Source: Gammaproteobacteria bacterium
GTDB taxonomy: Bacteria > Pseudomonadota > Gammaproteobacteria > Steroidobacterales > Steroidobacteraceae
Direction of reading: 5' to 3'
Assembly: GCA_028293765.1 (NCBI GenBank)
Contig: JAQGOG010000089.1
Location: forward strand, 62,001 to 126,000
Length of the DNA: 64,000 nt
Of this stretch, positions 1 to 64,000 are shown piece after piece; the stretch's first letter is position 1, and each line of letters begins with the position of its first letter. The notes beneath the pieces were generated by a model that was not told where the DNA came from, did not search any database, and saw nothing but the letters and a program-made list of their open reading frames with translations. A program made the position numbers and the translations under genes.

Positions 1-2
1 TA

Positions 3-542
3 GTCGGTTACAGTGTTGCTGAAGAAGCGCTTCGCCTGGAAGTCGCGAAACAATATCCGGAAGTGCACGTCGGTCCCGCACTCACGTGGGATCACGGCGT
101 GCACAGGCTGCAGTTCAACCTCTCCCTGGCGCTGCCGATTCTGAATCAGAATGCTGGTGCAATAGGCGAGGCCGAAGCCCGGCGGGAGCAGGCCGGCGCC
201 AAGCTCGAAGGGACGGTCGACACGGCATACCAGGAGATCGACGAGGCTATCCGCCAGTGGCGGCTCGCTCTTGAGCGGCTTGCCGACGCGCGTGGTCCAG
301 TCTATGACGCTGCTCAACATATCTACGCGGAAGTCGAGCGGGGATTTGAGGCGGGGAGCAACGACCGCACGGAGCTCGTCGCCGCGCGAGTAGCTCAGTC
401 ACTTGCCGAGTTGCAAGTGTTGGATGCGGTGCGTACGGCGCAGGAGGCGCTCGCGATGCTCGAGGATGCCATGCGTCGTCCGCTCGAAGGGCCCGAGGTA
501 AATATCGCGGCATCGACTGCGATGCTGCCGGAGTTGAAGTAG
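3..542 (+). CDS. TolC-family outer membrane efflux protein (CzcC-like), C-terminal part, truncated by window start
   Basis: Frame is open from base 3; translation VGYSVAEEALRLEVAKQYPEVHVGPALTWDHGVHRLQFNLSLALPILNQNAGAIGEAEARR is typical of TolC/CzcC helical repeats; followed by an adaptor and an RND permease. Confidence 0.85.
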   Translation, partial: VGYSVAEEALRLEVAKQYPEVHVGPALTWDHGVHRLQFNLSLALPILNQNAGAIGEAEARREQAGAKLEGTVDTAYQEIDEAIRQWRLALERLADARGPVYDAAQHIYAEVERGFEAGSNDRTELVAARVAQSLAELQVLDAVRTAQEALAMLEDAMRRPLEGPEVNIAASTAMLPELK

Positions 543-734
543 GGGCCAGGCCAGAATGAGAAGAACTGAGTCAGTAGAACTGCATGACGAGGCCAGCACC
601 ATGAGACACGAATGTTGAAGACAGAGCGTGGATGCGCGCCGGCTGAGGAGGTGCGTGGCAGTGCGTACGTCGCGCCTCTGGCAGGCGTGGTGTTTGGCAC
701 ATCGCCTATTACGGATGCCCGGCCTCAGGCAGCA

Positions 735-1742
735 ATGTCTCATGGCCGCGGTGCGGGCGCCCGGACGCGCGCACTTTGGCTTGCCATTGCATTCGCCTTG
801 ATTCGGACGTTCGCTCTCGCTTCGGCGGTTGCCGTGGCAGGCACAGCGGATGAGGCCGGAGGCGCGACCGAGAAGCAAGCCCCAAAGGCCATCACAGTGG
901 ATGCGGCCGCGCAGACGCGCTTCGGTATCGCGATCACTACGTTGAAGTCGGTAAATGCACCGACGGGAAGTGCGACGACTGCTCGCGTGCTGGATCCGGG
1001 GTCATTACTCCAGTTGGACAGTGAGCTTTCGGCGGCTGCCGCGAGTCTTGTCGCGTCCCGCGCTGAAGCCGAGCGTACGCGGACGTTGTTTGCCCAGGAT
1101 CGAACGGCTTCTGCTCGTGCAGTAGAGGCAGCCAATGCGCAGGAGCAAGCGGATCTGCAACGCGTAACCGGCGCGCAACGGCGGCTCGCTCTCGAGTGGG
1201 GCGGAGCCCTTGCTGAATTGCCGACTAATAGGAGGGCTGTGCTGTTGAACGACCTGGCGCACGCCCGTGCGGAACTCATCCGAGTCGAGCTGCCGGCCAA
1301 CACGCCGGTCCCGAAGCCCGGTTCTACTATCGACGTGCGTGGCGCAAGCGACTCAGCCCTGACGGCAACAGTGCTTGGGACATTGCCGCTCGCGGACTCT
1401 CGGCTACAGACGCGCGGTGTACTTGCTGAATTGAAAGGCGCAGCGGCCAACCTGCCGATTGGACAGATGTTGACAGCAGAGATCCCAGCCGTGGTCGCGT
1501 CCGCCGCCGCGGGCGTCGTATTGCCGCGTTCGGCACTGTTGCGCCGGGACTCCCACGTGTGGGCGTATGTACAAACTGCGCCGACCACATTCGTGCGCCG
1601 GGAAGTCAGGAATTACCAGCCAGTCCTTGCGGGGTGGTTCGTTGCCGATGGTTTTGCGGGCGGCGACCGGATCGTCGCCTCCGGGGCGGCGGCATTGCTG
1701 GGCGTCGAGAGTCCGGCGTCTGCGGACGCGAGTGACGAGTGA
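735..1742 (+). CDS. RND efflux periplasmic adaptor subunit (HlyD/CzcB-like)
   Basis: ORF 612..1742; the internal ATG at 735 (MSHGRG...) precedes a signal-like segment; C-terminal GVVLPRSALLRRDSHVWAYVQTAPTTFVRREV is adaptor-like; sits between TolC and RND genes. Start uncertain. Confidence 0.75.
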   Translation: MSHGRGAGARTRALWLAIAFALIRTFALASAVAVAGTADEAGGATEKQAPKAITVDAAAQTRFGIAITTLKSVNAPTGSATTARVLDPGSLLQLDSELSAAAASLVASRAEAERTRTLFAQDRTASARAVEAANAQEQADLQRVTGAQRRLALEWGGALAELPTNRRAVLLNDLAHARAELIRVELPANTPVPKPGSTIDVRGASDSALTATVLGTLPLADSRLQTRGVLAELKGAAANLPIGQMLTAEIPAVVASAAAGVVLPRSALLRRDSHVWAYVQTAPTTFVRREVRNYQPVLAGWFVADGFAGGDRIVASGAAALLGVESPASADASDE

Positions 1743-1745
1743 CCG

Positions 1746-4700
1746 ATGCTTGCCGCGATCATCCGCTGGTCCCTGCGCTTTCCGGCCGTGGTCTGCGCGC
1801 TGGCAGCGATTCTCACGGTGTACGGGGCCATCGTGCTGGCGCGCTCCAAGTACGATGTCTTTCCGGAATTCGTGCCGCCGCAGGCGAGTGTGCAGACGGA
1901 AGCTCCGGGACTCGTCGCGGAGCAGGTCGAGCTCCTCGTCACTTTGCCCATCGAACAGGCGATTAGCGGCGCGAGTGGCGTGGAGGCTGTGCGCTCCGAG
2001 ACGATCTCGGGTCTGTCCGTCGTTACGATCGTCTTCCACGAGAACATGGATCCGTACCGCTCACGGCAGATCGTCGCAGAGGCGTTGGGAGAGGTCGCTG
2101 CGCGGCTTCCGATAGGGGTCAAGCCTCCCAAACTGACGCCCCTGGTCTCGTCGACAATGGACCTTCTGAAACTGGGTTTCGTCAGCGACAAGCTTTCGCC
2201 GATGGAACTACGCGATCTCGTGCAATGGACTCTTCGGCCCCGGTTGCTTGCGGTGCCCGGAGTGGCGCGCGCGACTTTGTACGGAGGTGACGAGCGGCAG
2301 CTGCAGGTCGAGGTGGAACCTGGCGAGCTCAATGCCCGCGATCTCGCTTTCAGCGATGTGGTGTCGGCGGTGCGGTCCGCGACAGGCGTTCGCGGCGGTG
2401 GTTTCATCGAGACCCCGAATCAGCGTGTGCTCATAGAGAGCCGCGGGCAGACTCTAACACCCGAGGCTCTGGGCGACGCGGTGATTCCTGCGCAGAGTGG
2501 AGCTCCGCTGCGGCTTCGCGACTTCGCCTCCGTGACTGGCGGCGCGGCTCCGAAGTTCGGCGACACGCTCATCATGGGAAAAGCGGGCGTCATGCTGGGG
2601 CTATCGAGCCAATATGGTGCGAACACGCTCGAGGTGACTCGGGCGCTCGAGGCGGAGATTGCCTCATTCAAGCCCGCACTCGCGGCGCGCGGGGTGACGC
2701 TGTATGCGGGGCTGCACAGGCCGGCAAACTTCATCGAGAATGCTCTGAACGGCGTCCGCAAGGATGTTCTGATCGGCGCGGTGCTGATCACGTTAGTGTT
2801 GTTTGTATTTCTGCGCGACTTGCGCAGCGTTGTGGTGGCGTTCGTCTCCATTCCCCTGGCGCTCCTGTCAGCGGTCATCGTGGTGAACGCGCTCGGTTGG
2901 ACGATCAACACGATGACCTTGGGCGGCTTGGCAGTGGCGCTGGGCGTCGTCGTGGACGATGCCATCATCGGCGTTGAAAATATTGTGCGCCGGCTTCGCG
3001 GCGCCCGTGGTCAAGGCGCGGAGACGGCTGAGGGGCGCGGCGCGCGTGAGGCAGGCGACCCGCTTCGGGCGGGCGACGCGCATGGTGTCGGCGATGATAA
3101 ACGAACAAGTGATCTTCGTGAAATCATCCAAGTGGCTTCGCTGGAAGTGCGGGCGCCCGTCGTGTACGCGACCTTCGTCGTCGTCCTGGTGCTCGCCCCA
3201 ATGCTCATGTTGTCCGGCCTGCAGGGCAGCTTCTTTGCGCCGCTTGCGGCGTCGTTCATCATCGCGACGTTGGCATCGCTGGTTGTAGCGCTGACCGTCA
3301 CTCCCGCCGCAGCCTTTCTGCTGCTCACGCGTTCCGACCCGCACGCCGAGCCGAAATGGTTGCTGCGGCTCAAGCGGGTCCACGAGCGGATTCTGCGGCG
3401 TTGGACGGGGTTTCCTCGACGGGTGCTCATTGGCTCGCTCGTCGTGATGCTGCTTGCGGCGGCGGTGCTGCCGTTCTTTGGCGGTCAACTGATGCCACCA
3501 TTTCGAGAGGGTCACTTCGTGGTGCAGGCGGTCGCAACGCCGGGTACCTCGCTCGAAGCCATGAAGGCGCTCGGCACCCGGGTCTCGCGGGACCTGCTCG
3601 CGATACCCGGCATTCTCTCGGTGGAGCAGACAATCGGACGCGCGGAGTCCGGCGAGGACACGTGGGAGCCGAATCGCAGTGAATTTCATATCGAGCTGCG
3701 ACGAATGTCGGGGCGCGCCGAAGCCCGAACGCACGATGCGATCCGCCAGACCATCGAGCGTTATCCAAATCTACAGTCCGAGGTGATGACCTTCCTCGGC
3801 GATCGTTTGAGCGAATCCCTGTCCGGCGAGACGGCACAGGTTGCCATCAACATCTTCGGTCCCGACCTCGATGAATTGGATCGCGTCGCGGATCAGGTGG
3901 CCGCTGCCGTACGCACGGTGCCCGGGGCAGAGGAAGTGCGGGTCAAAGCACCCTCCGGCGCACCTTTTCTGCGGGTGGAAGTGCGGCCTGCGCGTCTCCA
4001 ACAGTACGGTTTCACGACCGAGGACGTATTGGACACCGTGCAAACGGCCTACGAAGGCGCGACCGCGGCCCAGGTTTATGACGCGAACAGGGTGATCGAT
4101 CTGGTGGTGAGATTGCCTGCGGCGGAGCGCATCGATCCGGAGGCAATCGGTGCGCTCCTGGTCCGCGCCCCGTCAGGCGTGACAGTGCCGCTGCGCGAGC
4201 TGACGACGATAACACTGACGGAGGGACGCACTAGCATCATGCATGAAGGCGCCCGGAGGCGTCAGGTGGTTACGGCGAACCCGGCTACCTCGGACGTTGC
4301 GAGCTTCGTGGCGGCGACACGTGGCGCAATCAATCAGCGTGTAAAGCTGCCTGGCACGGTATACCTGGAGTTTTCCGGAGCCGCCGAAAGCGCAGCGCAG
4401 GCGCGCCGGGAGCTTTTATTTCATACGGCGTTCGCCGCTGTTGGGATCATTCTGCTGCTGTCGATTGCGTTTCGGGATGCTCGTACGGTCACGCTGATTC
4501 TCGCGATGGCACCCTTTGCGCTGGTAGGCGGCGTGCTCGCTGTCGCGTTGACGGGCGCGACGCTTTCCATCGGCTCGCTGGTGGGATTCGTAACGCTGTT
4601 CGGGATCGTCGCGCGCAACGCGATTCTGATGATCGCGCACGTGGAGCAGCTCATCACAGTGGAGGCAGCGCCGTGGACGCTGGCGACGGTGCTGCGGGGC

Positions 4701-4943
4701 GCGCGCGAGCGACTCGTGCCGATCTTGATGACTGCGCTCGTAACGGCGTTGGGATTGCTGCCGCTTGCGGCGGGCAGCGGCGAGACTGGACGCGAAGTGC
4801 AGGGGCCAATGGCCCTGGTGATTCTTGGCGGCCTGGCGACTTCGACGCTCATGACCCTCCTGGTGTTGCCTGTTTTGATCTGGCGATTCGGGCCGTTGGG
4901 TGCGGCCGCCACGAGCCCGGAACGCCGCCGCGAAGGCGCCTGA
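1746..4943 (+). CDS. Efflux RND transporter permease (CzcA/HME-like)
   Basis: 1065 aa; KYDVFPEFVPPQASVQTEAPGLVAEQVELLVTLPIEQAISG, GGLAVALGVVVDDAIIGVENIVRRL, and two TM halves typical of RND permeases. Confidence 0.93.
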   Translation: MLAAIIRWSLRFPAVVCALAAILTVYGAIVLARSKYDVFPEFVPPQASVQTEAPGLVAEQVELLVTLPIEQAISGASGVEAVRSETISGLSVVTIVFHENMDPYRSRQIVAEALGEVAARLPIGVKPPKLTPLVSSTMDLLKLGFVSDKLSPMELRDLVQWTLRPRLLAVPGVARATLYGGDERQLQVEVEPGELNARDLAFSDVVSAVRSATGVRGGGFIETPNQRVLIESRGQTLTPEALGDAVIPAQSGAPLRLRDFASVTGGAAPKFGDTLIMGKAGVMLGLSSQYGANTLEVTRALEAEIASFKPALAARGVTLYAGLHRPANFIENALNGVRKDVLIGAVLITLVLFVFLRDLRSVVVAFVSIPLALLSAVIVVNALGWTINTMTLGGLAVALGVVVDDAIIGVENIVRRLRGARGQGAETAEGRGAREAGDPLRAGDAHGVGDDKRTSDLREIIQVASLEVRAPVVYATFVVVLVLAPMLMLSGLQGSFFAPLAASFIIATLASLVVALTVTPAAAFLLLTRSDPHAEPKWLLRLKRVHERILRRWTGFPRRVLIGSLVVMLLAAAVLPFFGGQLMPPFREGHFVVQAVATPGTSLEAMKALGTRVSRDLLAIPGILSVEQTIGRAESGEDTWEPNRSEFHIELRRMSGRAEARTHDAIRQTIERYPNLQSEVMTFLGDRLSESLSGETAQVAINIFGPDLDELDRVADQVAAAVRTVPGAEEVRVKAPSGAPFLRVEVRPARLQQYGFTTEDVLDTVQTAYEGATAAQVYDANRVIDLVVRLPAAERIDPEAIGALLVRAPSGVTVPLRELTTITLTEGRTSIMHEGARRRQVVTANPATSDVASFVAATRGAINQRVKLPGTVYLEFSGAAESAAQARRELLFHTAFAAVGIILLLSIAFRDARTVTLILAMAPFALVGGVLAVALTGATLSIGSLVGFVTLFGIVARNAILMIAHVEQLITVEAAPWTLATVLRGARERLVPILMTALVTALGLLPLAAGSGETGREVQGPMALVILGGLATSTLMTLLVLPVLIWRFGPLGAAATSPERRREGA

Positions 4944-5051
4944 CGTTCAGGGGTACGACGAGTCCGGGCGCAGGGGGGCGGACGGCGCTACCCTCAGGGC
5001 GCGCACAGGGTAAAATGGCGCCGCCGCCGCAGCGGTCCCGGGAGTCTCCCC

Positions 5052-5666
5052 ATGTCGCTTTACGGTTTGTCGGTCTTCAGCCTGATTTATGTATTGGCGG
5101 TTGCCGCGCCGGGACCGGGTATTGCGGCGGTCGTCGCCCGGGCACTGGGTCGCGGCATGCGCGGAGCGCCCGCGTTCATTGCCGGCTTCGTGGTCGGCGA
5201 TCTCGTGTGGCTCACTCTGGCGGCCACGGGCCTGGCCATGCTCGCGCAGGCCGCCCATACCGTGTTCGTTGTCGTCAAGTTTGCGGGCGCGGCATATCTG
5301 CTGTATCTGGCCTACCGCTTGTGGACGGCGCCTGCAGGGCCGTTGAGCGGCGCCGCGACGGAGCGCCGGGAGCGGCCGTTCCAACTCTTGATGGGCTCGC
5401 TGGCGCTGACGCTGGGGAATCCCAAGACCATGGTGTTCTTTCTTGCGGTTCTGCCGACCGTGGTCGAGCTGAAACGGCTGTCGGTGGGAGGCTTTCTGGA
5501 AATCGCGTTGGTGATCTGTTGCATCCTTCCGGCGGTTCTCGGGGCCTACACCTTGTTTGCGTCCCGCGCCCGAAAGCATCTCTCCCGGCCGCAAACTGTG
5601 CGTTGGGTGCAGCGTGGGACCGGAGCGGTCATGGCTGGAGCCGCTGTTGCAGTCGCCACCCGGTGA
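5052..5666 (+). CDS. LysE family translocator
   Basis: 204 aa; APGPGIAAVVARALGRG, GNPKTMVFFLAVLPT motifs of LysE/RhtB exporters. Confidence 0.9.
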   Translation: MSLYGLSVFSLIYVLAVAAPGPGIAAVVARALGRGMRGAPAFIAGFVVGDLVWLTLAATGLAMLAQAAHTVFVVVKFAGAAYLLYLAYRLWTAPAGPLSGAATERRERPFQLLMGSLALTLGNPKTMVFFLAVLPTVVELKRLSVGGFLEIALVICCILPAVLGAYTLFASRARKHLSRPQTVRWVQRGTGAVMAGAAVAVATR

Positions 5667-5718
5667 GGCTTCGTTAACACCCCTCCGGCCGGCTTCAGTC
5701 CCAACCGGTCGCGCATCC

Positions 5719-5739
5719 GCGGGGCCGGCCCGGCCCCGC
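5719..5739. terminator. GC-rich inverted repeat between lysE-like gene and sigma factor
   Basis: GCGGGGCCGG-C-CCGGCCCCGC; no clear T-tract. Confidence 0.3.
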
Positions 5740-5789
5740 CGCGGCCCGAATCCACAATATCCGCGACCCTGGACCGTCTACCTAAGTAG

Positions 5790-6377
5790 ATGGACGCCGC
5801 GCTCAGTGATGCTTTGACCAGTTCCGCTCAAGATCGGGAGATCTCCGCCACTGTGCGGCGCGAGCGCGGGCGGCTGCTGGCCTTCATCCGCCGGCGGGTG
5901 TTGGACGCGGCCGAAGCCGAGGACGTTCTGCAGGAGGCGCTCTACGAGCTGGTCGCAGCTCACCGCCTGCTGCAGCCGGTCGAGCAGGCGGGCGCCTGGC
6001 TGATGCGTGTGGCACGCAACCGGATCATCGATCGCTTCCGGAAGAAGAAGCCCGAGTTGTTGGCGGATCAGGCTGTCGAGTTCCAGGAAGACGACGACGT
6101 CGGCGGGTTGGAGGACCTGTTGCCGTCCCCGGATGACGGGCCGGATGCGGTCGCGATCCGCGACATGATGCTCGAAAGGATCGAGGCGGCGCTGAATGAG
6201 TTGCCGCGCGATCAGCGCGATGTGTTCATAGCGCAGGAGCTCGAGGGTGCGAGCTTCAAGGAGCTCGCCGCGAGGTGGAATGTGACCGTGAGTGCGTTGC
6301 TGTCACGCAAACGATACGCGGTTCTGTATTTGAGAGAGCGGCTGCAGGCCGCTTACGACGAGTGGCTCGAGGATTGA
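5790..6377 (+). CDS. RNA polymerase sigma factor, ECF-like
   Basis: Region 2-like RVLDAAEAEDVLQEALYELVAAHRLLQPVEQAGAWLMRVARNRIIDRFRKKK; region 4-like LNELPRDQRDVFIAQELEGASFKELAARWNVTVSALLSRKRYAVLYLRERL. Confidence 0.92.
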   Translation: MDAALSDALTSSAQDREISATVRRERGRLLAFIRRRVLDAAEAEDVLQEALYELVAAHRLLQPVEQAGAWLMRVARNRIIDRFRKKKPELLADQAVEFQEDDDVGGLEDLLPSPDDGPDAVAIRDMMLERIEAALNELPRDQRDVFIAQELEGASFKELAARWNVTVSALLSRKRYAVLYLRERLQAAYDEWLED

Positions 6378-6441
6378 AGGCCTGCGCAGCTGCGGCAGCG
6401 ACCTCGAAATTCGCAACGTATTCGCATATGAGGAGAGAGTC

Positions 6442-6807
6442 GTGAGAGGTCGTGGTCGTTGGGTGTTTAAAGGAGCCGCGTTCCTCGGGTTCGCGCTCGT
6501 AGCGGTCGCTTTGTTGAGCTTCGTGGTGATGAGCCTGTGGAACCAGCTCGTTCCGAGCTTGTTCAGCGGCCCGAGCGTGAGCTTCTGGCAGGCGGCGGGG
6601 CTTCTGGTGATGACCCGTATCCTGGTCGGGGGCTTCCGCGGCCACGGCGGCCCTCCCTGGGGTGGACGTCACCGTCATTGGAGGAATCACACGCGCGAGC
6701 GTTGGGAGAGCATGACTCCCGAAGAACGCGAACGGCTGCGCGAGAAGTTCAAACACGGTTGCGGCTGGGGTCCACCGGACGACGTGGCGGAGCCCCCAAA
6801 GCCGTAG
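6442..6807 (+). CDS. Small membrane protein with His/Arg-rich C-terminal region
   Basis: 121 aa, N-terminal hydrophobic segments then HGGPPWGGRHRHWRNHTRERWESMTPEERERLREKFKHGCGW; directly downstream of the ECF sigma gene. Confidence 0.7.
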   Translation: MRGRGRWVFKGAAFLGFALVAVALLSFVVMSLWNQLVPSLFSGPSVSFWQAAGLLVMTRILVGGFRGHGGPPWGGRHRHWRNHTRERWESMTPEERERLREKFKHGCGWGPPDDVAEPPKP

Positions 6808-6840
6808 ACCGTGGATGGTCATTCTGGCGAGGAGCGCGAG

Positions 6841-7062
6841 ATGAAAACAGCACCACAGCCGCCGGGCTACGCCGGCCGGGCCGAGGCCGGCGCGGCCGAG
6901 TGGACCGGAAGCATGGTTCGAGGCCTGGCTGCGCTGGAGTTCCTGGAGCGCAGCAGCGACATGGCTGCGGAGGCCGTTGTGGCAATGCCTGTTCGCGCCG
7001 CCGTCACCGATGTCAGCGCCGCGGAGCAGGAGCCGGGTCCGGGGCCGAACGCATCGCTGTGA
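6841..7062 (+). CDS. Possible small protein of unknown function
   Basis: ATG at 6841 preceded by a purine-rich stretch (gaggagcgcgag); no recognised family. Confidence 0.3.
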   Translation: MKTAPQPPGYAGRAEAGAAEWTGSMVRGLAALEFLERSSDMAAEAVVAMPVRAAVTDVSAAEQEPGPGPNASL

Positions 7063-7311
7063 CCAGCCCAGTCGCGAGTAGCGCAGCCTATAGCGCAGAG
7101 CAGCTGCACCTGGATACGAGACCCGGGCATCACGCGCGAGGCCGGGATACCCGGAGCCCGACGAAAAACACGGCCCGATAGACTCTCCCGCCGCTCAAGG
7201 AAGCCACAGCTCCCGGGCCAGTATGTCCTGCTAAGGGCGTCACGGCGCACAACGCGATTCACGACGCTCGCGGAGAGACTTTTTCGCTCGTGGCCGCGCT
7301 TACATTAGCCA

Positions 7312-8073
7312 TTGACGAAGCGCGACTCGAAACTTCAACATCGAGTGGTGAAAACTTCCCTGATTCTCGTGCCGGGCCTGCTGTGCGATGAGGTCGTCTG
7401 GGCACACCAGTCAGATGCTCTGGCGGGTGTTGCTGACGTGCGTGTCGCCACGAACGGCGCTCGCGATACCTTGGGCGCAATGGCGGAGTCGATAATCGCC
7501 CAGGCGCCCGCGCGTTTCGCCCTTGCCGGTCATTCGATGGGGGGCCGAGTAGCACTCGAGGTAGTGCGACGCGTGCCGGAGCGCATCGTGGCCTTGGCGC
7601 TTCTCGACACGGGCCATTTGCCTGTCGCGGCGGGTGACGCTGGCGAGCGCGAAGTCGCTGGACGACTTGCGCTGGTCGACAAGGCGCGGCGTGAAGGCAT
7701 GCGTGCGATGGGGCGTGAGTGGATGCAGGGCATGGTCCATCCGACGCGGCTTGCCGATGCCGACCTGGTGAGCACCATTCTCGACATGATCGAACGCAGG
7801 ACGCCGGAGCTTTATGCAGCGCAAACGCAGGCGCTGATCGCACGTCCGGACGCGACACCGGTCCTGACCAGCATTCGCTGCCCCACGCTCGTGCTCTGCG
7901 GACGCGACGATGCGTGGTCTCCACCGCGACGGCATGAAGACATCCGCGATCTGGTTGCGGGGAGCGTGCTGGCGATTGTTCCGGAATGCGGACATATGTC
8001 CACTCTCGAGCAACCCGCGGCGGTTACCACCGCGCTGCGCGAATGGCTCGAGCCAGCCCTTGACGGAGGGTGA
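7312..8073 (+). CDS. Alpha/beta hydrolase
   Basis: LILVPGLLCDEVVWAHQ, nucleophile elbow AGHSMGGRVAL, CGRDDAWSP, PECGHMSTLEQP. Start may be a few codons downstream. Confidence 0.9.
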   Translation: MTKRDSKLQHRVVKTSLILVPGLLCDEVVWAHQSDALAGVADVRVATNGARDTLGAMAESIIAQAPARFALAGHSMGGRVALEVVRRVPERIVALALLDTGHLPVAAGDAGEREVAGRLALVDKARREGMRAMGREWMQGMVHPTRLADADLVSTILDMIERRTPELYAAQTQALIARPDATPVLTSIRCPTLVLCGRDDAWSPPRRHEDIRDLVAGSVLAIVPECGHMSTLEQPAAVTTALREWLEPALDGG

Positions 8074-8077
8074 GACT

Positions 8078-9010
8078 ATGACGACGGATATGGGGTTCCG
8101 CAGGATAGCGGTGGTCGGATTCGGCGAGGCCGGCTCCATCCTGAGTGAGGACCTCGCGGCCACCGGTCGCGAAGTCGTCACGTACGACATTCTTTTCGAC
8201 GCCCCGGCAACTCGCGGGCCCATTCTGGAGAAAGCGCATCGCCTGCGCATTCAAACCGCCGACACCCTGAAGGACGCCGTGGCGAACGCCGATCTCGTGA
8301 TTTCGGCGGTCACGGCAGCCTCATCCGCGGCTGTCGCTCGTGGCGCGGCACGTGTACTGCGCGCCGGCCAGATATTTCTCGACATCAATTCCGTGTCACC
8401 CGCGACCCAGCGCTCGAATGCGGACGGGATACACAAGGCGGGCGCAGACTATGTCGAAGCGGCCGTAATGGCGCCCGTTCCCCCACAACGACTGAAGGTC
8501 CCAATGCTGTTGGGAGGGCGTCGTGCGGCGGAGCTGGCCATCGCTCTGAAGGCGATCGGCATGAACGCCACGGCCATCGCCGACGACATCGGCGTGGTCT
8601 CTGCGGTGAAAATGTGCCGCAGCATCGTGATCAAGGGCCTCGAAGCCCTGGCGCTCGAAAGCATGTTGGCGGCACGCCGTCTGGGCGCGGAAAAAGAAGT
8701 GCTTGCGTCTCTCCAGGGCACTTTTCCCGGCATGGGGTGGCAGGACCAGCTGCCCGATTATCTCGTGAGCCGGATCGCCGAGCATGGCCGCCGGCGCGCG
8801 GCCGAGATGCGCGAAGTGGCGCGTACCCTCGAGGAAGTGGGGATCGAGCCGATCATGGCGCTCGCCACGGCAACACGTCAGGATGGCCTCATCGAGGCGA
8901 TGGCCGCGCAGGGCGTGACCTACCCGCGCGGCGCGCCTTTTTCATGGCAGTCATTCGTCGACGCCCTCGGCGCAGGCGGGACGACTCCACAGCAGAATCA
9001 GCAGAACTAA
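8078..9010 (+). CDS. NAD(P)-dependent oxidoreductase, 3-hydroxyisobutyrate/6-phosphogluconate dehydrogenase superfamily (DUF1932-type C-terminus)
   Basis: IAVVGFGEAGSILSEDL Rossmann motif; internal ATG at 8078 with upstream GGAGGG. Confidence 0.85.
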   Translation: MTTDMGFRRIAVVGFGEAGSILSEDLAATGREVVTYDILFDAPATRGPILEKAHRLRIQTADTLKDAVANADLVISAVTAASSAAVARGAARVLRAGQIFLDINSVSPATQRSNADGIHKAGADYVEAAVMAPVPPQRLKVPMLLGGRRAAELAIALKAIGMNATAIADDIGVVSAVKMCRSIVIKGLEALALESMLAARRLGAEKEVLASLQGTFPGMGWQDQLPDYLVSRIAEHGRRRAAEMREVARTLEEVGIEPIMALATATRQDGLIEAMAAQGVTYPRGAPFSWQSFVDALGAGGTTPQQNQQN

Positions 9011-9027
9011 CCCGCGGAAAATCGTAA

Positions 9028-9915
9028 ATGGCAAAGTACCAGGCAAGATTGAATCTCGAGCAGCTAGTCGCGATCGACGTTCACACCCACGCCAACATCT
9101 CGCAACGCGCTCCCCGCGATCCCTGCTCAGTCATTTTCGACGAAGCCATGGCGAAGTACTTCAAGTCCGCGGTGCCGCCGACGATCCCGGAGGTCGCGCA
9201 GTATTACCGCGAGCGCAAGATGGCGGCAGTCATCTTCCCGGTCGACTGCGAAGCCGAGATGGGGCACACGCGCATCGCCAATGAGGAAGTGGCGGAGATG
9301 TCCGCGGAGCACGCCGACGCGCTGATCCCGTTCGCGAGCATCGATCCGGCGAAAGGCAAAATGGGCGCGCGCGAAGCGCGCCGTCTCATCGAGGACTACG
9401 GGGTTCGAGGCTTCAAGTTCCATCCTTCGCAGCAGGGCTTCTATCCCAACGACCGCAAGGCCTATGTCCTGTACGAGGCGATCGCGGAAGCCGGGCTGCC
9501 GGCACTGTTCCACACGGGACAGACCGGCGCCGGTGCCGGCGCACCCGGCGGCATGGGCATCCGGCTGAAATTCTCCAATCCCATGTTCCTGGACGATGTC
9601 GCGGCCGATTTTCCCGACATGCCGATCATCCTGGCCCATCCGTCGTTCCCGTGGCAGGACGAGGCGCTCGCGGTGGCGACTCACAAGCCGAATGTCTACA
9701 TCGACCTGTCCGGCTGGTCGCCGAAGTATTTCCCGCCTAATCTCGTGCAATACACCAACACGCTGCTGAAGGATCGGATCCTGTTCGGCTCGGACTACCC
9801 GGTGCTCACGCCGGATCGCTGGATAGCCGATTTCGACAAGCTGGCGATCAAACCCGACGTGCGGCCGCGAGTCATGAAGGATAATGCAATCAGGTTGCTG
9901 AAACTCGCCGGCTAA
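9028..9915 (+). CDS. Amidohydrolase family protein (metal-dependent hydrolase/decarboxylase superfamily)
   Basis: AIDVHTHANI, GFKFHPSQQGFYPND, ILAHPSFPW, ILFGSDYPVLTPDRW. Confidence 0.9.
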   Translation: MAKYQARLNLEQLVAIDVHTHANISQRAPRDPCSVIFDEAMAKYFKSAVPPTIPEVAQYYRERKMAAVIFPVDCEAEMGHTRIANEEVAEMSAEHADALIPFASIDPAKGKMGAREARRLIEDYGVRGFKFHPSQQGFYPNDRKAYVLYEAIAEAGLPALFHTGQTGAGAGAPGGMGIRLKFSNPMFLDDVAADFPDMPIILAHPSFPWQDEALAVATHKPNVYIDLSGWSPKYFPPNLVQYTNTLLKDRILFGSDYPVLTPDRWIADFDKLAIKPDVRPRVMKDNAIRLLKLAG

Positions 9916-9937
9916 AGCGCACGGCAAGGAGTCGTCC

Positions 9938-10948
9938 ATGGCCGCTACATCCTCCGCCGTACCGGTGACCATGACCGCGATCGAGATCCGCGAGCCGGGT
10001 CCGCCGGAGGTCCTGCAACCGACGCAGCGGCCCGTACCCGAGATCGGGCCGCGCGAAGTGTTGGTTCGCGTCGTGGCTGCCGGCGTGAATCGCCCCGACA
10101 TTTTGCAGCGTAAGGGCTTATATCCGCCGCCGCCCGGTACGACGGATATCCCCGGGCTCGAGGTGTCCGGGGAAGTGGTCCGCGTCGGTGGCGACGTAAA
10201 GGAGTTCGCACCAGGCGCGCAGGTTTGCGCCCTGGTTGCGGGTGGTGGCTATGCGCAGTACGCCGCCGTGCCGGCTGTGCAGTGCCTGCCAGTGCCGGCT
10301 ACGGTGAGTCTCGAGGAAGCGGCAGCGCTGCCGGAGACGTTCTTTACGGTTTACTTCAACGCGTTTCAACGGGCGGGACTTCGGCCTGGCGAAACTTTCC
10401 TCGTCCACGGTGGCTCGGGCGGCATCGGCACGACAGCCATTCTGCTGGGCAAGGCATTCGACGCGCGCGTGATCGTTACTGCCGGAAACGCGCAGAAGTG
10501 CGAAGCGTGCCTGGAGATCGGTGCCGACTACGCCATCAACTACAACGAAGAGGATTTCGTCGCCACAACACTTCGGATAACGGCAGGGAAGGGCGCGGAC
10601 GTGATTCTTGACATGGTCGGCGGTAGCTATGTGGCACGGAACGCCGCCGCCGCGGCCGTTAGCGGCCGAATCGCTGTGATTGCGACGCAGGGTGGAACGA
10701 CAGCGGAAATCGACCTGCGGGCGTTCATGATGAAACGTCTTACACTCACTGCGTCGACTCTCCGGGCACAACCCGTGGAGAACAAGGGCCGAGTGGCTGC
10801 CGCGCTGCGCGAAAACGTGTGGCCGCTGTTCACTTCCAAACAGCTGCGGCCCAGGATCCACGCCCGGTTTCCGCTGGCGCAGGCCGCCGCCGCGCACGCG
10901 CTGATGGAGTCGGGCGCGCACATAGGCAAGATCATCCTGCTGACCTGA
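9938..10948 (+). CDS. NAD(P)H-quinone oxidoreductase, zinc-containing alcohol dehydrogenase superfamily
   Basis: VNRPDILQRKGLYPPPPG, LVHGGSGGIGTTAILLGKAF, GADVILDMVGG. Confidence 0.92.
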   Translation: MAATSSAVPVTMTAIEIREPGPPEVLQPTQRPVPEIGPREVLVRVVAAGVNRPDILQRKGLYPPPPGTTDIPGLEVSGEVVRVGGDVKEFAPGAQVCALVAGGGYAQYAAVPAVQCLPVPATVSLEEAAALPETFFTVYFNAFQRAGLRPGETFLVHGGSGGIGTTAILLGKAFDARVIVTAGNAQKCEACLEIGADYAINYNEEDFVATTLRITAGKGADVILDMVGGSYVARNAAAAAVSGRIAVIATQGGTTAEIDLRAFMMKRLTLTASTLRAQPVENKGRVAAALRENVWPLFTSKQLRPRIHARFPLAQAAAAHALMESGAHIGKIILLT

Positions 10949-11035
10949 TCGACAGAAACTCACGTCAGCTCCGGGGAATTGACGTAATCTGCAGCGCGCC
11001 AGCACTGTAACCAAAGATTGCGGAAGAATGACCGG

Positions 11036-12226
11036 ATGAGCGCTCTCTTTCCCTACGGTCTCGTCGAATTGCCCTGGTGGGGCTACGTCGCGGTGACCTT
11101 TGCCACGATCCAGATCATGTTCCTCGGCGTCACGCTGTACCTGCATCGTGATCAATCGCACGGTGGCCTGATCCTCCACCCCGTTCTAAGGCACCTGTTC
11201 CGATTCTGGCTCTGGTACAGCTCCGGTGCGGTCACGAAAGAATGGGTAGCCGTCCACCGGCGCCATCACGCCTACGCCGACCGGCCTGGCGATCCGCACA
11301 GCCCGGTCATCTTCGGCGTGCAGCGCGTCCTCTTCGAAGGCTACGAGCTCTACAATGTCGCCGCGAAGGACCCGGCCATTCTGAAGAATTATGGCAAGGG
11401 CACGCCGAACGACTGGATCGAGCGCAACCTCTACAGCCGCTTCCCGAATCTCGGGGTCGTGCTGTTCTCGGCCACCGCGCTGGTTCTGTTTGGAATTCCC
11501 GCGATCATCATGGTTGCCGTGCACTTGAGCGCGCAGCCGTTCTTTGCCGGCGGCGTAGTGAACGGTCTTGGACACGCAGTGGGCTATCGGAGCTTCGAGA
11601 TGCCTTCGACGGCAACGAATCTCGTGCCCTGGGGATTGCTCCTGGGCGGCGAGGAGTTGCACAACAACCACCACGCATTCCCGCGTTCCGCGCGCTTCGC
11701 CGTGCAACGGTGGGAATTCGACATCGGTTGGATGTGGGTCTGCATCTTCCGCGCACTCGGTCTTGCCAGGATTCGCTACGTCGCGCCCCGTCCACACCTG
11801 GAGCACCAGCGTAGTGAGCTCGATGCCGACACGGTCCACGCTCTGTTTACGAACCGGATGCACGTGCTGCGAGACTATGCGCTCAGGGTAGTGCTGCCCG
11901 TCTGCCGCGAGCTGGCTCGCCGCGAGCCCCAGGGCTCGATTCCCGCGATCACACCGAAGCTGTTGATCCGCCACCCGACGTTGTTGGCCGCGGAAGGAAA
12001 TCGGGTCCTTCGCGAGTTGCTCGAGCGCTATGAAGTGCTGCGTAGGGTCGTCGAATACCGCGAGAGTCTTCAGCATCTATGGAATGACGCCTCCGCGAAC
12101 CAGGCGCGGGCCGTCGGACAGCTGCGCGAATGGTGCACGCAGGCGGAAGCCAGCGGCATTCGCGCTCTGCGCGAGTTCTCTCAAGGCCTTCCGGCCTACG
12201 CACCCGCGTACGCCCGACCGAGGTAG
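11036..12226 (+). CDS. Fatty acid (acyl-CoA) desaturase
   Basis: Histidine boxes HRDQSH, HRRHHAYADRPGDPHSP and ELHNNHHAFPRSARF. Confidence 0.9.
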   Translation: MSALFPYGLVELPWWGYVAVTFATIQIMFLGVTLYLHRDQSHGGLILHPVLRHLFRFWLWYSSGAVTKEWVAVHRRHHAYADRPGDPHSPVIFGVQRVLFEGYELYNVAAKDPAILKNYGKGTPNDWIERNLYSRFPNLGVVLFSATALVLFGIPAIIMVAVHLSAQPFFAGGVVNGLGHAVGYRSFEMPSTATNLVPWGLLLGGEELHNNHHAFPRSARFAVQRWEFDIGWMWVCIFRALGLARIRYVAPRPHLEHQRSELDADTVHALFTNRMHVLRDYALRVVLPVCRELARREPQGSIPAITPKLLIRHPTLLAAEGNRVLRELLERYEVLRRVVEYRESLQHLWNDASANQARAVGQLREWCTQAEASGIRALREFSQGLPAYAPAYARPR

Positions 12227-12230
12227 GACC

Positions 12231-12692
12231 TCACCGCACCGGCAGAATCGTCGAGCGGGTAACGGTCCGCATCGCGAAGCTTGATTGCACCCGCGCCACG
12301 CTCGGCAGCCGCGTAAGGTGCTGATTGTGGATGCGCTCGAAATCCGCCATGTCGGCCACCACCAGCCGCAGCAGATAATCGTGCTCACCCGTCATGAGAT
12401 AGCACTCCATGACCTCGGGAATCTTGCGAACGGCATTCTCGAATGTCTCCAGGCCGGATTGGCTCTGCCGGTCGAGGGTAATGTTCACGAACACATTGAC
12501 CGGATAGCCGGCCTTCTGCTGATCGATGAGCGCCGTATAGCCCTGCACAAGCCCCGATTCCTCCAGGGCGCGCACGCGCCGCAGGCAGGCCGATTCGGAC
12601 AGGCTGACCTTCTCTGCCAGCAGGGTATTGGTAACGCGGGCGTCCTGCTGCAGCAGCCGCAGGATGGCGCGATCGTAGCGGTCTAGCTCCAT
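12231..12692 (-). CDS. Lrp/AsnC family transcriptional regulator
   Basis: LDRYDRAILRLLQQDARVTNTLLAEKVSLSESACLRRVRALEESGLVQGYTALID; divergent from alanine dehydrogenase. Confidence 0.93.
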   Translation of the reverse strand: MELDRYDRAILRLLQQDARVTNTLLAEKVSLSESACLRRVRALEESGLVQGYTALIDQQKAGYPVNVFVNITLDRQSQSGLETFENAVRKIPEVMECYLMTGEHDYLLRLVVADMADFERIHNQHLTRLPSVARVQSSFAMRTVTRSTILPVR

Positions 12693-12727
12693 TGGCGCTG
12701 GAATCCTTCTCTATAAGCTTGAGTCTC

Positions 12728-12740
12728 GGCAGATTCTGCC
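12728..12740. promoter_or_regulatory. Candidate Lrp-family operator (GGCAGA-T-TCTGCC palindrome)
   Basis: Perfect 6-bp inverted repeat with 1-bp centre in the lrp-ald divergent intergenic region. Confidence 0.4.
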
Positions 12741-12830
12741 ACATATGGCCCCTGAGGCGCCGCCATTACGCAAGGTCCCGTCGCCGGATGCCGCTTACGC
12801 TCACGGCTGACTTCAATCGAGGACGGTTTC

Positions 12831-13949
12831 ATGCGTATAGGTGTCCCGCGGGAGATCAAGGTTCATGAGTATCGGGTGGGCCTCGTGCCTGGCGGCGTCC
12901 GCGAGCTCGTCGGAGCGGGCCACGAGGTGATCGTCGAGACAGGTGCCGGGAACGGCATCGGTGTGGACGATGCCCAATATCGTGCCGCCGGAGCTTCCAT
13001 CGCCGCCACGGCTGCGGACGTATTTTCTCGCGCCGAGCTCGTCGTAAAGGTCAAGGAGCCCCAGCTCGCCGAGTGCGAGATGCTGCGCCCTGGGCAGGTC
13101 CTCTTCACTTATCTTCATCTCGCGGCCGACCCCGCTCAGGCCAAGGCGCTGATGAAGTCGGGTACCACCGCCATCGCCTACGAGACCGTAACGGCTCCCA
13201 ACGGCTCCCTGCCGCTGCTGACCCCCATGAGCGAGGTCGCGGGCCGCATGTCCATCCAAGTCGGCGCCGCCAGCCTGCAGAAGGCCAACGGGGGGTACGG
13301 AGTGCTGCTGGGTGGCGTGCCGGGTGTTCCTCCCGCCAAAGTCGTGATCCTCGGCGGCGGTGTTGCCGGCACCCACGCAGCGGAGATTGCCGTGGGTATG
13401 CGCGCCGACGTCACCATCGTCGACCGCTCGGTCAATCGGCTGCGTGAGCTGTCAGCGCAGTTCGGATCGGCGTTGCAGACTGCCTATTCGACCACCGAAA
13501 CGATTGAACGCCTGGTTCGCGACGCCGACCTCGTGATCGGCGCCGTGCTGGTGGCCGGTGCGGCAGCCCCTAAGCTCGTAACCCGTGCGATGCTGGGAAC
13601 GATGAAGCCCGGCACCGTGCTGGTCGACATCTCCATCGACCAGGGCGGCTGCTTCGAGACCAGTAAGCCCACTACTCATTCGGATCCGACGTTTGTCGTG
13701 GATGGCATCATCCATTACTGCGTGGCCAACATGCCCGGCGCGGTGCCGCGAACCTCCACGTTCGCGCTGACCAATGCAACGTTGCCCTACGTTCGGGCGC
13801 TGGCCGATCTCGGGTGGCAGGCTGCCCTGAAGCGCGACCCAGGTCTGGCTGGGGGACTCAACGTGCACGGCGGCGAGATCACGCACGACGTCGTCGCCAG
13901 GGCGTTGGGGTTCCAGGCTCGTCCCGCCTCACTCGCGGCGGTTCGGTAA
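12831..13949 (+). CDS. ald: Alanine dehydrogenase
   Basis: MRIGVPREIKVHEYRVGLVPGGVRELV...VKVKEPQ...KVVILGGGVAGTHAAEIAVGMRADVTIVDRS. Confidence 0.95.
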   Translation: MRIGVPREIKVHEYRVGLVPGGVRELVGAGHEVIVETGAGNGIGVDDAQYRAAGASIAATAADVFSRAELVVKVKEPQLAECEMLRPGQVLFTYLHLAADPAQAKALMKSGTTAIAYETVTAPNGSLPLLTPMSEVAGRMSIQVGAASLQKANGGYGVLLGGVPGVPPAKVVILGGGVAGTHAAEIAVGMRADVTIVDRSVNRLRELSAQFGSALQTAYSTTETIERLVRDADLVIGAVLVAGAAAPKLVTRAMLGTMKPGTVLVDISIDQGGCFETSKPTTHSDPTFVVDGIIHYCVANMPGAVPRTSTFALTNATLPYVRALADLGWQAALKRDPGLAGGLNVHGGEITHDVVARALGFQARPASLAAVR

Positions 13950-14103
13950 TCGCGCACCTTGACGGATTCCCCGGCTCCCCGTCAAAGGCACATTTAACTG
14001 CTCTATCTAACGGGGGGGTGGCCACCATTGGCCCCCTACCGTTACGCTACTGTTTCGCATCGTGGGACGGTGCGGTCAAAACAACCCTTTGGAGGATTCC
14101 AGA

Positions 14104-14679
14104 ATGAAGATCGCCCTGCCGGCCGCCGTGCTCGCCTTCGCCGCGGGTTCCGCGCTTGCCGCACCCGTCACGTACGACATCGATCCCGGTCACACCTACC
14201 CGAGCTTCGAGGCCGACCACATGGGCGGCCTGTCAGTCTGGCGCGGCAAGCTGGATAAGAGCTCCGGCAAGGTCGTGCTCGACAAAGACAAGAGCACCGG
14301 CACCGTCGACATCACCATCGACACGAGCTCGGTCGATTTTGGCCAGGAAAAACTCAACGAGCACGCGAAGAGCCCGGACCTGTTCGACGTGGCCAAGTAC
14401 CCGACCGCCACCTACAAGGGCACGCTTGCGAAGTTCAAGAACGGCGCCCCTACGGAAATCGACGGCGAGTTCACGCTGCACGGCGTTACGAAGCCGCTGA
14501 CGCTCACGATCAACCAGTTCCTCTGCAAGCCGAATCCGATGACGAAGAAAGAGGTCTGCGGTGCCGACGCCTCGGCAACTTTCAACCGCAAGGACTTCGG
14601 CATGGGGTTCGGCGAGGCCTACGGTTTCAAGATGGACGTGAAACTGGCGATCCAGGTGGAAGCGATTCGCGCCAGCTGA
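14104..14679 (+). CDS. YceI family protein (exported)
   Basis: Signal peptide MKIALPAAVLAFAAGSALA; YDIDPGHTYPSFEADHMGGLSVWRGK, FTLHGVTKPLTLTI. Confidence 0.92.
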   Translation: MKIALPAAVLAFAAGSALAAPVTYDIDPGHTYPSFEADHMGGLSVWRGKLDKSSGKVVLDKDKSTGTVDITIDTSSVDFGQEKLNEHAKSPDLFDVAKYPTATYKGTLAKFKNGAPTEIDGEFTLHGVTKPLTLTINQFLCKPNPMTKKEVCGADASATFNRKDFGMGFGEAYGFKMDVKLAIQVEAIRAS

Positions 14680-14702
14680 TTTTCCTCGTCCAGCGCTCAC
14701 CA

Positions 14703-14729
14703 CGAGGTTCGCCTCACGGGCGAACCTCG
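14703..14729 (+). terminator. Inverted repeat downstream of yceI
   Basis: CGAGGTTCGCC-TCACG-GGCGAACCTCG, perfect 11-bp stem, 5-nt loop; no strong T-tract. Confidence 0.5.
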
Positions 14730-14832
14730 CTCCCCGTCATAAGCACATTCCAAGGAAGTCTTGCGCCACGGTCTCGGCCGCGGTGTCTGCGATGTCCCAT
14801 TGTGTAGACTCCCGGCCAAAGGGGGTCCACAC

Positions 14833-15675
14833 GTGTCCGACCGTCCAACCGCTGAATTAGCGCTGCTCGAAGCCATGATCGGCGCCGCCGTAGAGGCAGG
14901 CCGCGCCGCGCATGAGATCTACCGCGGCGACTTCGATGTGCAGCACAAGGCCGACCACTCGCCCGTGACGGCCGCGGATCACGCCGCGGAGGCGATCATT
15001 CTCGAGCGGCTCGCGCACGCCGCACCCGCGGTACCCATCGTTGCGGAAGAGGAAGTGGCGGCCGGCCGGCTGCCCGCCATCGGGGACGAGTTCTTTCTCG
15101 TCGATCCGCTCGACGGCACCAAGGAATTCGTTCAGAAGCGCGGCGAGTTCACCGTCAACATCGCTCTCATCAGGGGCGGCAGCCCGGTGCTCGGCGTCGT
15201 CTACGCGCCGGTCAACTCGATGCTCTACGTCGGAGATGTCGCGGCTGGCAGCGCTTTTCGGAGCAACCAACGTACCGACTCGAACGAAACGGCGCCGCGC
15301 GAGCCGATTCGCGTCCGCGCGGTACCCTCGAGCGGGGTGACGGTGGTCATTTCCCGCTCGCACGCGACTCCCGAGACGGAGAGTTATCTGGCGAATTACG
15401 CTGTTGCCGAACGCGTGTCGGTGGGCTCATCCTTGAAGTTCTGTCTGGTCGCCGCGGGAGCCGCGGATCTTTACCCGCGGCTCGGACCCACGATGGAATG
15501 GGACACCGCGGCCGGACAGGCTGTGCTCGTGGCGGCGGGTGGCAGCGTGTTGGCACCCGGCGGCGCACCCCTGAGATATGGCAAACCCGGCTTGCGCAAT
15601 TCCTTCTTCATTGCGAGTGGGTTGCTCAACCCGGTACCGCTCGCCGCTCGGCCCGCACCGCTACGCACGTCCTGA
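14833..15675 (+). CDS. cysQ: 3'(2'),5'-bisphosphate nucleotidase
   Basis: Inositol-monophosphatase fold motifs EEEVAAGRLPAIGDEFFLVDPLDGTKEFVQKRGEFTVNIALI; ORF from 14761, GTG at 14833 more likely. Confidence 0.92.
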   Translation: MSDRPTAELALLEAMIGAAVEAGRAAHEIYRGDFDVQHKADHSPVTAADHAAEAIILERLAHAAPAVPIVAEEEVAAGRLPAIGDEFFLVDPLDGTKEFVQKRGEFTVNIALIRGGSPVLGVVYAPVNSMLYVGDVAAGSAFRSNQRTDSNETAPREPIRVRAVPSSGVTVVISRSHATPETESYLANYAVAERVSVGSSLKFCLVAAGAADLYPRLGPTMEWDTAAGQAVLVAAGGSVLAPGGAPLRYGKPGLRNSFFIASGLLNPVPLAARPAPLRTS

Positions 15676-15681
15676 CCCCCG

Positions 15682-16605
15682 ATGAGCACCACAATCGCAT
15701 CCCGATCTGTCTCCCTGCACCTGAAGCGGCTCGAATCCGAGTCGATCGGCATCATCCGTGAAGTCGCCGCGGAGTTCCGCAACCCGGTGATGTTGTATTC
15801 CATCGGCAAGGACTCCGGTGTGATGCTGCATCTGGCGATGAAGGCTTTCTATCCGTCAAAGCCGCCATTTCCGCTGTTGCATGTCGACACGCGTTGGAAG
15901 TTCCGCGACATGATCCGGCACCGCGACCGGATCGTGGAGCGTTACGGTGTGAAGCTGCTCGTGTACACGAACGCCGAAGGCGTGGCGCGTGGAATCAATC
16001 CCATCGCCTCCGGCTCGCAGTTGCATACGCAGGTGATGAAAACCGAGGCCCTGAAGCAGGCGCTCGACCAATGGGATTTCGATGCCGCCTTCGGCGGCGC
16101 GCGCCGTGACGAGGAGAAGAGCCGCGCGAAGGAACGCGTGTTTTCCTTTCGCTCGGCAGGCCACGTGTGGGATCCACGCAATCAGCGGCCCGAGCTGTGG
16201 AATCTCTATAACACGCGCATAGCGAAGGGAGAGACGATCCGAGTCTTCCCGCTGTCGAATTGGACTGAGCTCGACATCTGGCAGTACACGCGCGCGCAGG
16301 ATATTCCGGTGGTGCCACTGTACTTTGCCGCGCCTCGGCCGGTGGTGACGCGAGACGGCCTGCTCATCATGCGTGACGATGACCGCATGCCGCTGCTTCC
16401 GGGTGAGAAGGAGGAAACACGGACCGTGCGCTTCCGCTCGCTCGGCGACTATCCGCTCTCCGCGGCTATTGAGAGCAGGGCGACCACCCTTGACGGCATC
16501 ATCGATGAGATGCTCGCCTCGCGGACGTCCGAGCGCTCCGGGCGCCTCATCGACAATGATGAAGCGGCTTCGATGGAGAAGAAAAAGCGTGAGGGCTATT
16601 TCTGA
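15682..16605 (+). CDS. cysD: Sulfate adenylyltransferase subunit 2
   Basis: [61 protein letters not shown]. Confidence 0.97.
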
Positions 16606-18503
16606 TGATCACCTACGCGCCGAAACACGTCACCGTGAGTTCAGGAGGTGCGGACGGCCCGGCGAAGGGGCTGCTGCGGTTTCTGACCTGCGGTTCGGTA
16701 GATGACGGCAAGTCGACGCTCATCGGCCGGCTTCTCTACGATACGAAGCTGATCCTCGAAGACCAGTTGCTCGCCCTCGAACGCGACAGCCGCAAGCACG
16801 GCACGACCGGTGACGATATCGATTTCGCGCTGCTGGTCGACGGTCTCGAGGCGGAGCGCGAGCAGGGCATCACCATCGATGTCGCGTACCGCTTCTTTTC
16901 GACCCCGCGCCGTTCATTCATCGTAGCCGACACTCCGGGCCACGAACAATACACGCGCAATATGGCGACCGGGGCATCCAACTCGGACGCCGCGGTGATC
17001 CTGATCGATGCGCGCAAGGGCGTGCTGACGCAGACGCGCCGGCACAGTTATATCTGCTCGCTGCTCGGAATCCGGCACATCCTCGTTGCCGTGAACAAGA
17101 TCGACCTCGTGGACTTCTCCGGCGAACGGTTCCATCACATCGTCGGCGACTACCTCGGCTTCGCGCAGTCGCTGGACTTTGCATCGATCACGACTATTCC
17201 GGTGTCGGCACGCTTTGGCGACAACATCACGCAGCACTCCGACCGGATGTGCTGGTATGACGGTCCGAGCCTGCTCGAGCATCTCGAGACACTCGACGTC
17301 GAGCGCGCTCTCGAGGAAAAGCCATTTCGCTTTCCCGTGCAATGGGTGAACCGTCCGAACCTCGACTTCCGGGGTTTCTCGGGCACCGTCGCCTCGGGAG
17401 TGATCAAGGAGGGCGACCGGGTCGTCGTTGCCGGGTCGGGTAAAGAGTCCACCGTCGCACGAATCGTGACAGCGGATGGTGACCTGTCCGACGCGCGTGC
17501 CGGGGATGCGGTCACGCTCACGCTCGCCGACGAGGTGGATGTGGCGCGCGGCGATGTGATCGCGCGCGCCGACAGCCGCCCGGAAGTCGTCGATCAATTC
17601 GCTGCGCACGTCCTGTGGATGGCGGAGGAAGCGATGCTTCCGGGCCGCTCCTATCTCATGCGTATCGGCACGAAGTACATCCCCGCCCGTATCACGAGCC
17701 TCAAGCACAAGGTTGACGTCAACACGCTGGAGCACATCGCCGCGAAGACTCTGGGGCTGAATGAGATCGGGTTGTGCAACGTCGCGACGGCCGCGCCGGT
17801 GGCCTTCGATCCTTACACGGAGAACCGTGAGACCGGTGCATTCATCCTGATCGACCGCTTCACGAATGCAACGGCGGGCGCCGGAATGATTACGTTCGGC
17901 CTGCGCCGCGCGACCAACATTCATCGCCAGAGTCTGCTGGTGGACAAGGCCTCGCGGGTGGAATTGAACGGCCACCGGCCGGCCATTCTATGGTTTACGG
18001 GCCTTTCCGGTTCCGGCAAGAGCACCATTGCCAATATCGTGGAGCGGGAGTTGCACGTGCACGGCGCGCACACCTACATGCTGGACGGCGACAACGTGCG
18101 CCATGGCCTCAACCGCGACCTCGGTTTCACCGACGCAGATCGTGTCGAGAACATCCGGCGTGTTGGCGAGGTGGCAAAGCTCTTCGTCGACGCGGGCACT
18201 GTGGTGCTGTGCTCGTTCATCTCGCCATTCCGTGCCGAACGGCGCATGGTGCGTGAGTTGGTCGGTGCCGAGGAATTCTTCGAGATCTACGTCGACACCC
18301 CGATCGAAGAGTGCATGCGCCGCGATCCCAAGGGTCTGTACGCGCGCGCCAAGGAAGGGAAGATCAAGAACTTCACCGGCATCGATTCTCCGTACGAAGT
18401 CCCGGAGAATCCGGAGATCGTCGTGAACACGAGCGGCGCGACGGCGGAAGAGGTGGCGCGACGGATTATCGAGGCGTTGCGGGAGCGGCGGATCATCGGC
18501 TAG
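16605..18503 (+). CDS. cysNC: Bifunctional sulfate adenylyltransferase subunit 1 / adenylylsulfate kinase
   Basis: EF-Tu-like GTPase N-terminus ([33 protein letters not shown]) fused to APS kinase ([34 protein letters not shown]). Confidence 0.97.
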
Positions 18504-19596
18504 TGCAAGCGGCTTCGAGGACGCGGTCGGCGATCGCCAGGGAGGCGGTTAGTCCCGGCGATTCGATTCCAAAGAGATTCACGACCGCGGCGACTCCATG
18601 GACATCCGATCCGTCGATGCGGAAGTCGGCGGCCGGCTCCGCAGGCGCTGAAATCTTCGGACGGATGCCGGCGTAGGCGGGCTGTAGAGCGTTGTCGGGA
18701 AGATCCGGCCAATAGGCGCGGATGGCGGCATAGAAACGCTCGGCTCGGCGTGGCTCCACGCCGTATTCGCACTGTTCGACCCATTGCACGTCCGGCCCGA
18801 ATCGCGCGCGGCCCGCGAGGTCGAGCGTGAGGTGCACGCCTAAGCCGCCGGGCTCGGGTACCGGGTACACGAGTCGCTTGAACGGTGAGCGGCCGGCCAG
18901 AGTGAAGTAGTTGCCCTTCGCGAAGTAGGGTATCGGGATGTGCTCGGCCGGGAAGCCTTCGATCAGGCGCCCTACGTGCGCAGCGTAGAGACCGGCGCTG
19001 TTGACGACGGTTCGGGCCCGAAGGGATGGCTCGTCTCCGTTTACTCCGATGACAACACCATCGGACTCGAGCCGCATGCGCGTCACGCGGCTGTCGGTTA
19101 CGAGGGTGGCGCCGCGATTCTCAGCTTGGCCCAACAGGGCCAGCATGTAAGCGTGCGAGTCGATGATGCCGGTCGTCGGAGAGTGCAGAGCGCCTTCACA
19201 GGCGAGCTGAGGCTCGAGCGTGAGCGCTTGGGCGCGAGTAAAGAATTCGAGCTCCACGCCGTTCGCGCGCGCCGCCTTCTGGATCTTCTCGAGCTCCGGC
19301 AGCTGCGCTTCCGAAGTGGCGACGATGAGCTTCCCGCAGCGCCGATAGGGAATGCCGTATTGCTCGCAGAACTCGTACAGAAGGCTGCGGCCGGCCACGC
19401 ACATCCGCGCCTTGAGAGAGCCCTGGGGGTAATAAATCCCTGCGTGGATGACCTCGCTGTTGCGCGAGCTGGTCTGCGTTCCGAAGCTGTCGGCTGCTTC
19501 GAGAATCAAGACTTCACGTCCGTGTAAAGCAAGGGCGCGTGCCACCGCAAGTCCGACGACTCCCGCACCGATGACGACCGCATCGACGTTGTCCAT
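18493..19596 (-). CDS. NAD(P)/FAD-dependent oxidoreductase (L-2-hydroxyglutarate oxidase-like)
   Basis: [63 protein letters not shown]; convergent short overlap with the cysNC stop. Confidence 0.88.
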
Positions 19597-19819
19597 GGGC
19601 AAAGTGTAGTCGGTCGACGCGCCGGGCGGTGGCGATGGTCCGCACAAAATTCGTCTCCCGCGCCGGATGCAATTGCAGGGAGCGGCTCGCGCCCGCCGAT
19701 CGTCCCGCTTATCATCCCGGCGAGCCTTGCCACCGGATGATGCGCGGCTCGCCGGCGATCATGCCGAGCGCTGCGCCATTGATCGACGCAGGCGAAAACC
19801 GAATCTGCTGGAGAATCAT

Positions 19820-21907
19820 GTGCCTGTTGTGAATTACCGCTCCGAAGCGGACGTCGTCGTTCTCGAGATCGATCATCCGCCGGTGAATGCGCTCAGCCTG
19901 GCGGTCCGCGAAGGGTTGCTGGCGGGACTCAAGCAGGCGGGCGCGGATGCGGCCGTGAAGGCCATTGTCATCGCTGGCGCGAACGGCACTTTCCCGGCGG
20001 GCGCGGACATCAACGAATTCGCGTCCGGGCTGGTGCTCAAGTCGCCGATCACCCGGGAGGTGCAGGCGCAGATGGAAGCAACTTCCAAGCCGGTGGTCGC
20101 GGCGATTGCGGGCACCGCGCTGGGCGGTGGCTTCGAGCTCGCGCTCGCGTGCCATTGGCGAATCGCCGCGAATAGCGCGAAAGTTGGGTTGCCGGAGGTG
20201 AAGCTCGGCTTGATTCCGGGCGCGGGTGGAACGCAGCGCTTTACGCGTCTCGCAGGTCCGGAGGCGGCGCTCGATGCAATTACGTCCGGCACGCATATCC
20301 TTGCATCGCGCGCGCTCGAACTCGGCCTCGTGGACGCACTGGCGGACGATGTCGTTGCGGAGGCAATCGCATTTGCGCGGCGGGCTGCGCAGGAGAACCG
20401 GCCGCTACGTATCGTGAGCGACCTGGCCGACAAGATCACCGGCGTGAAGGCCAATCTGTTTGCAGAGTTTCGCGGAAAAATCCAGGCCAAGGCGCGCGGC
20501 CAGCTCGCGCCCTTCAGAATCATCGACAGCATCCAGGCGGCCTGCACTCAACCGAAAGACGAGGCGTTCCGCATCGAGCGCGAGTTCTTTCTCGAGTGCC
20601 GTAACAGCCCGCAGCGCAAGGCGTTGGTTCACGTGTTCTTCGCCGAACGCGAGGCTCGGAAGATTCCCGATGTTCCCGCTGACGTAAAGCCCCTCCCGAT
20701 TCGCAAGGCCGTGGTCATTGGCGCCGGCACGATGGGCGGCGGGATCGCAATGAATTTCGCGAACGCGGGGATTCCAGTCGATTTGCTGGAGCTGTCACGC
20801 GAAGCGCTCGATCGCGGCCTGGGATTGATCCAGAAGAACTATGCGGGCTCGGTGACGCGCGGCAGCTTGACACAGGGGCGCGTCGACCAGGCGCTGTCGC
20901 TCATCAAGGGCATTACCGACTATGAAGCGGTCGCGGGGGCGGACATTGTCGTCGAAGCGGTGTTCGAGGACATGAAAGTGAAGCAGGAAGTATTCGGAAA
21001 GCTCGACCGGGTAGCTGCGCCGCACGCCATTCTCGCCACGAACACTTCCACTCTGGATATCGATGCGATTGCCGCGGCTACCGCGCGGCCGGAAAAGGTC
21101 GTCGGGACCCACTTCTTCAGCCCGGCGAATGTCATGAAGCTGCTCGAGAACGTGCGGGGCAAGCGCACTGCGCCGCAGACGATCGCGACAGTGATGGCGT
21201 TGGGCAAGACGCTCAGCAAGGTCGTCGTGCTCGCCGGCAACTGCGACGGGTTCATCGGCAATCGCATGTTGCAGTTCTACACGGGTGAAGCGGAATTCCT
21301 CCTCGAGGAGGGCGCGACGCCGGAGCAGATCGATCGGGTCAGCGAGGGCTTCGGCTTCGCGATGGGGCCGCTCGCCGTGCGCGATCTCGCGGGCAACGAT
21401 GTTGGTTTCATGATCCGCAAAGGCCGCAGGATTCCGGCGGACGAGCGCTGGTCGCCCATTCTGCAGCGGCTGGTGGAGCAGGGGAGGCTCGGGCAAAAGA
21501 CGGGCAAAGGCTTTTACCGGTATGAGGGCCGCACGCGCATTCCCGACCCGGAAGTGTTATCTCTCATCGAGGGCGTCTCACGCGAGCTCGGGATAAAGCG
21601 GCGCGAGATTGCGGACCAGGAGATCCTGGAGAGGCTGCTACACCCGTTGGTGAACGAGGGCGCGAAGATCGTGGACGAAGGCATAGCAATTCGGGCGAGC
21701 GACATCGATGTGGTCTATGTCAACGGCTATGGCTTCCCCGCCTACAAAGGCGGCCCGATGTATTGGGGCGAGGAGATCGGCCTGGCGAAGGTCGTCGAGA
21801 CCATGCGGCGGCTCGCGCCCAGCCATGGTACGCGCTGGCGCCCGGCTCCTTTGCTGGAGCGTCTCGCCGCATCAGGCGAGGGCTGGAGCAGTGTGAGGTC
21901 AGGCTGA
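19820..21907 (+). CDS. 3-hydroxyacyl-CoA dehydrogenase/enoyl-CoA hydratase bifunctional enzyme (FadJ/FadB-like)
   Basis: ECH domain (GTALGGGFELALACHWRIA, GLIPGAGGTQRFTRL) + HAD domain (AVVIGAGTMGGGIAMNFANAGIPV, THFFSPANVMKLLE). GTG at 19820 chosen as likely start of ORF 19667..21907. Confidence 0.93.
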   Translation: MPVVNYRSEADVVVLEIDHPPVNALSLAVREGLLAGLKQAGADAAVKAIVIAGANGTFPAGADINEFASGLVLKSPITREVQAQMEATSKPVVAAIAGTALGGGFELALACHWRIAANSAKVGLPEVKLGLIPGAGGTQRFTRLAGPEAALDAITSGTHILASRALELGLVDALADDVVAEAIAFARRAAQENRPLRIVSDLADKITGVKANLFAEFRGKIQAKARGQLAPFRIIDSIQAACTQPKDEAFRIEREFFLECRNSPQRKALVHVFFAEREARKIPDVPADVKPLPIRKAVVIGAGTMGGGIAMNFANAGIPVDLLELSREALDRGLGLIQKNYAGSVTRGSLTQGRVDQALSLIKGITDYEAVAGADIVVEAVFEDMKVKQEVFGKLDRVAAPHAILATNTSTLDIDAIAAATARPEKVVGTHFFSPANVMKLLENVRGKRTAPQTIATVMALGKTLSKVVVLAGNCDGFIGNRMLQFYTGEAEFLLEEGATPEQIDRVSEGFGFAMGPLAVRDLAGNDVGFMIRKGRRIPADERWSPILQRLVEQGRLGQKTGKGFYRYEGRTRIPDPEVLSLIEGVSRELGIKRREIADQEILERLLHPLVNEGAKIVDEGIAIRASDIDVVYVNGYGFPAYKGGPMYWGEEIGLAKVVETMRRLAPSHGTRWRPAPLLERLAASGEGWSSVRSG

Positions 21908-22031
21908 CAGCAGCAGGCAGACGCATGAGGGGCTCTCGTTCGGCATAACCCTTGCTGCCAACCCGGTGCTGTCGCTTGAGCGGCGGATGCATGTTCCAGT
22001 AAAACGATCAACCGAAGAGGATCTCATTGCC

Positions 22032-22895
22032 ATGAAATCAACTCCAGATGCCGCCGCCGCCGGCCAGATCAAGCTAGGGGCCGATCTGACCGTGAACCGA
22101 CTCGGCTACGGAGCGATGCGCATTACTGGCCCGGGCATCTGGGGCGAGCCCGCCGACATTCCGACAGCGATTCGCGTCCTCCAGCGTGCCGTGCAGCTCG
22201 GCGTGACCTTCATCGATACCGCCGACGCGTACGGCCCCGAGGTCAGCGAAAATCTCATCGCGCGGGCGCTGTATCCATATCCCGCCGACCTCGTGATTGC
22301 GACAAAAGGCGGCCTCGTCCGGCCGGGACCCGATATCTGGAATCGCAACGCTCACCCGCAGCACTTGCGCGAGGCTTGCGAGGGAAGTTTGCGCCGTCTG
22401 CGACGTGACCGTATCGACGTCTATCAGCTGCACTCGCCCGATCCCGCCGTGCCGCTCGCCGAGTCCATCGGCGAGCTCGTGAAACTACAGAGCGAAGGCA
22501 AGATCCGGTACATCGGCATTTCCAATGTAAGCCTCGAGGAGCTCAAGCAGGCGGAGCGCCTCACCCCGATGGTGTCGGTACAGAATCGCTACAACCTCGA
22601 GGACCGGCGGTCCGATGACGTCATTACTCATTGTGAGGACAAGGCGATGGCCTTCATTCCGTGGGCGCCGCTTGGCTCCGGCCGCCACGCGACCGACTCG
22701 GGCTCGATGCGCGCGCTCGCACGGGTTGCCGATCGCCATAAGGTCACCATCGGGCAAGCCGCAATCGCCTGGCTTCTGCACCGTTCCAAGGTCATGTTGC
22801 CCATTCCAGGCACCGCATCGATTCAACACCTCGAGGAAAACATCGCGGCAGCAGCCATTCGCCTCACGCCCGAGGACATGCGTGAGCTGAATTGA
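22032..22895 (+). CDS. Aldo/keto reductase
   Basis: FIDTADAYGPEVSENLIARAL, IATKGGLVRPGPDIW, DRIDVYQLHSPDP, YIGISNVSLEEL. Confidence 0.92.
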   Translation: MKSTPDAAAAGQIKLGADLTVNRLGYGAMRITGPGIWGEPADIPTAIRVLQRAVQLGVTFIDTADAYGPEVSENLIARALYPYPADLVIATKGGLVRPGPDIWNRNAHPQHLREACEGSLRRLRRDRIDVYQLHSPDPAVPLAESIGELVKLQSEGKIRYIGISNVSLEELKQAERLTPMVSVQNRYNLEDRRSDDVITHCEDKAMAFIPWAPLGSGRHATDSGSMRALARVADRHKVTIGQAAIAWLLHRSKVMLPIPGTASIQHLEENIAAAAIRLTPEDMRELN

Positions 22896-23013
22896 AAGTC
22901 AACACCCCGCTCGACCCTGTTGCCAACTGACCGTTGGGACGAACAGCGGCTCGAACAGCGCTGCTGCCGCGGAGTCTGCTACCGGTGGCAAGGGCCGTCG
23001 GCGAACCGCCGCA

Positions 23014-23481
23014 TTACGCAACCGGCAGGCGGGTCGTGAATTTCTTCGTGCGCAGAACGAAGCTGGTGTTGACCGACCGGACCGCGGGAAGCTGCAAAAC
23101 CTGCGTGGACAGGAAGTGTTCGTACGCCTCCATGCTGGCCGCGACGATACGCAGCAGATAGTCGTTGGCGCCGCTCATGGAGTGACATTCCAGGACCTCC
23201 GGGCGCTCGCGGATGAGCTGGTCGAACTGCCGGACTGTCTCGGGATGATGGTTTTCCAGCGAGACGAGCGCATAGGCCGAGATCGGCAGGCCGATGGCCG
23301 ACCCGTTCAGCAACGTGGCGTAGCCCGCGATGAACCCTTCCTCCTCGAGGCGCCGCAGCCGCCGCCAGCACGGGGCAGGGGACAGGCCGATCCGCTTCGC
23401 GAGCTCCTGGTTCGAGATGCGGGCGTCCGCCTGCAGGGTATCCAGGATGCGCCGATCGACCCGGTCCAGCATCTTAGGCAT
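23014..23481 (-). CDS. Lrp/AsnC family transcriptional regulator (BkdR-like by position)
   Basis: MPKMLDRVDRRILDTLQADARISNQELAKRIGLSPAPCWRRLRRLEEEGFIAGYATLL; divergent from the 2-oxoacid dehydrogenase genes. Confidence 0.93.
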   Translation of the reverse strand: MPKMLDRVDRRILDTLQADARISNQELAKRIGLSPAPCWRRLRRLEEEGFIAGYATLLNGSAIGLPISAYALVSLENHHPETVRQFDQLIRERPEVLECHSMSGANDYLLRIVAASMEAYEHFLSTQVLQLPAVRSVNTSFVLRTKKFTTRLPVA

Positions 23482-23531
23482 GCATCGCACTCCAAGAAGG
23501 CAATAACCTTGCCAAGATGACCACGAAACAG

Positions 23532-23553
23532 GCAATGAGAGCAAGCTCATTGC
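23532..23553. promoter_or_regulatory. Inverted repeat in bkdR-like/E1 divergent intergenic region
   Basis: GCAATGAG-AGCAAG-CTCATTGC, perfect 8-bp arms. Confidence 0.4.
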
Positions 23554-23589
23554 AGCCGCCCCAGCATAAGCTGTGCGCAAAGCCCCCTT

Positions 23590-25719
23590 ATGGAGATGTG
23601 CGCCATGGCTGCCCCCGCTGCCTCGATTTCCCGGGTCCCGGGCCATGCTCCCCGCTCGGGCCACCAGCCGGACTGGAAGCGCGTGGCCTATCTTCTGCAC
23701 GCCTCCCGCGCGCTCGACGATATCGAGGAGTCGAAGCTGCTGCCCGAGCGGAAGGTGCTCTATCAGTTCTCCGCGCGCGGCCATGATTTTGCCCAGATTC
23801 TGCTCGGCCTGAACCTGACCGACTCGCACGATGGAGTCACCGTCTATTACCGCTCCCGCCCGCTCATGCTCGCGCTCGGTGTCGGTCTCGAAGATGCCGC
23901 CGGGGGTCCCCTTGCGCGAGCTGGCTCGTTCAGCGGAGGGCGCGATATCGGGGTTGTCTTCAATATGCCCGGCAATAACGGTCCCACGGTGTTGCCGGCG
24001 TGCGGTGGGGTCGGGGCCCAATACACTCCTGCTGCCGGGTGGGCGCAGGCGATCCGTTACCGACGCGAGCAACTCGGCGACGCCGCCTACTCGCGCAGCA
24101 TCGCGGTCGTGCTGGGCGGAGATGCATCGGTCGCAACCAACGGTTTCTGGGCTGCACTGACCATGGCCACGACGCTGCAGCTGCCAATGTTGTTTTACGT
24201 CGAAGACAATGGCTTCGGCATCTCCGTAGCGTCGAAACTGCAAACGCCCGGCGGCAACATCGCCGCCAATCTGCGTTCCTTTGCCGGGCTTACGATACTC
24301 GAAGGCGACGGTACGGATCCTGGCGAAGCGGCTGAACTAACGGAGCGAGCGGTGGGGCTCGTGCGCGAGGGGCGGGTGCCGGTGCTGCTGCGTTTGACGG
24401 TTCCGCGCCTGAGCGGCCACTCCGGGCAGGACACGCAAGCGTACAAGCCGCCTGAAGTTGTCGCTCTCGAGCGGGCGCGTGATCCGTTGGGAAAATTGCA
24501 CCGCTATCTCGTGCCGGGCGTGCTCACCGAGGCCGAATGGACGCGGCTCGCTCAACAGGCGCGGGACGATGTCGAGGCCGCGATCGAACGGGCACTTGCC
24601 CGGCCGCAGCCCGACGCGCGGCAGCTGAGCCGCTATGTGTTCTCCGAAGTCGCGAGCGATGGAACTCCGGAGCCGCAGCAGCAGGGCGGCCTCATTCCGG
24701 AGGGTCATGTGTTCCCGCCTTCGAGCAGCGTGCCTCGTCCTGAGGCGACACGGATCAACATGCTCACTGCCATCCGGCGCACCCTTGATGTCGAGCTGGC
24801 CTCGAACCCCCGCATGGTCGTCTTCGGCGAAGACGTCGGCCCGAAAGGTGGCGTTCACGGCGCGACGCTGGGGTTGCAGGAGAAATACGGGCAGGAGCGA
24901 GTGTTCGATACCAGCCTTTCCGAGGAAGGCATCATCGGGCGCGCTGTTGGGATGGCGGTCGCGGGACTGCTGCCCGTCGCCGAGATTCAGTTTCGAAAGT
25001 ACGCCGATCCCGCGGCCGAGCAGCTCAACGATTGCGGGACGATGCGCTGGCGCACCCACAACCGCTTCGCCGCACCGATGGTGGTCCGAATGCCCGGCGG
25101 GTTCTTCAAATGCGGCGATCCCTGGCACAGCCAGACAAATGAAGTGGCGTGGGTTCATGGGATCGGCTGGCACGTGGCCGTTCCCGCTAATGCCGAGGAT
25201 GCAGTAGGACTGCTGCGCTCGGCGCTGCGCGGGAATGATCCGACAATATTCTTCGAGCATAGGGCGATGCTGGACGGCGCGTGGGCGCGACGTCCTTATC
25301 CTGGCGACGAATACGTCATTCCCTTTGGTCAGGCTCGGACAGTACGAGTCGGCGCCGAGCTGACAGTGGTTACGTGGGGGGCGATGGTCGAGCGCTGTGA
25401 GCAGGCCGCGGCGTCATCGGGCGTCGACGTGGAGATTCTGGACCTGCGCACCCTGTCGCCGTGGGACAAACCGGCTGTTCTCGCGTCCGTGGAAAAGACT
25501 CGCCGCTGCGTAATCGTGCACGAAGACAATCTCACCGCGGGATTTGGCGCCGAGATTGCCGCAGTGCTGGCAAAGGACGCATTCTTCAATCTCGATGCCC
25601 CGATCGAGCGACTCACCATGCCGGACATTCCCAGTCCCCACAGTCCGGTGCTGCTCGAGGCAGCCGTGCCGAGCGTAGAGCGCATCATGCGCACCATTCA
25701 ACAGACCGCGAGTGTTTGA
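23590..25719 (+). CDS. Branched-chain 2-oxoacid dehydrogenase-type E1, alpha and beta subunits fused
   Basis: 709 aa; alpha half (LGGDASVATNGFWAALTMATTLQLPMLFYVEDNGFGIS) followed by beta half (INMLTAIRRTLDVELASNPRMVVFGEDVGPKGGVHGATLGLQEKYGQERVFDTSLSEEGIIGRAVG). Confidence 0.92.
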   Translation: MEMCAMAAPAASISRVPGHAPRSGHQPDWKRVAYLLHASRALDDIEESKLLPERKVLYQFSARGHDFAQILLGLNLTDSHDGVTVYYRSRPLMLALGVGLEDAAGGPLARAGSFSGGRDIGVVFNMPGNNGPTVLPACGGVGAQYTPAAGWAQAIRYRREQLGDAAYSRSIAVVLGGDASVATNGFWAALTMATTLQLPMLFYVEDNGFGISVASKLQTPGGNIAANLRSFAGLTILEGDGTDPGEAAELTERAVGLVREGRVPVLLRLTVPRLSGHSGQDTQAYKPPEVVALERARDPLGKLHRYLVPGVLTEAEWTRLAQQARDDVEAAIERALARPQPDARQLSRYVFSEVASDGTPEPQQQGGLIPEGHVFPPSSSVPRPEATRINMLTAIRRTLDVELASNPRMVVFGEDVGPKGGVHGATLGLQEKYGQERVFDTSLSEEGIIGRAVGMAVAGLLPVAEIQFRKYADPAAEQLNDCGTMRWRTHNRFAAPMVVRMPGGFFKCGDPWHSQTNEVAWVHGIGWHVAVPANAEDAVGLLRSALRGNDPTIFFEHRAMLDGAWARRPYPGDEYVIPFGQARTVRVGAELTVVTWGAMVERCEQAAASSGVDVEILDLRTLSPWDKPAVLASVEKTRRCVIVHEDNLTAGFGAEIAAVLAKDAFFNLDAPIERLTMPDIPSPHSPVLLEAAVPSVERIMRTIQQTASV

Positions 25720-25725
25720 AGAACA

Positions 25726-27276
25726 ATGACGACCGCAGTGGAAATTCGCGCCCCCGCCGAGCAGACGGAGGGCACCCGATCGCAGCTTCTGCGGTGGCTC
25801 AAGAATGTCGGCGAGAGCGTCGCTGAGAACGAACCGCTGCTCGAGATCGAGACCGACAAGGTTACCGTTGAAGTCGCATCCCCGGGTTCGGGAATCCTGC
25901 GGGAGATTGTGAAGGGGGAACAGGAGGAGATCATTCCGGGCGAGTTGCTCGGGCGCATCGAGTCGAGCCGCGCGGCCGCGAGCGATGATCTCCAGGCGAA
26001 GGCCCTCCGGGGGAACGGCGCACCAGGAGGTGACGCCAGCGGTCCGCAGTCCGCGTACGCAGCGGGGCCAGCTTCCGATGCAACCGGGTTAGGCGGGTCC
26101 GGAGCCGCAGCTTCCGACATGACCGCCCCCGGTAAGTCCGGCGCCGCAGCGCCTTCCGGCATGACCGGCTCCGCTAAGTCCAGCGCCGCGGCGGCTTCCA
26201 ACATGACCGGTCGCGGCAATCCCAGCGCGGTAAGCGCCCGTTCGGCGCGCCCCGACGCGGCCTCCCAACGCGCGCCAAACCTCGATCCCGCAAGCTCGCC
26301 GGATGACACCGGCGCTGCCACTCGCCTGAGTCCTGCGGTACGCCGTCTCCTCTCCGAGAACGCCCTCGACCCAGCCGCTGTCCGCGGAACGGGCCAGGGC
26401 GGTCGGCTCACCGTCGAAGACGTCATGAGCGCGATCTCCGCAAAAGGGTCCGGCCACTCTGGAGGGGTGGCGGTCGTCACACCGGCTGCACAGACTCGGC
26501 CGGCTGCGGCAGGGTTGTCTCCCGGCAATCCCGCTCCCGCAACGTTCGCCGTTGTGTCTAATTCCGAGGTTGCCGGCAACAGTCGCCGCATCCCGCATTC
26601 CGCAGTACGCAAGCGCATCGCCGAGCACATGGTGCAGAGCCTTCTCCACGCGGCCCCGCACGTCACTACGGTTTTCGAAGCCGACATGACGGCGGTGCTT
26701 GCGCATCGCTTACAATACCGCCATGACTTCGCACGTCGCGGAGTACCGCTCACGCTCACAGCGTACTTTCTCCAGGCCGCGGTCGATGCTCTCCGCGCAG
26801 TACCGGAGGCAAACAGCCGTTGGACCGATACGGCTCTCGAAGTGTTTGAATCCATGCACATCGGCGTGGCAACGGCGTTGGAGGAGGGCGGACTGGTCGT
26901 TCCAGTACTCCGTGACGTTCAGTCGCGGGATCTCTTCGCTACCGCGCACGGCCTGAATGACCTCGTCGTCCGCGCCCGCGAGGGTCGCCTCGCCCCACCG
27001 GACGTTCGCGGGGGTACCTTCACGATCTCGAACCATGGCGTCAGCGGCAGCCTTATCGCTACCCCGATCATCATCAATCAGCCGCAGTCTGCCATTCTGG
27101 GGATCGGCAAGCTCGAAAAGCGGCCCGTCGTGGTCGCCGAGGGTGGCGAGGACCGGATCGTGATCCGGCCCCGATGCTATGTCACATTGACGATTGACCA
27201 TCGGGTGATGGACGGTCACCAGGCCAATCGGTTCCTGCAGACCTTCGTGGAACGGCTTACCCGCTGGCCCGGGTAA
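25726..27276 (+). CDS. Dihydrolipoamide acyltransferase E2 of 2-oxoacid dehydrogenase complex
   Basis: Lipoyl domain (ENEPLLEIETDKVTVEVASPGSGIL), E3-binding domain (LSPAVRRLLSENALDPAAVRGTGQGGRLTVEDV), catalytic DHRVMDGHQANRFLQ. Confidence 0.95.
   Translation: MTTAVEIRAPAEQTEGTRSQLLRWLKNVGESVAENEPLLEIETDKVTVEVASPGSGILREIVKGEQEEIIPGELLGRIESSRAAASDDLQAKALRGNGAPGGDASGPQSAYAAGPASDATGLGGSGAAASDMTAPGKSGAAAPSGMTGSAKSSAAAASNMTGRGNPSAVSARSARPDAASQRAPNLDPASSPDDTGAATRLSPAVRRLLSENALDPAAVRGTGQGGRLTVEDVMSAISAKGSGHSGGVAVVTPAAQTRPAAAGLSPGNPAPATFAVVSNSEVAGNSRRIPHSAVRKRIAEHMVQSLLHAAPHVTTVFEADMTAVLAHRLQYRHDFARRGVPLTLTAYFLQAAVDALRAVPEANSRWTDTALEVFESMHIGVATALEEGGLVVPVLRDVQSRDLFATAHGLNDLVVRAREGRLAPPDVRGGTFTISNHGVSGSLIATPIIINQPQSAILGIGKLEKRPVVVAEGGEDRIVIRPRCYVTLTIDHRVMDGHQANRFLQTFVERLTRWPG
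26098..26220 (+). repeat. Degenerate 39-42 bp in-frame tandem repeat in E2 linker
   Basis: SGAAASDMTAPGK / SGAAAPSGMTGSAK / SSAAAASNMTGRGN. Confidence 0.7.
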
Positions 27277-27293
27277 TGCGATGATTCGGTGCC

Positions 27294-28610
27294 ATGTCCA
27301 AAGAACATCGCACCGCTCCGCCGGAACTGGACGACATAGAGCGCGCCAGCGAGGACGAGCTGCGCGCCTTGCAGCTCACCCGGCTCAAGTGGTCGTTACG
27401 CCATACGTACAAGAATGTGGGCGCCTACCGGCGCAAGTGCGAGGTTGCCGGGATTCATCCTGATGACCTGAAGTCGCTGGCGGACCTGCAGTATTTTCCG
27501 TTCACGACGAAGGCCGATCTGCGCGAGAGCTATCCGTTCGGCTTGTTCGCCGTGCCGAAGGAGAGCGTCGTGCGCATCCACGCCTCGAGCGGCACGACCG
27601 GAAAGCCGACAGTCGTCGGATATACCGCGCACGACATTCAGACATGGGCGCATCTCGTGGCCCGCTCCATTCGAGCCGCGGGCGGCCGGCCCGGCGACGT
27701 CATACACATTGCATACGGATACGGACTTTTTACTGGCGGCCTCGGAGCCCACTACGGCGCGGAACATCTCGGCTGCATGGTGATACCGATGTCCGGCGGG
27801 CAAACTCAGAAGCAGGTGCAACTCATCTGCGACTTCGAGCCCGACATCATCATGGTCACGCCCTCATACATGCTTGCGATCGCGGAGGAGTTCGTGCGCC
27901 AGGGGCTCGACCCGGCCGTGAGTTCACTGCGGCTGGGGATTTTCGGCGCCGAACCGTGGACGGAGGCAATGCGGACCGAGATCCAGACCCGCATGGGAAT
28001 CGACGCAGTCGACATCTACGGCTTGTCCGAAGTCATGGGGCCGGGGGTCGCGAGCGAGTGCGTCGAGACGAAGGACGGTCCCGTCATCTGGGAAGATCAT
28101 TTCTATCCCGAGATCGTCGATCCGCGGACCGGCCAGGTGTTGGCGGAGGGCTCACATGGCGAGCTCGTGTTCACCTCTCTTACAAAAGAGGCGCTCCCGG
28201 TCATCCGGTACCGCACGCGTGACCTGACACGCCTGCTGCCGCCTACCGCGCGCTCGATGCGACGCATGGCAAAGATCACCGGCCGTTCGGATGACATGTT
28301 GATCATCCGCGGCGTGAACGTGTTTCCGAGCCAGATCGAGGAGTTGTTGTTGAAGCAGCAAGGGCTTGCGCCTCACTATCTCCTGGAGGTCACGCGCGAT
28401 GCGCATCTCGACGCGCTCAGTGTGCAGGTTGAGTGCACCGAAGGAATAGCGGGCGACAGTGACCTGCGCAACCGGCTCACGATCGAGCTTCAGCGCGACA
28501 TCAAGGATACGATCGGTATCTCCGCCACGGTGATCGTCGGCGCCCCGGGAGCGATCGAGCGGTCTGCCGGGAAGGCGAAGCGCGTAGTCGATAAGCGAAA
28601 TTCGCCATAG
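27294..28610 (+). CDS. paaK: Phenylacetate-CoA ligase
   Basis: LQYFPFTTKADLRESYPFGLFAVPKESVVRIHASSGTTGKPTVVGYTAHDIQTW; adjacent to paa genes. Confidence 0.95.
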   Translation: MSKEHRTAPPELDDIERASEDELRALQLTRLKWSLRHTYKNVGAYRRKCEVAGIHPDDLKSLADLQYFPFTTKADLRESYPFGLFAVPKESVVRIHASSGTTGKPTVVGYTAHDIQTWAHLVARSIRAAGGRPGDVIHIAYGYGLFTGGLGAHYGAEHLGCMVIPMSGGQTQKQVQLICDFEPDIIMVTPSYMLAIAEEFVRQGLDPAVSSLRLGIFGAEPWTEAMRTEIQTRMGIDAVDIYGLSEVMGPGVASECVETKDGPVIWEDHFYPEIVDPRTGQVLAEGSHGELVFTSLTKEALPVIRYRTRDLTRLLPPTARSMRRMAKITGRSDDMLIIRGVNVFPSQIEELLLKQQGLAPHYLLEVTRDAHLDALSVQVECTEGIAGDSDLRNRLTIELQRDIKDTIGISATVIVGAPGAIERSAGKAKRVVDKRNSP

Positions 28611-28794
28611 CCCAAGGGCAGCCAGGGCCGAAAAGAGAAGGGCATCGCTGGAAGATGCCGTGAGCCGGCGACTCAGCAGCCTGCGATTGAGAGCTGGGCC
28701 TCATGGAGCCTGCGCCTCAGCGGCCCGCGCGATGTTTGCGGCTGGAGGAACCTTCGCCTGTATGGGGCCGGCTCCTCACGAGCCCGCGGCTCCT

Positions 28795-29769
28795 CTAGCC
28801 GAAGTTTGCCAACCCTCCGAAACGGGCGTGCGCCGACGCGTTCGCCCCCGGCAGCGGCTCGGTGGTGGTGCTGGCGGTGTTGGACAAATAGCGCTCGGCT
28901 GCCGGGAACACCGCTGAATAGAGCCGCCGGCTCAGGTCATAAGCCGCCGCTCCCACCCAATCCGGAGGTAACAGCGCGGGCGGAAGAAGAGGATCCTGCA
29001 GGTGGATCTTGCGGTAGTCATGAATCAGTAAAGTACGGATCACAAAGGCCGCCTCGCCGTCGATCGCGGCGACGGAGGCGATCCCGGAACCCGTGCCGGT
29101 ACAGCAAGCAGCGACGGCGGCTTCAACCGGCGTGAAGGTATTCACGAATCGCCGATACCGGCGTGTCAGATCGCCAAGATCCCAACCCGAGGCGACGAGC
29201 CGGCGGTCGATGTCGAGTCCCTCGCTCGAGCTTTTCAACAGAAGACCCTCGGCCGCGCCTTTCAGGCCGCTCAACCAAGTGCGCGCCCGCTCGAGGCTCC
29301 AGTTCGGGTGCGCGAACACGCCGGGGCTCAGTTGTCCGAAACCCAGCCAGCGCAATTCATCGCGAATCCCCTGGCGTCGGCGACCAATCGCGGGCGGCAG
29401 GATGACCAGCGTCCATTCCCCATCCCACGACTGCGGAATTTCGCCGTAGATGCGGCGTGTGGCTTCAGCGAAGCGATCTTCGCCCGTGGGGCTGAGGCGG
29501 TACTCGCTGCGCCGACCGTCGCGCCTTGCGACGAGCCAGCCGTCCCGGGCCAGCCGTGCCACCGAGGTGCGCACCAGGCGCTCAGTGAGCCCGAACGGCT
29601 GCGCCAGGGCGATGAGACTGCCGAGGGTGACGGCACCACCGCGCGGCGCGATAGCGTCCCCGAAAATTGTGATGAGAATGGACCCACCCCGCAGGGGTCG
29701 CTGGCTGCGGAACTGTCTCAACAGGCCCTTGAGGGCCGTAGAGAGGGGTTCACGGGAATCGGGCTTCAT
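28795..29769 (-). CDS. paaX: PaaX family phenylacetic acid degradation repressor
   Basis: SILITIFGDAIAPRGGAVTLGSLIALAQPFGLTERLVRTSVARLARDGWLVARRDGRRSEYRLSPTG; divergent from paaA. Confidence 0.92.
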   Translation of the reverse strand: MKPDSREPLSTALKGLLRQFRSQRPLRGGSILITIFGDAIAPRGGAVTLGSLIALAQPFGLTERLVRTSVARLARDGWLVARRDGRRSEYRLSPTGEDRFAEATRRIYGEIPQSWDGEWTLVILPPAIGRRRQGIRDELRWLGFGQLSPGVFAHPNWSLERARTWLSGLKGAAEGLLLKSSSEGLDIDRRLVASGWDLGDLTRRYRRFVNTFTPVEAAVAACCTGTGSGIASVAAIDGEAAFVIRTLLIHDYRKIHLQDPLLPPALLPPDWVGAAAYDLSRRLYSAVFPAAERYLSNTASTTTEPLPGANASAHARFGGLANFG

Positions 29770-29858
29770 CCGGGGGGTGCGGTCCGCTCAAGAGGCTCAG
29801 ATCGAGCCTGGGCTGTATCGGGTCAGGTCTGAGGTCGGTCCCAGGGGCTGCTTAAATT

Positions 29859-29899
29859 GTGACACAGAAATGCGCATCGGCGTGCTATTATTGTGTCAC
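29859..29899. promoter_or_regulatory. Candidate regulatory region between paaX and paaA with GTGACAC...GTGTCAC inverted repeat
   Basis: 7-bp inverted repeat arms at 29859-29865 and 29893-29899 in the divergent intergenic region. Confidence 0.35.
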
Positions 29900-29940
29900 G
29901 TTGATCCGGTCCGGTTGCGGTCCTTTCTGGCGGAGCTCTC

Positions 29941-30939
29941 ATGTACACACAGGCCCTCGATTCACTTGGGAAGGATTGCCTGCCCGGCGGCTCGGCGGAT
30001 AGCGCCGCGCTGGAGGCTCGTTTTCAGGCGCGTGTCGATGCGGACGAGAAGATCGAGCCCAAGGACTGGATGCCGGATGCATATCGCCAGACACTGATCC
30101 GGCAGATTTCCCAGCACGCCCACTCTGAGATCGTCGGCATGTTGCCGGAGGGAAACTGGATCACGCGCGCGCCCACGTTGCGTCGCAAGGCCGTGCTCAT
30201 CGCCAAGGTCCAGGACGAAGGCGGCCACGGCATGTACCTCTACAGCGCCGCGGAAACTCTCGGCATCTCGCGTGAACAGATGATCGAGCAGCTTCTCGCC
30301 GGCACCGCCAAATACTCGAGCATCTTCAATTACCCGACGTTGACCTGGGCCGATATAGGCGCAGTCGGCTGGCTGGTCGACGGCGCGGCGATCATGAACC
30401 AGATCCCCATCTGCCGCTGCTCCTATGGTCCCTACGCGCGGGCGATGGTGCGCATCTGCAAGGAAGAGAGCTTTCATCAGCGGCAGGGCTTCGAGATCAT
30501 GCTCGCGCTCGCACGCGGCACCCCGGAGCAGCACCAGATGGCGCAGGACGCGCTCAACCGCTGGTGGTGGCCGTCGATCATGATGTTTGGACCGAGCGAC
30601 ACCGAGTCCAAACACACTGCGCAGTCGATGCGCTGGAAAATCAAGCGCTTCACGAACGATGAGCTGCGCCAGAAGTTCATCGACATCACGGCACCGCAGG
30701 CGGAGTTCCTCGGGCTCAGGATTCCGGATGCGCAGTTGCGTAAGGAAGAGGGCAGCGAGCACTACCACTTCGGCACGATCGACTGGAGCGAGTTTCAGGC
30801 CGTTCTCAAGGGCAACGGTCCCTGCAACCGCGAGCGGTTGGAAGCCCGGCGGAGCGCGCACGATGACGGACGCTGGGTGCGTGAAGCCGCGGCCGCCCAC
30901 GCGGAAAAGCAACGTGCCCGCACAGCGAAGGCTGCGTGA
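29941..30939 (+). CDS. paaA: 1,2-phenylacetyl-CoA epoxidase subunit A
   Basis: [46 protein letters not shown]; followed by B, C, D, E. Confidence 0.97.
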
Positions 30940-30949
30940 GAGGAAGGGT

Positions 30950-30989
30950 GCGACGCATGCGTCGCGCGGGTGGGCCAAGTGGCCCACCC
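30950..30989. repeat. Palindrome plus hairpin in paaA-paaB spacer
   Basis: GCGACGCATGCGTCGC (30950-30965) then GGGTGGGCC-AAGT-GGCCCACCC (30968-30989). Confidence 0.65.
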
Positions 30990-31093
30990 TGAGCCGGCTG
31001 TGAGCGCGTACCGCGCGCGCAGCAGTCGGTCCCCGGCGCGCCAATCCCGGCTCGTCGGTGAGCGAGCGAGTGCCTGCGCAACAGGAGATTTCG

Positions 31094-31378
31094 ATGAGTA
31101 ACGATTGGCCTTTGTTCGAAGTTTTCATCCGCTCACGCGCGGGACTCGAGCACAAGCATGTCGGCAGTGTGCACGCCACTGACGCCCGAATGGCGATCGA
31201 GCATGCCCGCGATGTCTACACTCGACGGCAGGAGGGCGTGAGCATCTGGGTCGTGCGCTCGAGCGACATCATGGCTTCCGATCCTGCCGAAGCCGACTCG
31301 TTGTTCGAGCCGGCACGCGACAAGGTCTATCGCCATCCGACCTTCTATGCGATTCCGGACGAGGTCAAGAACCTGTGA
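31094..31378 (+). CDS. paaB: 1,2-phenylacetyl-CoA epoxidase subunit B
   Basis: MSNDWPLFEVFIRSRAGLEHKHVGSVHATDARMAIEHARDVYTRRQEGVSIWVVRSSDI. Confidence 0.96.
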   Translation: MSNDWPLFEVFIRSRAGLEHKHVGSVHATDARMAIEHARDVYTRRQEGVSIWVVRSSDIMASDPAEADSLFEPARDKVYRHPTFYAIPDEVKNL

Positions 31379-32163
31379 GCGGCGCGGACGCACAGACGAA
31401 CACAGAAGCGTCGAATGACGCGCGCCTGCGTTATTTGCTGAGACTCGGCGACACCAGTCTGGTGCTCGGCCAGCGGCTCGGCGAATGGGTCGGGCATTCG
31501 CCCGCGCTGGAAGAGGACCTCGGGCTCGCCAATCTGGCACTGGATCTGGTCGGCCAGGCGCGCCTGCTCCTTACCTACGCTGCGGAAATCGAAGGCAAGG
31601 GCCGGGACGAGGACGCGCTGGCTTTCTTTCGCGACGCCCCGCAGTTCACGAACCTGACACTCGCTGAGCAGCCGAACGGCGATTTCGCCCAGACCATGGT
31701 GCGCCAGTTTCTCATCGACGCGTGGCAGCTCGAGATCTATGAGGGTCTCGCAAGCTCTACGGACACGCGCCTCGCGGCCATTGCGACCAAGGCCTTGAAG
31801 GAAACCCGCTACCACTTTCGATTCAGCTCCAGCTGGCTCGTTCGTCTCGGCGACGGGACGGAAGAGAGCCACCGCCGTGCGCAGAATGCTATCGATGGCG
31901 TTTGGCGCTTCACCGACGAGCTATTTGCGGCCGACGAAGTCGATGAGCAGATGGCGGCTGCTGGCGTCGCGCCGCGTCTCACAGATTTACAACCGCGGTG
32001 GTCGGCGCGTATCGATGAGGTACTGCGTGAGGCCACTCTTCGGCGCCCGGCGAACGTGTCGTACCAATGGCACGGCAAGCGCGGCGTACATACCGAACAT
32101 CTCGGGCACATGCTGACTGAAATGCAGCATCTGCAGCGCACGTATCCCGGCGCGCAGTGGTAA
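31375..32163 (+). CDS. paaC: 1,2-phenylacetyl-CoA epoxidase subunit C
   Basis: LRLGDTSLVLGQRLGEWVGHSPALEEDLGLANLALDLVGQARLLLTYAAEIEGKGRDEDALAFFRD. Confidence 0.96.
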   Translation: MSGADAQTNTEASNDARLRYLLRLGDTSLVLGQRLGEWVGHSPALEEDLGLANLALDLVGQARLLLTYAAEIEGKGRDEDALAFFRDAPQFTNLTLAEQPNGDFAQTMVRQFLIDAWQLEIYEGLASSTDTRLAAIATKALKETRYHFRFSSSWLVRLGDGTEESHRRAQNAIDGVWRFTDELFAADEVDEQMAAAGVAPRLTDLQPRWSARIDEVLREATLRRPANVSYQWHGKRGVHTEHLGHMLTEMQHLQRTYPGAQW

Positions 32164-32182
32164 CACCAGGATAGATTCTAAG

Positions 32183-32752
32183 ATGTCTGTCGCCATCCAA
32201 CGCGAGACGAAGATCGTCGACGAACGTGAGACAAAGCTCGCCGATGAGCGTGAGACGGGGTTTGCCGGTGAGCGCGAGCGCGCCGTATGGAACGTGCTTG
32301 AAGGCGTGATGGATCCGGAAATTCCGGTGCTGAGCATCGTCGATCTGGGCATCGTGCGGTACGCACACTGGGCGAGCGATCGGCGTCTGCACGTTGGCCT
32401 GACACCAACCTATTCGGGCTGTCCCGCGACGGATGTCATTCGCCGCACGGTTCGCGAAGCTCTCGATGAGGCCGGCTATGACGCCGCGGCTCTAGAGGAA
32501 GTGCTCTCGCCGCCTTGGACGAGCGAGTGGCTTACCGAGGAGGGCCGTCGCAGGCTGGAGGCCTTTGGTATCGCTCCACCTGACAAAGCCGTGTCCAATC
32601 CGCGCCATCTGTTCCACGCTCCCGTCGTTCGCTGCCCACGCTGTCGCAGCGACAACACCGAGCGGGTCAGCGAGTTCGGCTCCACTCCGTGCAAGGCGCA
32701 TTATCGATGCACCTCCTGCCTGGAGCCCTTCGATTACTTCAAGTGCATCTGA
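32183..32752 (+). CDS. paaD: 1,2-phenylacetyl-CoA epoxidase subunit D with repeat-containing N-terminal extension
   Basis: VWNVLEGVMDPEIPVLSIVDLGIVR ... C-terminal CPRCRSDNTERVSEFGSTPCKAHYRCTSCLEPFDYFKCI. Confidence 0.96.
   Translation: MSVAIQRETKIVDERETKLADERETGFAGERERAVWNVLEGVMDPEIPVLSIVDLGIVRYAHWASDRRLHVGLTPTYSGCPATDVIRRTVREALDEAGYDAAALEEVLSPPWTSEWLTEEGRRRLEAFGIAPPDKAVSNPRHLFHAPVVRCPRCRSDNTERVSEFGSTPCKAHYRCTSCLEPFDYFKCI
32201..32272 (+). repeat. Three in-frame 24-bp tandem units in paaD N-terminus
   Basis: RETKIVDE / RETKLADE / RETGFAGE. Confidence 0.85.
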
Positions 32753-32756
32753 CAAC

Positions 32757-34076
32757 ATGCTGAGATTTCATTCGCTGCGAGTTGCGGAAATCCATCCGGA
32801 CGCGGAGGATGCAGTGGGCATCTCCCTCGAAGTGCCGACGGAGTTGCGTGACACATACCGTGGTCTCGCGGGCCAGCATGTTGTACTACGCACGGAAATC
32901 AACGACGAGGAGACTCGCCGTACTTACTCTCTGGTGAATGCTCCTGGAGAGTGGCCACTGCGCATCGTGGCGCGTGTCCATCCGGCGGGGTACATGTCGC
33001 GCTATCTGGCGGAGCAGCTGAACGCCGGGGACCATGTTGACATCCTGCCACCGAACGGCAGTTTCACACCCCGCCGTGCTGGGAAGGATGCTGGCACCTA
33101 TGTCGCATTTGCTTCGGGCTGCGGCATCACTCCGGTCCTCTCGGTCGCACAGTCACTTCTGAAAGGCAACGTGGGCAACCGCGTCATCCTCTTTTACGGA
33201 AATGCCGTAACCGCGCGCGCCATGTGCCTCGAAGAGCTTCTGGCGCTGAAGGATCGCTATCTCGATCGCCTGTCGCTGCACTTCGTGATGAGCCGCGAGC
33301 CGCAGGAAGTCGAGTTGTACAACGGGAGAATCGATCCCGCCCGGGTACGGCAGTTCGCGAAGTCGCTCTTCGTGCCGGCCGACGTGGCGGAATATTTCGT
33401 GTGCGGACCCGGCAACATGATCGATGAGGTGTCGGCCACGCTGCGGGAGCTCGGAGTCGAGCCCGATCGCGTTCACGGCGAGCACTTCACCGTGGCCACG
33501 ACTGCTGCTGTTGCCGGAGTGCCCGCGGCAGATGCTGCGGTTGCCTCGCCGGCCGTTATCGAGGTGGAGTTTGCAAGTTCACCGTCCGACGGTGCGGCTC
33601 AGACTCTTCCTCGAAGCGCTGACCGCTCGCCTCCAGGAGCCGCCGGCACTCCGAGAGCTCAATCTGCTGACGACGCACTTAGGCCAGGTGGCGCTGCTGA
33701 CGAGGCAGCAGTGCCGAGCACCGCTCAGCCGGCAGCGCGGCACACCGAGCAGCAGGCGCCGCGCGCTGTGGACAAACCGCCGGTGCCCGCCGACTCCGCC
33801 GAAGTAGCGATTCTCATGGACGGCAGGCGGCGTTCTTTCGTCATGCGCATGAACGACGAGAGCGTGCTCGACGCAGCCGCGCGTGCCGGGCTCGAACTAC
33901 CGTTCTCGTGTCGCGCCGGCGTGTGTTCCACCTGCAGGACGAAAGTCGTTCGGGGTGAGGTAGAAATGGCGCAGAACTATGCGCTCGAGGAATGGGAAGT
34001 CGAGCAAGGCTACGTGCTTGCTTGTCAATCGCGAGTCACGACGCCGGTCCTTGAGCTCGACTACGACGAGAAGTAA
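32757..34076 (+). CDS. paaE: 1,2-phenylacetyl-CoA epoxidase subunit E (FNR-like + 2Fe-2S ferredoxin)
   Basis: RRTYSLVNAPGEWPLRIVARVHPAGYMSRYL, GCGITPVLSV, FSCRAGVCSTCRTKVV...ACQS; ATG 32757 just after paaD. Confidence 0.95.
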   Translation: MLRFHSLRVAEIHPDAEDAVGISLEVPTELRDTYRGLAGQHVVLRTEINDEETRRTYSLVNAPGEWPLRIVARVHPAGYMSRYLAEQLNAGDHVDILPPNGSFTPRRAGKDAGTYVAFASGCGITPVLSVAQSLLKGNVGNRVILFYGNAVTARAMCLEELLALKDRYLDRLSLHFVMSREPQEVELYNGRIDPARVRQFAKSLFVPADVAEYFVCGPGNMIDEVSATLRELGVEPDRVHGEHFTVATTAAVAGVPAADAAVASPAVIEVEFASSPSDGAAQTLPRSADRSPPGAAGTPRAQSADDALRPGGAADEAAVPSTAQPAARHTEQQAPRAVDKPPVPADSAEVAILMDGRRRSFVMRMNDESVLDAAARAGLELPFSCRAGVCSTCRTKVVRGEVEMAQNYALEEWEVEQGYVLACQSRVTTPVLELDYDEK

Positions 34077-34156
34077 GGTCCTGCAGCGGTTCGGCGTCGC
34101 GCCGGGCCGCTGCCGGGCACTTCAGCTGAGCCCAAATTCCGGCGCGGAGCAATAAA

Positions 34157-34948
34157 ATGAGCTACCAGCATATTCTTTTCGAAGTCGCGGACGGCATCGC
34201 GCGTCTCACGCTCAATCGGCCGGAGCGCCTCAACAGTCTCAACACCGTCATGCACTCGGAAGTCCAGGACGCGCTAGCGGGTATCGAAGACGGCTCCAAG
34301 GCGCGAGTTCTCGTCATCACGGGCGCGGGCCGCGGCTTCTGCGCCGGGCAGGATCTCGGCGACCGGGCCGTTGCGCCCGGCGGCACGGCGGTCGATCTTG
34401 GCGACTCCATCGCAAAATATTACAAGCCGCTGATCATGACCCTGCGAAATCTGCCGCTGCCGGTCATTGCAGCGGTGAATGGAGTGGCCGCAGGGGCGGG
34501 CGCCAATATCGCGCTGGCGTGCGATCTCGTCATTGCCGCGCGCTCGGCAAGCTTCGTGCAGGCATTTTCTAAGCTGGGTCTAGTGCCCGATTCCGGTGGA
34601 ACGTGGTTTCTGCCGCGACTCGTCGGCACCGCGCGCGCCATGGGACTCGCCTTCCTGGGCGAGAAGCTGAGCGCGGAACAGGCGGCCCAATGGGGGCTGA
34701 TCTGGCGCTGTGTCGAGGACGCAGAGCTGGCAGGCGTCGTTGATGGGCTGGCGCGGCAGTTAGCGATGGCGCCCACGCGCGGCATAGCCCGCACCAAGCA
34801 GGCGCTCTATGAAAGCTGGGGTCGGACGCTCGAACAGCAGATCGATGTCGAACGCGACTACCAGCGAGAGTTGGGCCGGACAGCGGACTACAAGGAGGGC
34901 GTAGCGGCCTTCACGGAAAAGCGCACACCGCAATTCAACGGCCGGTAA
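34157..34948 (+). CDS. paaG: Enoyl-CoA hydratase/isomerase
   Basis: LTLNRPERLNSLNTVMHSEVQDAL, GRGFCAGQDLGDR, FSKLGLVPDSGGTWFLPRLVG. Confidence 0.9.
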   Translation: MSYQHILFEVADGIARLTLNRPERLNSLNTVMHSEVQDALAGIEDGSKARVLVITGAGRGFCAGQDLGDRAVAPGGTAVDLGDSIAKYYKPLIMTLRNLPLPVIAAVNGVAAGAGANIALACDLVIAARSASFVQAFSKLGLVPDSGGTWFLPRLVGTARAMGLAFLGEKLSAEQAAQWGLIWRCVEDAELAGVVDGLARQLAMAPTRGIARTKQALYESWGRTLEQQIDVERDYQRELGRTADYKEGVAAFTEKRTPQFNGR

Positions 34949-34963
34949 AGGGTTCAGGTAGCC

Positions 34964-35416
34964 ATGAGCGACGGGACAAAGGCTTCCACGGACGCGCAGC
35001 GGCTGGCGGAGCGCGCCGCGCAGGCCCTGGCGGAAAACGACAAGACAGCACTGCACCTTGGCATCCGGCTGGTCGAAATTCGTCCCGGCTACGCGCGTAT
35101 GGCCATGCGCGTGCGTTCGGACATGGTTAACGGACATCACATCTGCCACGGCGGTATGGTGTTCACGCTTGCGGACACCGCGTTCGCGTACTCCTGCAAC
35201 TCATACAACGAGAATACCGTCGCAGCCGCCGCTTCGATCGACTTCCTGGCGCCTGCGCATGAGGGCGATGAGCTGACGGCTGTTGCGGTCGAGGTCTGGC
35301 GCACACGGCGCAACGGCATTTACGAAATTACAGTTACCAACCAGCGAGACGAGCGGATCGCATTATTTCGCGGCCGTTCCTACCGTATCGACGGCCAGCT
35401 GGTGAGCACGGGCTAA
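34964..35416 (+). CDS. paaI: Hydroxyphenylacetyl-CoA thioesterase
   Basis: Hotdog motif VNGHHICHGGMVFTLADTAFAYSCNSYNENTVAA. Confidence 0.93.
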   Translation: MSDGTKASTDAQRLAERAAQALAENDKTALHLGIRLVEIRPGYARMAMRVRSDMVNGHHICHGGMVFTLADTAFAYSCNSYNENTVAAAASIDFLAPAHEGDELTAVAVEVWRTRRNGIYEITVTNQRDERIALFRGRSYRIDGQLVSTG

Positions 35417-35426
35417 GGAAAAAGTC

Positions 35427-37472
35427 ATGCAGCAGCTTCAGAGCTTCGCGTCGGGAAAATGGCAGGCGGGAACGCGCAATTTCGTCACGCTGAGGGATGC
35501 GACTACGAATGAGCCCGTCGCCAGCGCCTCCGCCGAGGGTGTCGATTATCGCTCCATGTTGTGGAATGCCCGCAATGTCGGCGGACCTAACCTGCGTGAG
35601 CTGACGTTCCACGAGCGTGCGGCGCTACTCAAGTCGGTCGCCAAGAAGCTGATGGAGTACAAGGACGAGTTCTACGGGTTGTCCTATGCGACGGGCGCCA
35701 CAAAGAACGACTCATGGGTGGATATCGACGGCGGAATCAGCACGCTGTTCGTATACGCCAGCAAGGGCACGCGCGAGCTGCCTAACAGCCGCGTTTACAT
35801 TGATGGCGCTGTCGAAGCCCTTTCGAAAGGCGGCACCTTCGTCGGCCAGCATATATGCCTGCCCCTGGAAGGCGCCGCCGTTCACATCAATGCATTCAAC
35901 TTCCCCGTCTGGGGCATGCTGGAGAAGCTGGCACCAACGCTGTTGGCGGGTGTACCAGCCATCGTGAAGCCCGCGACGTCCACGTCCTATCTCACCGAGC
36001 AGGTCTTCCGCCGCATCGTCGAGTCCGGGATTCTGCCGGATGGCGCGATACAGCTGATCTGCGGCGGTGTCGGCGACCTGTTCGATCACCTGAACTGCCA
36101 GGACGCCGTGTCGTTCACGGGCTCGGCCTCGACGGCGCAGAAACTGCGGCTACACCCGGCCGTCGTAGCCAATGCCGTGCGCTTCACGTCGGAAACGGAC
36201 TCTCTCAACTCATCGATACTGGGTCCCGACGCCGGGCCCGGTACGCCGGAGCTCGACTTGTTCGTCCGCGAAGTGGTGCGCGAGATGACCTCGAAGGCCG
36301 GGCAGAAGTGCACGGCCATCCGCAAGGCGATCGTCCCCGCCGAGCGCGCTTCGGATGTCATAGAAGCATTGCAGGCGGCTCTCGGCAAGATTGCTGTCGG
36401 CGACCCGCGTCTCGAAAGCGTTCGAATGGGTCCTGTCGCCTCTGTGGGCCAGCGCCGCGAGGTGCTGGAGCAACTCGCGAAACTCCAACGCGAGGCGGAG
36501 CTCGTCTACGGCGATCCGAAGAAGCTCGCTCTCGTGGGAGCGGACCCTGACAAGGGGGCTTTCGTGCCGCCCACGTTGCTCTACTGTCGCGACACCAATG
36601 CCGCCGACGCGATTCATTCGGTCGAGGCATTCGGGCCCGTCTGCACTATCGTCCCATACGAAGATCTCGACGGTGCGATCGAACTCGCCCGGCGCGGGGG
36701 GGGAAGTCTTGCGGGGTCGGTGTTTACCGCTGACGACAATGTTGCCGCTCGCCTCGTACTCGGTCTTGCCCCGTTTCACGGACGCATTGTCGTGGTCAAT
36801 CGACAGTGCGCGAAGGAGTCCACCGGACACGGGTCACCGCTGCCGCATCTCGTGCATGGCGGCCCCGGGCGAGCAGGGGGCGGCGAGGAAATGGGTGGAA
36901 TTCGCGGGGTGATGCATTACATGCAGCGCACTGCCGTGCAGGGAACGCCCGACGTGATCGCCGCAGTGACCGGCCGTTGGGTGAAAGGCGCCCGGCAACT
37001 GGATCCCGGCGTGCATCCCTTTCGCAAGCCTTTCGGGGAGCTCGCCATCGGCGACACGTTCACCTCTGGTGAGCGCGAGGTCACTATCGAAGACATCGAG
37101 CGATTCGCCGAGCTTTCCGGCGATAAGTTCTACGCGCACATGGACGAAGCCTCGGCACGCCGCAATCCGCTGTTTGGCGGCCGTGTCGCCCACGGATATT
37201 TTCTCGTGTCCGCTGCAGCGGGCCTCTTCGTAGATCCTCCCTACGGCCCGGTGCTCGCGAACTACGGTCTCGATAGCCTCCGGTTCACCAAGCCGGTCAA
37301 ACCGGGCGACCGTATCAAGGTGCGTATCACTTGTAAGGAAAAGTCCTTCCGTCCGAGCGCTGGCCACGGTGAGGTTCGCTGGGACACCGAAATAACCAAC
37401 CAGGCTGGTGAGACGGTCGCCAGCTACGACGTGTTGACGATAGTCAGCGACAAGGCGATTCCGGACGCTTGA
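35427..37472 (+). CDS. paaZ: Bifunctional ring-opening aldehyde dehydrogenase / enoyl-CoA hydratase
   Basis: ALDH domain ([39 protein letters not shown]) + MaoC-like domain ([36 protein letters not shown]). Confidence 0.96.
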
Positions 37473-37515
37473 GGCCGAGTATGAACCTCACGCGGCAAGT
37501 CGCATGGCCCGGGAA

Positions 37516-38601
37516 CTACATCCGAAAGGCATGACCGCGCGTCGAGACCGCTTTGACCAGCACCCAGACAGCGGTGCCGACGCGGAGGCGCAGTGCCTCG
37601 AGTGCGTTCTGTGTGATGCGCGCGAGCACGATCGCGCCGCCGATGTCGACCTTCACCAGGACGGCCTCGTGCTCGTCATCTGAGACCTCCGCGACAACGC
37701 CCTGAAGTGTGTTCTGCACACTCAGTCCGCGAGGTGATTCCGTGGCGAGAATGATGTCGCGCGCGAGTAGCTGAACGCGGACTCGCGAGCCGACTGCGAC
37801 ATCTCTGAGGCTCACGTACAGGGTGCCATGTCCCACCTGAAGGTCGGCCATCCCGCGCGCCGGGTCGGTCTTCGTGATCACGCCATCGAGTACGGCTCCA
37901 ACGGAGTCGGGTCCGACGATGGCCCGCAGCTCCGGGCGCAGGCTCACTTCGCCCAAGGTCCCCTGGGCGACCACCTTTCCGGACTCCATCAGAACCACAT
38001 GGGTGGCGAGCCGCAGCACTTCATCGAACTGGTGACTCACGTAGACCATCGGAATCGACAGTCGGTCGCGCAGCGCTTCGAGGTAGGGGAGGACCTCTTC
38101 CCGCCGGGCTACATCGAGAGAGGCCAGGGGCTCGTCCAGCAGCAGCAGTCCAGGTTGCGACAGAAGGGCGCGGCCGAGCGACACGCGCTGGCGTTCGCCG
38201 CCCGAGAGTTGATGGGGCCGACGGTCCAGCAACCCCGTGAGGCCGAGCAGGGAGACGACTTCGTCAAAGCTTATCGAGTGGCGTGCCAGCGTGCGCCTCT
38301 GGCCATAGCGAAGGTTGCCCAGGACGCTGAAATGGGGAAACAGCCGCGGATCCTGGAACACGTAGCCAATGCGGCGCTTCTCCACTGGGATGGCGGTTCC
38401 CGAGCGTGTGTCCGTCAGCACGGAATCGTTGAGTCGGACACTGCCCTCGTCCGGTGTCAGCAGGCCCGAGATGAGGTTGACCAGCGTCGTCTTGCCGCAG
38501 CCCGAGCGGCCGAACAGGGCCACGATGCCCGGTGTGGGAGCGTCGAACTCGGCCCGTAAGGTGAAGCCATCCCGCCGCTTGAGAACCGAGACGCGCAGCA
38601 T
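37516..38601 (-). CDS. modC: Molybdenum ABC transporter ATP-binding protein
   Basis: ALFGRSGCGKTTLVNLISGL, LSGGERQRVSLGRALLSQPGLLLLDEPLASLD, C-terminal MOP-like domain. Confidence 0.94.
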   Translation of the reverse strand: MLRVSVLKRRDGFTLRAEFDAPTPGIVALFGRSGCGKTTLVNLISGLLTPDEGSVRLNDSVLTDTRSGTAIPVEKRRIGYVFQDPRLFPHFSVLGNLRYGQRRTLARHSISFDEVVSLLGLTGLLDRRPHQLSGGERQRVSLGRALLSQPGLLLLDEPLASLDVARREEVLPYLEALRDRLSIPMVYVSHQFDEVLRLATHVVLMESGKVVAQGTLGEVSLRPELRAIVGPDSVGAVLDGVITKTDPARGMADLQVGHGTLYVSLRDVAVGSRVRVQLLARDIILATESPRGLSVQNTLQGVVAEVSDDEHEAVLVKVDIGGAIVLARITQNALEALRLRVGTAVWVLVKAVSTRGHAFRM

Positions 38602-38602
38602 T

Positions 38603-39298
38603 CTAACGACCCAGGAAGCGCCGCATGCGGCGTGCCAGCAGCTCGGCTGCCAACAGACCGCTCAGCCCCAACACCAACGACAGAATCGCAAGCCTCAGGG
38701 CGACAGCCTCACCGCCGGGCGATTGAATTGCCGTATACAGAGCAAGCGGCAGCGTGCGGGTGACTCCCGGAATGTTGGATGTGAAGGTAATCACCGCTCC
38801 GAATTCGCCGAGTCCCGCGGCGAACGCGGTGACCGCGCCGGCCAGAATCCCGGGCAGCATGAGGGGCAGCGTGATTGTGAAAAATCGATCCCAGGGTCCA
38901 GCCCCCAGCGTGCGTGCCGCCGCCTCCAGCCCGACATCGACGTTTTCCAAGGCAATCCGGATAGCTCGCACCATCAGCGGAAACGTCATCACAGCGGTCG
39001 CTAGTGCGGCTCCAGCGGTCGTAAACGCGAGCTGGATACCGAGACGGTCACGCAACCAGCCTCCTACCGCTCCGTTAATGCCGAACACGATGAGCAGCAC
39101 ATATCCCACCGCTACGGGCGGCAGCACTAGCGGCAGGTGAACGAAAGCGTCCAGAACGGAGCGACCCGGGAACCGGGCCCGCGTCAGAAGCCACGCCGCC
39201 AGCACGGCCAGCGGGAGGCTGAACCCCACGCTCCGTGCGGCCACCTCGAGACTCAGGCGCAATGCATCGACCTCCGCGGGGGTGGGAAAGTCGTTCAT
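38603..39298 (-). CDS. modB: Molybdate ABC transporter permease
   Basis: LRLSLEVAARSVGFSLPLAVLAAWLLTRARFPGRSVLDAFVHLPLVLPPVAVGYVLL; LGEFGAVITFTSNIPGVTRTLPLALYTAIQSPGGE. Confidence 0.94.
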   Translation of the reverse strand: MNDFPTPAEVDALRLSLEVAARSVGFSLPLAVLAAWLLTRARFPGRSVLDAFVHLPLVLPPVAVGYVLLIVFGINGAVGGWLRDRLGIQLAFTTAGAALATAVMTFPLMVRAIRIALENVDVGLEAAARTLGAGPWDRFFTITLPLMLPGILAGAVTAFAAGLGEFGAVITFTSNIPGVTRTLPLALYTAIQSPGGEAVALRLAILSLVLGLSGLLAAELLARRMRRFLGR

Positions 39299-39446
39299 GA
39301 GTGCGGGGTGGGGAACGGCAGAGCCTTCTTATTTATGCAGCGGGCGGACTTTCGCACGCCGGCCGCCCGGCCGGCCAGAGCCATTGTCGCGAAACGGCCC
39401 GGAGCCAACTAGGGGATGGTCAATCGCGCTCCTGGGCTTGACTTCC

Positions 39447-39474
39447 CTTGACTCCCGTCGGTTCGCCCGCATGT
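39447..39474 (+). promoter_or_regulatory. Candidate heat-shock (sigma32-like) promoter
   Basis: CTTGACT-N14-CGCATGT upstream of hsp20-lon, resembling CTTGAAA-N11-16-CCCATNT. Confidence 0.35.
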
Positions 39475-39531
39475 CGGAGGCACGCCCCTTGCGATGACCG
39501 CGGGGGTAAGGCGACAAACGCCGGAGAATGA

Positions 39532-39957
39532 ATGAGTACCGAGCGACATTACGGCTGGATGTGGATCCAGGCGTGCGAGGTTCTGGACCACGCGGAGCGG
39601 CTGCAGCGGCAATTCCTGCGCTACACGGGCCCGGGCGTGGACGCGGCTGTGTGGGAGCCACCGGTCGACATACACGAGACGAGCGACGGGCTGTCGCTGC
39701 TCTTCGCCTTGCCGGGCGTTGCGCTGGAAGATATCGAGCTCACGCTCGAACCGAATGCCCTGACCGTAAGTGCGATGCGTCCCCTGATGCTTACCAACCG
39801 TGACTCTGTCATCAGGCGCCTCGAAATACCTCATGGGCGTTTCTTGCGGCGAATCGCCCTCAAGGGCGCGCGCATGCAAGTTGCAGATACCCGTTACGTG
39901 AATGGCTGTCTGGAAGTGCGGCTGACATGGGCCGCTGCGCAGCGAGCACGCGAGTAA
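39532..39957 (+). CDS. Hsp20/alpha-crystallin family small heat shock protein
   Basis: WEPPVDIHETSDGLSLLFALPGVALEDIELTLEPNALTVSAMRPLM...RLEIPHGRFLRRIAL. Confidence 0.92.
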   Translation: MSTERHYGWMWIQACEVLDHAERLQRQFLRYTGPGVDAAVWEPPVDIHETSDGLSLLFALPGVALEDIELTLEPNALTVSAMRPLMLTNRDSVIRRLEIPHGRFLRRIALKGARMQVADTRYVNGCLEVRLTWAAAQRARE

Positions 39958-39961
39958 GACT

Positions 39962-42394
39962 ATGGACGAAACTGACAAAATGCCTTCGACGCCCCACATT
40001 GAACTACCCGCAGACGCGGTTCCGATAGTTGCGATGCGCAACCTGGTGCTGTTCCCGGGCATCGTGTTGCCCGTGACGCTGGGACGCGAGGAAAGCATCG
40101 CGGCTGCGCAGGAAGCGGTGCGCAGTGGCCGCAAGATAGGCCTGCTCCTTCAGAAAGATCCGAGTGTGGAAAAGCCGTCAGCAACGGATCTTTACGAAAT
40201 CGGCGTGCTCGCCTCGGTCGTCCGTTACGTGACGGGGCCCGATGGCACTCATCACCTGGTGTGTCAGGGTGAGAGCCGCTTTCGCCTGCTGCAAGTAGTG
40301 CGGGAAACACCTTTCCTGGCCGCGCGTATCGAGCCCATCGCGGACGCCGACAGCACGGGCTCTGAGGTTGAGGCTCGTCTGGACGTCCTCAAACAGCGCG
40401 CCATCGAAGCACTGTCACTGTTACCGCAGGTTCCCACCGACCTGGCGCGCACCGTGCAGGCGATCGAGTCCCCAGGACAGCTTGCCGATCTCATCGTGAG
40501 CTTCATGGACGTGAAGCCCAGCGAGAAGCAGGAGATGCTCGAGACGATCGACCTGAAGGAACGCCTCGACAAGGTTCTGAGGCTGCTGGCGCATCGGGTG
40601 GAGGTGTTGAAGATCACCCGCGACATCAGCCAGCAGACGCAGACCGCCCTGGGCGAGCGTCAGCGGGAAGCGGTGCTGCGTGAGCAGCTGCATCAGCTGC
40701 AGAAGCAGTTGGGCGAATCGGATAGCTCCGAGAGCGATACGGCGGAGCTCGAGAAGGCCATCGTCGCGGCCGGGATGCCTGCGGAAGTGGAGGAGCACGC
40801 CCGTAAAGAGCTCAAGCGGCTACAGCGCATGAACGAGGCGAGCCCTGAGTACGGCATGACGCGCACGTATCTAGACTGGCTCGTCGCGCTCCCGTGGAGC
40901 AAAGTCGACGTCGAGGACATCGACATCGAACGCGCGCGGCGTGTCCTGGATGAGGATCACTACGGTGTTGACAAGGTCAAGCGCCGGATCCTCGAGTTCC
41001 TCGCCGTGCGCAAGCTGAATCCGGAAGGACGCAGCCCGATTCTGTGCTTCGTGGGCCCACCCGGCGTGGGCAAGACCTCGCTGGGGCAGAGTATCGCGCG
41101 GGCGCTTGGGTTGAAGTTCGTGCGAGCCAGCCTGGGTGGCGTGCATGACGAGGCGGAAATTCGTGGCCATCGACGCACCTACATCGGTGCGCTGCCCGGC
41201 AACATCATCCAGAGCCTGCGCAAGGCCGGTACACGCAACCCCGTGTTCATGCTGGACGAGATCGACAAGCTGAGCGCCAGCCACCAGGGCGACCCGTCGT
41301 CGGCGCTGCTGGAGGTGCTCGACCCGGAACAGAACGGCACGTTCCGCGACAACTACATCGCGCAGCCGTTCGATCTGAGCCGGGTGCTGTTCGTCGCGAC
41401 GGCGAACCAGCTCGATACGATTCCCGGGCCGCTGCGTGACCGTATGGAGATCATTCAGCTCACAGGCTACACGCAGGAGGAAAAACTGCAGATCGCAAAG
41501 CGCTACCTCGTGCAGCGCCAGCTCAAGGCCAACGGCCTCACCGCCGAGCAGGTCACGATTACGGACGAGGCCTTGAGCCGCGTCATCAGTGACTACACCC
41601 GTGAGTCGGGCGTCCGCAATCTCGAGCGCGAGATCGGTGGTCTGCTCAGATACGCAGCCATGCGCATCGCTGAAGGAAAGGAAACAACCGTTCGCTTCGA
41701 CGCGGATGACGTGCCCACGGTTCTCGGGCCGACGCGATTTGAGAACGAGGTGGCACAGCGTACGGCGGTGCCTGGCGTGGCAACCGGTCTCGCGTGGACA
41801 CCGGTGGGCGGCGATATCCTGTTCATCGAATCGGCACGGACCCCGGGTTCCGGAAAGGTGATTCTTACGGGGCAACTGGGCGATGTGATGAAGGAGAGTG
41901 CGCAGACCGCGCTCAGTCTCGTGAAGTCGCAGACGACGGAGCTCGGCATCGATCCGAAACTCTTCGACAACAGCGATATTCACGTGCACGTCCCCGCGGG
42001 AGCGATTCCTAAGGACGGACCTAGCGCAGGCGTTGCGATGTTCATCTCGCTTGCCTCTCTGCTCAAGGGTAAGTCAGTCCGTCCGGACGTGGCCATGACG
42101 GGCGAGATCAGCCTGCGCGGACTCGTGCTGCCGGTCGGTGGCATCAAGGAAAAGACGATCGCCGCGGCCCGCGCGGGGATCCGGAAAGTCATTCTGCCCG
42201 CGCGCAACCGGCGCGACCTGGAAGACATTCCTCAGAGTACGCGCTCGCTACTCGAGTTCGTATGGGTCGACCGTGTGTCGGAGGCGCTGGAGGTGGCGCT
42301 AGGAGAGCCCGCGGCCCAGGGCGCGTCTGACACTGAAAAGTCGCTGCGGCCGAAGACCAGCAAAAGCGATCAGGCGGCGAAATCTGCCGCCTGA
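39962..42394 (+). CDS. lon: Endopeptidase La (ATP-dependent protease Lon)
   Basis: PILCFVGPPGVGKTSLGQSIARALGLKFVRASLGGVHDEAEIRGHRRTYIGALPG; catalytic PKDGPSAGVAMF. Confidence 0.97.
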   Translation: MDETDKMPSTPHIELPADAVPIVAMRNLVLFPGIVLPVTLGREESIAAAQEAVRSGRKIGLLLQKDPSVEKPSATDLYEIGVLASVVRYVTGPDGTHHLVCQGESRFRLLQVVRETPFLAARIEPIADADSTGSEVEARLDVLKQRAIEALSLLPQVPTDLARTVQAIESPGQLADLIVSFMDVKPSEKQEMLETIDLKERLDKVLRLLAHRVEVLKITRDISQQTQTALGERQREAVLREQLHQLQKQLGESDSSESDTAELEKAIVAAGMPAEVEEHARKELKRLQRMNEASPEYGMTRTYLDWLVALPWSKVDVEDIDIERARRVLDEDHYGVDKVKRRILEFLAVRKLNPEGRSPILCFVGPPGVGKTSLGQSIARALGLKFVRASLGGVHDEAEIRGHRRTYIGALPGNIIQSLRKAGTRNPVFMLDEIDKLSASHQGDPSSALLEVLDPEQNGTFRDNYIAQPFDLSRVLFVATANQLDTIPGPLRDRMEIIQLTGYTQEEKLQIAKRYLVQRQLKANGLTAEQVTITDEALSRVISDYTRESGVRNLEREIGGLLRYAAMRIAEGKETTVRFDADDVPTVLGPTRFENEVAQRTAVPGVATGLAWTPVGGDILFIESARTPGSGKVILTGQLGDVMKESAQTALSLVKSQTTELGIDPKLFDNSDIHVHVPAGAIPKDGPSAGVAMFISLASLLKGKSVRPDVAMTGEISLRGLVLPVGGIKEKTIAAARAGIRKVILPARNRRDLEDIPQSTRSLLEFVWVDRVSEALEVALGEPAAQGASDTEKSLRPKTSKSDQAAKSAA

Positions 42395-42414
42395 CCACCG
42401 CGGCGCCTGCGGCG

Positions 42415-42439
42415 CCCTGAAGGCAAACGGCCTTCAGGG
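42415..42439. terminator. Inverted repeat between convergent lon and cysteine synthase genes
   Basis: CCCTGAAGGC-AAACG-GCCTTCAGGG, 10-bp perfect stem. Confidence 0.5.
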
Positions 42440-42458
42440 GCGTGTCTCTCCCCTGCCA

Positions 42459-43493
42459 TCACGCCGCGACTATGACCTTCTCGAGCGTGATCGGCGGTCG
42501 CGAAGGCAGGGAGCTCGCATGGGCCGCAAGCCCCTTTTGCTCCAGCCATTCTCGATTGAACAGGCGCGACTGATACTTCGCTCCGCCGTCGCACAGAACG
42601 GTGACGATCGTGTGGCCTCGGCCCAGTTCGAGCGCGACACGTACGGCAGCGGCGACGTTGATGCCGCTGGTGCTGCCGAGAAATAGACCTTCCTCACGCA
42701 ACAGCCGGTAGACGAAGCGCACCGTGTCGGAATCCTCGACATGCAGAGCATCGTCGATAGGCGCGTCCTTGAGATTTGCGGTCACGCGGCCGATGCCGAT
42801 GCCCTCCGTGATCGAGCCCGAGCCGGTCGCTTTGAGCGCTCCGCCGCGAACGTACTCGTAGAGGCTGCTGCCGGGCGGGTCGGCGAGCACACAACGGATC
42901 GCACGCCGACGCGACTTCAGATATTCCGCCACGCCCGCGAACGTACCGCCGGTGCCGCTCGCGGCGACGAACGCATCGATGCGGCCATTCGTCTGTGTCC
43001 AGATCTCAGGGCCGGTGGTCTGCAGGTGCGCCAGCCGATTCTCCACGTTATCGAACTGATTCGACCAGATGGCGTTAGGCAGAGATGCCGCCAGTCGTTG
43101 TGCGACTTTCTGATATTGATTCGGGTTGCTGTACGGAACGGTGGGTACCTTGTGCACCTCCGCGCCGAGCGTTTCCAGCAGACGATATTTCTCCGGCGCC
43201 TGGTTGTCCGGCATCACGATCACGCACCGATAGCCGCGTGCGTTACAGACATGTGCAAGTCCGATTCCAGTGTTACCCGCCGTGCCTTCGACGACCGTCC
43301 CACGCGGCGTCAGCTGCCCGCGACGTTCGGCGGCGGCAACGATGGCGCGCGCCGCACGGTCTTTTACCGAGCCGCCGGGATTCATGAACTCGGCTTTGCC
43401 GAGGATCTCGCAGCCCGTCTCCTCGCTGACACCCCGGAGCCTTATGAGGGGCGTATTGCCGACCGAGCCGGCGAATCCGTCAGAGATACTCAT
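42459..43493 (-). CDS. Cysteine synthase (PLP-dependent, CysK/CysM family)
   Basis: GNTPLIRLRGVSEETGCEILGKAEFMNPGGSVKDRAARAIV, EGTAGNTGIGLAHV, ASGTGGTFAGVAEYLK. Confidence 0.93.
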   Translation of the reverse strand: MSISDGFAGSVGNTPLIRLRGVSEETGCEILGKAEFMNPGGSVKDRAARAIVAAAERRGQLTPRGTVVEGTAGNTGIGLAHVCNARGYRCVIVMPDNQAPEKYRLLETLGAEVHKVPTVPYSNPNQYQKVAQRLAASLPNAIWSNQFDNVENRLAHLQTTGPEIWTQTNGRIDAFVAASGTGGTFAGVAEYLKSRRRAIRCVLADPPGSSLYEYVRGGALKATGSGSITEGIGIGRVTANLKDAPIDDALHVEDSDTVRFVYRLLREEGLFLGSTSGINVAAAVRVALELGRGHTIVTVLCDGGAKYQSRLFNREWLEQKGLAAHASSLPSRPPITLEKVIVAA

Positions 43494-44926
43494 ACGAAGG
43501 CACCGTGTGACATTGATCCGTCCTTGCGAGCGTCGGTGGTAAAGAGTGCATCGGTAGAGGCGAATGCCGTTACTTCCCCAACTATCAACAAAGCAGGGGC
43601 GGTTACGTTCGCCTTACGGGCGATCTCGGCGATCGTTTCGAGCGTTCCGCGCAAAGTCCGCTGCTCCGGGTGAGTGGCGCGCTCGACGATCGCAGCTGGA
43701 TGAGCGGCTGGTGCTCCGGCCTCACGAAGCTTCGCGACGATGCGGTCAAGGTGCGACACGCCCATGTAGAAAACAACCGTCTGCCGTGGTCCCGCTAGTG
43801 CGCGCCAGTCGAGCGAGTCACCCTCGAGCACGTGGCCGGCCACGAACGTCACGCTTTGCGCGAGTCGCCGGTGTGTGAGCGGTATTCCTGCATACGACGC
43901 AGCACCAAGCGCCGCCGTAATGCCCGGGACGCTGATGTAGGGAATACCGTGCCTCGTCAACACTTCGATCTCTTCGCCGCCGCGGCCGAAGACGAACGGA
44001 TCTCCGCCTTTGAGGCGGGCCACGCGCAGACCCTTGCGAGCGTAGTACACGAGCAACTCGTGAATGCGATCCTGGACCGTGTGATTGCCGGCCTCTTTAC
44101 CAACAAAAACACGCTCAGCATCGCGACGCGACCGGTCCAGAACTGCATCGGGGACGAGCCGGTCGTACAGAACCACATCAGCCTGCTGCAGCAGCTGGAG
44201 CGCGCGCAGCGTAAGCAAATCCGGATCACCAGGACCCGCACCGATCAGATAGACCTCGCCAAGCCCATTTCCGCCCGTGGCGGGCGAGGTGGTCAGGTGC
44301 GACGTTCGCAACTCGCTCTCGAATGCCTTCTCAGCGCCAGCCGCGTCGCCCGCCAATACGCGCGTGCCGACGATGCCACCGACGATGCGCTCCCAAAACG
44401 GACGGCGCGCGGCGATGCCCAGCGCGCGCTGTACAGCCTTACGTCGTTCGCCCATGAAGCGGGCGAGGGCGCCGAGCTTTTCAGGAAGGATGGCCTCGAT
44501 TTGCTCCCGCACGCGACGGGCGAGCACAGGCGACTCTCCGCCAGAGCTCACCGCGACGATGATCGGCGAACGATCGACTATCGCGGGAAAGATGAATGTC
44601 GACAGAGCAGGGTCGTCGACGACGTTGACAGGGATTCGCCGCGCCCGAGAAGCGGCGGATACGGCGGCGTTTACGTCGTGATCATTCGTTGCGGCGATGA
44701 CAATGACGGCGTCGTCTAAATGCGCCGGCTCGAATTTCGCGGGAATGTGCCGCAGCTCGCCCCTCTCTGCGAGCTCATGCAGCTCTTCGCGCAGCTCTGG
44801 CGCAATGACGGTGACGTGCGACCCGCTTCTCAACAGCAGGTTCACTTTGCGAACCGCCACCCGCCCGCCGCCCACGATGACGGCAGGCTGCGAGCGCACT
44901 TGCAAAAATAGCGGCAGATAATCCAT
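43490..44926 (-). CDS. cysG: Siroheme synthase (precorrin-2 dehydrogenase / uroporphyrinogen-III C-methyltransferase)
   Basis: MDYLPLFLQVRSQPAVIVGGGRVAVRKVNLLLRSG... and VYLIGAGPGDPDLLTLRALQLLQQADVVLYDRLV. Confidence 0.96.
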   Translation of the reverse strand: MDYLPLFLQVRSQPAVIVGGGRVAVRKVNLLLRSGSHVTVIAPELREELHELAERGELRHIPAKFEPAHLDDAVIVIAATNDHDVNAAVSAASRARRIPVNVVDDPALSTFIFPAIVDRSPIIVAVSSGGESPVLARRVREQIEAILPEKLGALARFMGERRKAVQRALGIAARRPFWERIVGGIVGTRVLAGDAAGAEKAFESELRTSHLTTSPATGGNGLGEVYLIGAGPGDPDLLTLRALQLLQQADVVLYDRLVPDAVLDRSRRDAERVFVGKEAGNHTVQDRIHELLVYYARKGLRVARLKGGDPFVFGRGGEEIEVLTRHGIPYISVPGITAALGAASYAGIPLTHRRLAQSVTFVAGHVLEGDSLDWRALAGPRQTVVFYMGVSHLDRIVAKLREAGAPAAHPAAIVERATHPEQRTLRGTLETIAEIARKANVTAPALLIVGEVTAFASTDALFTTDARKDGSMSHGAFV

Positions 44927-44943
44927 GCGCGCCCATCCGTATT

Positions 44944-45663
44944 TCAGGCTTGCGCGGCTGCATGGCGAACTCGGGGATGCAGGCCGCATTCACGGGACTC
45001 TGGTTGTTCCCACCACCAGCGGCCCGCCCGACGGCTCTCGCCCGGCTGAATCGCGCGCGTGCAAGGAGAGCAGCCGATGCTGGGGTACTGGCGATCGTGC
45101 AGTGAATTGTACGGCAGCTTGCGGGTCCGGATGTACTGCCAGACCTGCTCTTCCGTCCAGTCGAGTATCGGGCTGATCTTGTGCAGGCCGTTTTCGGCAT
45201 CCCATTCCACCGGCTCCGCCATGGCGCGGGTAGCCGATTGTTCGTGACGCACGCCCGTCACCCAGGCCCCATAGCCGGCGATGGCCCGCTTGAACGGCTC
45301 CACCTTGCGGATACGGCAGCACGCCTGACGCGCCTCGAGGCTGTGGTAGAAGCCGTTGACACCCTGCGCCGCGACCAGGCCTTCCAGCGCCTCGGCGTCC
45401 GGGTACACCACGCGCAGGTTGCGCTTGTAGCGTCTTTGCAGCTTTTCCAGAAGCTCGTAGGTCTCCTCGGGGAGACGGCCCGTGTCGATGCTGAATACGT
45501 CTATTTCAGGCACGCTCGACCAGATGATGTCGGTCAGTACCATCGCCTCGGCGCCGAGGCTGTTCGAATAGACGACGCGGCCATACTCGCCGACGGCGGC
45601 GGCCAATCGCTCGCGGACCGCGGCGGTCTTCTGTTCGAGCTCGAGGTTCAAAAGTTCTCCCAT
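44944..45663 (-). CDS. cysH: Phosphoadenylyl/adenylyl-sulfate reductase (CC...CxxC Fe-S type)
   Basis: YSNSLGAEAMVLTDIIWSSVPEIDVFSIDTGRLPEETYELLE; ACCRIRKVEP; SIGCSPCTRAI. Confidence 0.95.
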   Translation of the reverse strand: MGELLNLELEQKTAAVRERLAAAVGEYGRVVYSNSLGAEAMVLTDIIWSSVPEIDVFSIDTGRLPEETYELLEKLQRRYKRNLRVVYPDAEALEGLVAAQGVNGFYHSLEARQACCRIRKVEPFKRAIAGYGAWVTGVRHEQSATRAMAEPVEWDAENGLHKISPILDWTEEQVWQYIRTRKLPYNSLHDRQYPSIGCSPCTRAIQPGESRRAGRWWWEQPESRECGLHPRVRHAAAQA

Positions 45664-45864
45664 AGTGGGCGGAACTATAGGCGTGGGTGCCCCATGCGCA
45701 GAACGAATGATTGCTTCTGAGAGACTGCGCGCCGGTTATAGACCGGTTACACGCCGATGACGAAAGGGGTTGCGAAAGCGCTCAGGCGGCTCGCCGCCGC
45801 GCGCACGGTTGCGCTAGTCTTGCGCACCCCATAATGGCCCCCGGCCCCGCGAAGGCTCTAACGG

Positions 45865-46836
45865 ATGAAGTTGCACCAGTTGCGCTACCTGGCCGCCGTG
45901 GCACAAAGCGGTCTCAACATCACGGCCGCCGCCCAGAAGCTGCACACTTCGCAGCCCGGCGTGAGCAAGCAGATCAAGCTGCTCGAGGACGAGCTGGGCT
46001 TTCAGATCTTCGTGCGCGAAGGGCGCAATCTCACCCGGATCACTCCCGCAGGACAGCAGGTCATTGACCGTGCGCTGCGGATCCTGCAGGAAGCCCAAAG
46101 CATCCGCGACCTGTCGACCGAGCTTCGCGACGAGGGCAGGGGGAGCCTGTCGATCGGCACCACTCACACGCAGGCACGTTACGTATTGCCGGATGTGATC
46201 CGGCAGTTCCGCGACCGCTATCCGAACGTACGACTCAATCTGCACCAGGGGACCTCGGAGCAGATCGCCGAAATGGTGGCCCACGATCGCATCGACTGCG
46301 CCATCGCCACCGGCTCCGACAACCTCTACTCGGATCTGACCCTGATGCCGTGCTACCGCTGGCACCGGACCGTCATCGTTCCCAGGGACCATCCCCTGGC
46401 CAACGGCGGCCGCCTCAGTTTCCGCGCCTTGGCGGCCTACCCCCTGATCACTTACACATTCAGCTTCACAGGCCCGAGCTCATTGCATGACGCCTTCGCC
46501 AAAGCCGGTCTGACGCCCAACATAGCCATCACCGCTCGCGACGCAGACGTCATCCAGACCTACGTCCGTCTCGGCCTGGGCGTCGGCATAGTCGCCCACA
46601 TGGCCGTCGACGAGCACGACCCCGACCTGGTCGCGGTCGACGCGCGCCATCTGTTCGCGGCTCACACCACCTGGATCGGCTTCCGCCGCGGCACGCTGCT
46701 GCGCAAATACATGTACGACTTCGCGCAACTGCTCGCCCCGCACCTGGAACGCCGCCTGGTAGACCGCGCCCACCGCGCGACGAACGCGGAAGAAACCGAA
46801 AAGTTGTTCGCGGAGATCAAATTACCGGAACGATAA
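45865..46836 (+). CDS. cysB: LysR-family regulator, CysB-type
   Basis: MKLHQLRYLAAVAQSGLNITAAAQKLHTSQPGVSKQIKLLEDELGFQIFVREGRNL; TTHTQARYVLPDVIRQFRDRYPNVRLNLHQGTSEQIAEMV. Confidence 0.93.
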   Translation: MKLHQLRYLAAVAQSGLNITAAAQKLHTSQPGVSKQIKLLEDELGFQIFVREGRNLTRITPAGQQVIDRALRILQEAQSIRDLSTELRDEGRGSLSIGTTHTQARYVLPDVIRQFRDRYPNVRLNLHQGTSEQIAEMVAHDRIDCAIATGSDNLYSDLTLMPCYRWHRTVIVPRDHPLANGGRLSFRALAAYPLITYTFSFTGPSSLHDAFAKAGLTPNIAITARDADVIQTYVRLGLGVGIVAHMAVDEHDPDLVAVDARHLFAAHTTWIGFRRGTLLRKYMYDFAQLLAPHLERRLVDRAHRATNAEETEKLFAEIKLPER

Positions 46837-46926
46837 TTGGCAGCCGGCGAGCCGGAGACAACCAGTAGTTGGGCGCGCCGAAAGCGCCGCCAGGCTACGC
46901 GCCCCGGGCGACTTTCGGCCAATCAA

Positions 46927-47415
46927 CTAGGCGAAAAAACGCTGACGACGAATGCCCTCGATGGGCTCGGCAGGCTGATACACGACGTCATACCGGCGCA
47001 ACGCTTTGAGCGCCTCGTCGGCATTCTCTTCCGGCGGCAGCTCGAACGATTCAAACCCACACCGCGCCAACAGGAAGATCTTGTCCTGCTTGACGCCTTG
47101 TCCGACCGCCCGCAACTCACCCTTGAACTGCAGGCGATCGCGCAGCAACCGCCCGTAGGAGAACCCCCGTCCGTCGCCGACGTTCGGAAATTCCACCGCA
47201 ACGAGAGCCACATGCGGCAACAGATCCGCAAGACTCTCGACACTCTCGGCAGGCGCTATTCGCAAGCCAAGGCGTCCACTGCGCGCCTGCCATACGGCCG
47301 GCTCCTTGCGCAGATCAGCAAGAGGGACAATAAGCGCGTCAGCGTCCGTAGCGTCTTCACCCAAGTGACGCCACTCGTCCGCCACTACCTCATGCCGCTT
47401 CAGAATGCGACGCAT
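46927..47415 (-). CDS. DUF934 family protein, cysI partner
   Basis: MRRILKRHEVVADEWRHLGEDATDADALIVPLADLRKE...VALVAVEFPNVGDGRGFSYGRLLRDRLQFKGELRAVG; overlaps the cysI end. Confidence 0.88.
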   Translation of the reverse strand: MRRILKRHEVVADEWRHLGEDATDADALIVPLADLRKEPAVWQARSGRLGLRIAPAESVESLADLLPHVALVAVEFPNVGDGRGFSYGRLLRDRLQFKGELRAVGQGVKQDKIFLLARCGFESFELPPEENADEALKALRRYDVVYQPAEPIEGIRRQRFFA

Positions 47416-49045
47416 ACGCGCGCTCCTTGAACGGCTTGATGCCAACACGATGGACCATTTCGACGAAGCGCTCGCCGTCTTCGCGCTGGGTACGATAGAC
47501 CTCGACGATGCGCTCGATAGTTGCGGCAACGTCTTTCTGCGGCACGGAAGGTCCGATGACTTCACCCAGTGCGCTAAAGCCATTCACCGAGCCGCCGAGC
47601 GTGATCTGGTACCACTCTTCGCCGTGCTTATCGACCCCCAGGATGCCTATGTGCCCGACGTGGTGATGCCCGCAGGCATTCATGCACCCGGACATCTTGA
47701 TCTCGATGTCGCCGAGATCGTAGAGATAGTCGAGATCGTCGAAGCGCGCCTGAATCTGCTTCGCGACGTTGATGGTGCCCGCGTTCGCGAGGCTGCAGAA
47801 GTCGAGCCCCGGACACACGATCATGTCCGTCAGCGTGCCGATGTTCGGTGTCGCGAGGTGCAGCTGCTTCAGCTCCTGCCAGGCAGCGTACAGATCGATC
47901 TGACGCACGTCGGCGAGCAACAGGTTCTGACTGTGCGTGACGCGGATCATGCCGAAGCTCACCCGATCGGCGAGGTCGGCGACCGCCTCCATCTGGTCGG
48001 ATGTCATGTCGCCAGGGGCCTCGCCGTGCGCCTTCAGTGAGACGAACACCGCGCGATATCCGGAAACCTTGTGCTCCCGGGTGTTGTATCGATACCAGGC
48101 CTGAAACTCGGGCTCACGACCGGCCGCGGCATCGAAGTTCTGCAACTCTTCGTAAGCCGGCGGCACGAAGTGCGAGCGCACGCGATCGACTTCCGCGGCT
48201 TCGAGCCGGGGCGCGGTCGCGCGCGAGGCCTGCCACTCCGTGTCGACCTGCTCCCGGAAGCGGTCGATACCCAGCGACTTGACGAGCACCTTGATGCGCG
48301 CCTTGTGAATATTGTCGCGGCGGCCATAGCGGTTATACACGCGCAGGATGGCTTCGCAATACGACAGCAGGTCCGGTACGGGCAGGAACTCGCGAATGAC
48401 CTGTCCGATGATGGGCTGACGGCCCAGGCCGCCGCCCACGAGAACCTGGAAGCCAAGATTGCCCTGCTCGTCGCGTTTCAGATGCAGACCGATGTCGTGG
48501 ACTTCGGAGGCGGCCCGGTCTTCCGGTGACCCCGTGACGGCGAATTTGAACTTGCGCGGCAGGTAGGTGAACTCAGGGTGGTGCGTGGACCACTGGCGGA
48601 TGATCTCGCAATAGGGGCGGGGATCGTCGACCTCGTCTTTGGCGACGCCCGCCATGTGATCCGCTGTCACATTGCGTATGCAGTTGCCGCTCGTCTGGAT
48701 CGCGTGCATCTGCACGGTTGCCAGCTGCTCGAGAATGTCGGGCACGTCGGCCAGGTTCGGCCAGTTGAGCTGCAGATTCGTGCGCGTAGTGAAATGACCG
48801 AAGCTGCGATCGTAGCGGCGTGCCACTTCGCCTAGCTTGCGCAGCTGGCGCGAGCTGAGGAGCCCGTAGGGGATCGCAATGCGCAGCATTGGCGCGTGCC
48901 GCTGGATGTACAGTCCATTGCGCAGGCGCACGGCCTTAAACTCATCCTCGGACAGCTGCCCCGCGAGAAAGCGCCGCGTCTGGTCGCGGAATTCCGCGAC
49001 ACGCTCGTCCACGAACGCCTGGTCTAGGTCATCATATCTGTACAT
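47390..49045 (-). CDS. cysI: Nitrite/sulfite reductase (siroheme Fe-S)
   Basis: FGHFTTRTNLQLNWPNLADVPDILEQLATVQMHAIQTSGNCIRNVTADHMAGV; IEIKMSGCMNACGHHHVGHIGILGVDKHGEEWYQITLGG. Confidence 0.94.
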   Translation of the reverse strand: MYRYDDLDQAFVDERVAEFRDQTRRFLAGQLSEDEFKAVRLRNGLYIQRHAPMLRIAIPYGLLSSRQLRKLGEVARRYDRSFGHFTTRTNLQLNWPNLADVPDILEQLATVQMHAIQTSGNCIRNVTADHMAGVAKDEVDDPRPYCEIIRQWSTHHPEFTYLPRKFKFAVTGSPEDRAASEVHDIGLHLKRDEQGNLGFQVLVGGGLGRQPIIGQVIREFLPVPDLLSYCEAILRVYNRYGRRDNIHKARIKVLVKSLGIDRFREQVDTEWQASRATAPRLEAAEVDRVRSHFVPPAYEELQNFDAAAGREPEFQAWYRYNTREHKVSGYRAVFVSLKAHGEAPGDMTSDQMEAVADLADRVSFGMIRVTHSQNLLLADVRQIDLYAAWQELKQLHLATPNIGTLTDMIVCPGLDFCSLANAGTINVAKQIQARFDDLDYLYDLGDIEIKMSGCMNACGHHHVGHIGILGVDKHGEEWYQITLGGSVNGFSALGEVIGPSVPQKDVAATIERIVEVYRTQREDGERFVEMVHRVGIKPFKERAYASHSEAA

Positions 49046-49170
49046 GACCACGGAGTATGAGCGGCCGGCAGCAGGCCTCTAAATACCGTCTGGTTGGGGT
49101 GGCTTGCCTCTATGGTTATGAGACGGTTACGGTCCGCTTCGCGGTACTATCTGCACTCAAAGGGGGCAAG

Positions 49171-49626
49171 GTGGCAGGACTTTATTTCGAGGACTTCGAG
49201 GTCGGGCAGCGTTTCGAGCACCTGGTGCGGCGAACGGTGACCGAGACCGACAATCTCCTGTTCAGCGCACTCACCATGAACCCGGCTGCGCTGCATCTCG
49301 ATGCCGAGTATTCGAAGGGCACACCCTATGGTGAGCGGGTCGTGAATAGCGTGTTCACGCTCGGGCTGCTCGTGGGGCTTTCGGTGTATGACACGACCTA
49401 TGGCACGACCTTAGGCAATCTCGGCTGGGAAGAGGTGAAGTTTCCGCGTCCGGTGCTGATCGGGGACACGTTGCGCGCCGCGACCACGGTGCTCTCCAAG
49501 CGGGAAAGCCAGTCGCGCCCCGATTCCGGGATCGTGGTCTTCGACCAGCGCGCTTACAACCAGCGCGATGAGGAAGTGGCGACTTGCCGCCGGGCGGCTC
49601 TCATGATGAAAAGGCCAAAGGCGTGA
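49171..49626 (+). CDS. MaoC family dehydratase
   Basis: YFEDFEVGQRFEHLVRRTVTETDNLLFSALTMNPAALHLDAEYSKGTPYGERVVNS; GTG at 49171. Confidence 0.9.
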   Translation: MAGLYFEDFEVGQRFEHLVRRTVTETDNLLFSALTMNPAALHLDAEYSKGTPYGERVVNSVFTLGLLVGLSVYDTTYGTTLGNLGWEEVKFPRPVLIGDTLRAATTVLSKRESQSRPDSGIVVFDQRAYNQRDEEVATCRRAALMMKRPKA

Positions 49627-49681
49627 ACCAGTCATCCGCGATGGCGCTTGCGACCTTGGCGCCCCGTAAGGAAGCGCTTCC

Positions 49682-50644
49682 ATGAGCTCACGTCTGAGAT
49701 CGTTTCTCTTCGTGCCTGGCGACAGCGAGCGCAAACAGACGAAGGCGCTGGCAACTACTGCAGACGCGCTGATCCTCGACTTGGAGGATTCCGTCGACGT
49801 CACTCAACTGCCAGCCGCCCGAACGCGCGTGCGGGAATTGCTCCGATCGCGGCCAGACCGCTCACGGCAGCAGCTGTGGGTGCGAGTAAATGCGCTGTCG
49901 AGTGGACGGCTGCTCGACGATCTCGCGGCCGTCATGGGTGATGCGGGCCGGACCGCCGCAGGGGCACTTCGCGGCGCGGTCGATGGCGGCGTTCCAGACG
50001 GCATCGTCCTGCCGAAAGTATCGGCGCCGCGCGAGGTGGAGGAGGTTGCGCATTATCTGGCCGCACTGGAGGCGAGCGGCGGCAGGGCGGTGGGTGCGAC
50101 CCGTCTCGTTGTCATTGCCACCGAAACACCCAGGGGGCTGTTGTCGCTGCCGCAGTACCCCGACAGCGTGATGGCCAGCCCTGCGGTCGCGCAGCGGCTG
50201 GGCGGCCTGACCTGGGGCTCCGAGGATCTCGGTGCGGCGCTGGGCGTTATGGCAAGAACTGACGCCAGCGGCGTGCCTACATCCGTATTTCAGTTGGCAC
50301 GTACCTCGTGTTTGCTGACCGCAGTTGCGTTGGGTGTACAGGCCATCGATGGTGTGCACGTTGATTTCCGTGACGGGGCCGGTCTCGCACGCGAGATCGA
50401 CAATGCCCGCAGAGACGGCTTCACCGCGAAGCTTGCGATTCACCCGGACCAGATAGACGCGATCAACGCCGCCTTCACACCAACAGCTGTCGAGATAGCG
50501 AAAGCTCGGCGCATCGTTGCGCTGTTCGCGGCGTCCCCGGGAGCAGGGGTGCTGAGCCTCGACGGACAGATGATCGACCGCCCGCATTTCATCCAGGCGC
50601 AGCGTATTCTGGAGGGCATCGATTCAAAGGAGATCCCATCGTGA
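49682..50644 (+). CDS. CoA ester lyase (HpcH/HpaI aldolase / citrate lyase beta family)
   Basis: RSFLFVPGDSERKQTKALATTADALILDLEDSVDVTQLPAAR; LTWGSEDLGAALG; KLAIHPDQIDAINAAFTPT. Confidence 0.93.
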   Translation: MSSRLRSFLFVPGDSERKQTKALATTADALILDLEDSVDVTQLPAARTRVRELLRSRPDRSRQQLWVRVNALSSGRLLDDLAAVMGDAGRTAAGALRGAVDGGVPDGIVLPKVSAPREVEEVAHYLAALEASGGRAVGATRLVVIATETPRGLLSLPQYPDSVMASPAVAQRLGGLTWGSEDLGAALGVMARTDASGVPTSVFQLARTSCLLTAVALGVQAIDGVHVDFRDGAGLAREIDNARRDGFTAKLAIHPDQIDAINAAFTPTAVEIAKARRIVALFAASPGAGVLSLDGQMIDRPHFIQAQRILEGIDSKEIPS

Positions 50645-51021
50645 AGCTGCGCATCAAGGGAAGCTCGCTCCGCCTGCGCCTCACCCAAGGCGAAATTCGC
50701 GAGCTGGGCGAAGGCCGCGCCGTCGAAGAGCACGTCCCCTTCGCCGCACAGGCCCTGACCTATCGACTGAAACGCGACCCGGAAATCCTAGAAATTACCG
50801 CGTTCTACACGGGAAACATCATCGAGATTCTAGTTCCCGACCGCGCCGCGGTGCAATGGTGTGGCAGCGAACAGGTAGCGCTCGCGCGCTCACAGCCTGT
50901 GCCGGGCGGCGAATTGCGCATTGCTCTGGAGAAGGACTTCGCCTGCCTCGCACCCCGCACCGATGAGGACGAGTCCGATAACTTTCCTCACCCGGCGCAG
51001 GGGACCAGTAAAGTCTGCTGA
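50641..51021 (+). CDS. Conserved hypothetical protein (DUF7009-like)
   Basis: MKLRIKGSSLRLRLTQGEIRELGEGRAVEEHVPFAAQALTYRLKRD; overlaps the upstream stop. Confidence 0.75.
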   Translation: MKLRIKGSSLRLRLTQGEIRELGEGRAVEEHVPFAAQALTYRLKRDPEILEITAFYTGNIIEILVPDRAAVQWCGSEQVALARSQPVPGGELRIALEKDFACLAPRTDEDESDNFPHPAQGTSKVC

Positions 51022-51294
51022 TGTGCCGCACGAGGTCTGCCGAGGTGTGACGCTTGCTGCTGCGCGGCAGCGAGGTTGGACTCGGCAACCACGATGCAGT
51101 CGTGAACGGGTAGCGACAACGCCCTGGTCGACGAATCGCAGAAGCGCATCAACTAGAATCACCGACTCAGTGAACGCGAACTGTCGGCCCTGGTCACGAT
51201 CGAACACGTCAGCAATCGGCGCGTGCGCCTGCTGCAGCGTCGCAACGACCGACTGCCACGAGAGCCCACGACGGTATTCACGAAGCTCTGACAA
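50988..51294 (-). pseudogene. Frameshifted fragment of a replication/mobile-element-type protein
   Basis: Minus strand reads APIADVFDRDQGRQFAFTESVILVDALLRFVDQGVVA in one frame and continues as PVHDCIVVAESNLAAAQQQ in another; joined, it gives a 'VDQGVVA-PVHDCIVVAES' segment. Confidence 0.5.
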
Positions 51295-51575
51295 TCACTC
51301 CTTCGCGCCGTTCATGCGGTCGGCTTTCTTCAGGTTCTGCCATAAGCCGCCCCCAAAGGCGCCCACCGTTGCCGAAGTGAAACGCCGCTTCATGTGGCGC
51401 TCGCGCTCTTCAACCAACGGCGTGTCGCTTAGTGAGGTTGCGAAAGAGGCAGCGCCGGCGTCATGCCAGCGCCGCCCTGTCGCTCCACCTCAACCACGAG
51501 GAGAATGGGTCGTTTGCTGCCATCGGGGCGATAGCAAGACACGTAAGGGCGTGTCGTCGTCGCGTGGGTTTCAGC

Positions 51576-51830
51576 TCACCGCGCGCCCGGCTTGAACAGT
51601 CGGAGCGTAGTCAACTCCTCAAGGAGCCTCGCCCGGTATTCTCGGTTCGCCTTGGCGTGGCATGGGCGACAGCGGCTGTGCCGCTGGGGTTTACCAGGGT
51701 AGCGGGCGGGAAGTCCGAGCACGGCTTCCAGTCGTGGCAGACGCTACAGCGGCGTCGCTTGGTCGGGTCGTTCGGGATGGATCTCGTGAGACAACAAAAT
51801 ACCCCGACGCCTTTCAGCCAGTGGACATAA
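51576..51830 (-). pseudogene. Frameshifted small zinc-ribbon protein fragment
   Basis: Minus strand KRRRCSVCHDWKPCSDFPPATLVN then, after a -1 shift, QRHSRCRPCHAKANREYRARLLEELTTLRLFKPGAR*; CxxC...CxxC spacing is restored only by joining frames. Confidence 0.5.
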
Positions 51831-51970
51831 TCAGTTTAACGAATAGCTGTCGGCTGGAAACGCCGCGCTGATCCCTTGCAGCCCTCGATTTCGCTGCGTG
51901 CCATAAGGCCCCGCTCAGCGCTTGCAATTCAACCCTCATATTTTGGCGCATGTCAAGCGGGCTCAATAGC

Positions 51971-52010
51971 TACCCTCGTTGGGGGCAATCTACCCTCGTT
52001 GCGGGCAATC
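51971..52010. repeat. Two tandem 20-bp direct repeats
   Basis: TACCCTCGTTGGGGGCAATC TACCCTCGTTGCGGGCAATC (19/20 identical). Confidence 0.9.
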
Positions 52011-52114
52011 CAGCGAATCGTTAACCGCGCGCAATTCGCGCAGCATCCTCACGTACCAGGGACCGTGCCTATCCAAAGTGGGCACGGGTAGATCATGAGA
52101 CTGAGGAGCTCGAT

Positions 52115-53698
52115 ATGAGTTTCCGCGCGATTTTGGGATATGCCGGATTTGTGGCGCTGATGCTGGATGCCGGAACGGCTTCCGCTCAGTTACTTAAAGC
52201 ACAGTGTCCGAGGGCAACGAATCTGCATCCGTTGATTGAGACAACTGATGCACTCGGCGCGACGACCGTGCACGCCAATCCGGATATCAAGTGTCAGGAG
52301 ATATCGGGCGGCGACGGCTACGCCACGATGGGCGACGGCACCCAGACCTACCTCTTCGGATTTGGCCCGCTGTCGGGGATTGATCTGATTTCGAAGGGCC
52401 TCCCGGGTACGCAGTCGGCAGGCGACTTCCTCAACGCCTATCACACGAAATACCTGCCGGGTCTGGATGCCAACAATGGCAATCAGCTGCTGCCCGATCC
52501 TACGACGAACCCTGCCAGCGGCTATAGCGGTGTTGACAGCCCCAATGGCGGCGTGCTCGATGCGGCCGAGATGATGAATGTCGGCGTGCTCGCGGCCCAG
52601 CAACCGGCTCCGCTGATTGCAATCAACGAAGACGACGAGCTGTACCTGACTCTGTCGAACGTCGGCATGATCATGCGGCCCGATCTCTTCGAGCAGCACA
52701 CGGTCCACTTCCACGGCTATCCGAACGCATCGTCCTACTTCGACGGCGTTCCGGACGCGTCGGTGGCCATCGCCATCTCAGGCAGCATGACGTACTACTA
52801 CACGGCTCCGGATGCGGGTACGTACTTCTTCCACTGCCACATCACACCTCCGGAACACCTTCAGATGGGTATGGTGGGACAGCTGTATGTGCGGCCGCGC
52901 CAAGACAAGGTCAGTGGCAGCACCCTGTACGCGGCGCTGACTGCAAGCAACACCGCGCACGGGCTGTCCATCGAAGGCAAGCAGTGCGCGGACATACTAT
53001 GCACCGGCGCCACGCCGGCGCCGGCAGCCGGTGACAACAACATGACCCGCGACACTGCAGGAGCGATAGTCGGTTCGGCGCAGCAGCTCTCTGGTCTGAC
53101 CCACGCGGTCAACTACGCGTACAACGATGGGGATGGATCCACCGCCTACGATGTCGAATATCCGATCCAGCTGATGGGCTTCGATCCTGCCTTTCACTTC
53201 GTTGGCATGACCTTCAACCCGGAAGACTTCTCCGGCATGAAGGATAAATACTTCATGATCAGCGGCCGCAGCTACCCGGACACGATCAGCCCCACCTTGA
53301 TCCGCACGCAGGCTTCGGACGGCCTGGCGCGGCCGAGCCAGCCGATCCGCTCGAAGATCACGCTGACCTCTTGCACTTCGCCATGCGCAGCGGGCGTCAC
53401 GCATCGCGCGCTTCTGCGTGTCTCGGACCTGAACGTCACGGAATTCCACACGCTCGCCAGCAATATTCCGATGACGGTGATCGGTTATAACGCGCGGCTG
53501 CTGCGCGACATGGCCGGCAACAATCTCTACTACGACACGAACTCGATCACGGTCGGCGGCGGCGAGTCGGCAGACATTCTCATCAAGTCGGACGACGTCC
53601 CCCCCGGTACGTATTTCCTTTACACCACCAATCTCGATCACTTGGCGAACGACGCGGAAAATGTCGGCGGCATGATGACCGAGATCGAAGTTAAGTAG
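52115..53698 (+). CDS. Exported multicopper oxidase-type protein (cupredoxin)
   Basis: Signal peptide MSFRAILGYAGFVALMLDAGTASAQ; EQHTVHFHGYPNASSYFDGVPDASVAIAISGSMTYYYTAPDAGTYFFHCHITPPEHLQMGMVGQLYVRP. Confidence 0.9.
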   Translation: MSFRAILGYAGFVALMLDAGTASAQLLKAQCPRATNLHPLIETTDALGATTVHANPDIKCQEISGGDGYATMGDGTQTYLFGFGPLSGIDLISKGLPGTQSAGDFLNAYHTKYLPGLDANNGNQLLPDPTTNPASGYSGVDSPNGGVLDAAEMMNVGVLAAQQPAPLIAINEDDELYLTLSNVGMIMRPDLFEQHTVHFHGYPNASSYFDGVPDASVAIAISGSMTYYYTAPDAGTYFFHCHITPPEHLQMGMVGQLYVRPRQDKVSGSTLYAALTASNTAHGLSIEGKQCADILCTGATPAPAAGDNNMTRDTAGAIVGSAQQLSGLTHAVNYAYNDGDGSTAYDVEYPIQLMGFDPAFHFVGMTFNPEDFSGMKDKYFMISGRSYPDTISPTLIRTQASDGLARPSQPIRSKITLTSCTSPCAAGVTHRALLRVSDLNVTEFHTLASNIPMTVIGYNARLLRDMAGNNLYYDTNSITVGGGESADILIKSDDVPPGTYFLYTTNLDHLANDAENVGGMMTEIEVK

Positions 53699-53708
53699 GA
53701 GAGCGGCA

Positions 53709-55259
53709 ATGACTCACGTAAAGAACCGAGTTCGCCGCGCGCCGGCACTGTTGTCACTGCTCGCCAGTGGTCTGGGCCTGCTTAATGCGGCACCCACGCT
53801 GGCTGCAGTGCCGGGCATCACAGGCACCACCTTCAACTTGGTGGCGGCCGATGCTTACACCATCCAACCGGACGGCGCGACCCTGTACTCCTGGGGCTAT
53901 GGATGCGCCACCCAGCCGGCGCGAACCGAATTCCTGCCGGCTGTCGGCAACGGACCCGCCCCTGTGTGTCCGACCATGCAGTCGCCGGGCCCGACACTGA
54001 TCGTAACGGAAAACCAGACCGTGAAGGTTGTTCTCAAGAACACCTTGCCGAAGGCGGCCGGCAACACCTCAATCGTGTTTCCGGGATTTAGCGTCTCGGC
54101 TTCAGGCGACACGCCCGGGCTGCTCGCGAACGAAGCGGCTCCCGGTGAGACGGTCACCTACACCTTCGTAGCCGAACATCCCGGGACCTACTCCTACTAC
54201 AGCGGCTCGCAGTCCGAACTGCAGATTGAGATGGGCATGTTTGGCGCGGTCATCGTACTGCCGGCGAACGATCACGTTCCGGCCAAATGTGTCAATCAGG
54301 GCACGTATTCACTCGCCAAGGCCGCCTACAACAACCCCGGCGCCTGCTATGACCGCGAGTACCTGTTCCAATTCAGCGAAGCCGATGCGCGCGTGCACCA
54401 AGCCGTGGACGACCAGGTGCATACAGCCGGCCCGACCGGTTCCGCTTCCGGTTCGCTCAATGTATCGATGGATCCGTATCAGCCGCAGTATTTCCTGGTG
54501 AACGGCCGCTCCATGCCGGATGACATGGACGCCCCGTACGCAACCAGCTACCTACACCAGCCGTACAACGGCAACCCGCACATGCATCCGGGCGAACTGG
54601 TGCTGATGCGGATCATCGGCCAGGGCCGCATCCAGCATCCGTTTCACTTCCACGGCAACCATGCGCGTGTGCTGGCCCGTGACGGCAATCTGCTGCTGAG
54701 CACCGACGGTACCTCGCTGGCCGGTCCGCTGCTGTTTACGACGCCGACAGTGCCCGGTCAGAGCCAGGATCAAATCTTCGCGTGGACGGGGCAGGGCCTG
54801 AACTGGGACGTATACGGACGTACGCAATCGCATACCTGCAACGGCGTGACGATTGCCGCAGCCATAGCAAACCTTGCTACGGCGCCTCACAGCCAGGCCA
54901 CGGATGCCGATCTGACGTTGGCTGGCAAGTTCGGAATATATACCAGCCCGTTTGACGCCACGACGAAAGAATGGTGTCCGGATCACGGCAAGGACATTCC
55001 GGTCGCGCCGCCCGATCCGCAGGCGGTGGCCAACGGTTTGTGGTACGGCGGCACGCCATACCTCGGCATGCAGTCTGCCAACCCGACGCCATTGCCCCCG
55101 GGAGCGGTGCGACAGAATTCGGATGCCGGCTATGCCTTCATGTGGCACTCACACAATGAGCGCGAAATCACGACGAACAATGTGTTTCCTGGCGGAATGA
55201 TGATGATGCTCATCATCGATTCTCCAAATTCGACGTTGTCCATCGACGAGACGAAGTGA
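53709..55259 (+). CDS. Exported multicopper oxidase-type protein (cupredoxin) with HPFHFHG and HSHNE motifs
   Basis: Signal peptide; GRIQHPFHFHGNHARVLARDGNLL; AFMWHSHNEREITTNNVFPGGMMMMLII. Confidence 0.9.
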   Translation: MTHVKNRVRRAPALLSLLASGLGLLNAAPTLAAVPGITGTTFNLVAADAYTIQPDGATLYSWGYGCATQPARTEFLPAVGNGPAPVCPTMQSPGPTLIVTENQTVKVVLKNTLPKAAGNTSIVFPGFSVSASGDTPGLLANEAAPGETVTYTFVAEHPGTYSYYSGSQSELQIEMGMFGAVIVLPANDHVPAKCVNQGTYSLAKAAYNNPGACYDREYLFQFSEADARVHQAVDDQVHTAGPTGSASGSLNVSMDPYQPQYFLVNGRSMPDDMDAPYATSYLHQPYNGNPHMHPGELVLMRIIGQGRIQHPFHFHGNHARVLARDGNLLLSTDGTSLAGPLLFTTPTVPGQSQDQIFAWTGQGLNWDVYGRTQSHTCNGVTIAAAIANLATAPHSQATDADLTLAGKFGIYTSPFDATTKEWCPDHGKDIPVAPPDPQAVANGLWYGGTPYLGMQSANPTPLPPGAVRQNSDAGYAFMWHSHNEREITTNNVFPGGMMMMLIIDSPNSTLSIDETK

Positions 55260-55291
55260 GGCCGCCAATGGAAATGTTCGGGAGAAAGTTC

Positions 55292-58200
55292 ATGCCTTAC
55301 GAATACATTAAGTCACTCCTTCGGACAGTGGCGATCACGGTTCCTGTGATGCTCGCCGGCGGTATCGCCTTGGCGCAGACCACCGCCAATCTGACGGCTG
55401 CAAGGATGAGTGCAACGCTTCCCGATGGCGCTGCGGTGCCAATGTGGGGCTACTGCCAAACCGCAACCTCAGGAGATGCTTGCCCATCAACGGCCTGGGC
55501 TCCGGGGCCGACCATCGTCGTGCCGACGGATTCCACCGGCTTCGGCAGCCTGACCATCAATCTATCCAATAGTCTGCCGATCAACACCTCGATCGTCATT
55601 CTTGGACAGGCCGGTGGCGGCATGGGTGCGTCCTTGCCGCGCGAGGAGAGTCCAACTGGCGGCACACACGCTAGACAGGGCGTAACATGGCCCTCTACAG
55701 GCACGCCGTGCCCAGCGAATGCTGCGACGCAGGATCCTCCCTGTACCGACCCCACGTTTGCCCCTTCGGGCCAACAGTCCCGTGCGCTAGCTTTTGGTGT
55801 TGAGGCGCCTGCAGGTGGTAACAATGCGTACAGTTGGACGCACCTGCGCCCGGGTACTTATCTCTACGAGACCGGATCGCTGCCCTCGCTGCAGGCTCCG
55901 ATGGGCCTGTACGGTGTCCTGGTTGTGACTCAGGCGCCGACCGCGACTCTTGCAGGCGATGCATATCCGAATAAGACGGTTGTCGTGAACAAGGTCACGA
56001 CGCCGGGTGCAGCGTATGACGCTGATGTCACGGTACTCTTAAGCGAAGTCGACCCGCGGCAAAACGCGGCAGTTGATGCCGCAGCGGCCGGTAAAGCTGA
56101 CCCCCTCAAGCTGTTCAATGATTCATCGTGCACGACGTCGACCCCTTGCTATCCGCCGGTGGTCAACTACGCACCGACCTATTTCCTGATCAATGGTCAC
56201 GCCTTCAATCCCACTCGCCCGGCAGACTCAGGCTTCGCCTTCTCTGGCAACGCCGCCGTAAGCGGTAACGTGCTGGTACGCTTGGTGAATGCGGGCCTGC
56301 GCATGCATGTGCCTTCGATCGTCGGCGTCAAGTCGGTGAACGTGGTTGCCGAAGACGGCAACCTGGCTCCTGGCACACCGAAGAAGCAAAGCCACATCCT
56401 CATGGCCGCCGGCAAAACCTACGATGTGACTTTTAAACCGACGCAGACGACGGCAGGACTCTTCGACAATGTTTCGTTGCCGATCTTCGATCGCGCGCTC
56501 AACCTGACTAGCGGCAATCTCGATCACCAGTCGGTCGTGGCCAACAGCGGAATGCTCGCCTTCCTGGCTATGCAGCCCGCCAAAGCAACTGTGGGCGATA
56601 CCGGCTCGGGCGGCGCCGCTGTGCCGGCCGCGCTGCAAGCTGTTGTGGTCCCCGATGTATTCGCAACCCCGGTTGGTACGCCCGTGAACGGTAACGTGCT
56701 GACCAATGATATCAACGTCGTTACTGCTGCAGTGACGAGTACGGCGACAAAGATGGGTGGCGTCGTTACGTTGGCTACGGACGGAAGCTTTATATATACA
56801 CCGCCACCACCAGATTCCAGCGGCAATGCGTTCGTGGGCCAAGATGCATTTACTTATAACGGAAACGGCAGCGCCGCGCTCTCGGCAGTAGTGACCATAA
56901 CAGTCGGCACCACTGCGCTCCCGATTGCCGTCGCCGATACGGGTGCCGCCGCTTTTACCAGCAACGTCGCCAGCCTGTACAAGTCCGGCGCGCCTGGCGT
57001 GTTGGCCAACGACACGGCCTCTGACGGCAAGACCATTGTCGGTCTCAGCGCGGTGCTCGAGGCCAATCAAGATTGCGCTAGCGTCGACTTGCAGCCGGAT
57101 GGCAGCTTCACGGCCGTACCGAGCACGGCTGGAACACCCTGCAACTTCACGTATCGCGCGAAGAATGAGATGGGCGCTGTCAGCAAGGTGGCGGCCAAGG
57201 CGACCGTCAACTTCGCAGCGGGGTCCGGTCTCGCCGTGACGGTGCAAGACACCCAAGATCCTTTACCAACAGGAGCGATTGGTGACTACAGTTGGGTAAT
57301 CGAGGAAGACACGACGTTCTTCCATGACCCGAAGACCCCGGGCGCCACGAATACGCTGGCCACCAATTTCCACAAGAGCTACATGCCGGTGTTGGCCACC
57401 GGCTGCACTGGGCCCTACAGCTGCGGTGACAAGAACACGGTCGGCGGCACAGCGATTGCGCCGCGCACGCGTTCCTTGCCCGCAGATGTGGTGCTCGACC
57501 CGAACAAGCGCTACTTCATCTCGATTCTGCCCGGCGATGCCGACCAGGGCAGTGCAGCCTATAACGCCGACGGCTCGGTCGCCGTCACCAGTTTTGGCCA
57601 CACCATGGGCGGCGTGCCGATTGCGGCCGGTCAGCAGGCGGCGACGGTACTGGTCGCGCGCAACCCGCTGCCGCCGTCGCAGCTCAGCGTCATCGTGTTC
57701 GAGGACAACAACCCGACCAACGGCGGCGTCGACGACAACGAGCAGGGGCTCGGCGGGTTCACGATCAATTTGTACGACACTCGCGGCAGCTCCGGCGATC
57801 CGGCTGGCCTGATGACCTATGACCTGTCGGCCATGCCATTCACCAATTCGTTGGCGAACCAAACGGACAGCATCACGCATATCAACCTCTGTCCGCTGAC
57901 CACGCCCTCGGGCACCATCATTACCTGTCCGGAACTCGACAGCAGCGGCCAACCCTCGCCGCTGGCCGGCATGGCTTTGATCAAGAACATCAACCCGGGC
58001 CGATATGACGTCTGGGCCACGCCGGGCGCTGATCGCGCCATCAAAGGCGAGCAGTGGGTGCAGGTCTCGACCCTCGAAGGCACGCACGCGAACGACACCT
58101 TCATCAAGCCGGGCGAGCCGCCGTACTGGCAGGAGTTCGGCCCGCCGGGCTTCCACTCATTCATCGGCTTCATCAATCCGGCTCACATCAAAGCCGTGAC

Positions 58201-64000: not shown

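Follow-up and report, generated by a model that had tools for sequence, protein, structure and literature searches.

The three consecutive genes found at 52115-63595 on the + strand of the window (the whole 64,000-nucleotide stretch of Steroidobacteraceae DNA that was analysed) are proposed, with a probability of about 0.6, to encode one extracellular heterotrimeric multicopper oxidase (MCO) resembling those of type C, in which a giant protein would provide a copper-free head together with a scaffold, and whose substrate may be a metal. The features of this region are the following:

52115..53698, +, MCO1, two-domain cupredoxin subunit of 527 aa (Pfam Cu-oxidase_2/3; signal peptide by eye)
52697..52873, +, MCO1 copper motif HTVHFHG...HCHITPPEHLQMGM (H195-M253), located by regular expression
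53709..55259, +, MCO2, two-domain cupredoxin subunit of 516 aa (Pfam; profile alignment to 3g5w/2zwn)
54636..54653, +, MCO2 predicted trinuclear half-site, first motif HPFHFH (H310-H315), from invariant ligand columns
55146..55154, +, MCO2 predicted trinuclear half-site, second motif HSH (480-482), from invariant ligand columns
55292..63595, +, giant protein, inactive cupredoxin head plus scaffold (2767 codons, one intact ORF)
55379..56590, +, head of the giant, two cupredoxin domains without copper ligands, putative third MCO subunit (AlphaFold, Foldseek)
56642..57205, +, bacterial Ig repeats, Big_9 (Pfam PF17963, two stretches)
57218..60535, +, conserved beta-rich scaffold (44-78% identity in relatives), containing SdrD_B at 58616-58846
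60923..62185, +, right-handed beta-helix, NosD/Beta_helix-like (weak Pfam/NCBIfam matches; conserved in relatives)
62915..63235, +, C-terminal choice-of-anchor-D/ASH-like Ig domain (NF012200, E 3.6e-10)
63707..64192, +, secreted-looking gene of 161 aa, covered by the window up to 64000 (its family occurs 3' of the giant or at other places within the locus)

The initial annotation had described the giant as a single ORF of ~2770 codons from 55292, and this has been borne out. The reading frame is open from a GTG at 55256 to the stop at 63595 (+), and the ATG at 55292 is the position where the homologue alignments begin and has GGGAGAAAG directly 5' of it, so that both this start and the length can be taken as correct. 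The GC content by codon position (0.58/0.52/0.79) follows the same pattern as in both MCO genes. A frameshift or a sequencing error merging separate ORFs, which had been raised as a possible source of the giant, is ruled out by a full-length paralogue and by long homologues (2510-3517 aa) in 61 loci. An antisense ORF of 1749 aa overlapping the giant (58361-63610, - strand) was rejected as a coding shadow, because its composition mirrors the sense frame. No match to a sigma-70-like promoter was found in the region of the giant. In some relatives (L050, L065, L074, L084, L085, and L022, the L numbers designating loci) the giant appears as two or three ORFs, which may reflect a frameshift, an assembly error, or a real split.

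Searches against Pfam and NCBIfam agree with the multidomain exoprotein originally described, including the order of its Ig, SdrD_B, beta-helix, and anchor-D parts. Big_9 is located at residues 463-549 and SdrD_B at residues 1121-1197 (E 2.6e-11), followed by matches to NosD (1895-1940) and beta-helix (2192-2302), both below their cut-offs, and by choice-of-anchor D (2554-2647), whose score of 40 bits stays under the cut-off of 45. The IPT-like domain that had also been listed was not found by Pfam. The anchor-D-like C-terminus is the least conserved part of the giant (22-50% identity among relatives), and the AlphaFold model of scaffold residues 655-1760 is poor (pLDDT 50).

The N-terminal head (residues 13-455) yielded an AlphaFold model with a pLDDT of 75.7 and a pTM of 0.76, for which the top PDB folds retrieved by Foldseek are 3g5w (E 2.4e-17) and 2zwn (E 1.7e-16), which we take to be type C homotrimers. 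This result confirms a cupredoxin-type N-terminus, for which Pfam returned a Cu-oxidase match (306-398, E 0.0016) below the cut-off. Of the redox-type head suggested previously, the fold stands and the redox activity does not, since none of 63 giant sequences has retained the motifs for copper ligation; domain 2 of the head has one His left of the ligand set. The head as an active cupredoxin was rejected in the absence of a ligand set across the 63 heads, and it is not expected to be redox-active alone. The most fitting reading is that of a split MCO encoded by the giant gene and its two neighbours, in which the head is the inactive third subunit. The head is a stand-alone gene in L106, L111, L112, and L113, and in the distant locus L106 this free gene (468 aa) exhibits 32% identity over the head. 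HpiC1-like domains were observed between the two cupredoxin domains of the free head, in three stretches in one locus (L113:573-3092) and in one stretch in another (L111:3489-4982).

The proposed linkage of the giant to copper-oxidase genes also holds, as two MCO genes precede it on the same strand. Profile searches with MCO1 and MCO2 gave 3g5w/2zwn as best matches, covering both domains. As MCO1, MCO2, and the head all match two-domain MCOs, the triad comprises three two-domain cupredoxin units, thus six domains. In domain 1 of MCO1, residues H195, H198, H200, H240, C241, H242, H248, M251, and M253 (residue numbers for the window proteins are taken from ungapped sequences) are invariant in 78 sequences, and these ligand columns correspond to a full type 1 (T1) site plus half a trinuclear site. 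The T1 ligands (H195, C241, H248, and M253) occur in MCO1 only, in its N-terminal domain, and the regular expression for its copper motif is matched by 78/78 MCO1, 0/79 MCO2, and 0/63 heads. In domain 2, all 79 MCO2 sequences keep residues H310, H313, H315, H480, and H482 and have no T1 site, with a Ser replacing the T1 Cys (HSH for HCH). The position of the HCH motif is occupied by Y-S-G or E-T/S-G in domain 1 of both MCO2 and the head, and by T-T-N in domain 2 of MCO1. HMM alignments place the motifs retained by MCO1 and MCO2 on the domain-1 and domain-2 copper motifs of 2zwn, respectively. A complete ligand set is therefore absent from MCO1 alone and from MCO2 alone, and a single surviving trinuclear site is predicted from these sequences at the interface between MCO1 domain 1 and MCO2 domain 2.

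The three proteins could also act separately, MCO1 as a blue-copper carrier, MCO2 as a copper-binding partner, and the giant as an adhesin with an old cupredoxin head. This would be consistent with a T1 site that is complete within MCO1 and with the adhesin-like domains that dominate the giant. Nevertheless, the invariant complementary half trinuclear sites of MCO1 and MCO2 would have no obvious use unless they meet, and the scaffold is joined to one subunit in some lineages and to another elsewhere, which makes separate action unlikely.

A scan of GTDB genomes revealed 185 relatives of MCO2, of which the best 80 loci were inspected. Among these best 80 of 185, the genes are contiguous, on one strand, and in the order MCO1-MCO2-giant wherever the contig is long enough, and the hosts include Burkholderiales, Gallionellaceae, Anaeromyxobacter, and many Acidobacteriota (Proteobacteria, Acidobacteriota, and Myxococcota). 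The distribution is patchy, MCO1 and MCO2 being found together in 11-13 of the 101 family genomes and in one of 398 other genomes of a phylum sample. Plasmid records with the triad also exist, with no annotation on them. The genome studied here carries a second full triad on contig C17, with a giant of 3250 aa and identities to the window copy of 57% (MCO1), 58% (MCO2), and 47% (giant). Both MCO2 copies sit in different clades of the MCO2 tree, and the two triads are therefore old paralogues or separate acquisitions.

Distant relatives, typed with profiles of MCO1, MCO2, head, scaffold, and helix, exhibit rearranged architectures. In L106 and L112, a free scaffold-helix gene is followed by individual genes for MCO1, MCO2, and head, while in L109 and L110 the scaffold-helix is fused to the N-terminus of MCO1 and followed by MCO2 and, in L110, by a further cupredoxin-like gene. 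The great distance of the L106 relatives (end branch of 7.3 in the MCO2 tree) counts against the model; the complementary ligand split is kept in L106 and L109-L113 as far as the contigs reach. A scaffold that is fused to different subunits depending on the lineage argues for one complex, and its occurrence as a free protein, on subunit 3 (as in the window), or on subunit 1 supports such a complex as a prediction. That MCO1, MCO2, and the giant constitute a heteromeric split MCO is considered quite probable.

Two-domain MCOs are trimers in which the trinuclear site is formed by two protomers, type C being defined by a T1 site in the N-terminal domain (PMC13151041). Each unit of the triad shares its fold and domain order with the type C enzymes 3g5w and 2zwn, and the halves would likewise meet between protomers. 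The two cupredoxin domains per chain are recognised by profile in MCO1 and MCO2 and by fold in the head, N-terminal T1 ligands are found in MCO1 only, and the motif pattern is also that of type C, HxxHxHG...HCH(5)H marking domain 1 and a Cys-free H..HxH...HxH marking domain 2. Unlike the known type C homotrimers, which have three sites, the triad consists of three diverged genes with one predicted site and a scaffold on the third subunit, and the two half trinuclear sites, instead of lying in one chain, are in two gene products.

On the basis of the gene order, folds, ligand pattern, and modular rearrangement described above, we infer the assembly, copper loading, secretion route, and substrate of the triad as follows. 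By homology to the homotrimeric two-domain MCOs, in which the trinuclear site would form where domain 1 meets domain 2 of the next subunit, MCO1, MCO2, and the head may pack as a ring. Two of the three ring sites would have decayed, leaving that between MCO1 domain 1 and MCO2 domain 2, to which MCO1 would provide the T1 copper and four histidines and MCO2 another four histidines, with the giant head closing the ring without copper. The result would probably be an obligate heterotrimer with one trinuclear site across two gene products and a copper-free third subunit that is itself a giant surface scaffold, its beta-rich tail of ~2300 residues presumably anchoring the enzyme to a surface, matrix, or mineral. 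Electrons would flow from the T1 site to the trinuclear site and to O2; the MofC-like cytochrome c and the SCO1 chaperone encoded just downstream may serve in electron transfer and copper loading, respectively, and the type-II-secretion-like system of related clusters may export the parts. Such a pseudosymmetric ring would have lost two of its three active sites without gene fusion, in parallel to, and distinct from, ceruloplasmin and MnxG.

The triad resembles the oxidases MnxG, MofA, and OmpB in its six cupredoxin domains with one T1 and one trinuclear site (predicted here), its presumed extracellular location, and its cytochrome c, SCO1, and PPIase neighbours. These oxidases are set apart by their published descriptions as single chains, versus three genes here, and we know of no giant scaffold among them. 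If one ancestral six-domain chain had been divided over three genes, the triad would nevertheless be a split member of this family. The number of domains in sum would suit this origin, as would neighbours like those of mofABC/ompB (MofC-like cytochrome c, SCO1, and PPIase; PMC5566968) and the export of OmpB by an atypical type II system, according to a title cited in PMC5566968 and PMC3543383. However, the polarity of the site differs: prokaryotic six-domain MCOs carry T1 in domain 2, with the trinuclear site lying between that domain and domain 3 (PMC3600357), whereas in the triad T1 sits in domain 1 of MCO1 and the partner half in domain 2 of a separate chain, MCO2. Such an origin is regarded as improbable. 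PMC5566968 reports no homology to MnxG/MofA for the corresponding trio of Sideroxydans lithotrophicus ES-1. As cited in PMC5566968 and PMC3543383, OmpB is comparable as an extracellular MCO tied to a type-II-secretion-like system and to metal redox; unlike the trio, this homologue of MofA consists of one chain and includes a fibronectin domain.

Neighbour content was determined by targeted tblastn, and a clustering of raw ORFs in the flanks was set aside because it was dominated by antisense shadows. The window triad is followed by the 161-aa protein, a LolA-like protein, two one-haem cytochromes c, a 156-aa protein, and SCO1. The 161-aa family (L010:13708-14193) is present in 48/86 loci, mostly just 3' of the giant, and has no Pfam or NCBIfam match. 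The tandem one-haem cytochrome c genes after the triad (L010:14839-18428) correspond to window coordinates 64838-68427, beyond the window, and are labelled MofC-like after the literature, which describes a cytochrome c joined to a large domain without assignment. Genes upstream of the window triad are unrelated, and secretion genes are absent beside this copy, which counts against the model. Directly upstream of the triad in both Cupriavidus metallidurans CH34 and Ralstonia are genes of a type-II-secretion-like set (ATPase, secretin, and pilin-like), and in CH34 a parvulin PPIase is encoded downstream. The gig operon of CH34 (Rmet_4682 etc.), considered as the triad locus, is not this locus. 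The C17 triad also has a type-II-secretion-like set. Its secretin (L009:4455-6974; E 9e-11) and that of L056 (L056:2166-4856; E 8e-7) end in a cohesin domain (PF00963); none was seen on the CH34 and Ralstonia secretins. TSP_3/dockerin-like tails occur in L106 on the scaffold, the head gene, and an adjoining subtilase. Secretion port and cargo may be connected by cohesin-dockerin pairing.

The cluster itself is known. In S. lithotrophicus ES-1, He et al. (2017) reported a tandem of three MCO genes, accompanied by a MofC-like gene and a copper chaperone (PMC5566968), and according to the available text of a 2025 study (PMC12016527), the third, larger protein lacks MCO motifs and holds adhesin-like and polysaccharide-lyase-like domains, the roles are stated to be unknown, and Paraburkholderia, Ralstonia, and Anaeromyxobacter are named as carriers, Acidobacteriota not being named there. 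Like Slit_1812-1818, the cluster studied here encodes two MCO-motif proteins, a large motif-free cupredoxin protein, two small proteins, SCO1, and cytochrome. The Sideroxydans locus L017 agrees in order with Slit_1812-1818 up to SCO1, and the window copy has the same content with a different cytochrome/SCO1 order. The initial annotation did not regard this exact architecture as characterised; the cluster had already been reported in ES-1, with roles stated as unknown in the main text of these papers. The split site, the subunit model, and the scaffold modularity are additions to the main text of the ES-1 papers (PMC5566968, PMC12016527), and no description of a split active site was found in the open-access literature; the proposed architecture and mechanism appear to be new.

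Regarding the substrate, our best guess is that the triad oxidises Fe(II)/Mn(II), possibly also in solid form, as a secreted enzyme that the scaffold would keep at the surface. The evidence for this is the higher abundance of Slit_1812-1818 on magnetite in one relative only, the iron oxidiser ES-1 (PMC12016527). The main alternative is that the same heteromeric enzyme oxidises organic compounds such as phenols, humics, or lignin-derived molecules, serving litter or matrix chemistry by soil heterotrophs. Many hosts are indeed soil Acidobacteriota and Paraburkholderia-type bacteria, which fit phenol/humic oxidation equally and thus weaken the metal-oxidase reading, and the beta-helix and polysaccharide-lyase-like parts would suit polymer binding. 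Nevertheless, the abundance on magnetite, the MofC-like and SCO1 neighbours, and the presence of the triad in Anaeromyxobacter and Sideroxydans speak against an organic substrate, which is held to be rather doubtful. A metal as substrate stays tentative, at slightly under even odds.

If the heterotrimer proposed here is correct, proteins annotated separately as multicopper oxidases in many soil and iron bacteria would be half-enzymes that look dead when expressed alone, and the object to purify would be the trio MCO1-MCO2-giant. The triad would also represent a clear intermediate between homotrimeric two-domain and fused six-domain oxidases, and a concrete candidate for the way in which bacteria oxidise solid Fe(II)/Mn(II) outside the cell.
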